Positions 1 through 64,000 of a stretch of 64,000 nt of DNA are shown here, in pieces (the first letter of the stretch is position 1; each line of letters begins with the position of its first letter). Under the pieces are notes generated by a model. The model did not search any database and was not told the origin of the DNA. It was given only the letters and a program-made list of their open reading frames with translations. Source of the DNA: Hesseltinella vesiculosa (taxonomy: Eukaryota > Mucoromycota > Mucoromycetes > Mucorales > Cunninghamellaceae). The position numbers and the translations under genes were made by a program. The stretch covers positions 593,223-657,222 of the forward strand of contig MCGT01000013.1 in NCBI GenBank assembly GCA_002104935.1. Direction: 5' to 3'.

Positions 1-483
1 ATTCAGCTAGTCTGATCACAGAGATTCGAGCAGATATCGGAATGTGAAATTCTGACTTTTCTTTTTTTTCAAGATCAATGGATTGACGTAAAACTACGCA
101 TGGGTAAATAACGTGTTGAGTGGTGATGATACTAAAAAAAAATAGATCGATTGGTAGAGATCTCCTAGCTAATATTTAGCAGGTTAGTTTTGATGTGTCT
201 CAAAACTTCAGCTAAAAAATGCCATTTTTTCAGATGACTCCCAGGCGAACTGATCAAATATCAACTTCAAATTCGTCAAAAATCGATTCACATCAAATTT
301 TGCACATGGAGGGGTAATAATGGTACACACCTCTCAGGCATGGAAGTGATGGGCTAGGGATTGTCGACATGCAATTTAAGCATAAATTATAAAAATCTCA
401 GGCATATCGAAAGCTCAGGCCTACTGCTTTATCAGTTTGTGTTCCGTGCAACGAATCGCAACGATTATTGCCCAAATACAGGA
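1..483. other. AT-rich 5' flank of Fanzor gene, no gene seen
   Basis: No convincing coding exon on either strand. The stretch is AT-rich with short A and T runs and looks unlike the GC-richer housekeeping genes to the right. It may hold the left end of a Fanzor-carrying mobile element, but I could not define terminal inverted repeats or a target-site duplication. Confidence 0.4.
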
Positions 484-492
484 TATATAAGT
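483..492 (+). promoter_or_regulatory. possible TATA box of the Fanzor gene
   Basis: A GATATATAAG motif lies about 165 bp upstream of the chosen Fanzor ATG. A short upstream ORF (511-609, 32 codons) and an in-frame ATG at 564 lie between it and the main start. A TATA-like match is common by chance in AT-rich DNA, so this is tentative. Confidence 0.3.
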
Positions 493-653
493 TTTAAATA
501 GTAAAAGAAAATGCTCTTAGGTCAATTTACTAATATTCAACGAATCAAAAATAGAAAGGAAGAATGGGACGCAGTTGCAGAGTGGGGAAATGGCGGAGTG
601 AAAATATAACCTTTTTTTTGTTTCTTTCTTCTCGTTTTCCTTCATCACGAAAA

Positions 654-3600
654 ATGGCCCGTACCAAGCAGGGTAGAAAAAGAAGAAAAAATACGCCCGA
701 GGTGGAGTCGGATAGAACTCAGTTAGTGCCAATTGAAGAAGAAGCTGGCCCTTCTACGTCACGTATGACCAAGCATGATACATATGAATTGTCTTTTCGA
801 TGGCGCCGTTAACTAATCGCTTTTCTCATCAGGCCCTGTCAAGAGACAAAGACGAAACAAAACAAGGAATGTAACAAAAAGAAGACAGAATGCTGATGAA
901 AAAGCAGCAAAGCGTACGGGGAGAGATGAGCGTAGCCTTGCCATCGATCGACAGCGTCGATCTCGACGACCCTGCCCAACTTGTATAAGGAATGGAAACA
1001 TAGAATCGTCATTGACCCATTCAAGATCATCAAGTCGCCTATGTCCCTACCGCATACCCTCTCAACGTGCACAAGGGAACCAATTGCTTGGTGGAAAGAA
1101 GACCAAGACACTCACGATAAAGCATGGACTGTGCCCATTATTGAAATCGCTACGCAATGCCGAGAAAGAAATTTTTTTGGATGGCCTTCAAGCAGTTGTT
1201 GATTTTAATCGTCGTGTGTTGATTTGCAGTCACCTGTTTATCCTGGATTACTTCAACTCCCGCCTCACCAATGGCCTGGATATCCCTCTAGTGTTCCTGG
1301 ACTATCGGTTTGTCAATGGTGTGTTTCAGCTTGTCATTGGCCGATCTTGGTCGAACAACTCACTCTTTACTGAAGAGGTCCGTCAACACATTGAAGAATC
1401 GTTTGCCACATTTCTGATTCAGCATCCTAATGTCCACTGTCCACTGGTCCCGTCTACTGTGCGAGGGAAACGCCCTATTGGCTTTTCCAAGATTTTAACT
1501 TCCACGGCCCGCACGTACGCCTCCAGCATGGTGAATCATGTGGTCGAGGGTTTCGACCAAGCCTACATTGGTTATTTGCAAGCTCGCCTTGCTCGTTCTA
1601 TTCCAGTAAATAACTCAAAAAAACCTCCACCATTAACAGCTCACCCTTTTTTTTTTTCAATCGGAACTTAATCGCTTTCAAGTTGGAGCCCTTGCGGATT
1701 TCGTGTTTGACACGTGTGCACAAAACCAAGACTTTGAACCAGTTTGGCCGACGATCAATGTTGAAGATTCTATCGACCATGCTATGGTGGATGCCAAGGT
1801 CGACACTGCTTTGAACGAATTGATAGACGATACTTGGGACAGATGGACACAACTCGCCATTCGTATTGAACAAGAAGGACCCTTGCCACAGCAAGACGCG
1901 GATGAGGACAACCAAGACGACGAGGACAACCAAGAAGAGGATGACAACCTCTCGGTCAGCACAGCCACAGCCATGTCCATCGACACTATCTCAACCCTTG
2001 GCATCTCGCGCCTTGATGTTGCTACTGGCCCTTATACCTTGCCTCCGCTAGCTGATCCATCTCTCTCAACTGACAACGCTATTCGTAGCCAGGCTCCTCC
2101 ATCTGTGTCTATTACAACGACAACGATCACCCGGTATCCGCACCTGTTTATCAAGATTCTATTTGATGTCTTGTGCAGCTTGGAGCGCCTAAATGAAGAT
2201 CAACACACGGCACCAGCGCCACAAGCCTCCGTTCATTGGAATTGGACACATCACCAGCTCTCAGGAATGCATGACTGGAGTTATCTGAACCATCACCAGC
2301 GGTCAAAACTCGTCCGTGGTATATCCAAATCCATCAACAACAACACTCCAGTGGACATTGAACGACTGCCTCGTGTCTTTTCTCAGCAATCCCGCCAACA
2401 AGTGACCACGCTTGTGGCCGAAACGCAACGAGCTCTTGCTGCTGGCACATTCTCATCCGAAGCATACCTTGTGTCACCAAAAGTGCGTCTTTTCTCGGTC
2501 CTTCCCACACCGTCTCTCACCCGAAAATTCATTCAAGTCTCCCACGATTCTCTTGGTGAAATCATGCGCCATTTCGGATTAGAACACTACGCCGTACCTC
2601 AAGCGATTCGCCCAGTTGCTGGGCAAGTGCATGACAATTTCAAGATCCTGAACTTGAAAAGGATCCATAGTGGGTAAGTGGGAAACAAAGAGATAAAAAA
2701 AAAGGTGAGGGCATTGCCGGAAAAAGATATCTCACTTTTCATTTTCTAGTCGCGGAATCTTCCTCAATCAGCTGTATACTGATGGCTATTCCGTTTGTGT
2801 TCCATTCAAAAAGATGTCTGGTGCATCGATCGGTCAACCACTTCGACTGACCGACATTAGCCCTGTGGCCATGCAGCAAATGGACGTTTGGGGTATAGAT
2901 CCTGGCGTCACCGACATCTTTGTAGCATCAAACTCCTCCGATCCCCGTGCTTACCTCTCCCCAGCGGACCTTCCAGGTGAACCATTGCTAGCCACACCGC
3001 CGAACCCAAGGCATCAGATCCGCCGCTTTTCCAGTGCTGAATATTACGTCAAAGCTGGCTATCGAAAAACCGTCGCAAATATCAAAGCCTGGAAGCAGCA
3101 GCACGGCATCACTGAAATTGAGTCGTCCTTTGGATCGCCAAAAACAACAGTGCGCCAAAACATCACTGCCTACATCACTGAAAAGCTACGCCATTTGGAT
3201 CGCTTGCTCTTATTTTATGGCCAAGACATTCAGCAGCTCCGTTTCTTGAACTACAGGGGCGCGCAGCTCGTTAACCACGACCTGGTCAAGATATTTGTCG
3301 ACGGTGGTCGCAAGTACGGATCCCATGCCTCCAACTACAACAGCCACGACACATACATGAGCCGGCTAAATGAAGATGGCAGTTTTAAGAGTCGTCGGCG
3401 TCAGCATGCCCATCCCTCCCCTCTTCAGCCAAGGCAATGTCAAAATCAAAACCAACAAAAAAAAAAACTGACTTCTTTTTTATTCAGCGAGACAAGAAAT
3501 GGAAAGTGGCGTCCTCTGCCTTTCCAACCATCCACCCAGATACCCCTTCTGTGCATTGGTGATGGAAGATTTGGCAGGCGACGCTTCAACAAAAAGCCAC

Positions 3601-3959
3601 TTGGTCTTGCAAACCGCTTCAAGAAAGTAGTTCGATTGGCCCAGCGGCAATTCCCCATTTTGATGGTCGATGCAGACGAAGCCTTTTCGTCCAAAGTTTG
3701 CAGCAAATGTGGGAAGAAGACTTTGGCCAACGTGACGGTGGATGGTGGCGAATCGAAGTTGCATGCAGTGCAATGTTGCGAAACATGTAGCACTGTGTGG
3801 CAACGAGATTGCAACGCCTCCCGAAACATCCATGCGCTCTCCCATTTTGCTGCTCTTGGTGTGAAGCCTCTTGTTTTCACCCCCCAAGACCAAGATCAAG
3901 CCGACCCTTCCACAACCTCGCCACCAGACGCGCAACCGAACCAACCAACCCCCACTTAA
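654..3959 (+). CDS. Fanzor: eukaryotic TnpB-like RNA-guided endonuclease (possibly damaged)
   Basis: Fanzor proteins are eukaryotic homologues of transposon TnpB that cut DNA guided by an omega-RNA. Exons: 654-762, 833-1605, about 1661-2673 and 2750-3959, giving roughly 1030 residues. The first is basic (GRKRRK, NLS-like). A CPTC...CP cysteine motif (about 975-1050) is a likely zinc knuckle. The C-terminal quarter is a split RuvC: WGIDPGVTD with Asp at 2898-2900, IGDGRF around 3555, DEAFSSKVC with Glu at 3678-3680, a CSKC/CETC zinc finger (3699-3788) and QRDCNAS with Asp at 3807-3809. A possible 54-nt GC-AG intron (3434-3487) is in frame either way. The exon 2/3 junction is abnormal: the intron ends CAA where CAG is expected (1658-1660). 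The start at 654 was chosen over 564 because the extra upstream residues look like translated leader. Family call is firm; activity is doubtful. Confidence 0.85.
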
Positions 3960-4362
3960 TCCAGGTATCAAAAACCTGTACGACGTATAAGCTGTAAGTC
4001 AAAAAAAAGCAACTGTGCAGTAATCTGATCAGACTTCGCATCCACTCAGGCAAAATGACCTGTTAGTTCTTTGAACGTCTTGTCTGGCTGTAAGTAGCAA
4101 AAAAGAAGATGCCAAATTCAATTTTTCTAAGGGTGAGTGGAAAAAAATAAAAAGATGCCTAGCTTTTGCTAAACTAACCACTTCATTTTCCTTTTTCGTA
4201 GCTGACTTTTTTTCTTGCTTTGCGACTTTTTTTTTTGGAAACACAGTATGGTTTAATGGATATCATGTATGGTAGAGGTGGAAGAGGTGGACATGGAAGG
4301 TGTCATGAGAATAGGTGGGGTAGAAAACGATGGTGTGATGGAATAGCAGTAGAATTTTTTTT
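3960..4362. other. Fanzor 3' flank, candidate omega-RNA/right-end region
   Basis: This 403-bp stretch lies between the Fanzor stop and the convergent AFI1 stop. It has no credible ORF and carries T and A runs. In described Fanzor and TnpB loci the guide RNA is encoded at or just beyond the 3' end of the nuclease gene, so this is where an omega-RNA would be expected. That is inference; I see no sequence hallmark that proves it. Confidence 0.35.
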
Positions 4363-6946
4363 TCATGACACAGTGGTCACCGATTGCAAACGTTCAAACG
4401 TCATTTTGTGGTATCTTGACAAGCCTTGGACAAAACGATGACCAGTCTATTAAAAAAAGTGTGTGTGTGTTTGTGAGTGAGCAACATGCAGGTAAAATAG
4501 GAGACCCGGCGCTTACAGGGTTGCGATTCAGTCGTTGGAAAAGCTCCACTGTGTACTGACGGACAATGTTGGAGGAATGGAAAAGCCCGACAGCAAGCGG
4601 ACTTAGGCCACCATGATGTTGTGGGAGATACGAGAGAAACTGGCAGAAATAAAAGAATAAGGACCCATTGAAAAAGGGAGGAGGTCAATGTTATTACCTC
4701 GATAATTTGACGCTCCGTCACCACATTGTTCAACAGGGCTTCATAAATGACCAGGACTTCTTTCTCTGGGAGATTGCGTAGTAGCTTCAGTTTCGACACT
4801 TGACGGAACACATCCAAATATTGGAGGCTAGATTGCAATTGTCTTTGGGCAAAATCCTATAAAACCAGGGTGAGCAGGTGAGCTACGTTTACCACCCTTC
4901 CAGTACCTTTTGAAAATACTTGTACGAGAGCGATTGACGCCAGCCTTCGAATCGACCAGCATTGGCCACTAGTTCACGCTGCTTGCTTGCCTCGTCCGCG
5001 AACACATAGCCTGTGCCCAACAGGCCAGAAGGATCCGTCTCGTTGTCATGACGCCAGGCCAACTTGGTTTCCTGGTATACATTTTCCTCGTACAGACTAG
5101 CAAGGCGTACAAATCGATACACATAATCTTGGAATTTCGCCCGGATGGCTGTTTCCCCGTAATGGCTTTGAATCGCACCAAGAACCTTTTTTTTTTTAAA
5201 AAAAAAAAAAAAAACAAGATGGGATGAGCCTCTTTCGTTGACCAGGATGACTCGGGCCATACCTCGCTCATGAATTCCGTATCGTAATCTTTGATAGACT
5301 TGTCTTCAGAACGCGTGGTAGAGCCTGTGCCGGAGCCTGTGGCGCGGCTGATGGAGCGGGCAGCAAAGCCGTCCTCAAAGTAAGCGAGCGATGTCTTGCG
5401 GTTGCCAGTCGAATTGACCTGGATATCCTTGCTGACCGTGATCTTGCCGGTGTCGATATTACAGAGGATATCCCACCAAGCAGTGTGTTCTTCATAAGTG
5501 GGATTTGTCACCCCAGCAATAAACCCAGGACTAAAAAGGAAGGCGGCGTCAACCAACACCGCTTCTCCAAGGCGGCTTGCCTCCTTTTCTCACACTCCAG
5601 CCAGGTCTTACCATTTCAAAAGATCATCGACGGTGGTCAAGTTTGTGTAAGGGAATGCACGTTCAGTAAAGCCGCGCAAGACGGTACCACAACCGCTTCC
5701 CAGAGCACAAGCTGCAAGCACATAGTTGGCCACTTCTCCGGAAGGATGGCCGTAGCCCAAAAAGACGATGCGCTTCTGAGTCAGCAAGCCATTCAACAAG
5801 ATCATGATCGGATGGGTCAGAGGTCCCGGTGAATCCAGATGAGGGTGGTGAGGGTTGGGGCTGCCGGACTGGTGCTGAGGTGAAAAAGTCGAGATCAGTT
5901 TGATCAAAGAAAACTAGGCGAGGCGCGAGAATAGGTAAGTGATTGTTTCCCATTTGATCAAAGCTGATAAAACCTACATCGCCCACTTCTTCATTGTTCA
6001 TGGTCAAAGGCACGCGGATAGGAAGCTTGATGCCATCATACATGATTTTTGTTTCGTAAAAGTGGCGATCCTTCCCACCCAGCGACGTCAGCAGTTTCTG
6101 CTGGCCCGAGGTCAAGTCAATCACAGTGCCACGGCGCAAGAAATTCTTTTGGTCAAAGGTCTGCTCAGGTGCGGTGTCGTCTGCAGGCGATTCGGGCTCG
6201 ATCTGGAACATTTCTTCAAACATGGACTTGTCATCGGTGGCACGAAGGACCTGGCGCTCGTGCCAGCTCAACACAGGCATCTTGCTGAGATCCATGGTAT
6301 TGACGGCTTCAAAGAGGGACACCAGCACGTCCTTGGAGGGATTTTGGAAATACTTTTCCATCGCCAGCAATAGAGCAGGCTACCATAAAGTGAGTGGACC
6401 ATCTACACATCAGCCGTCCGTCTTACCTTGTAAATGTGAAGAAATCGATGTTGGGTACAGATGGCCATGGCTTTCACATGAGCACCTCTAGACCACACCA
6501 GAAAAAGAGCGAAAAGAACGTGAGATGACAGGGTTGAGGATGGCTACGCTGTTACCTTCGAGCTGATGCATCATGTATTGTTCGTACAAGGTTGAGGACA
6601 TAGAGCAAAGGCTTGTCTTGGTCGGATCGTTCGACTTGTTCTTGATTGTTCATATCAGGAATCATTTGATTCAGGCAAAAGATCGTCCAATCTTCGGACC
6701 GAAGATGGGCCCCATCAGGTAGCATGAGCTCGGACAGGACGCTACGATGACGAGGGACAAACAAACAAAATAAAAAAGGTGTGAGTTGGGTTGTGTTTAT
6801 GCAAGTGGGTGGGATGGGAGGAGACGAAGATTGGATTACTGTTCATCGGTGCCAGTTTCTTTCGGGTATTGGTACGTCAGAGATGCACCCTTATCAATGT
6901 CGAATTCTGCTAGAAGAATATACTGCACATGTTCCAATGTGTCCAT
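4363..6946 (-). CDS. AFI1: AFI1-like DENN-family protein (Arf3-interacting, polarity axis)
   Basis: Afi1 binds the GTPase Arf3 and links vesicle traffic to cell polarity; the family carries an Afi1/Mesa N-terminal domain and an SPA (stabilization of polarity axis) DENN-type domain. Ten exons in coding order: 6946-6840, 6741-6556, 6487-6427, 6379-5978, 5913-5612, 5530-5263, 5185-4907, 4856-4698, 4639-4517, 4446-4363; 656 residues, all phases consistent. Visible motifs: [20 protein letters not shown] at residue 9, [46 protein letters not shown] and [14 protein letters not shown]. The exon 7 acceptor is preceded by an A-run and not by pyrimidines. It is divergent from noxR across a 742-bp spacer and convergent with the Fanzor gene. 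The spliced protein reads through the whole family pattern, so the model looks intact. Confidence 0.9.
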
Positions 6947-7688
6947 AGTGAAAACAAGCCAACAGAAAAAAAAAGGAGAAGGCAGAAACGTGGGGGAAGA
7001 AAGGCACAGAAAGAGAACGGGAAATCGAGATTTCAGGCTCCGGCTAATTGTCTACCTTTTCCCTTGCAGCCTTTGGGTGTCACAATGTTGATCTCCACTT
7101 TTGAGATATCCCATCGAGCATATTTGCTTACTGCATGAACGGTTCTCCATTGGCAGGGTCTTTACAAGAGGGTTTCATTTTGAATATGTATTAATTTTCA
7201 TCTTACAATTTCCAGAAAATATTATGAATAAGCAGAAAAACAAAAAAAGCTGCATGACCATGTCCCAAGGACGGGTTGCCCGGAAATTTTAGCTTCCTCT
7301 CTGCTGCAGTATCTCCCAGGAACCCTTTATTTTCTCCTTGGGCTGTGTCAAAAAAAAAAACCCCCTTGGAAATCTATTTTTGAGACGCCATGCCTGGCCG
7401 AGAAGGAAACAAGAATAGAAATAGAAGTCCAGAGCACGTTATCGAAAAATATTGCGTCAATTTGACACAACCCTAGAAAGTAAAATAGTACCAAACCTTA
7501 TCCTCCTCTTCTATGCCTTCAAGCAAAGGCCGTGCGATCTTTGAAAGGTTCTTGCATTTTTTATTGCCCTCTTTCTTTTTTCCTACTCGCTTTTGCCCTT
7601 TTTTGTCTCTCTCTCTCTCTCTCAAATACTGCAAAACAGTGCCAATCCATCATCGTATTTTTTTTATCATTTTTACTCGTCACTTGAG
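6947..7688. promoter_or_regulatory. shared promoter region of AFI1 and noxR
   Basis: This 742-bp spacer separates two divergent genes, so it should hold both promoters. It contains A-runs and a CT microsatellite (about 7606-7622) just before the noxR start. No clear TATA box or upstream exon was identified. The ORFs here are short and lack motifs. Confidence 0.5.
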
Positions 7689-9435
7689 ATGGAAAGAAAA
7701 GTAAAAAGTCAAATGCACACCCAGAGCGCTCAGTCAAACTCACCTCCGCCCTGTCTTTTTTTTAAAAAAAGCGAGACATCCGCCGATGGCAAATCGCTAG
7801 CCTGGCCATTGACAATAACCAGTACCAAAAAGCTCTTGAAAGCTACTCGGTAAATCCTACCTTTTATACGTGCAGTAAGCTGACACCTCATATAGGAATG
7901 CTGCCCTTCTTCTAAACAACACTTTAATATGGGCATGATCTATGCCGCCCTGGGTCGTCACCGACAAGCTGTAAGCTCAGAAAAAAAAAAAAAAAAAAAA
8001 GAGGCTGACTCTCTCTCGATAAAAAAAAAATAAAATAAGCTGGAAGCGTATGCCAAGGCGATAGAAATCGACACTTACTTTGCTGTTGGCTACTTTCAAG
8101 CTGGAGTATGTCATTTCCAACTGACAAACTTTGCTCAAGCTCGTGCGTGCTTCGACTCAGCCTACCATGTAAACACCACTGCATCTCGTTGTTTGTTGCA
8201 TGCTCACCGTTTTCTTTCCACTTTTTGCATAGTGCTTGCGCGGTAACAAGATGATCAACTATCGTCAACTGGGTTTGCAGTTTGTGCTTTACGCATGTGA
8301 AATCCTGTACAACCGTGGGGTCTGCCTCCTCTACATGGACAATGAAATGGAAGGCGTGATTGATTTCTTCGAAGCCCAGCGACTCAAAGTCCATCGCCAG
8401 CACATCACCATCGACCTGGCCGTCCAGACCCGCTCACAGAAGCTTGGCATCTATTCCGTTCCACCGGCCGTCGTCTTCCGCTTGACCGACACCCAGCGTC
8501 AGCTGCTCGAAGACACCGATCTCACCACCACGTTTTACAAAATGTACGACAAGTTCATGCTGGCTTCCGCCGGCACAGCCAAAAACCCAGCCATCCCGGA
8601 AGGTTGCTCAGCTTACGTGGCTCTGCCCACCGACAATAACGCGTCTTCTGCTCCTCGACGTCAGCCAGCCAATCGCCCGCACCATTCACAGCCGTCGCCC
8701 ATCAGCAAAAAGCGCAGAACCTCCAAAACCTACCTACGCTCATCGTCTTGCGTGGCTGCTGACATCCTTCCAAAGCCCTCTTTCTCCTCTTCCTCCTCTT
8801 CCTCCATTTCACCAACAAGAAACACATCCTTAAAGCCTGCTCATACACCGCTTATCCAACGTCCTCTGCCTCGAACTCGGTCCCTGCCTTCTCTCCAGAA
8901 ACAACCTCTCCCGCCTGCCATCCAAGTAGGCCCCTTTCCTTCCTCATCAGAAAAACATGAGCTGTCCTCGTCTGCATCACCAAACACCCCTGCCTTGATC
9001 CACAGTGCTTCATCCACTTCCACCCTTGGCTCCCCTCTTGCTTTGGCTTTAGCGCCTGACCCCCACCCTACAGCTACCTACCACCTTGCCGATGTACCTG
9101 CAGCCGCCGACCATAAGCTTCAAGCTCCTGACCCTGCTGCCCTCTCTTCCTCCAAGGTCAAGGTCAAACTTCACCACCAAGACAGCCGTGTGCTCATGCT
9201 CCCAGCCAACCTGTCTTTTTGTGCCCTCCTGGACAAAATCTATGAAAAACTCGACGTACCTGCCTCGGCAACCTTGGCTCTAAAATACCGAAACAAAGAA
9301 GGTGCCATCGTACCACTGGACCCTCCAACCCAAACCTGGTGCCTTGCCAGGCTTTTGGAAGATACCATCCAACGCAGCAACTCTCCCTTGGGAAAAGTGG
9401 AGTTATGGTGCAACCTTGTTAATCAACAACAATAA
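7689..9435 (+). CDS. noxR: NoxR/p67phox-like NADPH oxidase regulator
   Basis: NoxR is the fungal p67phox homologue that binds Rac-GTP through TPRs and activates NADPH oxidase. Exons 7689-7700, 7772-7849, 7896-7970, 8040-8168 and 8233-9435 give 498 residues. The N-terminal ~185 residues are TPR-like (MGMIYAALGRHRQA, FAVGYFQAGVCHFQL, LRGNKMINYRQLGLQF, ILYNRGVCLLYM). A long Ser/Pro-rich linker follows (about 245-400), then a PB1 domain (KVKVKLHHQDSRVLMLPANL to the end). The usual activation motif after the TPRs (family form YLGKA) is not obvious; the matching region reads DKFMLASAG. Exon 1 encodes only four residues and is the least certain part. Two introns end in A-runs followed by AG. Rac1 itself is encoded at 32355-31449. 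Confidence 0.85.
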
Positions 9436-10424
9436 TTAAATCATGCTTGTTGGGCTCCAAAAAATCCACCCCAGCCATTTTCCAACCTTTGAGACTTTGA
9501 TGACAAGCAAGAATCAGTGGCTTCATCTCTTTTGTCTGACCATCGTTGGGACAAAAATATGGGAGATTTCTTTTCCTCTAAATGACAAGCAGAGACAAGT
9601 TGCAAAGTGCTTGAACGGCTTCCCTTCCAGCCTCGGTCTCATATCACCCATGTTAACTTCTCACCCTTCTCTCGCACTTCGAAACAGGAAGCAACAGCTT
9701 TCTTTTTAAGCCGGGAAAGACTTTTTTTTTCATTTGATCAATATAAAAATGAGGTTGCTATTCTTATGGAGCATAAGAAAGCAGGCGGAAAAAATTGGGG
9801 TTAGCTCCCTTTGCGTACCGCAGCCACGGAAATCTTTAGTAAAAGGCGAAAGATTTATACGTAAATGATCACAGTACAGGAGCAACGAGGAAAAAAAAGA
9901 AAAGAGTAGCCAGTATTCGCACCTCTTTTATAGTTTTTTTCTGGTCCAAAAAAAATTTTCTCGGAGTGTGACCGGTCCCGAGTCAGTTTTTTTCCTTAAA
10001 AAACAAAGGAGCCCCATGAAATCGAATCCAACACCGCAGAAAAAAACAGTCCTTGCAAAATCCAGGGGAAATAATTTAAACGCCTGGCGAAAATGGCTCG
10101 AAATTTGGCTGGGCAACTTAAACCAATTGACCAGCTAAGACTGGTCGTTCCCTGAGATGCACGATCTTTAGTCATACTTGTCTGATTTTTTGAACACCTG
10201 CCAATTCAGCGGCCGCCATCTCAAAAATGATTGCAGTTGGGCGAGCCATGGATACTTTTTAGAAGCGATGAGGAAAGAAACGTAGAGACAGCTTTGGGCA
10301 AGGACATAAAGCACGTTCGGGCATCCAACACCAGATGATGCACATGTTACGGTGGAATCAAGTGGCCACATGGGCTTAGCGAGGGCACATCGTGCATAAC
10401 AACAAGCATAAAACCATATTATTT
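9436..10424. other. intergenic, nothing recognised
   Basis: About 990 bp between the convergent noxR and HIRIP3-like genes. The short ORFs here have no motifs and are broken by A/T runs. It probably holds both 3' UTRs. Confidence 0.6.
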
Positions 10425-11890
10425 TTATTCGCTATCGGATTGATCGCCTAGGAAAGCGACATCCAAACCACCAGAAGCTTCACTGGCATCGCTGGCGTCT
10501 TCGTCGCTATTGTCGTCATCACTGGTGCTTTTTCCATCGCCGTCATTGTCGCTGTCTTCGTCTTTATCACTGGTGAATACAGGAGCTGGTCGAGGCTGTG
10601 TGCTTGTCTGGGCCCGACGACTTCGTCGGCCACCACTAATAATGTTTTCCGTACTGAGACTATCCAGCTCGCTTCTCAGCTCTCGAGCGTCCTTGACAGC
10701 TTTACATTTCTCCAAGGTGGGACGGCCTGGACGAGGAAAAAAAAAAAAAAAGTCGAGCTGTCTGCTTTGTGATGTCACACCCAATGGTCGATTACCTTCA
10801 ACACCCAGGTCCTCCAATATGCTCTTCAGCTTGTCTATTTGGGCCTTTGCAGATCGGCAATCGGCGAGCTCGACGTTCCACCGCTTGACGACGCCACACT
10901 TGGAGATGTAAGACTTCAGTCGCTTGATCGTTTCTTCAGACTTGCCGGTCACTTTGATAGGCTAGAACGCGGCAAGGGTTATTTTAAGATGCCAGTAGGA
11001 GCGAAAGATGAAGAAGGGGGGGAGGTTACCTCGGCCGACGTTTTTTTACTGGCAGATGTCTTCTTGGCAGAGGAGGTTTCCTTCTTTTTCTTCTTTGGAG
11101 GGGCTTCTGACTCCAGGTCGCTGTCATCCGAGCTCTTATTGTCATCATCGTCGGAAGTGTCGTTTTCATTGGGAGAGACATCACCGCCTTGGCCTTCACC
11201 AGCGGATTCATCGTCATCCGAGTCTTGCAAAGCTGCACGGGCCCTGGATCGCTTCTTCGACTTTGGTACAACTTCTTCTTCGTCTTGTTCGGATTCGTCC
11301 ACATCCACTCTGGCTTTGCCTTGCATAGCTTTTTCTCGGTCACTTTCTGACTGGTCACCTGTGTCCTCTTCACTACCGCCTTCCAGATTTGCCTAGCGTG
11401 CAAAAATGAACCAATTCAAAAAAAAAAAAAAGTATGAGCCCCAGTCAGCCATCCCTTGTGTGTGTGTCGGCAATGTCTTACAAACGTTTCGTCAATGAGC
11501 TTGTTCACGCGCTTCTTCAGCGGCTTCAAGGTGTCTTTATCGAGGCCCTAAAAGAGATTTGGCATGAGAAGTGATCTTTGATCCGTCATGATGCACTTTC
11601 TTTGTACTCACCAGCTCTTGTTCTAGTTTCTGGCGGATCATGGAAGGGGTAACGACACTATCAAAAAAAAGGATTGAGCAAGAGCTCATCCGACAGAATA
11701 TGCTCTCTGCCAGCGATTCAACACCAAAACTTACTCTGGATCGCTGTTCTTCAAAACCCTGATAAAATGAAAGCTGGTGAGCATTGGCGGCATAGTCAAA
11801 GACCGCCAAGTCCACAAGTGCTTACGTCTTCAATACTTTTAAGAAGTTTGGAGAATCGATCAATTCTGTCATCTGCAAAGGATCACTCAT
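10425..11890 (-). CDS. HIRIP3-like histone chaperone (DEK-C plus CHZ)
   Basis: HIRIP3 and CHZ-domain proteins bind H2A-H2B. Seven exons: 11890-11826, 11758-11735, 11657-11612, 11547-11482, 11392-11030, 10961-10796, 10726-10425; 343 residues. The N-terminal ~68 residues resemble a DEK-C fold (TPSMIRQKLEQELGLDKDTL). The middle (about 70-185) is an acidic/Ser-rich and Lys-rich disordered region. Near residue 190-260 lies the conserved block TIKRLKSYISKCGVVKRW followed by ILEDLGVEGRPTLEKCK, the HIRIP3 C-terminal signature. The C-terminal tail is again acidic (repeated DSDNDGD-like runs) and ends QSDSE. The gene is divergent from CENP-O with only 150 bp between starts, so the two probably share a promoter. 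Confidence 0.85.
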
Positions 11891-12040
11891 GTCTATGAAA
11901 ATCAGTTGAAAATGTTTAAAGGGAGAAAAAGGCACGTCGACGCGGTCCAAGTCTTTTTTTTTTTTAAAAAAAAAAAAGGTGAGTGACTTTCCCGCCAGCT
12001 TTTTTTTTTTTTTCCATTTTCACATATTCATATTATAGTC
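11891..12040. promoter_or_regulatory. 150-bp bidirectional promoter HIRIP3-like/CENP-O
   Basis: Only 150 bp separates the two divergent start codons. The spacer contains a T-run directly followed by an A-run (about 11955-11977), able to form a simple hairpin or act as a stiff nucleosome-excluding tract, and a second T-run just before the CENP-O start. Regulatory role is inferred from position. Confidence 0.5.
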
Positions 12041-13279
12041 ATGAGCTTGCAAGATAATCCATTGTAAGTATGATACAGCAATGTTAAGATGCTCAACTAC
12101 TTGTATACTTTTGTTGATAATAGCGTGGACAGACGCATTATAATGGCTGATCGAGTGGCCCAGCTTCAAAGCCAAGGTAAAAAAAAAAAAAAAAAAAAAA
12201 GCATCCAATGCTTCCACGCGCTTACTTGAACTTGACGCTTTCAGTGGATAACCTCAAGGAAAAGGAAAATACAATTCGACACAAACTTGCTCAAGAAAAG
12301 ATCTCATACCTAGTCACCACAAAATTTGCCAATGCCATTCAAGGTAATGTTTCTTTTCATTGCCTAGCCATTGCTGAGGCTCATGAACCACCTCTTTTTA
12401 GATCCTCAACGACAAAAAGCTGTCGACATGAAAGATTTGCAACAAAACGTATGTGAATTTGCTTCGCTGGATGTAGACCAAAATAGAGGAGACGCTGATA
12501 CTTTACGTTATCGTTGATAGTTGGTGCGGCAACTGGTCATGGCAACAGAGGCTCGACATGCGCAAGAACTGGTCGCCACGTACCGTTTGGCCGGCCAAAC
12601 TGCGTTTAACTTCCACAATAAGTACGATGGCATCCGTCTGGAAACGTTTTTCCAAGGAAAATACTACGAGCCCTACTATATCTTTTTCATCAACAATACT
12701 CGACGTCGTTTGAAGCAGCATACTTTACCCTCGTTTATTCCGGTAGAGCGACTAGCCAGGCAGTTCTTGTCATGGGACAATGATGTACGCAAGAGAGAGA
12801 GGACCCGACTGTTTTAAGCTAATTCTCGACTTTTTTTTTTCTATGGTAGACCCTGCTGCGCATTCTGCAAGACCTGCTGTTGGCCTTTGTGGCTCGACGC
12901 GAAGAATTCAACCTCCTACGTCAAAAAACCAAGGACATTGCGGGCATTGAGTTCTCTTTGGAAGATGCTGCCTATACGATTTCGGAAATCACCGTGCCCA
13001 CAGCCGAAGATGAAACGTAACTGGTTTTTTTTTTATCACCTGGTCCTGATCCTCTCTTTTTCTAGCATGCTCTCCATCAGGTTAAAGTACGATAGCCTTG
13101 CATCATTGCAACCCAAAGTCACCGCTCGTTTGTACGCGGTGAACAGTGGGAAACCCGCTCGTTATACCCGGCTCTCCTTTTGCCAAGACGATGACAACCC
13201 ATTCTACCGAGATCCTCTTCACCTCGCTGTACGCAAATGCATTGAGATAGCCAACAAAAGCCCTGCTGGTCATCGTTGA
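12041..13279 (+). CDS. CENP-O/Mcm21 inner-kinetochore protein
   Basis: CENP-O (yeast Mcm21) is part of the COMA/CENP-OPQUR inner kinetochore complex. Seven exons: 12041-12063, 12124-12176, 12245-12343, 12402-12448, 12521-12784, 12850-13016, 13066-13279; 288 residues, phases consistent. An N-terminal coiled coil (about 10-75) is followed by the conserved core: TYRLAGQTAFNF, GKYYEPYYIFFINN, LKQHTLPSFIPVERLARQFL and LLLAFVARREEFNLLRQ, which match the CENP-O family pattern (HT.P.FIP). The short first exon joins in frame to one with a second ATG at 12143, so translation could also begin there. The stop lies 42 bp from the convergent DIS3L2-like stop, so 3' UTRs very likely overlap. Confidence 0.82.
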
Positions 13280-13321
13280 AATAAACCAGACGATCAGAGA
13301 TGTCAAAACGAGAGTGTCCAT

Positions 13322-16300
13322 TTAATTTGAAGCTGGTAAGAAAGGATTCACAATGAAGATTTTGATGGTGGTAGGAAGGCTGTCCAGGGAGACTTCGATG
13401 GACACTTTGAGGCGGCCAAAGGTCATGAACTGCTGAGTGCCGGTCGAGGCGTCGTGAGGACAGGTCAGCAAGGACGTGTTTTCATCTTGCTGGGAAGCAG
13501 CGGTCAGAGGTGGCGAGGCGAGAGGCACGCCGGGCATATCCCTGTTTGTTGAGCGCCAGTGATCGATGGTCTTGCCGTTCATCACTTCGTCCTGAAGCCA
13601 GTCAACCGCAATAAACCCAGGTCCATAGGTAAAGCGGCGGATGGGCATGGCATCGGCATACACACGGGCTTCCAGGCCATACTCAGGCACAAGCAAGTCA
13701 AAGGCGCGGTCACCCACTTGCAGCACAATGGCGTCGTACACCAGCGGTTTGTCCGTCGTAGCTGCCAAGCGGCTCAGGTACATAGACAGGTACAGATGGC
13801 TACTTTGATCCTGGGCATCCTTGGCCGAGTTCTTCTTCCAGTTGCAGTGCAAGGCCACGGATTCCATTGTTTTTTTGTTGTAGCCGCATTGGTCTAGTGG
13901 GCAAGTAAGAAGAGCATTGGTTAAAACAGCTCGAGCTTTTTTTTTCTGAAATAAATGTACCTTTTTCCAACAAGGCAGATTCCAAGAGACGATGAACCAT
14001 GACATCGGCATAACGACGGATAGGCGACGTGAAATGGGTGTACATGGGGACATTGAGAGCGTAGTGAAGGTATTCATCGTCGTTCTCAAAGGTGCCGGTG
14101 CAGAAATACTTTGCTCGGCGCATGGGCTTGATGGCCAAGATACGTAGGACAGCACGCACGTCGTCAGAGGGAATGGCATCAAACGAAGCCTGCAAGGACC
14201 CCGAGCTGCTATCGTCAATCGTATAGCCTAGCTCGCTGGCAGTCTTGATGAATTCAGCCTGTGCGAGGAAAAAAAAAAAAAAAAAAAAACGTTGAAATGG
14301 TGATCAGCGGTGGACAAACAGCGTCAGCTTACCATGCGTCGCTCGACTGGGTGTTCATGGCGACGCAGTAGAGCTTCTTCCGGGTAAGTGTCACATATTT
14401 TCTCGGCAACGCTCATGTTGGCACGCAGCATGAATTCTTCAATCAGGCGGTTGGCTTCCTTGAGTTGATACACCCACACTTTGATTGGTTGGCCTTCGTC
14501 ATCCAGCGTAAAGGACAGCTTGATGGAGTTCATGGACAAGGCTCCGTTTTCAAACCGGCGTTTGCGCATGTGGACGGAGAGTTTGTGCAAGGCAAGAATG
14601 TCTTTTTCAATAGCACTGACCAACGATCGATCTGACACCTTGGCCTCAGCTGGGAGGCCATGGCCATCAATGACTTGCTGGGCATCATCGTACGCCAGCT
14701 TGGCGCAAGATCTAAACAACACAAAAGAGGAGAAATAAGTCTCCAATTTTTTTTTTCTTCAAAGAGCGTAAATAGGAAACAGCGCTTACTTGATGATGGT
14801 GCGGCCAAACCAGGTGTCAATGATATTGCCTTTGTCGTCCATTTTCCAGATGACGGAGAAAGCGAGGCGTTCGACATCGGGATTCAGACTGCACAGCTGC
14901 TCGCATAGCAAGGATGGTAGCATAGGAATGACCCGGTCGACAAGGTACGTACTGGTGGCACGCTGACGGGCCTCGGCATCCAACTTTGTATTGCGGTTGA
15001 CAAAGTAGGAGACGTCGGCGATATGCACGCCCACTTCAAACTGATGGTCGTCCAGTGCAATGATGTGCAGCGCGTCGTCAAGGTCCTTTGCGGTAGCTGG
15101 ATCGATGCTGAAGACACGATAGTCGCGCAGGTCACGGCGGTGCTTGTATTGCTTGTTGGGGATTTCCCAGGGTGTCGTGGGCAGGCAGCTCAGGGCATTT
15201 TTGCTGAAACCGGCATCCAAGATGTTGTTATCGGCAAGGATGCAGGCTTCATCGACCTTGACATCGCCTATCTTTCCCACATGGCTAACCACCCGACCAA
15301 AGGGATACTGCGTGTCAATCGGCCAACGAACAAGTTTGACCTAGAGTGTTAAAAAAAAAAAAAAAAAAAGGAAGGTCAGCGTTTCCGTTACGGCTTCATT
15401 TTTGACCACACTTGCTGAATAAATGTCTTGAGCAAACGATGCAGGATCGGCTAAAAAGTCTTCAGGTGCTTTTTTCAGATGGACAGCCACCAAAGGGACG
15501 CGCTTGTCGGTTGGCTTGAACCAGACAAATGGAGTTGCATTGTCATTGCCCTCACCAGGTCGATTGCGAAGCAATGTACTAGAAGATGCAAGTAAGAGAA
15601 AGGTCAATACCGAGGCAACGTCACGGTTGGACGCTTTTACCCAGTGTACTGCTGATCTTCCAGTCGCTCAAGAATACCGACGACCTTGCCGGCGTATTTT
15701 GGTTTTCGATCATCCTCATCTTTCGTTGGCTGATCGCTGGCGGCTAGGTCCTCTTGATTGAAGGCATCGATTTCCAAGGCAAGGTCGGTTGAGAGGGATG
15801 AATCACCGTTGACGGGGGTGACGGCTGGATCAGCTAGGGTAGGCTCCGGTGCCTTGTTGTTGCTGTTTGACTTTTCTTGGTGATCCTTTTCCTTGGCCAG
15901 CTTCAGTCCCCAGATCTTATCCACTTCGACAAGCTTGACCACAACCATATCACTTTCGAGAGCACGGTTGCGATCGCGGCTACCAAAGATATAGATATCA
16001 TGGGCCAAAGCGTCGGAGGTGACATAGCTATCGTTTCGGTTTCGTTTGTTGATGCGCAGCACGCCGCTATAAAACGAACCATCCTCGAGTCCCTTTTGGA
16101 GCACTTCCGGCGCAAGGTACCGGTCATATCTAGCCCTGCGTTTGCCGCCAGGTCGGATCACATCATCTGGATGTATGTAGCCTATATCCATCGACAAAAA
16201 AGGTCAATGTGGTTTTTCAAAAAGGCAATTTCTTTACCTTTTTCTTGGTCAGCCTTGGGCTTTTTGTCTTGCTTGATCTTCTTTTCAGCTGCTGTCTTTC

Positions 16301-17225
16301 CCTTGTCTTCAGCCAAAGGCTTCTTTTCCTTCTTTGCTTCTTTGGCATCTGTAAAATGTAAGAGGGTGATGTTAGCATGCGATTTCTTTTTTTTTTTCTA
16401 GGTGATGCCCTGACGTGCCTTTGGACTTTTTGTTGGATAAATCAGGTTGGGGTGGCTGTGCTTTGATGTTTTTATCTACTTTTTTTTTAAAAAACAAGCG
16501 GGTGAGCAAGTGCTGTGGCGGAAGCATTGCCTTTTTTTCTTACCTTTTTTCTGGAGCGTATCTGGTCTTGTCTTTTTCAAAGGAAGTGCAGCGTCGTTGA
16601 TGGCTGCGGTAGTTTGGGAGGCGGGAGATTCGAGCTGCTTCTTCTTGGCGCGGTCACGGCGTTTTTTACTTTTGCTGACGGGGGGCAAAGGCGAGGGAGG
16701 AGAAGCCAAAGGTGCCGCAGTGCCGTCGGTGGCGATCGTGGGAACAGCACCTGAAGCAGGTGGCGGTTGATTGGTTTCCTCAGCGGCAGTGGCAGCAGTA
16801 GCTTTTTTACGGTCTCTGCGTTTCTTGGCTGTCTTTGTCGTCACAGCGGTGGGCGTGTCGTTGGACTGCGGCAAGATGGTGCTGTCATCCTTGGGCTGAT
16901 GACGTTCGGATGGCATCATCGTCTTACTGTTGGCTGGCTTGGTTTTTGGAGAAACGGCAGTTTCTGGTAGGGCATGGGGCGTAGGCAATGGTTCTTCGGC
17001 AGCCAGATGATTGTGTTTGGCAGGAACAAAGTGAGAATCCAAGTAAGCATTGCCGAAAGTTGGCTTGGCGACGTTGCGGAATCGAGTAGGTCCATTAGCC
17101 ATCAGATCTGTGAAAGTAATCTCTTCGACTTCCTGCTCCATGACCTTTCGTTGACCAGAGAGTGAGAAGGAAGGCATGGGTTTTCTGGATGCATTGGTGT
17201 TATCAGCCAAGGCTGGTCGATCCAT
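13322..17225 (-). CDS. DIS3L2/Ssd1-like RNB-domain ribonuclease
   Basis: This family comprises 3'-5' exoribonucleases (DIS3L2) and their inactive relatives (yeast Ssd1). Many exons; the 5' exon is 17225 to about 16547. The N-terminal ~300 residues are disordered and basic, with KKRRDRKK and KKRRDRAKKK NLS-like repeats. Cold-shock-like RNA-binding domains follow (from GYIHPDDVIRPGGKRRARYD, about 16180; GVLRINKRNRNDSYV). The RNB domain (about 15300-13950) carries SIDPATAKDLDDALH, VGVHIADVSYFV, YLVDRVIPMLP and YTHFTSPIRRYADVMVHRLL. All acidic residues of the RNB metal site (D...D.DD) are present, so an active enzyme is plausible. An S1-like tail ends in PFLPASN. DIS3L2 versus Ssd1 orthology cannot be settled by eye. 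Confidence 0.83.
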
Positions 17226-17745
17226 GTTCTATACAACAAGATGTGTAAGTGATCAGTCATCAGAGTAGATGGTTCATGAGCAGTGTTACATACGGTGTCG
17301 TTTTTATGTTGGGCGCTTCTTTTTCTTCCCATGCGGTCGTCAAGGATACAACAAGCGTTTAGAGAAAAGAAAAAATGAAAAAATAAGGGGGGAGGAAAAA
17401 CCTGCGACACCATCTGTCTCCGGTCGGGGAATCAACCTCGGCTTGCCTTTTTCTTTTTTTTTTTTTTTTTTCTCAAGAAAGTGGGTCAGGGGGAATCCTT
17501 GCCATGCAGAAACTTGACACGTGACACCTGAGCCTTTGGTGTTTGCACAAAGGCCATCATAGGAGGCACCAACAAGGCGTAAAGGCGGCAGCTGAAAAAA
17601 AAAAAAAAAAAAAAAAAGGCATTTTCAAAGGAGCGTCTCGCTTTTTTTTAATATTTTTTTCCCTTCTTTTCCCTCTCAGTTTCTTTTTCGTCTGCCACCC
17701 CCCCTTATTTGTGTTCTTTGTTCTCTGCATTACAGCACTGTCGCC
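17226..17745. promoter_or_regulatory. divergent promoter region DIS3L2-like/ZUP1-like
   Basis: A 520-bp spacer between divergent genes with long T and A runs (about 17455-17471 and 17595-17618). No credible ORF. It should contain the promoters of both flanking genes; no specific sites identified. Confidence 0.45.
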
Positions 17746-19323
17746 ATGGCCTCTTCTGATTATCTATCCAGTGCAAGTACTGCTTTTACCCAAAAAGGTA
17801 ACTTCCCACTCTGCTCATCCGTCTCAATAAAGAGGAAATAACAAAACGATGAAAAATGATCTTGCCTCTTTCTCACATTTCCCTTTGCCTTGTTCCAACT
17901 AGATCCACAGTCTCCAGCCTTGGCTGATCCTGTCCAAGACGCATCCCAACTTCTTTCAAAGGTAAATCTATTCGCTTGGACACTTTTATTCTTACCATGC
18001 TCACCCCCCCCCCACTTTTTGCGGTCGTAGCGAAAACATCACCAAGTCGACATGGTGATGGATGATCAAGATACCAAACGCACAATGACCAATGCCTATG
18101 CTCGCAATCGATTCAACAGCGATCCTACTATTTGGACACAAGTCCAACCCATGAAGGAATCTAGCCGCACTCCTGGTACTATCCCTTTTAGACACGCAAA
18201 AAAAAAAGGGGGGGGGGCAAAAGGCTTTGTCGCTCAACTGTTCTTTCCCATTAGGAGTGATACCTCGTTTAGAACCTCATTTTACCCGCCTGAACAAAAA
18301 GGGAAAGACAGTATCGGCCTATTTGTGTAGCGCCATGACGGACCATATCTCCACTGGTCTAGGAGATCTTGGTTGGGGCTGTGGCTACCGCAACACACAG
18401 ATGCTCATGACCTTTTTACAACGTGCACAACAAGGCGGTGACCGGCTGCTCCCTCAAGTGTGTGATATCCAGGGTATTCAAACGCTATTAGAAAGAGCAT
18501 GGCAAGAAGGTAAGCTCCTCTTCAAACCTTCACATCGGCTGACCTCCTTGAACCTCCAGGATTCGATCCACAAGGGGCAAAGCAGCTGCAACAGCATGTG
18601 TACAAGACAAGAAAATGGATTGGCACCACCGAAGTCTACAGTTTATTGGCATACCTGGGCATTCGCTCCACCATTCTGGATTTCCATCAACCCACGGGTC
18701 TCCACCACGATGCTCTGTTTGATTGGATTCAGTTCTACTTTGAATCCGGTGCCAAAAAATCCCACAAGCCAAAGACCGTCTACATGACCGACCGTCCTCC
18801 CTTGTACTTACAACATGCTGGTCATAGTCGCACCGTCATTGGTATCGAAATTCTCAAGGATGACAAACGCAACCTAATCATGTTTGACCCTGGTCGTCGC
18901 ATGCTGCGCTCCTACCGCCAAAAAGACCCTGACCAGCGGCCATCCACCTCCACCGCCACCAGCCTACCCTCGCCCAACTCCACCACTTCAGAACTAGATG
19001 ACGACGGAAGCAACCATGAGGAGGACGATGTCGACGAAGTCAGCACCCCCAAAGACTCCGATCCACCTTCCAGCCTAGCTTCACGATTCCTTTCCAGCAT
19101 TACCCAACATACCAACCTGCCTGCAAACTTGCTGCGCCCCTTTCGTGTGGATGCCAAGACCATTGCTAAAAACAAACAATACCAAGTGCTTGTCCTCGGT
19201 GAAGTGATTGATGAACGGCCCTCGGGTGGCAATGCCAAATGGGATGAAACGGGTGGTTTCTTGCTGAGTGATGAAGAACGAGACCAAAGGAAACGGGTCA
19301 CCAGTATCAGCATGACCTTGTAA
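17746..19323 (+). CDS. C78-family cysteine peptidase (ZUP1/UfSP-like)
   Basis: C78 peptidases remove UFM1 or ubiquitin; ZUP1/Mug105 members are deubiquitinases. Exons 17746-17797, 17903-17961, 18031-18175, 18255-18509 and 18560-19323 give 424 residues. The catalytic Cys sits in GDLGWGCGYRNTQML (about residue 120). The second half of the active site is YLQHAGHSRTVIGIE (His) followed by NLIMFDPG (Asp). IGTTEVYSLLAYLGI is also family-typical. An acidic Ser/Thr/Asp-rich insert (about 18940-19070) lies before the C-terminus. No zinc fingers or UBZ modules are visible, unlike human ZUP1, so it resembles the short fungal forms. Substrate (ubiquitin chain type or UFM1) cannot be told from sequence. 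The WGCGYRN motif rules out ATG4. Confidence 0.82.
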
Positions 19324-19665
19324 TCTCCACGCCTGTGACCTTTTTTTTTTTTTTTGGTTGCTTTTTATTCACTCCCCCTCCCAACCTCATCATAATATTT
19401 TTTTTTTTGATCTGTATGCCCCCTCTCCCACTTTTTTTCTCAACAAGTACAGTAAAAATTCCTCCACTTTTTCAGTTTGGGACCAAAAACAATGCCGATG
19501 ACTCTGGGTTGAATTTCCCGGCCAATCAAAAGCGGCGTTGGCACGAAAAAAAAGAAACCAGCGAAACAAGCTTTTTTTTGCATGGGATTCTCATTTTTTT
19601 TTTTTTTTCACTATTTTATAGCTTTCCCTTTTTTATTCTTTCTTCGTCTACATTTTACATTTAGT

Positions 19666-22080
19666 ATGTATCGAATGAGCCGTTCTCAGTTGCAATGGTC
19701 AAACAGAAAGACCCTGCAAAAAGTAAACATGCAACCATCAAGGAAAAGAAAAAAAGGTTCTCACGTCTTTTTATTTACTCGATGTGTCCCAGACTGTCCA
19801 GCGTCTGCCATGGATCGTCGGTCAACGTTATGAAAGGTAAACAATGCAACATTCAATCGATGGATCTCACCATCTTTTTCTATTGAGAACATAGCCAAAA
19901 GGTGCAAGGACAAGTGATTGGGATCGATTTGGGAACCACCAACAGTTGCGTGTCTGTCATGGAAGGCAAGACCCCAAAAGTGATTGAAAACTCGGAAGGC
20001 GGTCGCACCACACCCTCCGTTGTGGCCTTTACAAAGGATGGGGAACGATTGGTGGGTGTGCCAGCAAAACGCCAGGCCGTGGTCAATCCCGAGAACACCC
20101 TGTTTGCCACCAAACGGTTGATTGGCCGCAAGTTCACAGACCCCGAAGTGCAACGAGATGTCAAGGAAGTGCCGTACAAGATTGTTGCCCATACCAATGG
20201 TGATGCCTGGGTTGAATCACGTGGTGAAAAATACTCTCCTGCTCAAATCGGTGCCTTTGTGGTGGGAAAGATGAAGGAAACGGCCGAAAGCTACCTTGGT
20301 AAAAAGGTCAAGAACGCCGGTAAGCAAAAAGTCAAACGAGGGAAGTTGGATGGGCACTCATCCGTGAAACAGTGGTGACGGTGCCTGCCTATTTCAATGA
20401 TTCTCAGCGACAAGCAACCAAGGATGCTGGCACCATTGCTGGTTTGAATGTATTACGCGTCATCAATGAACCCACCGCCGCTGCCTTGGCCTATGGGATT
20501 GATCGAGGCACAAGCGGAGACAAGCAGGTGGCGGTCTACGACTTGGGCGGCGGCACGTTTGATATCTCTATCCTGGAAATCCAGTCGGGTGTGTTTGAAG
20601 TCAAATCCACCAATGGGGATACGCATCTGGGTGGTGAAGATTTCGATATCAACCTTGTGCGTTGGATGGTCAATGAATTCAAGAAAGACGTAAGCACAGA
20701 CACCGTTCTGCCAAGGAATGGCTCACCCTTTTTTCTTTAGTCTGGGATTGATTTGAGTGGCGATCGGATGGCTGTCCAGCGGATTCGTGAAGCAGCAGAA
20801 AAAGCCAAGATCGAATTGTCTTCGACAGTGCAGGCAAGTGCCATTTTTTAAAAAAAAAAAAAAAAAAAACACTGACGCCCCTTTCTCTTCTTAGACCGAA
20901 ATCAACCTTCCGTTTATTACTGCGGATGCCACTGGCCCCAAACATTTGAACACCAAACTGTCGCGAAGCAAGTTTGAAGAAATGGTCAAACCCCTGGTGG
21001 ACCGCACAGTCGAGCCCTGTCGCAAGGCGCTGAAGGACGCCGGGTGCAAGTCCACCGACATTGGCGAAGTGATCCTCGTTGGCGGTATGTCGCGCATGCC
21101 CAAGGTGCAGTCGCTTGTCAAGGAAATCTTTGGTCGTGACCCCACCAAGAGCGTCAACCCTGATGAAGCCGTGGCGATGGGCGCCGCCATCCAAGGAGGC
21201 GTCTTGTCCGGCAGTGTGACAGACCTGCTTCTGCTGGATGTCACACCCCTGTCACTCGGCATTGAAACGTTGGGTGGCGTCTTTACCCGGCTGATCAACC
21301 GCAACACAACAATCCCCACCAAGAAATCGCAAGTCTTCTCCACTGCTGCCGACGGTCAAAATGCCGTCGACATCAAGGTGTACCAGGGCGAACGCGAACT
21401 GGTCAAGGACAACAAACTGCTGGGCAACTTCCAACTGACAGGCATTCCTCCTGCACCCCGTGGTGTTCCTCAGATCGCCGTTGAATTTGACATTGATGCC
21501 GATGGCATTGTCAATGTCAGTGCCAAAGACAAGGCCACCGGCAAGGATCAATCCATGACCATTGCTGCCTCGTCGGGCCTGTCGGAAAGCGAAATCGAAG
21601 CCATGGTCAAGCAGGCCGAAGAAAATGCCGAAGCCGATCGTCGCCATCGTGACACCATTGAAATGGCCAACCGTGCTGACTCGGTGGCCTCGGATACGGA
21701 AAAAGCCCTTGACGACTTCAAGGACCAATTGGACAATGCCGAGGCCGAAAAGCTGCGTAGCCAAATCCAATCACTGCGCGAACAGGTCACGCTTGCCCAA
21801 GGCGGTGACACCTCTTCGTCCCCTGATGATATCAAAGCCAAGATCGATGAATTGCAGCAATCCAGTCTCAAGCTCTTTGAAATGGTGTACAAACAGGTAG
21901 CACTAAAAAAAAAAAAAAGGAAGGACCATCTTGACCTTGTTCTTTTTTCTATAGCGTGCGGCTCAGCAAAACGATGGTGGGGCTGCCTCCGGCGATACTG
22001 GTTCTTCAGGATCCTCGTCCTCTGGTAATACTACAGAAGGAGAATATCGTGACGTGAATGACAAGGACGATAAGAAATAA
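19666..22080 (+). CDS. SSC1: mitochondrial Hsp70 (Ssc1/mortalin)
   Basis: Matrix Hsp70 drives protein import and folding. Exons 19666-19722, 19793-19836, 19895-20319, 20373-20689, 20741-20833, 20895-21896 and 21955-22080; 687 residues. The first two exons give an Arg/Ser-rich, acid-free presequence ([18 protein letters not shown]...), then [17 protein letters not shown] starts the ATPase domain. Signature blocks: [50 protein letters not shown] (substrate-binding domain start), then a helical lid and a Gly/Ser-rich tail ending NDKDDKK. The intron after 20833 has a GC donor (GCAAGT). Upstream (about 19500-19560) is a CCAAT box and GAA/TTC fragments that could be a weak heat-shock element; not proven. 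PEX22 follows head-to-tail 137 bp on. Confidence 0.96.
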
Positions 22081-22217
22081 AAAAATGCTATAGCCTTTTG
22101 ATGTCTTTTTCACCTTGGAGACTTCTGGACTTGACATGTGAAATGCAAAAAAATGGGCAACCCCCGCCTTTTCTTTTTTTTTTGTATTTTTTTTTTTTTT
22201 TTTTTACCCAGACCAAC

Positions 22218-23098
22218 ATGGCCGATCGATCTAAACGCCTGCTACCACCATGGCTTCTACGACTGTTGGGCATCACAACCTTTGCCTCGCTACTCTTTGG
22301 CGTGTATGTGTATCTAACTCGGTCCAAAAGAAATATCACCCAAGGCCCATCACAGGTAGATTGATTAGGAGCATCAGCTTAACACTGATCCACCTCTCTT
22401 CTTTCCATCGGCTTTCTTCTTCTTGATAGGCTGGCCCAGCTCAAAAGAAACCAAAGATGAAACGTCGCAGAGTGACCTTGTCATTGAAGAATGTAAGCAA
22501 AGGATATGCTCTCAAATTGGGCTGGTTGTCATTGAAAACGGGAGGTGAAACTCAGTGCGACTGGGGGGACAATGCAAAAAAAGGAGGGCCCAAGGCAAAA
22601 CAAAAGGGTAAAAATAGAAAGACAACTGATCTTTTTTTTTTATGTCGACCTTGGCACTAGACTGTTCTTTGGAACCCTTCGACGGACCTTGACAATGGCC
22701 TGTACGCATTCAAGCCCGAGGCCCTTGGCTTTCTCAAGGCCCTGGTGCAGCATCATGAGGTTTACCTTGTGATTCAGGTCAACAACAACGAAGAACAACA
22801 ACAAATCCAACACCTCTTGCAACAAAATCACCTCCAGGGCTTTGACGAGCGCAAGATCCTGTTCTGTCAAAAAGAACAAGGCAAGATCCACTTGGTGCGA
22901 CACCTCGAGGCTCAAATCCATATTGAAGGCGGCTGGGAACAAGATGATGGCGAGGAAATTGTACGCCAACTGAAACCTTTTGTACCCAAAATCATTTGGG
23001 TTCAGAAACATCAACGACAAGTAGCCCTCGGCGCAAGCGTAGAATCGGTCCAAAACGTCACAGATACCTCTTTTTCCAAAGACCTGCTTTCTCAATAA
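22218..23098 (+). CDS. PEX22: peroxin-22-like membrane anchor
   Basis: Pex22 anchors the ubiquitin-conjugating enzyme Pex4 at the peroxisome to recycle the import receptor Pex5. Exons 22218-22355, 22430-22492 and 22661-23098 give 212 residues. A single N-terminal transmembrane segment (about 17-33, LGITTFASLLFGVYVYL) is preceded by basic residues and followed by a Lys/Arg linker. The cytosolic part begins RRRVTLSLKNTVLWNP and continues as an alpha/beta fold with LVQHHEVYLVIQVNNNEEQ and FDERKILFCQ. Family assignment rests on architecture (short N-tail, one TM, ~170-residue Rossmann-like domain) and weak motif similarity, so it is less certain than the neighbours. Head-to-tail after Hsp70. Confidence 0.65.
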
Positions 23099-23423
23099 AA
23101 AACATGCGATCACTCTGCAGAAACAAAAAAAGTGTCAGGTGAGTGCTTCAATGCCAAGATTTCCATCCTATCAACACATCTAGGGATGCACGACGAAATT
23201 GCCAAATGGAGTTTAAGTTTACCATTCGTTCTGTGGCAAATAGATGAGCAAGAATCATCGGGTCTTTTGAGCCGTTTTTTTCTAATAAAAACCTGTCGTC
23301 TTCCCCTTCCTTCCTTTCTTCTTTTTCCTTGTGTTTCAAAAACCTTTTTTTTTCACCTCCTCACATACACATAACCCTGTTTTATACTGTACTTTTTTTT
23401 TCTCTTGTATCATATAAAAAATC
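23099..23423. promoter_or_regulatory. 325-bp spacer PEX22 to aspartic protease
   Basis: Same-strand spacer with a pyrimidine-rich stretch and a CATATAAA motif about 15-20 bp before the protease ATG. No ORF of interest. It should hold the PEX22 3' UTR and the protease promoter. Confidence 0.4.
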
Positions 23424-25005
23424 ATGCATATTTGGACGAGTTTTTTGCTGACTGGGCTGGTGGCCAGTGTCGTTCAAGGTGCTGAGGACAGCATTATCCG
23501 AGCACCTATTTATAGAACAACAAGCACAGCAAACTGGCTGAAGAAACGAATGATAGCTAAACGAGACGGCACTGCTCCATTGTATAACGACCAAGGATCC
23601 CAGTATTTAATTACTGTTGGCATCGGTTCCCCCGCTCAGAACTTCACCGTAGCCCTGGACACTGGCAGGTAAAGCAAAGAAAAAAAACCGGCATTCATTT
23701 TGTGGGGAAAATACTTCAACTTTTTTTTTCTTCTTCCGCTCCTTAGTGCTGATTTATGGGTCCCTTCCTCAAGCTGTCCTACCAGTGCATGTCCTTTTGA
23801 TCGATTCAGCTCTGGGAACTCATCTACATTCCAAGATCTTGGTGTCAACTTCACTATTCAATATGGTAAGCAGACCTTCTTTTCATTGTTTGACGCGTGC
23901 TTATCATGAATCTATTTTTTTTTTCGTTGACATGGAATAAATAGGCATTGGCAAAGCCGCTGGATCGTATGCTCAAGACACTGTGACCATCGGTGGGATT
24001 GCCGTACCCAAACAACAGTTCGGCCTGGCCACTTCTAGTCAAGATATCTTAACCAACCCCAACTCTGTCTCCTCCCCAGGCGGCAGTGGCTCCGGCAGCG
24101 TCAACTCGGACGGTATCTTGGGCATGGGCTATCCCTTGCTGACGGCCGAAGCAAGCGCCTCGGGAAAGAGCTACAACCCTGTGATCTTCAACATGGTCCA
24201 ACAAAAATTAATCAGCCAGTCCCTTTTCTCTATCTACATGAACACCGTCTCCTCCGAAGGCTGGGCGGGTGAAGTCCTGTTCGGTGGCATCGATTCCTCC
24301 AAATATACCGGCAACTTGGTCTACTTACCTGTGGTGACCTTGTCGTCCAGTGGCCTGTCTTCCGGTAACTATTACTACTGGATGGTCTATGGCCAAAGCA
24401 TTTCTGTCACCGGCGGCAACAGCGACGTCACCGTCAACTTCAACTCTACCTCGTCGTCTTCGTCCGCCATCAACAAGGCCTTGATTCTCGATACAGGCAC
24501 CACCCTCACCTACCTACCCACCGCCATCACGCAACAACTGATGAACGCCTTGACCACCAAATACAAATATGATTCTTCCAGCGGGGTCTTTGTTGTTGAC
24601 TGCAGCCTTCAACAATCCAACGCCTCCTTTGTTTTGGCCATGTCCAACACTGCTTCACCCTCGGCCAATCCTGTCACGCTCACCGTCCCTGTCAAAAGCC
24701 TGGTCATTCCCGTGACCAGCAGCCAATGCATGTTTGGTGTTGCCCCTATGGATTCCTCGTCCTCCTCCGCCAATTCCATCGGCTCCACCATGTACCTGAT
24801 CGGTGACTCCTTCTTGCGCAGCGCCTACATGGTCTTTGACATCGGCAACAACCGCGTTGGCCTGGCAGCTGCCAATGGTGTTGGTGGTGCCGTCAATGGG
24901 GTCACCGCCTCGTCCTCTTCAGCCTCCTCCTTCCAAGCTCCTCCTGCCATTACCACAGCGCTTATTGGTGGTCTGGCCCTGCTGTTCAGTGCTTTGTTCT
25001 GTTAA
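23424..25005 (+). CDS. secreted, probably GPI-anchored aspartic protease (yapsin-like)
   Basis: Pepsin-family (A1) peptidase. Exons 23424-23668, 23747-23865 and 23945-25005; 474 residues. Signal peptide MHIWTSFLLTGLVASVVQG, then a propeptide ending in a dibasic LKKRMIAKRD region. Catalytic aspartates are in VALDTGSADLWVPSS (motif split by intron 1) and LILDTGTTLTYLP. The flap region FTIQYGIGKAAGSYAQDTVT and the C-terminal YLIGDSFLRSAYMVFDIGNN are typical. After the fold comes a Ser/Ala linker and a hydrophobic end (ALIGGLALLFSALFC), consistent with a GPI-attachment signal and therefore cell-surface location. Many Ser/Asn sites suggest glycosylation. It looks intact. Confidence 0.93.
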
Positions 25006-25862
25006 GAAATAAAAAAAAAAGCAGGCGGCCTTTTTTTTTATTCCCTCCTTTGCTTCTTGAACGCCACCGCCTGTGAAACGATCATGCGTGCAACAGTTTC
25101 ATGGCTGTCACTTTTTAATGATATTTAGGATGTCAGGATTGACGTCATCTTCCTCCACAAGAAAAATTCCTTTCATATTTTTTAACCAATTCTCGAGGAC
25201 ACGTGTTGCGTTGCCATGGCAACCAAAAACGAGTTTGGTGGCCAAGCCCAGGCTGTATCGATCATCGCATTTTTTTGGCAACGGCCATCCTTTCCTTGTC
25301 TCGGACTTTTACAAATTCTATCCATCTTCTTCATCTTCAGTCGGATGGAGACCGCAGAAAGTGGGAAAAGAAAAAAAGGAGTGGGTGGCGGTAGGTTTGG
25401 CTGACCGTCGTCTTTTTTTTTGGGGGGGGGGAGAGAAAAGACAGAAAAAAAGAACCTTGTTTTTTTGGAGATCTTAAAATGAGTCTGTGCATTGTTTTTT
25501 CATGCCATGTCAACTATATCTCTTTTTGTTCTCTCAGTTGTGCAAAAGACCATGTCTTTTAGGGCGTGTGATGAAAAGGAACATGAAAAGGAGAAAGAAC
25601 TTTGCCCCTAAACAAGGCGATTTTTGCAACTCATCACCACATGATCCACCACGAGTTATTTTTACCAACCAATCAAGCGGTCGCTCGCCCCTGTTTTGCG
25701 CAACCTTCTCCCTAAAAATTTCTCTTTTTCGCTGAGTCACCGTCGTTTTTTTTGTTTTTCTCTTTTTCTCCTTTTGTTTTTTTTTCACATCATTCTATTT
25801 TTTTCCGTTTCCCCCATTTTTTTTTTTTTTTGTGTGTCCTTGGAACTGGGAAAATAAAAAAA
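25006..25862. other. intergenic, nothing recognised
   Basis: About 857 bp with long homopolymer tracts. ORFs present are short, lack motifs and overlap on several frames. It likely contains the protease 3' UTR and the promoter of the next gene. Confidence 0.5.
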
Positions 25863-26589
25863 ATGGAAAATCAATACTCAGAACTTTTTCTTATGCAGCG
25901 ACTCGCATCGATCAGTCGCCATAAAATCTATCCTAATCATCCTTCTAAAGTGGAAATGCCCTTGTTTAAAACTTTTCATATCACAAGGTAAACCATCCCA
26001 TGCCTTTTCCCTTCGCTTCATTGTTTTTCCCTTTCCCTTCTTTTCTCTTTTTCGTCTCGCATTTTTTTTAATTTATTTTTTTAATTCTAATGGATTGTCA
26101 TCATGGCAAATCTGTAGGTTATGGAATCGAGCTAGAGAATACGAAACTTATTTAAATCAACAACAGTCCAGCTGGTGGTTCATGCAAGAAAGTTATTTAC
26201 CGCACTTGGATTCATCCCTGGTCCTCGGCTGGCTGGATGAAGGTCCATTATCCACCGCTGTCGATCTCACCGCTCCTCCTGAAGACCATGTTCCTTTGGC
26301 CAACGAGCCAGATGACAGTTTGGAAGAACGCCGACGACGACACCAAACTTCGTTATTATCGCATACCCCTGTCTTCACCGACCCACCAGCGGACCTTCCA
26401 CCAACCCCTGTCACTCCCATTCAAGAGCCCTCCCGACCCGACCCTCTTCCATCCACGCTCTTGCCTCTCGACCGTAAACGGAAACGTCAACCTGACTCGG
26501 ACACTTCTCTTCCCGAACGAAAACGCAAATTCGACCCATCCACCCCCTCCTCCGTTTTGCTCTCGCCTCCCCCGCTCGTCAAAGTCTAA
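25863..26589 (+). CDS. uncharacterised two-exon protein, Pro-rich tail
   Basis: I do not recognise this gene. Exons 25863-25987 and 26118-26589 give 198 residues; the junction (ACA AG|G TTA TGG) restores an uninterrupted frame. The first ~75 residues look globular and aromatic-rich (RLWNRAREYETYLNQQQSSW, ESYLPHLDSSLVLGWLDEGP). The rest is disordered: acidic, then Pro-rich, with DRKRKRQPD and PERKRKFD basic clusters that could be nuclear-localisation signals. No signal peptide or membrane segment. A second ATG (25893) lies ten residues in. The split reading and codon flow favour a real gene over chance. Confidence 0.6.
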
Positions 26590-26821
26590 AAAGTTCTTTT
26601 TTATTTTCCTTTTCCCTTTTGCACACACATTCTTTTCTATTTACTTTTCCTCATGTTTGCATATACCCTTTTGGCATGATTTCCCTCTTTTATACACCAT
26701 TTTTGCACGACAAGAAAAAAAAAAATAGCACCCACTCATTCCTTTGAAGATTCCTCTCTTTCACCTGTACCATTCGCAGTAAATAAATAAATAAAAACTC
26801 ATTTTATTCATCTGAAAAAGG

Positions 26822-28000
26822 TTACATCTTGGCGCTAATATGCGATCCGCCATCCAACACCAATACAGCACCTTTTGGACATGAAAACAAAGGTGAGTTG
26901 GCGTTTATTTTTTCTGACGATGTCACGCTTACCGTTGACAAAAGAACCAGCTCGGGACGACAAGAATAAGCAAGCGCCAGCAATATCATCAGGACGGCCA
27001 ATACGACGCACAGGAATTCCCGCCACAATCTTCTCACCGTCGCGACGCAGCGTTTCGGCCATCATCTTGGATTCAAAGGGCCAGGGGCAATGGCATTGAC
27101 AACAATATGATCAGGACCAAGTCGGCTGGCCAAGTGGCGGGTCAAGTGATGCAGAGCTGCCTTGGATGCCGCGTAGGCATAGGTTTCCAAGTTGGGCACG
27201 ATCAGGCCATTGATGCTGCCGATATTGATCACCCGAGAAGGCTCCTCCGCGGATGCCTTGGCACGAAGCAACGGCAAACAGCTAAATAATAAAAACGTCA
27301 AACAACGACCGTATTGGATGGCTTCCTTACGCTTGGGTCAACGTGAACACACGATTCACATTCAAATTCATCACCTTTTCAAATGCCTTGCTTGGGTATT
27401 TGTCCACCGGTGCAGCCCAGTTGGCACCTACTCGTCAAACACAAGATCAGTACCAAAGAAAAAAAAAAGTGCGCATCATTACCAGAATTATTGACCAGGA
27501 TGTCCAAGTCTACAACAAAGCCAGGTGAGAACGGTGGCCTAGGATGGTTTTTTCCTTACGGTCTTCCTTTTCCGATAACTTTTGGATAATGCTTTGGATG
27601 TCTTCTTCCTTTTGCAAATCACCTGGGATGGAATCACATGTCCCGGGTCCCATGGCAGTCAACTCGCTAGCCACCTATTGTTTTTCGCAACGTCAGTCTC
27701 GCAAAGCCAGTGAGCTTGTTTACCTTTGCGCACACTTCTGCACTTCGAGAAGATATATACACCTTGGCACCTGAAGCAACAAATCCCTACAGAACACAAC
27801 CCCATCAGCTTGCGCTAAACGATTCCTTTTTTTTGCTTTTTACAGTGGCGATCATCAAGCCTGTGCAGAAGAAGAAGAAAAAAAAAAAAAAAAGTGAGTT
27901 GTCATGGCAACATCTTTGTGGTCTACCTACCAATGCCTCGACCCCCACCCGTCACAAGAACAACTTTATCCTTGACATTGAACAGCGTCTTGACATCCAT
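26822..28000 (-). CDS. short-chain dehydrogenase/reductase with an apparent frameshift
   Basis: Classical SDR, NAD(P)-dependent oxidoreductase, substrate unknown. The start (28000) gives MDVKTLFNVKDKVVLVTGGG with a GGGRGIG dinucleotide-binding loop split by intron 1. Seven or more small exons follow: GFVASGAKVYISSR, EDIQSIIQKL, LDILVNNSG, then NIGSINGLIVPNLETYAYAA SKAA with catalytic Ser, Tyr and Lys (YAAASK-type spacing). At about 27066-27080 the frame breaks just after VNAIAPGP: the downstream part (MMAETLRRDGEKIVAGIPVR) is in another frame, as if one nucleotide were missing. The C-terminus GGSHISAKM ends at 26822. It could be a sequencing error or an early pseudogene; no intron fits the position. 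Confidence 0.75.
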
Positions 28001-28481
28001 TAGTTAAGTCAGTAAGCAACGGTAAAATAGAACAGAAAAAGGAGTGAGGAGAAGCACCCCCCTTATATTCTTGCCCAGCACTCTCCGCAATTCTCATTAT
28101 TCATCGCAACCGTGTGGGAAAGCCGTGCTTTTGTTGGTCTGCATGATTTCTGCTGTCATCCAAACTTGTTCATTTGCCGTCATCTGCCTTTTTCCCAGGA
28201 CCAACTTTTTTGATCAAACTGACTGGCTGATGGCTGCTGGGTTGGCGATCACTGGACGTAGATCGACACCATAAAACATGCTGGTGTCCAAGCAGAGGAT
28301 GGATACTTGTGGTGAGCTTGTTTACAGCATTCTTGACCGCCTCTGTCTATGTTTCAAAAAGAAAAGAAAAAACGGATCTGCTCATGAGTGCCTTTTTTTT
28401 TTTGAGTGCTTTTTTTTTCTCCTCTTTTCCACTGCTTATTTTTTTTTTTTTTTGTGTTTCTTAAAAAAAACATACTTCATC
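28001..28481. promoter_or_regulatory. divergent promoter region SDR/COX23-like
   Basis: A 481-bp spacer between divergent genes. On the minus strand AATATAAGGGGG (about 28058-28070) is a good TATA-like match some 60 bp upstream of the SDR start, and it overlaps an AGGGG stress-element-like core. Toward the COX23-like gene the spacer becomes T-rich. Confidence 0.45.
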
Positions 28482-28806
28482 ATGCCATTAACAAAACCGC
28501 CTCCACCTCCACCAAAACCAACATTTGATGAATTCTCCACACCTGCCGATTTTGAAGAAAAATTCAGAAAGAAAGAGACCACAAAGTATATGAATCCCTG
28601 CGCCTCGGAAGAGAAGCAAAGTATGAAATGCCTGGACGTCAACAACTATGACAAGAGCAAATGCGAATACTTTTTCCTTCAATACCGCGAATGCAAAAAG
28701 AAATGGGTAAACATCAAGTGAACCAACACCAGAGCTCGTCCTCATTTTCTTTTTAAATTCTTAGCAAGAAGAACGACGACGGCTACGACGTGCCGGCCAG
28801 CTGTAG
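28482..28806 (+). CDS. twin CX9C protein, COX23/CHCHD7-like
   Basis: Small mitochondrial intermembrane-space protein of the CHCH type, connected to cytochrome oxidase assembly. Exons 28482-28706 and 28765-28806; 88 residues. The two CX9C pairs are exact: CASEEKQSMKC and CEYFFLQYREC, joined by LDVNNYDKSK, and followed by the basic QEERRRLRRAGQL tail on exon 2. The N-terminus is Pro-rich (MPLTKPPPPPPKPTF). The arrangement C-x9-C-x10-C-x9-C with NNYDKSKC between the pairs is typical of Cox23. Import would use Mia40-driven oxidation, as for the family. Confidence 0.85.
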
Positions 28807-29051
28807 GGCTCGGCTCCCTTTTTTTTTTTTTTTTTTTTTTGCATGCACTACTAATAGATAATCATAAAAGAGCATTTGTTGAGGTTGGGAGTCACTGCAA
28901 AAAGACCCATGCTGCCATGTGCGATGGTGAGCCAATCAGGAGAGGCAAACTCGGCCGGCTTCCGTCACGCTTTGTCCGCTCTTTTTTTAGGGAGGCTTTT
29001 GTTTTTATTTTCTTTTTCCCTCTTCTTCTCTTCAAGACTTTTCTATTTATC

Positions 29052-30194
29052 ATGTTCGCTCGCTCTTTCACTAGACTCGGTAAGTAAACATATGGACCAC
29101 TAAGAAAGAATGAAACGAGAAAGCCAACGATCTCACGCTTTGTATCTTTTCGCTGTAGCTTCGCGCCAAACCGTCCAAGCTGTCAAGGGTAAGAACAGGA
29201 GGCAAAACACACAAGTGGCAAAAAAAAGGGCCCTTGCTCACGCCTTCCATTTTTTTTTTCATAGCTCGTGCTTTCTCCACTGCTCCTCGTGCTGCTGCCA
29301 ACGCCCGCTGGACTGCTGTTGCCGCTGCCACTGCTGTTGCCGGTGCCGCCTATGCATACAGTAAGGGGGTTAAAAAAAAAAAAACATTTCGAACTCATTT
29401 TTATTTATTAGACGTCCAAACCCCCATCCAAGCCAACTCCAAGTCTTTGGCCGGTGTCAAGTAACGTGTTTCCTCTTGTCTCTCTGTCCCTGTAGAACCG
29501 TCTTGCTGATACTTTTTTTTTTTACTTGCAGGGGTACCGAAACTGAACGTACCTTCATTGGTAAGTGAAAAGTTTATTTCAGGAGATGATTTGGTACTAA
29601 CCTTTTTTTTTTCTCTGATTAGCCGTCAAGCCCGATGGTGTCCACCGTGTAAGAAAGAGGGAGGACGTGAAGCGAGACAACATGTGCTGACATGGAATTT
29701 TTTTAATAGGGCTTGGTTCACAAGGTCATTGAACGTTTCGAAAACCGCGGCTACAAGTTGGTCGGTTTGAAGGCTGTTGTTCCTTCCCGTCAATTGACCG
29801 AAGAACACTACGGTAAAGACAACCCACACATCGTATCACTTCGTGAAGCTAACATGGCTGCTTTATTTTCTTCCCAGCTGACTTGAAGTCCAAGCCTTTC
29901 TTCAAGGGTTTGGTTGACTACATGAGCAACGGTGAAGCTCCTGTCATTGCCATGGTCTGGGAAGGTCCCGATGTGATCAAGCAAGGCCGTGCCATGATCG
30001 GTGCCACCAACCCTCTCCAATCTGCCCCCGGTACCATCCGTGGCGAATACTGCGTGTCCGTCGGTCGCAACGCCATCCACGGCTCCGACAGCTTCGAATC
30101 TGCCGAAAAGGAAATCTCTCTGTGGTTCGGCAAGGCCGGTGAACTCATCGACTGGAAGCGCAGCGGTAGCGAATGGGTCATCAGCAACAACTAG
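29052..30194 (+). CDS. mitochondrial nucleoside diphosphate kinase
   Basis: Transfers gamma-phosphate between nucleoside tri- and diphosphates through a phospho-histidine. Eight small exons (29052-29079, 29159-29188, 29265-29360, 29412-29460, 29532-29560, 29623-29648, 29710-29812, 29878-30194) give 225 residues. The N-terminal ~50 residues are an Arg/Ala/Ser-rich mitochondrial presequence ([15 protein letters not shown]) followed by an Ala-rich, weakly hydrophobic segment. The kinase core starts [20 protein letters not shown]; the active-site His is in [12 protein letters not shown]; the end is EWVISNN. Exons are short at the 5' side and one long exon carries the catalytic half. Codon use is highly biased, suggesting strong expression. 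Confidence 0.95.
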
Positions 30195-31448
30195 AATTAT
30201 TATTTTTCGATTTTGAGAATAAACAAGAGCTCGCTGCTTTTGACTTTTTTTTATGCCCAAAAGGACAGCGTCGAAGTGACGCTTGTTCACTTGTTTTCAA
30301 TGTCAATGCTCGGGATCATTTTTGGGCGACAAAGGATGCTGAAAAAGTCTATTGGTGGAGGTCGTCCAGCCAGCTTTGCATCTCAAATCTCGCAGGGCAA
30401 ATTGGACAGAAGTCTCTACCATCCCATACTGTCCGACACTTTAACCACGGACATCTTTCAATTTATACTATTTGTAAGCGAAACTTGGGCTGTATCGGTC
30501 GAGGCTGGGCCACGGACGATTCTTGACTGGCACGCCATCTGACCCACACCGGCTGGCTCCAACCAACGTTAAGGATGGTTGCTATGACGTGACAGGCTGA
30601 CTGCTGCCATGATGGAGATGAAAAGGACTTGGCTGACATGCCTTCTGATCTGCCAGTGTTTACCAGCTATGCAGTCTTGGCACTTGCGTAAAAAAAAAGG
30701 CTCAGATAAAAAGAAACACGAAGAAAGCAAAGCTCAGACAAGGACCGGCCACGGACTAAGGACTGCAGGGGGAATAAAACCCCACCTGTCAAAAAGATTT
30801 TTCTTTGCAACAAGCATCCCCAAGGATGACTATCTGGTCAAGTAGGCACGTGGCAACGGTTTCCTTTTTCTCGGATGATTTGCCTTTTTGCCATGTGGAA
30901 TAATAGTAAAACGATCAAATGAAATAAAATTGGATGGTGCAACCAGGAAGAGCGCAGGGTTTAAAGAGATCCAGCTGGCTCGGTGGGGGTTTTTTCCCTG
31001 GTGGATTCTTTTTTTGAAAGACACGGCGGTACACAAAGAATATAAAGGTCTGGCGACATTGAGCTCAATCACAAAAAAAAAAACAAATTGATTTTGTGTA
31101 ACAGAAGCAATGGGACGCGAGATGCATGCGAAAACCTGATCCTGTAACTGGAAAAAATGGATTTTCAAGCCATGGCCAAGGGGAAAAGATCATGGAATAA
31201 AAAAAAAAGACAGTCAAATGTATATTTGCAAGTGGTATGGGGCTTGACCATGAGAGATGGTCGTAGAAACAAGAAAAAAAAAAAAAAAAAGGGGGGGGGG
31301 CTGTTTTAGAAAGAAAAAGGGCAGGGAAGAAAAAGATGTCAAAGAAAATATATTTTAGTTTTGTAAGAGGGTAAGTTCAGATGGAAAAATAAAATAAAAA
31401 AAAAATGGCAAAGAGGAAAGGAGGAGATCAAGAGTGAGAGGGGTGTGA
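30195..31448. other. 1.25-kb intergenic spacer, nothing recognised
   Basis: Between the convergent NDP kinase and RAC1 genes. The ORFs here lack motifs and introns do not improve them. Contains several A-runs and one G-run (about 31293-31300). The size is large for this gene-dense block. Confidence 0.5.
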
Positions 31449-32355
<907 letters not shown>

Positions 32356-32564
32356 ACTGAATAACTAGGAGACAAGGAAAATAAAAACGCAGGTGGATGA
32401 TGGAGAAGAACAAAAAGAGATGAAAAAGAGGGAAAAAAAAAAAAAAGGGTTGGAAATGATTTTGCGAAATCCCGCACGTGCTTCCTTTTTTGGCACTTGC
32501 TGAAAAAGTCACGCCAGCAGCCAGCTTTTTCTTTTTTCTTTCCTTTCCACCTCACGTTCACGCC
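32356..32564. promoter_or_regulatory. 209-bp bidirectional promoter RAC1/ING
   Basis: Short spacer between divergent start codons, with an A-run near 32433-32446 and T-runs next to the ING start. Both promoters must lie here; no specific sites assigned. Confidence 0.45.
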
Positions 32565-33631
32565 ATGGCTTCACGAGAAGACTTTACAGCTCATTTAGCT
32601 GAATACAACGATAGTAAGTTGTTCTCTTCTTAAATAAAAAATGGACCTAACTTGTTTGCAGTTATTGAAGAATTGCCATTGGAACTGCAGCGCAACTTTG
32701 CTTTGATTCGTCAACAGGATGAATTTGTCCAAGGTAAAAAGAGCAATGACACAAAGCAAAGGCATGGATCAAGCGTCCTGGATGCCATCATTTTCTCTTG
32801 CTAACAAACTATAACCTTACAGATTTGATGGAGAAGGTTGCTGACGCATCGCTGTCGCTTTGCCAGAGTAAATCAAGAGTGTCTGAACATGACCGTCATA
32901 AACGACTGATTGCCATTGGTAAACTGATGGACGAGGCCTTGAAACGTGGCGAGGAAAAATTTGCACTGTCAAAATCCATGTACGACACGGTAACGTATTT
33001 GTTGTCTGATTCTCCTGAGAACGCCCCGCCACTCACCACCTGCGGGCTTTTTTTTTTAGGTGGATCGGTATTGCACGCGTGTTGACAATGATTTACAAAA
33101 ATTTGAAGATGAGCAATTAGTTGGACCTAGCAGGATGGCCAGGACTCCTTCCAACAATTCCAATGCACCAGCTGTAGTGGAGCCAGGTAACAACAAGATC
33201 AACACGGGATGGAACAAGTGCTCATAGTTCATTAAAAAAAAAAGAACCTGCCGGTAGGAAACGGAAGAAAAGAAAGACCAACAACCAGCCTAAACAAGAT
33301 GAACAGTCCGGCTATCTATCTGCCGAAGATGCTCTTCAGCATGCCCAAGCGTAAGCATTGACTGGAAGTTGACTAAAATGGAACAATCAATTTTTTTTTT
33401 TATTATTTTTTTGCTAGCGCGCTCTCTCAAAGCGACCTGCCTATTGATCCTAATGAACCTGTCTATTGTTATTGTCGTCAAGTGTCGTATGGGGACATGA
33501 TAGCTTGTGACAATGAAGAATGTGAAATTGAGTGGTTCCATAATGAATGTGTTGGCTTGACCGACCCTCCCAAAGGCAAATGGTATTGTCGCGACTGCCT
33601 TGTGGTTGTCAAGAACAAGAAGAAGCTTTGA
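32565..33631 (+). CDS. ING-family PHD-finger protein
   Basis: ING/Yng proteins read histone H3K4me3 and recruit acetyltransferase or deacetylase complexes. Starts [16 protein letters not shown]; the N-terminal ING helical domain shows [20 protein letters not shown] and [20 protein letters not shown] Lys/Arg-rich linker ([10 protein letters not shown]) is followed by a complete C-terminal PHD finger: [28 protein letters not shown] and GKWYCRDC (Cys4-His-Cys3). Exons are split by six introns; the one ending at 33244 has an A-run directly before its AG, and the exon from 33245 (EPAGRKRK) is the only reading that keeps the frame. Convergent with cyclin H, 114 bp between stops. About 240 residues, typical of fungal Yng2/Png forms. 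Confidence 0.92.
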
Positions 33632-33745
33632 TACCTGCATACCATTTGATTTCTCCTCTCTTGCATACCATCATCCCTCTTGTACATAACTCTCATGAAT
33701 TAAACATCTTTTTTTTTAATACTCTGTTCTTGTTGAATAAAGGAT

Positions 33746-34949
33746 CTACGAGTCACCATCACTGTCGTCAGGCTCTGTTCGCGCTCGTTTTCTTTCTGAT
33801 CCTACGGCATCTTCTGCCAGCTGTCGCTTGTACCTGTCAAAAAATAAAAAATAAAAAATGAATGGAGGTGGACATGATTGGCGACCTACAGTTTGGACTC
33901 TGGGTTTTTGAGTGGGTTGCGGCAGCTTTGGAGACGCTTGTCAATGCCTTGAGCCAGTTCCAAAGGAACCTGCTGGCTTTCTTCAAGCACCTCGTCCATC
34001 AAGATGGTCATGGTATAAAGTGTGTCAACCAAATCCTTGTCCAGGCGTTGCACCAGGTACTCCTTGACCTTGATGTCAAAACCATTGTTTTTGCCAGCAA
34101 TGATAAAGGCAGCCACGGCTAGCTGGGCGGGTTGGTAGATCAGCGGCAGATCGGTCAGGAGGATTTTGCCAATGACGTCTTTGACCCGATCGTAGGTGTC
34201 TTTGAGCAGACTCATGTCCAATTCACCATTCTTGTGGAACACGCGCTGGATATCTAAATAGTGGCCGTAGGCTGCGCGATAGGGATGGTGGATCAGGTAT
34301 TCAAAGCGCAAGCCCTGTGACACGATAAACTCGAGCTTCAGGATCATTTCGGTGTTGGGGATCTGCAGGTTCTTGCCAAATTCATCAATCGACATGCGCT
34401 CGCCTTCGCTTTTGGTACTCAAGAACAAGCACGTCAGTCTAGAAAAGTGACGTGACGTGAGTCTCTCACTTTTTTTTTTTTTCTTTCTCCTTCTTACAGA
34501 ATATCCTTGGGGTGATAGTCCATGATAGAGTTGCGTAAGAAGAAACGCTTGGTATATATGACTGCGGTGGCCTGGGAAGAGAGAGGCGATGAGATTGGCG
34601 CAACGTGGCCGTGCTTGTTGTCTTTTTACCATGCAAACATCAGGTAGTTTGAGGTAGGCGCAAATAGTTTGGAGCTGTTGCTCATAGTAACGACACAACT
34701 TCACTTGCTCATCGGCTGTAATAAAGTCAATGTCTTGAACATCCTACACAAAAAAAAATAAAAAACTTTGTTAGCTTCGGCAGCGTTGATCTTGTACATG
34801 GTTACCTGTTCTTCCATAATGTATTCTCGAACTCGTTGAATGGTCTTGCTGTTACATGATTGACGTAACTCCCATAGTTCGGATGGGCTAAATCGCCAAT
34901 GCCGATACTGGGATGATTCCTCGTAAATATGCTTTTTAGCCTCAGTCAT
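33746..34949 (-). CDS. cyclin H (TFIIH/CAK subunit)
   Basis: Cyclin H (yeast Ccl1, fission yeast Mcs2) activates CDK7 in the CDK-activating kinase and TFIIH. Starts at 34949: MTEAKKHIYEESSQYRHWRF, with the cyclin-H N-terminal helix and FSPSELWELRQ. The first cyclin box contains YYEQQLQTICAYLKLPDV, ATAVIYTKRFFLRNSIMDY and PKDILLTCLFLSTKSEG. The second half has LKLEFIVSQGLRFEYLIHHP YR... and DLPLIYQPAQLAVAAFII. The last exon encodes a basic then acidic tail (SERKRARTEPDDSDGDS). Phases match across all junctions. 114 bp separates its stop from the convergent ING stop. Confidence 0.92.
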
Positions 34950-35617
34950 GGCGAAAAAGAAAGAACAAGAACTATCGGGGCTTGTTTTTTTTTTTTTTTT
35001 TCATTTCTTCACCCCTCCTCGCAATGGGCAAAAAAAAAATAAAAAAAATAAAAAGAGGACGCTGCCACTTAGCAATCACCTGTCTTGTACTGGTTCGATG
35101 AATAATAATAAAAATACGGCATGCGTTGCATACGCTGACAGCTCGTCAAGGCACAAGAACCACAAGTTGATGGAGTGAACATCAGACAAAAAAACCGTCG
35201 TCCGGCGCCGGTTTCTCCGTGCTCTTTCAACTATCGAACATGATGAAAGGTGTGCCGAGGCCATGGAACAAGACATTTGTCTTTTGAGACAGTGCTTCGC
35301 TACTTGTAAAAAAAATACTACATCTGTTTGAAAGACCAACCGTATTTCTACGGATCAGTCGTTGAGTCCCAATGGTCTTTTCTAGGTAGGCCAATTGGGA
35401 ATTTTGATTTGAGCCATTCCTTCCCTCTTGCAAAATGAAAAAAATAAGGTGTATTACATACTTAATAATAGAACATACGGGATAATTATGACAACGTGAG
35501 CTAAAACATATTACATAGTCAAATGAAATAACATAAAAAAAAAAAAACAGGCGGAAAACGAAGCGTCATAGAAAAAGAAGCTGCTCAAAGGGGCGGCGGC
35601 ATTAAGTGAAGAGGGGA
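34950..35617. other. intergenic, cyclin H promoter side, nothing else seen
   Basis: About 670 bp between the cyclin H start and the FAR1-type gene stop, both on the minus strand. Mixed A/T runs; no motif-bearing ORF. Confidence 0.5.
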
Positions 35618-37054
35618 TTAATAATAGGCATTGTCGGTGACACGGAGCATAGGATCATAGCGGTCGGTAGGATATTCTTGAAGGGATCTTGGAGGGAGCG
35701 GGTGCGTCGAAGCCGACGTGGTTGAGGTGGAGACGGGCGTGGCCGGTAAGCGTGAGGGGTGGACGGCGTTGGTGGTGGGAGGTGAAACGATGTCCATGAG
35801 ATCAGGCATGAATGGGTTGGGATACGGGTAATAGGATGGCTGGGATGGCTGGGGAGGTGGAAGAGAAGGAGCTGGAGGAGGTGAGAGCATAAAAGAGGCA
35901 TCGTCGGCTGGTTGCTGAGCAGCGGCAGGTGGAGGGGAATAACGCATGTCGATGCGAAAGGGCCGAGAGGAAGAAGAGGAGGAAGAGGTGGGGGAGGCCA
36001 GTAAAAAGGCATTGTTGTTGATATTGGGAGTGATGACATGCATGGTAGGGTTGGGTGGTAAAATGGAGGGCATGTGCGGTGGAGGGCTGCTGAGGGTGGT
36101 GGATTCGGGTGAGCGCTGCGGGGGAGATCGAGCGGAGCGGACAAAGAGATGGAAGGACGGGACAGCGACGGTCTGGATGCCTTTGACGGTGGGGAGCTTG
36201 CGTTTCTTGCTGGGGGATTCTTCGGGCGGGTTGGTGCTGGCACGAGCAGGGCTCTCGATGTTTTGGATCCAATCCATCTGCAAGTCACTGGTGGGGGAGC
36301 CGTCGCCCATGAGACACGTAAAGTTGTCGACCATGCGCTGCATATCGCCTTGCACGCATTGAGCCCATTCTTCGTTGGAGGCGACCAAGGCGCAGAGCTG
36401 GGCAGACAGAGTCAGCAGACGTCGGGTGCGATCGACAGTGTACCGTTGACGGATGCGTTTGCGCTCTTCCGTCAGGCGATTGTAAAACCGGCGTTCGTTC
36501 CAACTGATGTCAGGAAAGCGTCGCTTGACGGCATCACGGATCTCGTGCGTTTGCAGGTGTTGCTGCGCCAAGTAGATGATCATGTCATTGACTTCGACAG
36601 GCCAGGCCTTGACCATTTCATCTGGTGACATCATGTCATGGTTATGCTCGGATGCGTTTGGGTTCATAGACTTGCGAAATTCCCATTGTTGTTGGTCGTT
36701 TTCAGAAAGGACAATGCGCCAACGACAATCGCATCGTTTGGATGGTCGTTTTCGTTGAGGCGTTGTCTTTGGATGGCGTTGAGAATCAGGTAGGCCTTCT
36801 CTTGAGCAATAGACATAAATGTTCTGGTCATTGAAAGAAAAGGGAGGGTGAGGGGAGAGAAAAAAAGGAAGGGGTGACAAAAAGAGTGGAACAGCAACCC
36901 CGCTTTTTTTGCTATTTTCCTGGCTTACACGATTAGCACTGGCTTCTTGTTTGACGGTAAAACCAAACTCGGCGCACATTTTGCGACAGTAATTAATAGC
37001 TGACACTGTATCAGGGAATGGTCGTTTCAAAAGCTGTTCGTACAGAGGACTCAT
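35618..37054 (-). CDS. FAR1-type (WRKY-GCM1 zinc finger) transcription factor
   Basis: FAR1-type factors derive from MULE transposases and are expanded in Mucoromycota. The N-terminal zinc finger reads NYCRKMCAEFGFTVKQEA, then after an in-frame intron (about 36926-36816) VYCSREGLP, KRPSKRCDCRWRIVLSENDQ and EHNHDM; the Cys/His ligands C-C-H-x-H are all present. A helical middle (residues ~150-290) is followed by a ~230-residue Ser/Pro-rich disordered tail. An extra upstream exon (37184, starting MMTLSQDQPTFS) could join in frame at the ATG at 37054 through an acceptor preceded by an A-run, so the true start may be 37184. No transposase core remains, which suggests a domesticated regulator. Confidence 0.8.
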   Translation of the reverse strand: MSPLYEQLLKRPFPDTVSAINYCRKMCAEFGFTVKQEASANRVSQENSKKSGVAVPLFLSPLPFFLSPHPPFSFNDQNIYVYCSREGLPDSQRHPKTTPQRKRPSKRCDCRWRIVLSENDQQQWEFRKSMNPNASEHNHDMMSPDEMVKAWPVEVNDMIIYLAQQHLQTHEIRDAVKRRFPDISWNERRFYNRLTEERKRIRQRYTVDRTRRLLTLSAQLCALVASNEEWAQCVQGDMQRMVDNFTCLMGDGSPTSDLQMDWIQNIESPARASTNPPEESPSKKRKLPTVKGIQTVAVPSFHLFVRSARSPPQRSPESTTLSSPPPHMPSILPPNPTMHVITPNINNNAFLLASPTSSSSSSSRPFRIDMRYSPPPAAAQQPADDASFMLSPPPAPSLPPPQPSQPSYYPYPNPFMPDLMDIVSPPTTNAVHPSRLPATPVSTSTTSASTHPLPPRSLQEYPTDRYDPMLRVTDNAYY

Positions 37055-37184
37055 CTTTTTTAAAATAGTAAAAAAGAAATGAGCTCCTTAGTTGTGCTTG
37101 GATCGGCTGTGGAACACTGTTCAGGGCTGAGCTTACAGAAGGTGCAGGACTAAAGGTAGGTTGATCTTGTGATAACGTCATCAT

Positions 37185-37810
37185 TGTTGTAGTTTTTTTC
37201 TTTATAATTTTAAAGCATTCAATAAATAAAGCAAGGTAGAAAAAGAAAAAGAGAAAAGAAAAAAAAAAAAGAAAATTAGGCGGGTTCAAAAGGAGGTTTT
37301 TTCTTTCCTTGACCTCCTTTGCCTAATTACCCAAATACAGCAATCCAAACAGGGGTAAAGTATAAGAGAACAATGAAACATAAGGGAAAACAATGACGAG
37401 GAGTCAATCATTTCTTCTTTTGGGGAAAAAAAAAACGCTACTCCCCTTGTTCGCACAGATAAAAGTAAAAGAAGGAGCGAGAACAGTTCACTTCCCACCT
37501 CTTTTTCTTGTTGTTAGAATGAGAACAATGCTCTTCTTAGACTCGATCGACAAAAAAAAAAGATCAAGGTTCTTTCTCCTTGATTTTCTAATTAATTCTC
37601 TTCATTTTGCATTTGGGAACAGCCAAAAAAGACCAACCCATTTTTGGCGCGTTTTTTAGACTGGTCCCTTTGACATCCCCCTCTCCTTTCTCCTTAAAAT
37701 AAAGGAGTTTCCCTCGCTCTCTTTTGATCTCTCCTAACTCAACCGTGTCAGATGATCACGTCGAATCGAATTCCTTTTATTAAGCTTTTTTTTTTGTTGT
37801 CAAGAGCAAA
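37185..37810. other. intergenic, FAR1-type gene promoter side
   Basis: About 625 bp on the 5' side of the FAR1-type gene and the 3' side of the SCOC-like gene. Contains A/T runs and no motif-bearing ORF. Confidence 0.45.
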
Positions 37811-38300
37811 TCACCGGGTTCCACTCGTTGGCTTGTTGAGTGACGCTGCACCTCCTGTTGCTCCAAACACTGCTGTTGACGTCAATGAATTTCCAATATA
37901 TTTCTGCAGCATTTGGTTTTCTGTCATCAATGAGTTGTGGTCCTGCCTGGCGTTGTCAACTCGGGCTATCAGTCCTTTTTAGGTCACCCCATAAAAAAAA
38001 AAAAAAAAAAAAACTCATCAGTCAACCATCGTCCTTCTCCCTTTCCCTCCTTTTTTTCCAACCCAACGTCCCATTCGTCTCCATATTCTGTCACTTGCCT
38101 CGCAGTTCATTTTGTAAGGTCAACACTCGTCTACGTCCATGCCACCATGTAAAAAGAAAAGAAAAAAAAAAAAAACGTGAGCAACCATGTGAGATGCTGA
38201 TTTCCTTCATTTTGTAAATAGATGCCTCTGTGACTTACTGTACTAGTTCTTCTCGTTGACCCTCATCAGTAGTTATATCTAGATCCTCACCTTGTGACAT
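37811..38300 (-). CDS. short coiled-coil protein (SCOC/Slo1-like)
   Basis: SCOC (yeast Slo1) is a small Golgi-associated coiled-coil protein that binds Arl-type GTPases. It is hidden because no exon is long. Exons 38300-38239, 38130-38099 and 37974-37811 give 85 residues: MSQGEDLDITTDEGQREELV, then RVLTLQNELR, then LIARVDNARQDHNSLMTENQ. The heptad pattern continues as MLQKYIGNSLTSTAVFG, which matches the SCOC signature (ENQ.L..YI.NL). The second intron has a GC donor (GCAAGT) and ends CTAAAAAG. All phases fit and the coiled coil is continuous across three exons, which is strong support for such a short gene. Confidence 0.8.
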
Positions 38301-38691
38301 TGTGAATAAGAAAGTGGTATGGATGCCTGGAACTGGTTGAAGGAGGGAAACAAAAAAAAAAAAAAGAGGGCGCCAAAAAGTCTTGGCTCGGCTTGAGGCA
38401 GCTGGCCACCAAAGTACCAAAAACGGAAGGCTGTTTAATCTTCCTGACTGCCATCCCTGCTTCTTGACGCGAGTATAGTCTTCGATGCCGACGTTTTTTC
38501 ACTTGGCTGATCGATGAACCGACAAACCATGCATGTGCTCCATGAATGAACTGTTTAAGGGCTCTAGTAATTAAATGAATTGGGCAAAGGTCGTCGTGGA
38601 TATTTTCACACGTCAAATGAACACGCGTGGTAGGCACGAGCATCTTGCTGCAGTTTTTTTTTTTTTTTTTTTTTTAAAGGAGTGAGACACC

Positions 38692-39096
38692 ATGAGGGTG
38701 ATATTTGCAGATAACTCAAATGTAAAGGGTGGTCATGTAACCTGCAAATACAGTTGCAAAGCGAAAGTCAATCAGAGCCCAACGCATCAAAACCAACTAA
38801 CAGAAGGAAGAGCTGGCTTGGAGCTGCCCGAGCGCACTCTATCTTTTCTTGTTGAAGCCCACGCATACAAACCATACGTCTACCTCGTGTGTTGTTGGTC
38901 TTTTGCAAGGAAAGATCAAGCTACCAGGCAGGATTGCAATGATTTTAACCAGAGACATGGTAAAAGACACGCAACATCCATCGTTGCAAACAAAATGAAC
39001 AGCCTATGGTTTAAAGGACGTCATGAGAAGCAAAAAACAAAGCCAAGAAAAAGCAAGGAGGCAATGCCAAAAGGAGTCTGCCGTCACTCTGTGTAG
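38692..39096 (+). CDS. orphan ORF of 134 codons, doubtful
   Basis: An uninterrupted ORF (MRVIFADNSNVKGGHVTCKY... to RHSV) in the SCOC promoter side. Composition is Lys/Gln/His-rich with scattered Cys and no domain, signal peptide or membrane segment. Its length is above chance for the local A/T content, but nothing else supports it. The surrounding 38301-39143 spacer holds no other candidate. Confidence 0.2.
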   Translation: MRVIFADNSNVKGGHVTCKYSCKAKVNQSPTHQNQLTEGRAGLELPERTLSFLVEAHAYKPYVYLVCCWSFARKDQATRQDCNDFNQRHGKRHATSIVANKMNSLWFKGRHEKQKTKPRKSKEAMPKGVCRHSV

Positions 39097-39143
39097 CAAA
39101 AAAAAAAAAAAAAAGACGGCTCCAATACCGGGCAAAAAGATAG

Positions 39144-39226
39144 TGAAGAGAGTGGGATTCGAACCCACGCCTCCGAAGAGACCAGGGCCTTAACCTGGCG
39201 CCTTAGACCAACTCGGCCATCTCTCC
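39144..39226 (-). tRNA. tRNA-Leu(AAG)
   Basis: An 83-nt tRNA with a long variable arm. On the minus strand it begins GGAGAGATGGCCGAG, has a 7-base anticodon loop TTAAGGC in a CCAGG/CCTGG stem (anticodon AAG, read as IAG), and a TTCGAATCC T-loop. The acceptor stem pairs GGAGAGA with TCTCTTC (one G-U), discriminator A. A Pol III T-run terminator follows. A GC-rich palindrome lies 39 bp upstream (39266-39298). No intron. Confidence 0.95.
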
Positions 39227-39750
39227 TAGATGTTCAGTAAAACTGACAGAGCAGTCACATACATAGTTCGGCATTTCGGGCCGAAAAGGGCGCCGAACAA
39301 GCGGTGGCATAGGATTGGGTAGAACTCTCCTTTTTGGTATTTTTTTCAGAGTCCATGCTGCATATGCCTGTGCTTTTATTATGTTGCCAGGGCTGTAGAT
39401 TGCCTATTTGACACTTGCATGCTTGTCATGTGCAAAATTCAGAGTGGGTTTATTTAGAGCAAGTTTGTCACCTCTGGCGAAAGTGGCGGGTTTTTCATTT
39501 TTTGAAGCTGGGGGATCAGAGTGGTCAAAAGCCCACGCCGCGGTTTTTTTTTTTTTTTTTCCCTTGTTATCTTTCCACACTTTTCCCCTGGTAGAATTGC
39601 AGCAGACACTTCCCGGTATTATTTAATGCAAGAGTCAAGAGAGGGTTTATTGAATGTACAGAAAAAAAAAAGTTAACTACAGACTAGACGGTAAGGTCCC
39701 AATAAAATATATACAGCTTTTTTTTTTTTTTTTTTTTCCAGCTCAACCAT
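39227..39750. other. intergenic, tRNA-Leu 5' flank
   Basis: Contains the palindromic motif described separately (39266-39298) and several T-runs toward the F-box gene stop. No gene seen. Confidence 0.5.
39266..39298. repeat. GC-rich palindromic motif, copy A (upstream of tRNA-Leu)
   Basis: Bounded by inverted GTTCGGC/GCCGAAC ends with a TTCGGGCCGAA core. Its reverse complement shares GTTCGGCGCCC, TTCGGCCCGAA and TGCCGAA in order with copy C (59711-59750). It ends 39 bp from the tRNA-Leu 5' end. Confidence 0.75.
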
Positions 39751-41079
39751 TCAGATGCGGTAATCGTGAGGCAGGGAAAGGATCATGGCTTGGACTTGGA
39801 GCATATCATCATTCACATGAGGGGCAGGAGGCAAATGGTCATGGTCATCCTGATCCATTGGTTCAGCAGGATCAGCATCACTCAGGTCCTCGTCGGTCTG
39901 GGGCTGGTGGTGATCGTCAGGCGGCAGGTCTTGTTCTTCGTGGAGCATATCATCGTCATCAGAGGTGAGGCGAATGGCGGCAATTTCGTCAAAGAACAGG
40001 CTGACTACGTCATTATCTAGCGCGGTCTTGGCTTCGGGGAAGGCAGACAGAGGCAGGCGGCAGCCGTGCAGGCCAATCATCAAGAGCGAGGTATGATGTC
40101 GGATAAGTCGGCGCACGCCAATGGGGGACACGTGTTCACAGTACGATATATCTAATCCATGCAGCAGGGGTAGCGAGGTTTGGATGGCCAGCAGGCTGGC
40201 GTCGGTGATGTCGCACTGGAGAAGGTGAAGCTCTTGGAGCAGGGTGTGGGATTGCACAAAGGCGATGATGGCATAGTCCTCCATGTCAGCGTTGCCGGTG
40301 AGGGCAAAGAAGGAGAGATTGGGTAAGGGTATCATGGTGGTGGTGGTGGTGGTGGAGGTGGAGGCGGCTGTGGCGGAGGTGCGGTTGGTAGACTGGGCGA
40401 CAGGACGTGAAGTGCGTTGCTGGGGGGTGGAGAGGAATTGTAAAAAGCTGGCCTGGATGGTGCGACAGCACATCAGCTCCAGGTGGGTCAAGTTGTCAAA
40501 CGGTAGCAGGTCCAGGGCAGTGTCATCGGTGGTCAGCCAGCGGCAGCCACTGAGATCGAGATAGGCGAGAGGGCAATGGGCTAGAGGCAGCAGTGTGAAA
40601 GGCGACAACTTGGAACAGGTGCGCAGGATGAGGATGGAGAGGCGTGGGCAGGTTTGGCCGAGAAAGTGGATGGATCGGTGGGTGATGTTGGCATGCTCCA
40701 AGTGTAGCTTTTTCAATTGCTGACAAGACCGAGCAAGGTCCATCATGCTGTGGTCGGTAATGTGGATGGCTTTGGTGATCACCAGCTCTTCCAGCAAGTG
40801 GGCGTTTTGAATAAATAGGCTGAGGATGGCATCGGATGGGCTTTCGTGGAAGACAAGTTGGCGAACAAAGTGGCCGAGGGGTGCTTGCATGGTATGTAGA
40901 CTTTTCACGAGTCGTTTTGTGGAATCTTCGTCGCTGACGTTGGGCGATCGCCATAACACCGGGATGGTGGCTGAATAAAACCGTTTGCTGACCAGAGCAC
41001 AGTGGAACAGTTGCTGTGATCCAACATGGCCAACTATTAATGACAGCACTTCGGCTGGAAGATGATCAATCTGGAGCAT
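39751..41079 (-). CDS. F-box/LRR protein
   Basis: Intronless, 442 residues. An N-terminal F-box (DHLPAEVLSLIVGHVGSQQL, then VSKRFYSATIPVLWRSPN) would bind Skp1 in an SCF ubiquitin ligase. Residues ~95-330 are leucine-rich repeats of the AMN1/cysteine-containing type (LLEELVITKAIHITDHSM, LKKLHLEHANITHRSIHFL, YLDLSGCRWLTTDDTALDLL, LHGLDISYCEHVSPIGV). A Thr repeat (about 40336-40356, GTG trinucleotide run on the plus strand) interrupts the LRRs. The C-terminal ~90 residues are acidic (many D/E/H). Substrate unknown. Divergent from the FCHo gene across 413 bp. Confidence 0.88.
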   Translation of the reverse strand: MLQIDHLPAEVLSLIVGHVGSQQLFHCALVSKRFYSATIPVLWRSPNVSDEDSTKRLVKSLHTMQAPLGHFVRQLVFHESPSDAILSLFIQNAHLLEELVITKAIHITDHSMMDLARSCQQLKKLHLEHANITHRSIHFLGQTCPRLSILILRTCSKLSPFTLLPLAHCPLAYLDLSGCRWLTTDDTALDLLPFDNLTHLELMCCRTIQASFLQFLSTPQQRTSRPVAQSTNRTSATAASTSTTTTTTMIPLPNLSFFALTGNADMEDYAIIAFVQSHTLLQELHLLQCDITDASLLAIQTSLPLLHGLDISYCEHVSPIGVRRLIRHHTSLLMIGLHGCRLPLSAFPEAKTALDNDVVSLFFDEIAAIRLTSDDDDMLHEEQDLPPDDHHQPQTDEDLSDADPAEPMDQDDHDHLPPAPHVNDDMLQVQAMILSLPHDYRI

Positions 41080-41492
41080 AAAAAAAAGTGAAGCAAATTA
41101 AAAAAAGAGTGAGAAGAGAAAAGAGTGAAAAAAAAAGGAGCAAGCTGGCTGTTTCGGGAAATATCTCTTTTTTTTTTTCTGCGGACTGTGCAGTAGCTTG
41201 CTGTAGGTGGATCATTGGTGTATTTGTGCTTGGTTTTTGTTTTATACTCTCATATAATTTGCATGTAGTACATTAATTACCCTCTTTATCTACTTTCCTA
41301 CAAGATAAAAACAATAGCGTTCGGCATTATGCTTCATTTTCTGCTGACCGAAATTTTGCAACGCGACAAAACCCAACAGTGCTAAAAAAGGGTTTTTTTT
41401 GGGGCGATTCCCGCTCTTTTTTTCTTCTCTCTCTCTTTTTTTTTTTTTTTTTTTTTTTACTGTTGCAATTGCTTAATACTTAAGAACGAGCA
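41080..41492. promoter_or_regulatory. divergent promoter region F-box/FCHo
   Basis: A 413-bp spacer between divergent starts with a long T-run (about 41438-41459) some 35 bp before the FCHo ATG. No ORF of interest. Confidence 0.45.
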
Positions 41493-44400
41493 ATGGCTAC
41501 ACAACATCACAATGCTTCTTATGAAGATACGTTTCTGGTAAGCCAAGTAAACAAGCTCTGCATGTCTTGGCTCATTTTTTTGTGCTCTAGACGAGTCATC
41601 CAAGGCAAGGCTTGCATGCTGTTTTGGAAAAGCAACGGCAAGGCCATGCTTTGGACGATGAACTTGCTCAGTACTTTAAAGAAAGGTAACAAGGTCATAT
41701 AAGAGTGATGCACATTATGAACGAACTCTTTTATGATACTAGAGCTGCCATTGAAGATCATTACTCAAAAAGCCTGGTCCGAGCCTCCAAACGACTTTTT
41801 GTACTGGACAAGGATGCACTGGGGTAAGTGTTTTCTCCTGTCAAGCGAATGGGGTGGGGGGTGCTTAAAAAAGAGAGAAAGGGGTGGAAAGAGGAGGTCA
41901 ACTCACCCTCCTTTTTATTGCACAGTGGGTTTTTGCCAGTTTGGGAGCTTTTGCTCAATGAGTTGACAGAGATGTCGACTGCTCACGGGGTGCTTTCGTA
42001 CAAAATCATTGAACATATTGAACATCCACTCAAAACACCTCCTTCAAAGGATTTGGCCAAGATCAAATCGGTAAGGATCCGTCCACCCTAGATCGTGTCA
42101 AACCTGACATCCTTTCCCCTCTCTCTCCTTTCGTGACAGATGGAACCATCTCTTCATCAACTGGCTAGGGATTATGAAACAAGTGTCAAGGTAAGAAACC
42201 ATGCATCAAAAAAAGGGGCTCTATTTTATACTCATGCGGTCTTTTAGGGCAAGTCAGGGAAAGCTTCGCTCTTCAAATCTGCAAAGTCTCAGCCCGACAA
42301 GCTCTTGGCAACATGGCATCGGGATGGAAAGACATTTTTGCAGCTGTGTGAAAAGGTTGAACGCGAACGAATGGCTCGTTGGAAATTTCTCGTGGAAGAA
42401 TTTGAACACATCAACAAAGAACAGCTCGAAAAGCGAGACAAAGTAAAAAAAAAAACATGGCTGGGTGTTTGCCTAAACTTTGCCCTCATTTTTTTACTTT
42501 ACTTTAGATTGCCAGTGTAACATTGACAGCTGCAACGTCGTACAACATAGACAGTGAAGTTGAAAAGTTCTGTGCTGACCAGCATTCGTCAATGCTTGCA
42601 CCTCTTGCCTCCGCCCATGATGCCCCAGCTCCTGTCGTCTCTCGAAGCTCACCCACCTCAACCTCCTCATCCATACACTCACCCACCTCCACACAGCCTG
42701 CACACATGTCTCAACCAGCCGTAGCCCCAGCTGCCAAATCCAAATGTAAACGAGTGGACAATGGAATCATGATCATTTACTTTTTTTTTTTTTGTGTCCC
42801 CTGTAGTGCGTTCTCGATTCTCACTTTTGCGCAAATCCAAGCGGCCACTCTCCACTGTCCAGAGGTAAATAAAAACAAGCGGGCGAGACCCCATTCTTGA
42901 CTTTTTTTTAATTTTTACAGAGAGCCTTCCATTCAGCCTATTCCTGAACAAGACGACAGTCATGAGCCTCCTTATGTTGCCAGCCCTGAATTAATCACTT
43001 CACAGGATCGCACAGCAGTAGCCTCAGCGATTGAGCCGCCTGTCTCCAACAGTGGTGGTCATCCGGCACAAACATACCATGTCGGTGAATTTTCAAAAAA
43101 AAAAAAAAAAAGCCTGGTCAACTCACCTTTTTTTTTTTTTTATAATTTCATAGACTCCAGCCGTGGATGCAGAAGGTTATTCTATACCCTTACCTGACCG
43201 AGGATTGGGTGATGTTCAAGCTGTCGATCTGGAAAATCACTCTGGTTTTGATTCCATGTAGGACAAATGCTCTGGCTACTCATTATCCATGCCACTGACT
43301 CCTCCTTTTTATAGAACCCCATCGAGCTCCTCACAGAGATTCAAGGTCGACATCCGGGATCAGACCGTCAATGATGTGAAGCAGACCGACAAGGAAAAGG
43401 CTACACTGACACGGGTGTCGTCCATGCTACGCGAGGTAGAATCCATTGGCGATTTCTGGTTATGCAAAGGCTTTACTGACTTCTTTTTTTTTTTCACTTG
43501 ATCCAGACTACTCCTACCATCTCTCAACGACGACGTGGCCGTCGACAGTAAGTTTTTTTTTTTTACCTCTTCGATGGATCCTCACTGTCTTAATAGAAAC
43601 ATGCGAGTGCAATCGGAGCTGTTTGAGCACGGGCCGCCCTCGCCTCTGTCTTTTGTCAATACCGACATGGCAACAACACCCAACCAGGAGCCTGCCAACA
43701 ATCCGTTCCGCCAAAGCCCCATCATCAGCAACGACCCCTTCCAGACATCTTCCAGCCCGAAAACCGCGTCTCTTGTTACCCCAACCAGCCAGCACCAACA
43801 GGACCAATTGCCTTGGAGTGCCTCTGTACGCGAAGTGGTCACCGCAAAAGGCGCCCATGCCCATGTCAACGGCCAGATTTTGCTTACATCACAAGTTGCA
43901 GGCGACTCAGCATCCACATCGTTACACGGCCACATTTATCACCCTCAACATCCTGAGTTGACCTGGGAGCCTTTGGCTGCCGGCATCGTCACTGCTCCCA
44001 GCCATGATGAGTCCACCTCCTTCACCATGACATCGCTCGCCCCCTCTGGGTCGCCGGTTCCCGTGCTCTCGTATCGTTATGCGCTCCCCCTAGACCAAGC
44101 TGTGCCAGCGTTACTGCAACCATCCTGGAAGATCAGTGACACCCGGGCCATGCTGATGATCAAGTACCAGGTGATCCATCCTTTGCTCTGGCAGCACGGC
44201 CGTCTGCTCATCACTATCAAGCTGGAAAACGCCATGATCCAACACGCCCAGAGCACGCCCGAGGGCATCTGGGACAAGCAGAAAAACATATTTACCTGGC
44301 GATCCAAAGAGCTGATTCCATTTGGACAGCAACAGGCTGCCGCTCTGGGTGCTGGCCATCCACACCGTCTGCTTGCCAAATTTGACATCACACCTGCGTC

Positions 44401-44560
44401 CCCTGCCTTGGCTGTCCAACCCTCCGTCCACTTCAAATTTGCCAGCCTTGAACACATTCTAACGCCACTCTCTCTGGCCGCCACCACCTCATTGGATCAC
44501 GAACTGCCTCTCCTTGTCCATGATCAATATGTTAAATCCGACCTTATCTCTCTCTCCTAA
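41493..44560 (+). CDS. SYP1: FCHo/Syp1 muniscin (F-BAR plus mu-homology domain)
   Basis: Muniscins bend membrane and start clathrin-coated pits. At least ten exons. The first (MATQHHNASYEDTFL) and next exons form an F-BAR domain: LDDELAQYFKER, AAIEDHYSKSLVRASKRLFV, GFLPVWELLLNELTEMS, ATWHRDGKTFLQLCEKVERE and WKFLVEEFEHINKEQLEKRD. A Ser/Pro/Thr-rich linker follows (about 42600-43700). The last exon carries the mu-homology domain: SVREVVTAKGAHAHVNGQIL, LSYRYALPLDQAVPALLQPS and KYQVIHPLLWQHGRLLITIK, ending DLISLS. Phases match at every junction I checked. Convergent with the beta-helix gene (180 bp between stops). Confidence 0.87.
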
Positions 44561-44740
44561 CCACTCTTGCTTTGCTGTATTAAACATTTTTTTTTTTTTT
44601 TTTTTGGATGTCACAACCTATGTTTGAAAAACGCAAATGTAACCGAATTGAAAAAAGAGAGATTTGCCGTTGTCATCTCCTTTCTATTTATTTATTGGCT
44701 GCAGGCGGTATGACGGATGGGAAAATGAAAGGAAAAAAAA

Positions 44741-46956
44741 TTAGGCTTTATAGCAAGGCATGGTTGGGTCCACCATGGGCACCGTGTTGTTGCGGAGAGT
44801 GAAACCTCGCCAGTAGTCAGGGACCTCCAATTGACGAAGGGCTGGCGGCAATCTAGACATCACATTTTGTCTGGTGTGGGCATCCACCCGCTGGGAAAGT
44901 AGAACAAACAAAAAAAAAAAAGTCAGATAAAAGGAACAAAACAATAAAAAAATAAAAGCGACTTACCACAGGCACTTTGCCGCCATGCAAGGCACGGACA
45001 TTGGGCTGGTAGTCTTGACGCCACAGCAAAGGCACGACGTTGCTTTCGAGGTATTGAAGGCCGTTGTCGTACGTCAGAGGCTTGGTAACGTAGCAGTTGG
45101 TTCGGTCGACATGGATGCCATCAAGATCGATGTTGCCCATACTGATGACGTTGGGGTCGACATCAGCCGCAGCACCAAATTTGTTGTGAGAGATGTAAAT
45201 GTCCTTTGCCCAGGGAGAAATAGGCAGGCTGCTGTTCCAGATAGGTGGGCGGATGGTATTGTTCAAGCGCGCAGTCCAGAAGTCAAAGAAGGTGATGGCT
45301 TCATACAACCAACCGTCCAAAGGAGGCTCAGGGTCGACGTTGTGATCCAAGAGGCGATATAAGAAGTTGTTGGCCACAACAATGTTCTCCACTTGTTGGA
45401 AATCAGCATGGTTGGCCACGTACATCATCACAGCAGTGTTGGCCAGGTAATTGGCTGCCACATAGGCATCCACCTAAGAAGAGAAAAAAAGAAACGAGAA
45501 CAGGTTAGGCATGGCGATTTTTTTTTTTTTTTAGAACGCACAGCGGAGGTGAATCGCACCGCGCCACCAAAATCGGCTAATTGCCAGCCAGCGACATAAT
45601 TTTGAAGGATATATGTCTGATTGCTGCCAACCACGCTAATACCATGGTCTTGCGCAATGGGCTTGGTATCAGGGAAGGTGGCATTCTAAACAAGATCATG
45701 TATGAAGCTCTGATTTTTATCGTCAGCGTTGAGCACTTACCAAAATGTTTTGCTGGATGGTGATGTCGTTGCTCATGTATAGCTGAACGCCAGAAGCCAT
45801 GTAACCTTGCTGGTCGTCCCATTTTTCACCCACACATTGCATCATGTACTGGACCTTGTCTAGCGTCGACTGCATCTCTGGTGCTGTATGAGGGTAAAGG
45901 TCATAAAAGTGTCGTAAATCCATCCTGAAAACGACGCGTTAGGCTCTATCCTCTTTTCATTCTTTTTTTTTAGGGTTACCCAAAGATGTTTTTAGACACA
46001 ACACTGTCCGTTTGGGTGTCAAAAAGCACACCAGTGTCTAACGAAAAAAAAATAGGGAGAGTGGGTGGGGATTCAGCTCGCATATTTCTCCGACGCTTAC
46101 TGGTAGTTTCATATTTGGGGATCATTTCTGTACCAGCGTGGGCTTCATCTCGGAAGAACACGTTGCTATCTAAAAATAGGTGTATGAAAAAATAAATAAA
46201 TAAATAAATAAATCAATAGAGAGGATGGGCATAAAGATAAATGCAAGGGACACAAAACGAAAACTTACCGACATTGAGATGCGTTCCGAATTTGGAAATG
46301 ACAGAACCACGACCGCCGTTCAAGAAAACGTTGCCTTGAACAAGAGATTCTTTTTGGTTGTTATGAGGTTGTACATCAATATTGACATCGTCAAAAATGA
46401 TGTCCTTAATATACCATTCAGTTGCTGCTGCTGGGACTATGTACCAAAAAAAAAAAAAAAAAAGTTTTAGTCTTGACGGGAGCTTTCCAATCAAAATCAG
46501 GGGAGCCCTTAAAATCCTGGGGTGCACTGCATCATTTTTTTTTTCATCTACCTTGGATCGTGGCAGGTTCTTCTTCAGCGTCTGAATCGTGAATGGCCAC
46601 AAAGACGGTGGGGGCATCAGGGTTGCCCAGTAAAGATACACCTGGCTGCAGCATGATGGGATCGCTGGACCGTAAGCCAAATCGACCTGGTTTCAACAGC
46701 AAAGCAGGCTCACTATTTTTTTTTTTTTTTTGGTGGGGTGGAGTGGGGGGGGGGAAAGGCTCAGTTTTTTTCCATGCTGCATTGTTCCGTCTTACTCTAG
46801 TTCGCTGGCTTGATTGATCAGGTCTTGCAGAATATCTGTATAATCGGCCAAGGGGCGATCATACAAATCAGCAAGGTCATCACGACAGGGCATCTCTGCC
46901 TGAGCCATTCCCACCAAGAGAATGGCAATCGAGCATGATACAAAGGACAGCTTCAT
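44741..46956 (-). CDS. secreted right-handed beta-helix protein
   Basis: Secreted protein; enzyme activity unknown. The start (46956) gives a signal peptide (MKLSFVSCSIAILLVGMAQA) with cleavage before EMPC. After exon 2 (from 46712, DEPALLLKPGRFGLRSSDPI) the sequence is a run of short beta-strand/turn repeats such as IMLQPGVSLLGNPDAPTVF, WYIKDIIFDDVNIDVQPHNN, GNVFLNGG, TDSVVSKNIFG, NDITIQQNIL, GSNQTYILQNYVAGWQLADF, NIVVANNFLYRLLDHNV and DIYISHNKFG: the pattern of pectate-lyase-like beta helices. C-terminus MPCYKA pairs with the early Cys. Exon 2 is entered through an A-run acceptor. A (GA)n microsatellite lies upstream (about 46998-47033). Candidates are polysaccharide lyase, epimerase or wall-binding protein; none is shown. 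Confidence 0.72.
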
Positions 46957-46997
46957 TGGATGTGAATTTCAAAAGTAAAAAGGAAAGCAAAGGTAGA

Positions 46998-46999
46998 AA

Positions 47000-47033
<34 letters not shown>
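46998..47033. repeat. (GA)n microsatellite
   Basis: About 17 GA dinucleotides in the 5' flank of the beta-helix gene, probably in its 5' UTR or core promoter. On the coding strand this is a CT-tract, a common promoter feature. Confidence 0.9.
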
Positions 47034-47037
<4 letters not shown>

Positions 47038-47186
47038 TAGATCGCGTGCTGTAAAAAAAAAAAAAAGCCTTGCCGCCCGTTCAAAAGCCAACCATTCACG
47101 ACCTCTGGCATTCCCAGCAGATCGATGGCCCAAAAAAGTAAAATTTCCTTATTATTCTGATTCTCGCTTAAAATATTCAATCAAAG

Positions 47187-48171
47187 CTAGCAATCCTTCT
47201 TCACAGCTTGCATGATGTAATTGACTTCAAGGGACTCCAGACCGAACAGGCCGACGTGACCGTTGCGTTCACTGACTTGCCATCGACGACCAAGAGGATC
47301 CCAAGCGATGCCTCGGATATCTTTGACGTGCCATTCGTCGCCAAAGGACTCAATGGCATCTGTGAGTTCCTGGGTCTTGATGTATTTGCTCCAGTCGTGT
47401 GTTCCATCATGCACCATGCCAAACACTTTTTCAGCCAAAAACACCGTCAGGGCGTAGGCCAAGGGCGTACGCGACATGGTGGATAAAAACAGCGATCCTC
47501 CGGGGCGCGTCAATTGTCCACAGGTTTGTAAGAATTGCAACGGCTGATTAACGTGTTCAATAATCTCCATGGCCATCACCACATCAAATTGTTCCTTAGC
47601 AGCCAACAGGTCCTCTAAAAAATAGGGGCGACTGTCAAGTTTTCTGCCTTTTTTTTTTTTTTTTTCCTCTCACGGACCAGCAGTTGTGTGTCGATAATCC
47701 AGTGATCCGGGGCCGCGCCATAGCTGAGGGTCTTTGCGAGCATGCAATTTGGCCATTTTGATATTGTTTTCAGAAGCATCGGCACCCACCACTTGACCAC
47801 CTAAGCGCACCAAAGACTTTTTTTGGTGCAAACGGCAGGTCAGCCTATCAGGTTTCCACAGGGTAGACACTGCTTACCTCGGACAAGAGTCCACCACCAC
47901 ATCCAATATCTAGCATCTTCAAGTGTTGAAATGGCAAAGACGTGTCCGATTTGCCCAGGCGATCACGGACATAAGCAACTCGAGGAGGATTCAGCAATTG
48001 CAACATGCCAAAAGCGCCGTGAGGTTCCCACCATTCGTCAGAGATGGCACTGAATTTCTTGACTTCAGCTGCGTCGATGGTAGTGAAGCCCTGTGAGCTG
48101 GAATAATGACGAAGACGGGGTGTGTGTGACAGGGATCGCAGTGTCAAGCTGCCGATAGATCGTATGCTCAT
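47187..48171 (-). CDS. COQ3: COQ3 O-methyltransferase of ubiquinone synthesis
   Basis: Coq3 performs both O-methylations in ubiquinone synthesis in the mitochondrial matrix, using SAM. Exons 48171-47878, about 47816-47682 and about 47606-47187. The N-terminus is an Arg/Ser-rich presequence (MSIRSIGSLTLRSLSHTPRL). SAM-binding motif I is LDIGCGGGLLSE (split by intron 1) and continues SLVRLGGQVVGADASENNI. Further motifs: DVVMAMEIIEHVNQPLQFL, GQLTRPGGSLFLSTMSRTPL and MVHDGTHDWSKYI. FDLxWW-type start motif ISDEWWEPHGAFGMLQ is typical of UbiG/Coq3. The acceptor of exon 2 is preceded by an A-run. The gene ends NYIMQAVKKDC. Confidence 0.93.
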
Positions 48172-48462
48172 GGCTGTTGTTTGTCAATGCAATGAATTCA
48201 ATGGGAATGAAACAGAATGAGGTAAACTACAGATGCAACAAATCAGTAGGTCCAATGGAGAAGCCTATGATGATCTGTATGAAAAAGGAGGAATGGGACG
48301 AAAAAGCAACAAGAAAGAAAAACAAGGCCAGGGCTTGAAAAAAAAAAAAAAAAAAACTCAGCGTTTTGCGTGGAAATTCTTTCTGAACTGCGGGCGAGAA
48401 AGCCAGGGGTGAAGGTAGCGTTTTATTCATCGAAAAAAATAAAAAAAAAGAGAGGGGTTGGT

Positions 48463-50794
48463 TTAGGCGAAAAAGAAGGGCGTGTCATTGGTCATCCTTT
48501 CAAATTCATAGAGGCCGCTACGGTAGAGAGGCAAACATGTCAGTGCGTCGGTCATTTCCCAGTTACTCACTTACCCAACACGTTTGTCATTGTTGGCAAT
48601 ATACAAAGATTGGTTATCAGGGGTAAGAGCTAACGGTGCATACAAGAAAAAAAAGAAAGAGTGAGCGAGCGGGAAGGGGACACGGCAGAGGAGATTCTTA
48701 CCAACACCTGCAATGTCACCAAAGAAATCAATGACTTGTGCTGAGGTGTAATCATGGGTATCAATAATATGGACAAAGTCAATGGGCTCTAGCAAACAAA
48801 AAGATTAAAAATGCTGGAGGTCATAGGCCTCCTTGCTTTTTTTTTATTCTTCTTTTACCTGCCATCACCAAGTGCCGGCCATCCGAGGAAAAATGCAAGG
48901 ACCGGATGGCACCCACGTGGCCGCCCAAGACATGCAGTGTTTGGGATAGGTTGCGCACATCGTACACTCGGGCTGTTTTGTCTTGGTTCCCAGTGACAAG
49001 TGTGCGGTCGTCAGGGCTGAAGCAACAGGTGAAGGAGTAGTCGTGGTGATCGTTCAATACTTTGATGTCTATCCACGAGAATTAAAATGAGCTGCATCGT
49101 GTGTTTGATGCCTACTTACTTTTGCTACTGCGAGCGTCTACCAGATGAGTTTCTGTTGAATCCCCCACAGCACAAAGCACCTGTCGATCGGTGGTCATGG
49201 CTGAACACTAAAAAAGGGCGGTGAACCAAACGGTTTTTTTTTTTTTTTTTTTTTTTCCAAATCGACTTGCGTTGACAGGAAAGGGAAATTGGAATGCTTG
49301 GGCGATTTCGAAAGATTGGACATCCAGCAAGCGTGTGATCATATCGTTGTCGGAGACCAAGATCTGCAGACTGCCCTGACGACAGCTTAGAATGTCCGCA
49401 TGATTGACGATGCCGGTGGTTTGGTGCGAAATGAGGCCATAATGGGGCTCGGTCGTGTCATCGAGCCGCTTTAAAAAATAATCACCGAGGAACCCACCCA
49501 CAAACAAAACACCTTGTTGACAGACCATGCTACTGACCGTCATGACTCGGCTATAGTTCGTTTTCAGACCCTCCAAATTCAAAACATCTCGGCTTGTGCT
49601 GCGCTGGGGCGACCATTGCTTGATCATGTTTCCATCTACACTCCAAAAACAAGTCAGGAACGCCTTTTTTAAGAGTTTGCACGTACTGATATAGTACACG
49701 CTGTTCTTGGTGGGCGCCCATAACAAGTTGCGTAGTTGAAAATGACCAATTCGACAAGGCTCTTTCAGTTTTGAATGTTTGAATCGATAAAACGTCTCTT
49801 GACAGGACAGTGTTTTGAGATTTTCTTTCTATCAAAAAAGTAACGTTACTCAAATCAGATCTGATTCACACGCATGCTTTGCCTCTCTGGTCACCTGGGT
49901 AGTTTACTTTACCTTGACAGATGATTCAACCCAGTCTTTCTTTAGGCTATAATACGTTTCATAACTTTGTAATCTAGTGACAAAACCTTGAGTGAACGAT
50001 TTCTTTATTTTTTTATACCACACAGGCATGTACCTTTGGTTGCGATAATCATGGCGTTTGATTGCTTGCTCAGCCCACACGATACCTTGCTGTAAAAGAA
50101 AAGAGCTATTTCCAACAGAATGCCAAGTTGTTCTCCCTCTTTTTACCATATCGACCCCTTGTTGAAACATGTCCCTGGTAACTTGCTATAAAAAGGAACG
50201 TATGAGTAGAGAAAACGATTTCACAGGTTCAAACCAACCTCAAAGTTATTGCTGATATAAGGTGGAAATGCTTTCGACTTGGGTTCAAAGTATTGAGCAG
50301 TTTCTAAGCAGGAAACAAAAGGAATAAGGAAGTGTTATCGGCTTTGCAGTTTCTTTTTTTTTTTTTTACCTGTCGTATGGTTTACAAAATTAAGACGATC
50401 GTCATACCTAGAAGCAATGGGAAATGAGTATGGCTTGAAAAAAAAACAAAAGTATTAGTAATGACTTGCTGTCCTTCGATGCTCATAGGGTTGGTTTGTC
50501 GATGTAATAGTTGACAAGAACGGTGAGAAACAAGAAAAAGAAAGAAGAAAAACAACCCAGCAAAGGCGCATAAAAAGAATGAAGCTCACGTGTTCGCTCT
50601 TTCATTTCCAAAAAAAAAAAAAAAAAAAAAGCTGTGGCAGCTACTAAAGCATGGCCGGATTGCATCACTTTTTTTAATTCTGTAAATTTTTGAAGCTAGA
50701 AAGAAAAAAAAGAAAAAAAAAAAAAGAGGTAAAGGAAAATGGGGATCTTGACAGAGTAATAAAAAAAAAAAGAGAGGCGTACTAGATCTGGCAT
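48463..50794 (-). CDS. WD40-repeat protein of unknown role
   Basis: A multi-exon WD40 protein, similar in plan to uncharacterised fission-yeast proteins (the C2A9.03 type, from memory). The N-terminal part before the propeller is helical (QGVDMVKRGRTTWHSVG, ESYLKKDWVESSV). WD-like blades include LLWAPTKNSVYYIS, GLISHQTTGIVNHADILSC, LQILVSDNDMITRLLDV, YSFTCCFSPDDRTLVTGNQ, TARVYDVRN, GAIRSLHFSSDGRHLVMAE and ALTPDNQSLYIANNDKRVG; the last exon ends at the stop 48463. The 5' end is tentative: ATG 50794 (MPDL) joins an exon starting LQKFTELKKVMQSGHAL, a possible 9-nt exon, then PYSFPIASRYDDRLNF. That start lies only 13 bp beyond the TPD3 stop. Confidence 0.7.
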
Positions 50795-50807
50795 GGTGGT
50801 ACCTCCA

Positions 50808-53330
50808 TTAAACTATTGAAAAGAAAGTTGCATAAATGAACCACGGGATGCCAATGTTGTGGATGGGAAAAAAAGGTGGGGTGACTTACCAGCCAACAGA
50901 GCCTTTTCAGCAAACCACCTTACATCTGTGTCCGTGTCATCATTCAATTTCTGAAGAGCAGGCTTGACTTGGGAGGTAGCCAACACCTCCGTGCTAGGGT
51001 CGTTTCTAAGGATGGGCGTCAAGATTTCCAAACATTTGGCCACATTGAAACGCACATTGGGAATTGGATCTTCTACCAATTGCAACACCGTAGGCAACAC
51101 ATCTTCTTTGATAATTTCAGGACTGAGGTTGCTGGACATTGTCTGGGGAAAAAAAAAAAATAAACCTAGTATCACACTTGGCGCCAAATCTTCTTGACTT
51201 ACCGACAAAGCAAAGAGAGTGGTAATGCGGTAAAGATAATTGTCATTGCGCACCATTTCCAAAACCTTGGGGATCACGGCCGCCTTGGCCCATTCAGCAC
51301 CAAAGGTTTCAACCAGCTGCTTGATGTTGGTCGTGGCTGCATCGCGAATAGAATAGACAGGATCACCCAGCCAAGAGATACACAATTGCAACAGCTTCTC
51401 ATCAAAGAAATCAGCGCCCAGCTGAGAAGCCAGTAAAGGAATGTATTCAATGATTGCCAAACGCACGCGCCACTGTTTGTCTTCAGCAAGGTCCACAATC
51501 GCCGGTAATAAGCTCTGAGATAATCGTTCAACGCCAATCACTGAGGAAGGATAAGTGGCGTTAGTTTTTTTTTTTTTTTTTTTTTCCTTCGAGGTCACTT
51601 GCCTTCATTCACACTTTCCAGCTTGGAAATGATGTTCAAGCGTACACTGGGGAAGTCATCCTTGAGCAGCTGCAAGAACAGGGGGACCAGGTATTCGATG
51701 GTGCTAAGAAAAGTGATTAATTCTCATCAAGCGCCTAGCCCTTCACTTACACATCCTTGCCCAGAATGGGAGCCAATCCACTGATATTGCCAGCAATAGC
51801 TGCACGCACATGTTGGTTTGTGTCAATCACAAGGTCTTTCACACAAGGCAATAATTTGTCTACCACTGTCACTTCATCGATCATCTTGGCAAAAGCTGGA
51901 TCAAGGAATCACGTAAAAAATAAAATTAAAAAAATGGCATGATTCGTGTCTTTTCTTTTTTTTTTACCTGACACCTGATCAATGGCAATGACCTTGACAT
52001 CTCCTTCTGTATCTTTGATCAAGCTAACATAGAGATCAACCAACTCGGCGCGCGTCACCAAATCGCCAAAGGCTTGACAGAGCTAATATAAAATAACCAG
52101 AGTGGGTCAGCAGCAACCAAACATATGGACGTTTTTTTTTTTTACATCGGCAAAATGATTGGCCACCATGTAGCGCACGCGCCACGACTTGTCTTGACCG
52201 AGAGCTTTGAGCGTTGGCAACAAGTGTTGTTTGCTTTCTTCAGGGGTAAACAGGCTCGTCATCTTCAGTAAATCCTCCACTGTCAATAACCGCACAGTAT
52301 CTTGATCATCCGTGGCCAGCTTCAAAAAGTAGGGCAGTAATTGTGTCAAAACAGCCTTTTTATCCATCTTCACAACAAAATCCTAAAAATCATGAAACGC
52401 AAAAGGTCATGAGATGATTTCAATGTCTTTTTGGATCCACTTACCCCCAAGACTCGGGCAGCGGCACGTCGCACCATGGGCGTATCGTCTTGTGCTAATT
52501 GTATATAAAGGCTAAAAGAAAAAAAAAACCCGTGAGCAAGCCAACCATTGATTACTACACCCCCCCCCTTTTTTTTTTTTTTACCTTTGCATTTCCAATT
52601 TTTGAGCATCATTGCACAAGCTATAGCCAGCAGCAAACAGGCCAGCAGCCGAGGTTCGGTTGGTAAACCATTCACCATTGGTCAGTCGCTTGACTAGAGG
52701 CAAGTAGTAATGTTCGATTTGTGAACTGTTGAAGGAAGGGACGATAATACAGATGGATTCGACAGCCTATGAGTGAGAGATATGAGCACCGCCATGGAAA
52801 ATAGAGAATGTCTATCTACCTTGTTGCGAACAAGCACTTCTTCCACAGAAGACAGGTTCTCCAATGGCCCAAGCAAGGTGTGGACATACTCAGGACCCCC
52901 TACATAATCTGTAAAACCGGCCAGCTCTTCAGCAACTGCCAATAGCACTTCGTCTTCATCGTCAATGGAATCTATGTCAGGTTGGACGAACATAAAAGTC
53001 AATGACCACCCCTTTCCCTCCATTTTCCCGTTGTCTATGTGCTTGCATACCATTCAAAAAGGGGATCAGTTCATTTCTTGTTCGTTGAGGACCAAGGGCC
53101 ATGGCAATAGTGCCTAAATTGCGGATAGCGTTCAAGCGTAGCTGGACATCATCGTTTTTCAATTCATCGACAAGGACGGCAATAGGGTACAGCTCCTGTT
53201 CGTCCATGTTGACATCCGTGCTGTTTTCCGTCATGTTCACTGGCTGCTGGCTGTGCTCATCAAGATGGTCGCCTGTGCTGACATCCATGTTGCCAGATGA
53301 ATATCCTGGTGTTTGCTCGTTTGCGTTCAT
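50808..53330 (-). CDS. TPD3: PP2A scaffold subunit A (HEAT repeats)
   Basis: Scaffold of protein phosphatase 2A, binding catalytic and B subunits. Starts at 53330 ([15 protein letters not shown]...) with a ~45-residue acidic N-terminal extension, then [24 protein letters not shown] repeats follow throughout: [117 protein letters not shown] and [13 protein letters not shown] at the end. The last exon contributes only one residue and the stop (50810-50808). The VRRAAA, WRVR and VR repeats are those of the family. Exons are short and separated by homopolymer-rich introns. Confidence 0.95.
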
Positions 53331-55229
53331 GGCTGTGTGTTTACTTGCTGCACGTGTTGCTGCTTTGTATAATAAATGAAATGGGTGATAGCTGAATCGA
53401 TATAAGGAAGCGACGCCGTGTTTGAATTGGATACAACCTGACCAAAATCAAGACAAGATGAAAAAACAAGAAAAAAAAAAAAAAAGGAAAAAAAAAAAAA
53501 AGGGAACAGAAAATGGACCGCCATAGCCAAAAGTCAAAATATATTATTATATGATATATCGAAGACTCTTTTGAAACGCGCTCACCACATAGCCCGAGAA
53601 GCCTGGTTCTTTTCAGCATGGTCACCACTCATCCTATTGCTTCGTGTGCAAAGTTTGAGACAAATGGGTGGAGATCAGATTTTTGACAGAAGCCTAATGT
53701 TTTCCACCAGATCCAAAGGTGGTCCCCTTGACTTTGAAAAAAAAAAAAAAGGCTCTACCTCATTTTCACGCAAATGAATCAATGCAAGTTTTTACACAGG
53801 TGCAGGTTCCTATCAAAGGCATGTACACACGTAAAATCAAGGCGACCAGTCAAGGCTCCAGCCAACTGTCATCCATCAGAATTTTCGACCTCTAAATCTC
53901 TCAGCCAAATTTTTCAGGAAAATGGAAAAAAAATCCATCGAGGCCATGTTTTCAATTCCCGACTCCACCTCGATAGACTGAACTGCAGGTTACTTGACAC
54001 CTGATGAATGACAAAGACTTTTGAATATACACATATCTTTTAAACATATAGATCATGGCCGGTGGAACATATCGAAAAAAGGCATGCAAATACTACCTGT
54101 CAGACTGAGGCACAAAAAAAACTGACACGCCACAATTTCAGTTCTACCAGCAGCCATTGGCCATTGTCCTTCAGGCCCTTTCTTCCCATGTTTCTTCGCA
54201 AGCTGCAAAGTAATTGGCACAAGCAATTGTCGTCATTTGCTGGCTGACTAAATCGGTGCCTAGACACTGAGCTACTTCCAGCGGCATCAGCGCTGGTAAA
54301 AAAAAAAAAAAAAAAAAAAAGGTCAGGCAGGTGCGTAGTCTCCCGGTTATTTCCAACTGGCCTATACTGTGACTCTGTGGGATGCAAAGAATGCAGTAGC
54401 ATTTCGAACTCACACAATGGGTTCTATCACCATGGTAAAAAGTTGGTAAACCAAGTTCGTCGTATGTCAAGGCTTCACCATGGTGACACCATAGCAAAGT
54501 CTTGGTAATCTCTGGAGTGAAACCCTGGTTATCTCGTTGAGCTATGGATAGCTTTCATTGATTTCGTTTATTTTCCCTCCCTTGTTTTTCTTTTTCTTTT
54601 TTGCATGATACTGACATGGTTCCTCTTTTTTTTATACCTACGTTTTCTTCATTCGCGCACGCGTCGCATATTTTTCTTCCTCTCTCGATTCTACCTTCAT
54701 TATTGACTCCATTCAAGAATGACATCACCTAAACGATCAAGCCATTCAAGCGCCCAAGAAATGAGCGATGCTGTGCATCGGTCAGCGCTGCAAAGATCTG
54801 ATCAGAGCATAAGGTCCTTTGGCTGGCAGACAGGTTCTCTATGACCACAAATATGCTGCTTATTAGAAAGGAGGGAAATAGATTAGTGCGTTAAGCAGAA
54901 GATATCACAAGCACGCCACAGGGAAGGCTGATACTGTATTATTCTCATTCTTGATATCTTAAAGATCACGTGGCCATGCTTTCTGCTTCTAGAAAAAAAA
55001 GGCTAAAAACGACAGCAAGTTTAATCACACCGTTCTCATTGTAGGCATCCATGACTTGTGCCGGTGCAAGATCTTCCTTTTGAAAGCTGTTGGGCTGTAT
55101 TTATCTGCCCTCACTCCAATCTTGCTTGGCCAGTCAGAGAAAAAAAAAAAAAAAGAAAGAGCGAGAGAGAGACATGAGCTCCACGTTACTTTTTTTGAGT
55201 TGCTGCCATGTAATTCATACCTTGGTTGA
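53331..55229. other. gene-poor spacer with transposon-like subterminal motifs
   Basis: About 1.9 kb upstream of TPD3. A short ORF starting at 54719 (MTSPKRSSHSSAQEMSDA..., 41 codons) may be a relic. Between 54420 and 54520 several GGTAAA/TTGGTAA motifs occur; their complement (TTTACCAA) also clusters at 60090-60170. No intact gene is seen; the minus ORF at 54171-54497 lacks motifs. Confidence 0.4.
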
Positions 55230-55341
55230 CAGTATCGTTTCTAATTGGTCATTAGGGGCTACTGCTGTTGTCAAACAATCCGCTGATGAGAGCATTGACG
55301 CTTTAAAGAAAGTAAAGTAAAAAAAAGGAAAAGAAGTCGCG

Positions 55342-55393
<52 letters not shown>

Positions 55394-55720
55394 CAGATTT
55401 CTTTAATTGAAACTCTCAATAGCAAACGGCAATGTCATGGAAGGGGTTGTTCGTATCTATGTCCGACAATGGAGCGCTGCCACGGATTGGCCATGGCTGA
55501 TGGTCTTCTTCTTTGATTTTGATCAATCGAATGGGCTCCATCGTCGCAGAATCGATTAATCTGAGAAGGTTATTGAACTAGAAACCCCCTCCCCTCTTTT
55601 CCCAGGACATCGTCATCCTCTGCTCCTGCTTGGAGGCTGTTCTCAACTCCGGTGACAAAAGCCTCCAGGGCTCCTGGGAGTGAGACGTACGATCTTTTCT
55701 AAAGGAATCGGCTCTTCTTG
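55230..55720 (-). mobile_element. decayed inverted fragment of the 60.5-62 kb transposon
   Basis: Segment 55250-55310 matches the reverse complement of 61861-61920 (shared TTGTCAAACAATC and TTGACGCTTT, same order). Beyond a 50-nt T-run, the reverse complement of about 55440-55560 matches 61545-61690 of the intact accessory ORF (shared ATCAAAGAAGAA and GCCATGGCCAA). The order is the same but inverted, and frame is destroyed. It is a dead copy of the same element family. Confidence 0.75.
55344..55393. repeat. 50-nt T homopolymer
   Basis: An uninterrupted run of 50 T, preceded by GT-starting intron-like sequence and followed directly by CAG. It sits where an intron of the ancestral accessory ORF would be expected. 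The exact length should be treated with caution. Confidence 0.85.
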
Positions 55721-56770
55721 GCTTTCTATTACATTTCAAAATGTGAGGAGTAACGGTTTTTTTTTTTTTTTTGGCTTCTTGTAAGATTTTGTTCTACTGC
55801 CATGGCTTTCTTGCAGTTCTTGTGAGAGTCAATCAATGTCACGGACCATCCGGTTCTTCTTCGATTCAGCTGCCTTCCTTGCCTCTTGTATTAATAAGAG
55901 GAGGCAGCGAAGGACAGTTCCCGCCGCTGCTGTTGCCTGGAAGAAGGTTGCATTTTGTTTAGCAAAGCTTATTTTTAAATGGTGAGAAGCTTTAATTCAC
56001 ACTTGCTGTAGAAATACTTATGGTAAACAAGTGCAGCGATTCAATCAGAAAATTGGATGAAGAAGAAGGAAACCAATAAAAATAAAAATGTTTCCCAAAA
56101 AAAGGCTGCTCTGATTTTTTTTTTCACTTTGATATATTGGACAGCACCTGCTCTTTTGCCCAGTCTCGATGCTCAGTCAAGTGATTTTTGTATACATCTA
56201 GTCAATGAATCGAGGCAAGCAGGCTTCTTCAAAAATTTTCTGAAGTGAGAAAAGTCTGAAAGAGAATAGCCAAATGAGCATGCACAGACAAATGGGTATG
56301 CTCTTTCCCTTTTTAATCGCCGCCATGGAGCAGTTTGTCCAAAAATCCACCGGCAGACCAAAAAAGGTAGCGGGGTTTAGTACCAGGCTTCACTGCACCG
56401 TGTTTCCAAAAAAAAAAAAATGGATGCCATCTTCAAGTAACCGTCACTGAGGTTAAAGAATACATAACAAATTCAAAAAGGAGCTCTTGGGTAATGTAAT
56501 TACAGGTTTCAAGATTGCGGATGCAATGTCACCTTTCTGATTTGATGTGACAGTCAATCCAGTAAAAACCGACACTAAACTCCTCTACACTTGCACAAAG
56601 GCAAGGATCTGGAAAAAAAAAAAAAGGAGCCGCTAATCACAAAATGGGAAACCTTTCCAAGTATGCCATTTCCTCTTGGGCCAAAATTTTATCGGGTCAC
56701 GTGATCGTTGGGATTGTACTCATGCGTTTCAAATAAAAATAAAAAGGATGCAGCAAACCAACCAGAATCC
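55721..56770. other. intergenic, nothing recognised
   Basis: About 1 kb left of the tRNA-Lys cluster; only short ORFs without motifs and A/T runs. Confidence 0.5.
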
Positions 56771-56809
56771 GTCGGCTATTCGGCCGCCGTCTCGGCCCGA
56801 ATTACCGAT
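56771..56809. repeat. GC-rich palindromic motif, copy B (upstream of tRNA-Lys 1)
   Basis: Reads TCGGC, TTCGGC, TCGGCCCGAATT and CCGA in order, matching copy C (59711-59750) in the same plus-strand orientation. It ends about 40 bp before the tRNA-Lys 1 start. Confidence 0.75.
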
Positions 56810-56849
56810 ATTTTCAACACATATGTTCCCTTGGTCTTACATTCAACAA

Positions 56850-56922
56850 GCCCTGCTAGCTCAATCGGTAGAGCGTGAGACTCTTAATCTCAAGGCTGTG
56901 GGTTCGACCCCCACGTAGGGCT
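56850..56922 (+). tRNA. tRNA-Lys(CTT) copy 1
   Basis: 73-nt tRNA. Acceptor GCCCTGC pairs with GTAGGGC (one G-U). Anticodon loop CTCTTAA in a TGAGA/TCTCA stem, anticodon CTT. A box TAGCTCAATCGG and B box GGTTCGACCC are intact, and a T-run terminator follows. Identical to the four other copies. Confidence 0.97.
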
Positions 56923-56995
56923 TTCTTTTTGCTCTTTTTGCTTCCTTCTTTCACGGCTTAATCCAATCGTGATCTTTTTTTTTTGCCCATCGGGT

Positions 56996-57083
56996 TTAGG
57001 GTATAGGGTATAGGGTATAGGGTACAGGGTATGAGGTATAGGGTACAGGGTATGAGGTATAGGGTACAGGGTATGAGGTATAC
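56996..57083 (+). repeat. 7-bp telomere-like minisatellite, left arm
   Basis: About 12 tandem 7-bp units: TTTAGGG then TATAGGG, TACAGGG and TATGAGG variants in a higher-order order. The unit differs from the telomeric TTTAGGG/TTAGGG type by one base or so. The mirror copy in the right arm has about three fewer units. Confidence 0.9.
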
Positions 57084-57428
57084 TGCTGAGGAACCTCGCC
57101 AAAAAAAAAAAAATCACTGAAGTGACCTTAAAGTGAGTGGGTGGATAGCCAAGGATGATCCATGGTTATGGCTAAAAATATAAACACCAATAATAATATA
57201 AACAGAACTGAAGTCACTTTTTATTCTTTTGGCTTAAAAAAAAAAAAATTAGAATCGTCAGATGTGCAAGATTGAATGCTTCAGAATTGACCATCAGTCA
57301 AGTTGGCGGCAAGCGACACAGCCGGTATTAAGAAATAAACGGAAGGCAGGTGTCATGGTAGGTCGGTTTTTTTAAAAAAAATTCCCACGGTCACTTCGAA
57401 ATTGACAGCCCGCTTTGAAGTTCAACAA

Positions 57429-57501
57429 GCCCTGCTAGCTCAATCGGTAGAGCGTGAGACTCTTAATCTCAAGGCTGTGGGTTCGACCCCCACGTAGGGC
57501 T
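57429..57501 (+). tRNA. tRNA-Lys(CTT) copy 2
   Basis: Identical 73-nt tRNA to copy 1. Its 5' flank (from about 57384, CCCACGGTCACTTCG) is shared with copies 3 and 4 but not with copies 1 and 5. Confidence 0.97.
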
Positions 57502-57521
57502 TTCTTTTTTGATCTTTTTGC

Positions 57522-58074
57522 CTTCGCTTTTCCATTTTTTCACGCTCCTTCCTTTTTAAGTATCTGTTTCGTCCAAATCATCCCTCCTCCGTCCTCCTTT
57601 TGTGTATCGCTAACATCATCCTCAATCACCATGCAAGCTATTTTTTTTTTGCATTTCACTCAATTCTTCTCTTTCACTTATTGTTTTTCTTTTATTTTAC
57701 AGTACTGTTTGCATCAGCACCATGCAACATATACAATATCTATTCAGCATGATTTTTTTTTTCGAACAGATCAATCCCCAGTTCAACCTCTTCCGATCCC
57801 AGTCAAATCAAGAGTACAGTTAGAGTAGCGTCAATGACCAATGAATATGGTTATCAGATACCTTTCTGAAGAATACTTGAAATGTCAACGTTACATCACT
57901 GGCTTGGGCATAAAGAACCAGCTTGTCAAAAAAATAAAAAAAAAGAGAGCGAACTCAAATCTTACTCGTATGAAAGACTTTGCAAGCCGGGCTTTTTTGA
58001 TTGATATGCTGCTGCTGCTAGCATGTGCCACATACTAACACAACTTTATTAAAAAGTCCATGTCACGTGACTTT
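57522..58074. other. spacer inside the tRNA-Lys cluster
   Basis: T-rich DNA with short ORFs lacking motifs; no gene seen. Confidence 0.5.
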
Positions 58075-58131
58075 TATTAAAAATTTCCCACGGTCACTTC
58101 GCCATTGACAGCCCGCTTTGAAGTTCAACAA

Positions 58132-58204
58132 GCCCTGCTAGCTCAATCGGTAGAGCGTGAGACTCTTAATCTCAAGGCTGTGGGTTCGACCCCCACGTAG
58201 GGCT
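58132..58204 (+). tRNA. tRNA-Lys(CTT) copy 3
   Basis: Identical 73-nt tRNA. The upstream ~50 bp (from about 58085) match those of copies 2 and 4 with one small change (GCCATTGAC for GAAATTGAC), so it is a partial third repeat outside the main arms. Confidence 0.97.
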
Positions 58205-59017
58205 TTCTTTTTGCCGCCGTCACCCTCGTTGGTCGATGGCTTGCTGCCTTTTTTTTTTGGACCTTCTCTCTCTACATCTTTCTTACTGTTTTTTTTTGCA
58301 TTACAGTTCATCACCTGTCTTTTTTTTTCCCAAGAGTATTACAGTATTAATCTACTTTTATTTTTTTACCCCCTGTTAAATACAAAAATAAAATAAAAAA
58401 AGAACACTCCTAAATCTCAGCTGGTTCTTCTGTCATTCCAATATCTCAGAAATTGGCGCTCGGCCGCGCTCCCAGCTTACACATGAGAAATAAATACTCG
58501 GTCTTACTCATCTTTAACAAAGCTCAAGAAGACTTTTTTTCACACCACCCTCTTTTTCTTTTTCCCATTAATGAACTTCAAGAGAGAGTGCGAGAACTGG
58601 AACTTACATCAGAACACTGCAATATACCGTGTCTGACCCATGCTCTATACCTTTTCTGAACTTGCCACCCGTCAAAATATCAACTAACCTCTTTAAAAAA
58701 AAAAAAAAAAATAAAAAATAAACATCAATGTGAAATTACAGCATGCATGGTTGATGTAACTCATGACATGACGCTGAAAAAAAAAAAATTGAATGGTTCG
58801 ATGAAGGTCGATCATGTCGAATCACTTTGTTTCAAATCCGAATTTCAGAAAAAAAAAAAATTGGGAGAGAGAGAAATGTTTGAAAAAAAATAGAAGCAGC
58901 AACGAACGAGAGTGATGGCGACAAAAGAAGCTAAAATGAAACACAACCCCGTATCCTATACCCAATGGCAAAATAAAAGAAGAAAATCACGAAAGATTAA
59001 AGTCATGAAATAAGGAG
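58205..59017. other. spacer inside the tRNA-Lys cluster
   Basis: AT-rich with many A-runs, no motif-bearing ORF. It separates the plus-strand from the minus-strand tRNA-Lys genes. Confidence 0.5.
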
Positions 59018-59037
59018 GCAAAAAGAGCAAAAAAGAA

Positions 59038-59110
59038 AGCCCTACGTGGGGGTCGAACCCACAGCCTTGAGATTAAGAGTCTCACGCTCTACCGATTGAG
59101 CTAGCAGGGC
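59038..59110 (-). tRNA. tRNA-Lys(CTT) copy 4
   Basis: Identical 73-nt tRNA on the minus strand; mirror of copy 2, with the same CCCACGGTCACTTCG upstream flank. Confidence 0.97.
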
Positions 59111-59458
59111 TTGTTGAACTTCAAAGCGGGCTGTCAATTTCGAAGTGACCGTGGGAATTTTTTTTTAAAAAAACCGACCTACCATGACACCTGCCTTCCG
59201 TTTATTTCTTAATACCGGCTGTGTCGCTTGCCGCCAACTTGACTGATGGTCAATTCTGAAGCATTCAATCTTGCACATCTGACGATTCTAATTTTTTTTT
59301 TTTTAAGCCAAAAGAATAAAAAGTGACTTCAGTTCTGTTTATATTATTATTGGTGTTTATATTTTTAGCCATAACCATGGATCATCCTTGGCTATCCACC
59401 CACTCACTTTAAGGTCACTTCAGTGATTTTTTTTTTTTTTTGGCGAGGTTCCTCAGCA

Positions 59459-59526
59459 GTATACCTCATACCCTGTACCCTATACCTCATACCCTGTACC
59501 CTATACCCTATACCCTGTACCCTAAA
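59459..59526 (-). repeat. 7-bp telomere-like minisatellite, right arm
   Basis: Reverse-complement array of the same TATAGGG/TACAGGG/TATGAGG units, about nine units, flanked by the same unique sequence as in the left arm. Confidence 0.9.
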
Positions 59527-59597
59527 CCCGATGGGCAAAAAAAAAGATCACGATTGGATTAAGCCGTGAAAGAAGGAAGCAAAAAGAGCAAAAAGAA

Positions 59598-59670
59598 AGC
59601 CCTACGTGGGGGTCGAACCCACAGCCTTGAGATTAAGAGTCTCACGCTCTACCGATTGAGCTAGCAGGGC
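59598..59670 (-). tRNA. tRNA-Lys(CTT) copy 5
   Basis: Identical 73-nt tRNA on the minus strand; mirror of copy 1. GC-rich palindrome copy C begins 41 bp upstream of its 5' end. Confidence 0.97.
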
Positions 59671-59710
59671 TTGTTGAATTGATAGACCGTAGAAAGGGCC
59701 TTGTTGTGAA

Positions 59711-59750
59711 ATCGGCAGTTCGGCGCCCGATTCGGCCCGAATTGCCGAAT
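59711..59750. repeat. GC-rich palindromic motif, copy C (upstream of tRNA-Lys 5)
   Basis: Contains GTTCGGCGCCC, TTCGGCCCGAA and TTGCCGAA. Matches copy A on its reverse complement and copy B on the same strand. Exactly 40 bp separates it from the tRNA 5' end. Confidence 0.75.
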
Positions 59751-59926
59751 AATTGTGATTGGCCATTTTCCTTTTCCCTTTTTTGTTTTTTTCTCTCTCC
59801 GCTTCCAATTCTTATTTTATTTTTTGACATCTGAACCCTGATTAAACACATCTCTTTTTGACGTTTTGAAGCGGAAGTGAAAGGTCAACAGAAAGAAGGA
59901 GAAAACCCGTACTTTTGTTCTATTCC

Positions 59927-60026
59927 TGCAGTCCGAAACCCTTTTCCCTATACACCCACACGTGCCGTCATATCAGAATGATATGACGGCACGTGTGGGT
60001 GTATAGGGAAAAGGGTTTCGGACTGC
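59927..60026. repeat. ~100-bp near-perfect foldback (hairpin)
   Basis: Two ~48-bp arms (outer ends GCAGTCCG/CGGACTGC, inner ends CATATCA/TGATATG) face each other across a 3-nt GAA loop. The only flaw I see is a one-base bulge (CCCC against GGG). The arms include CCCTATA, resembling the minisatellite unit. It could be a foldback MITE or part of a transposon end. Confidence 0.92.
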
Positions 60027-60546
60027 CACAGCGGGAAATGCCAAATTTGCTAATGTGTTACCATGGCGGTAATTCGCTAATGGTTTGCTAACTTTTTACC
60101 AAGACCTGGCGAAACGTTGTTAAAACCTTCACTTTTTTATTTTTTTCGTCAACTCTTTACCAACTTTCTACCCCCTCTTAGCGAAACCTTGACAAAATGT
60201 TCACAGAAAAAAAAAATTACCAATGACCAAAAAAGTAGCGTTGTTTGACAGCGCAAAATCTTTGCGTTTTTTTTTTTTTTGTCAACACTTCACCATCCCC
60301 AGGCGAAGCCTTGTTAAAACCTTCACTGATTTTTTTTAGCATTACCAAATACAGCAACTTTTGTGGTAAAGTGGTGTTCTTTTTTCTAAACTCTAGCAAG
60401 CTATTGCCAAAAGACTATTTTTTTCAATGTTTTTTTTTCCATATCCATGCCATTGTTTTGTTTAAGCGGAATTTATTTTTTTCTTATAAATTAGGACCAC
60501 TTACAAAGTAATCTAAACAAAAAATAATAACACTTTGCTCACCAAA
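60027..60546. other. left flank of the TNP2 transposon with short sub-repeats
   Basis: No gene. Two related units (GGCGAAACGTTGTTAAAACC near 60108 and GGCGAAGCCTTGTTAAAACC near 60302) and TTTACCAA motifs are arranged like subterminal repeats of CACTA-type elements. The transposon end itself was not located. Confidence 0.45.
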
Positions 60547-61745
60547 ATGACTCCTTATGACAAACAACAACAACGCCATCGTCAGCGAGTGACGACTGCT
60601 GTCCCTTTCGCTACCCCTTCCCGGGAACAACTTCCTTCCCCCTCTACTACCCCACCCGTGCCATCTCCTGCCCCCGCTGCTACATCCCATGCTATGAATG
60701 GTCAAGACACTGGCGTGTCAGATTCCAGGTTCGTTACCAAGGAAACTTGTGCCCTCTTAATACAGGAGGCTGTAATGAAAGCCACTGCGGCAGAGAGGAA
60801 CCGCACAGCCCTCAGCATCGACCAAAAAGTACAAGAAGCCATGACAGAGCGACGTTCTGCAGAAGTGGCAACGGAACAGCTCCCTGACCATAAGTTCATT
60901 CATGTAAGTCGGGAAAAAAAAAAGCGCACTTATATCAAGTAACACACGTTGCTGTTTTTTTTTTTTTAGCAATGCTTGAATGATGCACTTCGACATGCTG
61001 CGAAAGATGTAGCTTGGTCAGTTGGCTTGCCAGTCAACCAAGGCGTGAACTTGATCGTGAAAGATGAGGTTTGGAAAATGGTGAGGGCCTCTCTGAACCT
61101 GACGTCCGATATTCACAAGCCAGTGATTATGAGGATGCTGGACAGAAAAAAGAGGTACCTGAGCCGTTCAAAAGCCGCCAAGTCGCCGACCCCCAATGCT
61201 GCCAAGAACAGACGCCGAAGCAAAGTAAAAAAAAAAAACGTCAAAAAAAAAAAAAAAAATCAACCTTTCTTTGAAAATTTAATAGAAGGCCAAAAAACGT
61301 GTCGAGATCCTCAAGAAGAGAGGTGCGAAGATCGTCCGTTACTACTTTGGCAGATCTCATGAGATTACCATGGATGCTGAAGCTGCTGAAAATGCATTGA
61401 TCCAGATGCAACGAGGCATGCAACCAGAAGCCATGTCCGACGAAGAAGATGGGGATGTCCTTGTCAGACCTGTCTGGCGCACCAAGGCGGTAAGTACACT
61501 CCCTCGAAAATAGTTTTTTAATTAATACCTTCATTTTCCAGTTCAATGACCTTTTGAGGCTCATTGACTCCGGGGTTATGGTGGCCGATCCAATGGCCAC
61601 TATCAAAGAAGAATCCCGTGAGCCATGGCCAAGCCGTGACAATGATCCATACGCTGAGTGGATGATTGTGGACCCAGACACAACCAACCCCTTTCCCGAC
61701 TTCCGCGGGCCTGAACGCTTTTCGTTTCCCCCCACTTTCGAATAA
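60547..61745 (+). CDS. transposon-associated accessory ORF, function unknown
   Basis: I do not recognise this protein. Exons 60547-60903, 60970-61224, 61286-61489 and 61542-61745 give 339 residues with consistent phases. The N-terminal ~60 residues are Pro/Ser/Thr-rich; a charged helical segment follows (KETCALLIQEAVMKATAAER). The middle holds QCLNDALRHAAKDVAWSVGL and MLDRKKRYLSRSKAAKSP, with a Lys/Arg-rich block (KAKKRVEILKKRGAKIVRYY) that could bind nucleic acid. The C-terminal part is acidic with MSDEEDGDVLVRPVWRTKAF, LLRLIDSGVMV and EPWPSRDNDPYAEWMIVDPD. It is convergent with the TNP2 transposase and has a decayed inverted copy at 55.2-55.7 kb, so it belongs to a repeated element. A regulator or DNA-binding partner of transposition is possible. 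Confidence 0.65.
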
Positions 61746-62011
61746 AAGGAGGAGAAGGGCGTCTTTCTCAGTCACGCCATTTTTTTTTTGTTTATTGTTT
61801 GTTTGTTTGTTGTTGTTTTTTTTTCCTCTTTTTTTTTTTTTTCTTCTCTTTTTTTTTTTTAAAGCGTCAAAACTACTCTCATTAGCCGATTGTTTGACAA
61901 CAACAGTAGTCCCTAATCGCAAAATAAAATCGATGTTTACCAACTTGGTATGAATTATATGACATAAGCTTAAAAGACATTGTGGAGCTCAATTCTTTAT
62001 AACAGGACAGG

Positions 62012-64000
62012 TCAAGTATGGAGTTGACGAGAGCAAGTAAACACAGCACTACAGCTATCGAAAGGAAGATCTTGCACCAGCACATGTCCATGGATGCCCA
62101 CAATGGGAACGATAGAAAATCCATCGCGGATGCCGCTCTTATACTGCCAAAGGTCCAAATGGACCTCGTCAAACGATGTCGCTGCTGTCTGGTATGGGGC
62201 CCGTCTAAACCAACTTACAAAGGCAAGCAGATGGGTTTTGATGGCGCCTTGCAAGATAAGCTGATGCTCCAAGAAAAACACCACTTGGCCTGGCCGATCG
62301 AACGTATTTCCATTTGTGTCAAGGTGCTTGACAGCGATGAATGAGCCTTGGTGAGTTCTGTTTGTCGCTAATGAGTTGTAAAGGCAGCCAAACATGCTTA
62401 CTGAAGTTACAATTTCAGCATAGGTGCTGACGGAATGGAACCCATGGCCAGGGTAAGTACTTTGGTAAAAAGAAAGTAGGCAGTTGTAGCAATCATCTGA
62501 TAGCTTCGATGGCCGGTTGGCTTTGTGCAAAGCGAGGTAGTGCTGGCCAAGATCTTCGGCGCCAGTGGATGACCATGGTGTGTCGGCCAGTTGAACAAGG
62601 CTAACCCAGTCTTGCGCTTTTTGATTGAATGCTGCTGTACGCTTTGCACCATCACCGGCAAGCTTATTAAGAACCGTGTGAAAGGCAGCTGGCCAATAAT
62701 TGCTACTTGGTAACCGCTGCACGTAATCACGACGATGGACTTGCTGATTGAATCGTGCCATATATGTCAACTCAAAACAATCTTTGTTGTTGGTGGTGAT
62801 CTTCTTGATACGGCCATTGTACCTTTCAAAACCAAAGCACCAAAAGGCATAGATTGGTCCAAAGTCCTTTATGTTGTCTAAAAGGTGGCAGTGCAAGTGC
62901 ATGTTGATGGTCGCGATAGTGCTCCCATATTCAGTAACACTGCTTTTGCCAAATTCTTTGAACAACTGCAAGGTACCATAAAAAAAAAGTGAGAATGACG
63001 CTTTTTACCAACCTTTTTTTTTTTTTTTCTCCACGACTTGCCATGTGGGCTTCTTCAGCTTCGTTGATAGTTACAGTTGGTTTTACAATCAGACGACAGG
63101 CGTCGACAAACATCATCCAATTGACTACTCTTGATGCACCAAGTCCACGACCATGAATTAGACATTGTGAAATTCCGAGCGTCCATTTGCGCCAGTCATC
63201 AGCAGTCAACTGAGCGAAACCACTTGCGATCTTGCGCCGTGACAAGCGCATGGTTGGCGGCACTAACAATGAATACAAGTCTCGTTCCATTTGGTCCAAA
63301 ATTTTGGCGGAGAGCAGTGCTGGCTTTTTTACACCTGTGATGCCATCAGTGGTTTGCTGCGACCACGTATCTCGGGTGATTTTTTTTGCTGTACCAAGGA
63401 ACAAGTTGTGCATAGGATCCACAACGATTTGACGCAATGGATCAAAATAGGTGAGCCTGTATAATTCGCTCCAACGCACACCAAATTCTTCTTCGATGAC
63501 CGCTTGTTCAGCCTTGACTGTGGCTTCTGACCATTTCTTCGCAGCTTGTCTGATCTCCATCTTGCATTTTCTTGGCCATGCTTCCACTTCAAAATCGGAC
63601 CATGTTCCTTGATTGACTTGTTTCGTTTTGCTCGAATTTTTTCGCACAATACATGCAGGCAAATGCAGCCGAATGACGAGGAAACCTCCAACTTTCCTAG
63701 CGGCAGGAATATCGCAAACGACATTCAGTAAGGCAGCCCTGATAGCAACGCCTGATGTCTCCAACATAACGCCATCATACAAATGTTCAAGTTGATCCAC
63801 CAATGGCCGTAAATAGTGGTTCATCTGGCTGGTAGAGGGCTCCTTTGGGCCCGGGATCATACCAAACAAGATGACATTTTCTAATTTAAATCGTTCTTCC
63901 CTAGGCAGGTTGTTAATGACAAGATACATAGCTCCAGATGAATGGCTGCCGGCAGACGTGAAGGCTTGGAACCAGTCCACGTTGAGGGTAAGCATCAAAG
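62012..64000 (-). pseudogene. TNP2/CACTA-class (Plavaka-like) transposase, 5' end outside window
   Basis: DDE transposase of the CMC/CACTA TNP2 group. Exons: window edge to 63042, then 62965 to 62012; the intron is GC-AG (GCAAGT donor). Motifs: LTLNVDWFQAF, SGAMYLVINNLPREERF, LFGMIPGPKEPSTSQMNHYL, GVAIRAALLNVVCDIPAARK, DPMHNLFLGTAKKI, NMHLHCHLLDNIKDFGP and YAFWCFGFERYNGRIKKIT. At about 63595-63690 the expected zinc-knuckle (HSAAFACMYCAKKF) is found in another frame between two compensating indels, so the main frame lacks it. That suggests decay or sequence error. The C-terminus ends CSRQLHT. The 5' end is missing because the window stops. Confidence 0.8.

Follow-up and report, generated by a model that had tools for sequence, protein, structure and literature searches.

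A predicted Fanzor1-type gene in a multi-copy element with Tc1/mariner-type ends in Hesseltinella vesiculosa, and a candidate omega-RNA stem-loop at its stop codon

Results

A Fanzor gene within a Tc1/mariner-type element

The window, a stretch of 64,000 nucleotides that is analysed here as a whole, corresponds to positions 593223-657222 of contig C5 in the 27.05-Mb, 85-contig genome of Hesseltinella vesiculosa. Near its left edge, at 654-3959, lies a gene that is very probably of the Fanzor1 type, encoding a predicted RNA-guided nuclease and residing in a multi-copy element with Tc1/mariner-type ends. Fanzor proteins are the eukaryotic cousins of CRISPR nucleases. The features of the element and of the gene, all on the plus strand, are as follows.

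1..4248, plus strand: Tc1/mariner-type element, the part within the window; sharp ends common to the copies, TA at the ends
654..762, plus strand: exon 1, begins MARTKQ; intron 1 is flanked by GTATGA...CATCAG in 13 of 13 covering copies, window included
833..1605, plus strand: exon 2, from copy comparison
973..1044, plus strand: C-x2-C-x11-H-x7-C motif, zinc-knuckle-like; recurs in L059, L060, L061 and L062
1606..1663, plus strand: intron 2, acceptor lost (CG at 1662-1663); AG in 12 of 12 other covering copies
1664..2673, plus strand: exon 3, from copy comparison
2750..3433, plus strand: exon 4, with WGIDPG and the putative catalytic Asp681 at 2898-2900
3434..3487, plus strand: intron 4, GC donor in the window copy, 54 nt, in frame if retained
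3488..3959, plus strand: exon 5, with Glu923 at 3678-3680, C4 zinc finger at 3699-3788, Asp966 at 3807-3809 and the stop codon at 3957-3959
4237..4248, plus strand: right end GGAAACACAGTA, its final TA being half of the target duplication

The element of the window copy starts 207 bases left of the window (L052:4517) and runs to 4248, a length of 4455 bp, with 44 bases absent near the left end relative to other copies. Its right end, GGAAACACAGTA, is followed by unrelated DNA, and left ends read TACAGTGTTTYC or near variants. Inverted ends (CAGTGTTTCC-like on the left, GGAAACACAG on the right) together with a TA target duplication are of the Tc1/mariner type; TA was present at all nine readable left ends and at 9 of 10 right ends.

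For comparison we fetched 13 close relatives which, with the window's own locus, make 14 copies. Blast with the window region matched all 13 others, ten at 96.5-98% identity and three (L040, L048 and L049) at 89-95%. Several of the ten are partial: L039 matches from 2845 only, L044 from 580, L051 is ended by the contig end, and L042 and L045 are without 86-579. The match of the three diverged copies stops at 3576, before the catalytic Glu, and other sequence follows. End-sequence searches of the genome returned 21 and 16 places, which comprise these copies, fragments and the ends of other elements. Judged by its ends and its relatives, the window Fanzor is a transposon-borne copy and not a lone gene. 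That it might be a domesticated host gene derived from a Fanzor, as its single place between host genes could suggest, is hardly credible: the element ends are intact and carry a TA duplication, 13 close copies lie elsewhere, the damage is specific to the window copy, and a lone or domesticated gene is ruled out by the 14 examined copies with element ends. The initial annotation had described the gene as lying beside housekeeping genes, which holds for its position only, the Fanzor gene being a transposon insertion.

The right neighbour of the element is a minus-strand gene with Afi1 and SPA domains. Elsewhere in the window, the minus strand carries a gene for U5 spliceosomal RNA (9770-9884), and five tRNA-Lys (CTT) genes lie within 2.8 kb (56849-59671), split three to two between the strands.

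DDE_3 was detected at 164 places in the genome, none of which was tied to the Fanzor-element ends. Patterns for the ends matched at 10 left-end places and one right-end place, and in the sequence read around these matches, the C85:53262 flanks and L056-L058 excepted, no transposase was seen.

The copies and their flanks show further rearrangements. Window segment 86-579 is absent in L042 and L045, where 85 joins 580, and present in L041, L043, L046 and L047. In the left flanks of L043, L045, L048 and L051 the Fanzor elements are adjoined by a repeat some 780 bp long whose inverted ends measure about 115 bp, and DDE_3 fragments lie beside or inside this repeat at C3:248204, C33:111332 and C34:997143. 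A composite exists in three copies, L048 (C33), L049 (C64) and L040 (C56), in which an A-type Fanzor truncated before the catalytic Glu is followed by same-direction frames of a second, diverged Fanzor bearing two Cys/His knuckles, CTACGSPHHATSRSRQCP and CNTCGLPGHSRASHPACP; identity between L048 and L049 is 97% across 7.6 kb.

The predicted protein carries the Fanzor signature

The initial annotation had identified a Fanzor gene at 654-3959 from its motifs and had proposed a search with HMM profiles. In this search PF07282 (TnpB/Cas12f zinc domain; Cas12f1-like TNB) matched 2709-3956 with 38.4 bits against a cut-off of 26.3 (E 1.4e-9), and the spliced window protein scored 37.3 bits. A single frame holds WGIDPG, IGDG, the Glu at 3678-3680, the CSKC...CETC zinc finger and QRDCNAS, in the order first described. 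As had also been noted, IGDG is without a Glu, and one follows about 40 residues on; Glu923 lies 41 residues after the start of IGDG and six residues before the zinc finger (C930). As the initial annotation had stated, a relocated Glu is a published Fanzor feature: the available text of PMC10711439 gives the Fanzor signature as DPG plus a relocated Glu (Ealt) six residues before the zinc finger, and the window protein has DPG at 681, E923 and C930. Its arrangement D-x244-SS-xx-C4-x5-RD likewise fits the Fanzor1 motif D-X(125,275)-[TS]-[TS]-X-X-C4 finger-X(5,50)-RD in the available text of PMC3627910. The spacing DPG-x(120,160)-E does not occur, as the gap in the window protein is 239 residues; where PMC10711439 describes it, that spacing is a search pattern for TnpBs and not the definition of Fanzor1, whose published motif permits a longer gap.

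When the window protein and five relatives were combined into a profile, 24 PDB matches resulted, with SpuFz1 first (E 1.8e-10), GtFz1 at 8.9e-5 and most others being TnpB and Cas12 relatives; none of the 24 was a chain named for PpFz1. The window sequence alone matched only TnpB-like L79 (E 0.21) and Cas12m (E 0.24). In the alignment to SpuFz1 the zinc finger falls in a second, weak stretch that scores 6.4 bits; there the Glu (DE) and the last Asp (RD) are in register. The first Asp is not. A single-sequence structure model of the window protein was uninformative (mean pLDDT 35.2), and of 27 stretches that fitted a pattern for viral relatives, none was confirmed. Within the genome, PF07282 was found at 46 places at E <= 0.001, and the RuvC part of the window, used as a query, matched at least 100 places, 100 of 197 candidates being scored.

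Families B, C5 and C78 (L036/L003, L007 and L001) carry a long low-complexity RuvC insert between GGxKY and the strand before GDG/GNG, with AIAIAIA-like runs in families B and C5; in the family of the window copy this position holds no more than a short stretch.

The N-terminus was read in four relatives, and the extra N-terminal cysteine motif of the initial annotation recurred in each. The window protein reads CPTC-x11-H-x7-C at 973-1044, and L059, L060, L061 and L062 have CPTC, CTTC, CPTC and CAAC, respectively, then a His and CP. We take this Cys/His motif to resemble a zinc knuckle; no Pfam family matches it in the window protein. The window family protein begins MARTKQ (654-671), which resembles the histone H3 tail. 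L060, the one relative with a clear start, begins differently (MTIEVHRFKQ), so the likeness is likely due to chance.

Five exons and a probably disabled window copy

Comparison of the 14 copies gave a spliced product of five exons and 1015 amino acids, the exon limits being set from the placement of indels and from the splice sites of other copies. Relative to the window, indels fall mostly in introns 2, 3 and 4 (1616-1645, 2694-2742 and 3451-3482) in ten of the 13 copies; five of these ten have no exonic indel and five have one to three, with an 11-base deletion at 1307 common to L046 and L050. The three diverged copies, L040, L048 and L049, have many exonic indels. Of the 14 copies, four (the window copy, L042, L044 and L045) have an uninterrupted frame through every exon, and L042, L044 and L045 combine it with a preserved intron-2 acceptor. 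Among 10 copies, a set that takes in L049 and damaged copies, each of the 45 pairs has a dN/dS between 0.20 and 0.50, indicating that the protein was under purifying selection between transpositions. The three putative catalytic codons do not differ among the 10 copies that extend over them.

The intron-2 acceptor reads CAATCG in the window and ATAG in all 12 other covering copies. The intron-4 donor is GC in the window and in L042, and among the other 11 readable copies it is GT in ten and AT in one. Because its intron-2 acceptor is lost, the window copy would probably yield no normal protein, and it is probably a recently disabled member of the family. A window copy that is still functional would have to splice intron 2 at the upstream AG at 1639 and either splice intron 4 through its GC donor or retain it. 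Use of AG 1639 would add eight residues without a frame shift and leave an open frame of 1041 aa, and the 54 nt of intron 4 contain no stop codon; however, intron 2 would then be 34 nt long, shorter than the other four introns of the gene (54-76 nt), and loss of the AG is unique among 13 copies, which makes continued function improbable.

A conserved stem-loop at the stop codon

The region between the stop codon and the right end, examined by alignment and folding, contains three further features.

3962..3978, plus strand: stem-loop CAGGT-ATCAAAA-ACCTG, candidate first omega-RNA stem; compensatory changes at five of six pairs in eight sequences
3994..3999, plus strand: GTAAGT, 5' splice site-like; GTAAG[TC] after the stem in eight of eight aligned sequences
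4174..4201, plus strand: CTAAC resembling a branch point, with a pyrimidine tract and TAG; 47 nt short of the right end

An ATCAAAA-like loop on a stem is present at or near the stop codon in several Fanzor families of the genome. A perfect stem with AAAA in the loop was detected in 7 of 14 sequences scanned (A, B, C5, C78, L064, L065 and L070) and an imperfect or variant stem was seen by eye in L067, L069, L053 and L054; in L063, L066 and L068 the stem-loop was not seen. Further copies of A and B (C21 included) have the same stem. Family B has the right end GGAAATACAGTA and its protein is 30-42% identical to that of the window family (A); L053 and L054 end in GGAAACACAGTA and share 82-84% identity with the window family over the last 85-93 bases.

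The stem alignment has eight rows (A, B, C34, L069, C5, C78, L064 and L067), with L053, L054, L065 and L070 set aside as unalignable past the stem. Pairing occurs in 93.8% of its 48 cells, a percentage inflated because the rows were chosen for showing the stem, and both sides have changed at five of the six pairs. None of 500 shuffles reached the percentage paired or the covariation score, six reached the number of pairs changed on both sides, and 204 reached the number of further pair types; slid versions of the alignment pair in 19-44%. We regard the stem-loop as a good candidate for where the omega-RNA begins.

Splice-like signals between the stem and the right end

In all eight rows GTAAG[TC] lies 12-17 bases past the six-pair stem. 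A full intron signal of donor, branch point and acceptor, by criteria fixed after the sequences were inspected, is found in A, B and D54, where it ends 47-56 nt before the right end and is reached in 0.07-0.13% of shuffles. D53 is missing the donor, and the full signal is present in three of the four families with a known right end; since A and D54 share homologous sequence over their last 85-93 bases, A, B and D54 are not three independent cases. Genome-wide, ATCAAAA-N18-24-GTAAGT occurs at 34 places versus 13 for the reversed control, 12 of the 34 at Fanzor 3' ends, and AATGAAAATG-N18-24-GTAAGT at nine places versus none for the control, all nine at Fanzor 3' ends. Both patterns were drawn from these families, so that the counts indicate that the signal pair is not widespread elsewhere and do not amount to a prediction.

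Variation among ten A copies was also compared. Of the 242 positions in 3960-4201, 6 are variable. The coding introns have 29 variable positions in 258 (Fisher p 9e-5 against 3960-4201), the exons 152 in 3048 (p 0.09) and the last 47 bases of the element three. The lower variability of 3960-4201 relative to the coding introns speaks against plain intron removal, as an intron that is simply removed would be expected to vary as those do.

One tentative reading of this region is an unspliced omega-RNA that spans the roughly 290 nt between stop codon and right end; the splice-like words would then be structural or would serve as a U1 site for read-through past the end. This reading agrees with 3960-4201 being as conserved as the exons among the copies, and with the pairing of the donor-like words: in L064 and C5, GTAAGT or GTAAGC forms one side of a possible second hairpin, and in the fold of family B, GTGAGT is paired with ACTCACC. 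However, it leaves unexplained the branch point and acceptor common to A, B and D54, and the longest of the three Fanzor1 omega-RNAs given in the available text of PMC11423790 is 150 nt.

A bolder and rather unlikely possibility is that the omega-RNA is split by a spliceosomal intron, with the GTAAGT at 3994 as donor and the RNA resuming at 4202, which would give a scaffold of about 81 nt (80-100 across families) followed by a guide from the flank. The three-part signal of A, B and D54, its rarity in shuffles and the GTAAG[TC] of every aligned sequence favour splicing, and the joined length would be near the 75-nt SpuFz1 scaffold of PMC10432273, as given in its available text. The conservation of 3960-4201 argues against it, as do the missing donor of D53, the post hoc criteria, the pairing that GTAAGT or GTGAGT may have in some families, and L064 and L067, in which no acceptor was recognised. 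For a helix across the junction the pair counts are 8 in A, 7 in B and 8 in D54, no better than chance, as shuffled second exons do as well in 54, 41 and 69%, respectively.

Discussion

The window gene is of a known kind, an ordinary member of the Fanzor family. The initial annotation had suggested an undescribed Fanzor/OMEGA lineage, which our comparison of motifs, profiles and literature does not support: in 2013, PMC3627910 had already reported Fanzor1 from Mariner elements, and also from Mucor, Rhizopus and Phycomyces.

The following comparisons draw on the available parts of the cited papers. SpuFz1 (Spizellomyces punctatus Fanzor1, PDB 8gkh) resembles the window family as a fungal Fanzor1 of multi-copy elements with inverted repeats (PMC10432273). 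Its omega-RNA lies between the stop codon and the right end, and its guide RNA consists of a 75-nt scaffold and a guide of 14-15 nt (PMC10432273). SpuFz1 is encoded by a single open frame in a 2.1-kb locus, whereas the window Fanzor of 1015 aa is spread over five exons and, unlike SpuFz1, has an N-terminal Cys/His motif; the 3' region measures 289 bp in the window family versus about 80 in SpuFz1 (PMC10432273). The PUl-4-type Fanzor1 is like the window element in being Fanzor-only, with Mariner inverted repeats and TA duplications (PMC3627910). In contrast, the mucoralean Fanzor families of PMC3627910, compared by description alone, are MuDr-type or unclassified. PpFz1 of Parasitella parasitica, whose structure is published, is like the window protein a Fanzor1 of a mucoralean fungus, and differs from it by a cyclophilin-binding insertion otherwise described only in Rhizopus (PMC11423790).

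We propose that in working copies a transcript would extend from near the stop codon past the right end and into the flank, and that this 3' part would become the omega-RNA, with the first 15 or so flanking bases as guide. The nuclease would then cut the matching empty site, through which the element may be retained or spread; for movement itself, a Tc1/mariner transposase would have to be provided in trans. The initial annotation had proposed 3960-4362 as the source of the RNA. With the element ending at 4248, positions 4249-4362 are flank and do not belong to an RNA encoded by the element; the guide would still use the first flanking bases.

We know of no spliced guide RNA of an OMEGA system so far. 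A search of the literature, subscription papers excepted, found no earlier report of a spliced Fanzor guide RNA, and the word "intron" is absent from the main text of PMC10711439, PMC10432273 and PMC11423790.

Fanzor genes are abundant in early-diverging fungi, and few of them have been studied. With near-identical and diverged copies, exact ends and a covarying stem-loop in one genome, the omega-RNA and its guide can be predicted directly and tested. If the splice signals are real, production of the Fanzor guide RNA would be tied to the spliceosome, which would bear on the adaptation of a bacterial system to RNA processing in eukaryotes.
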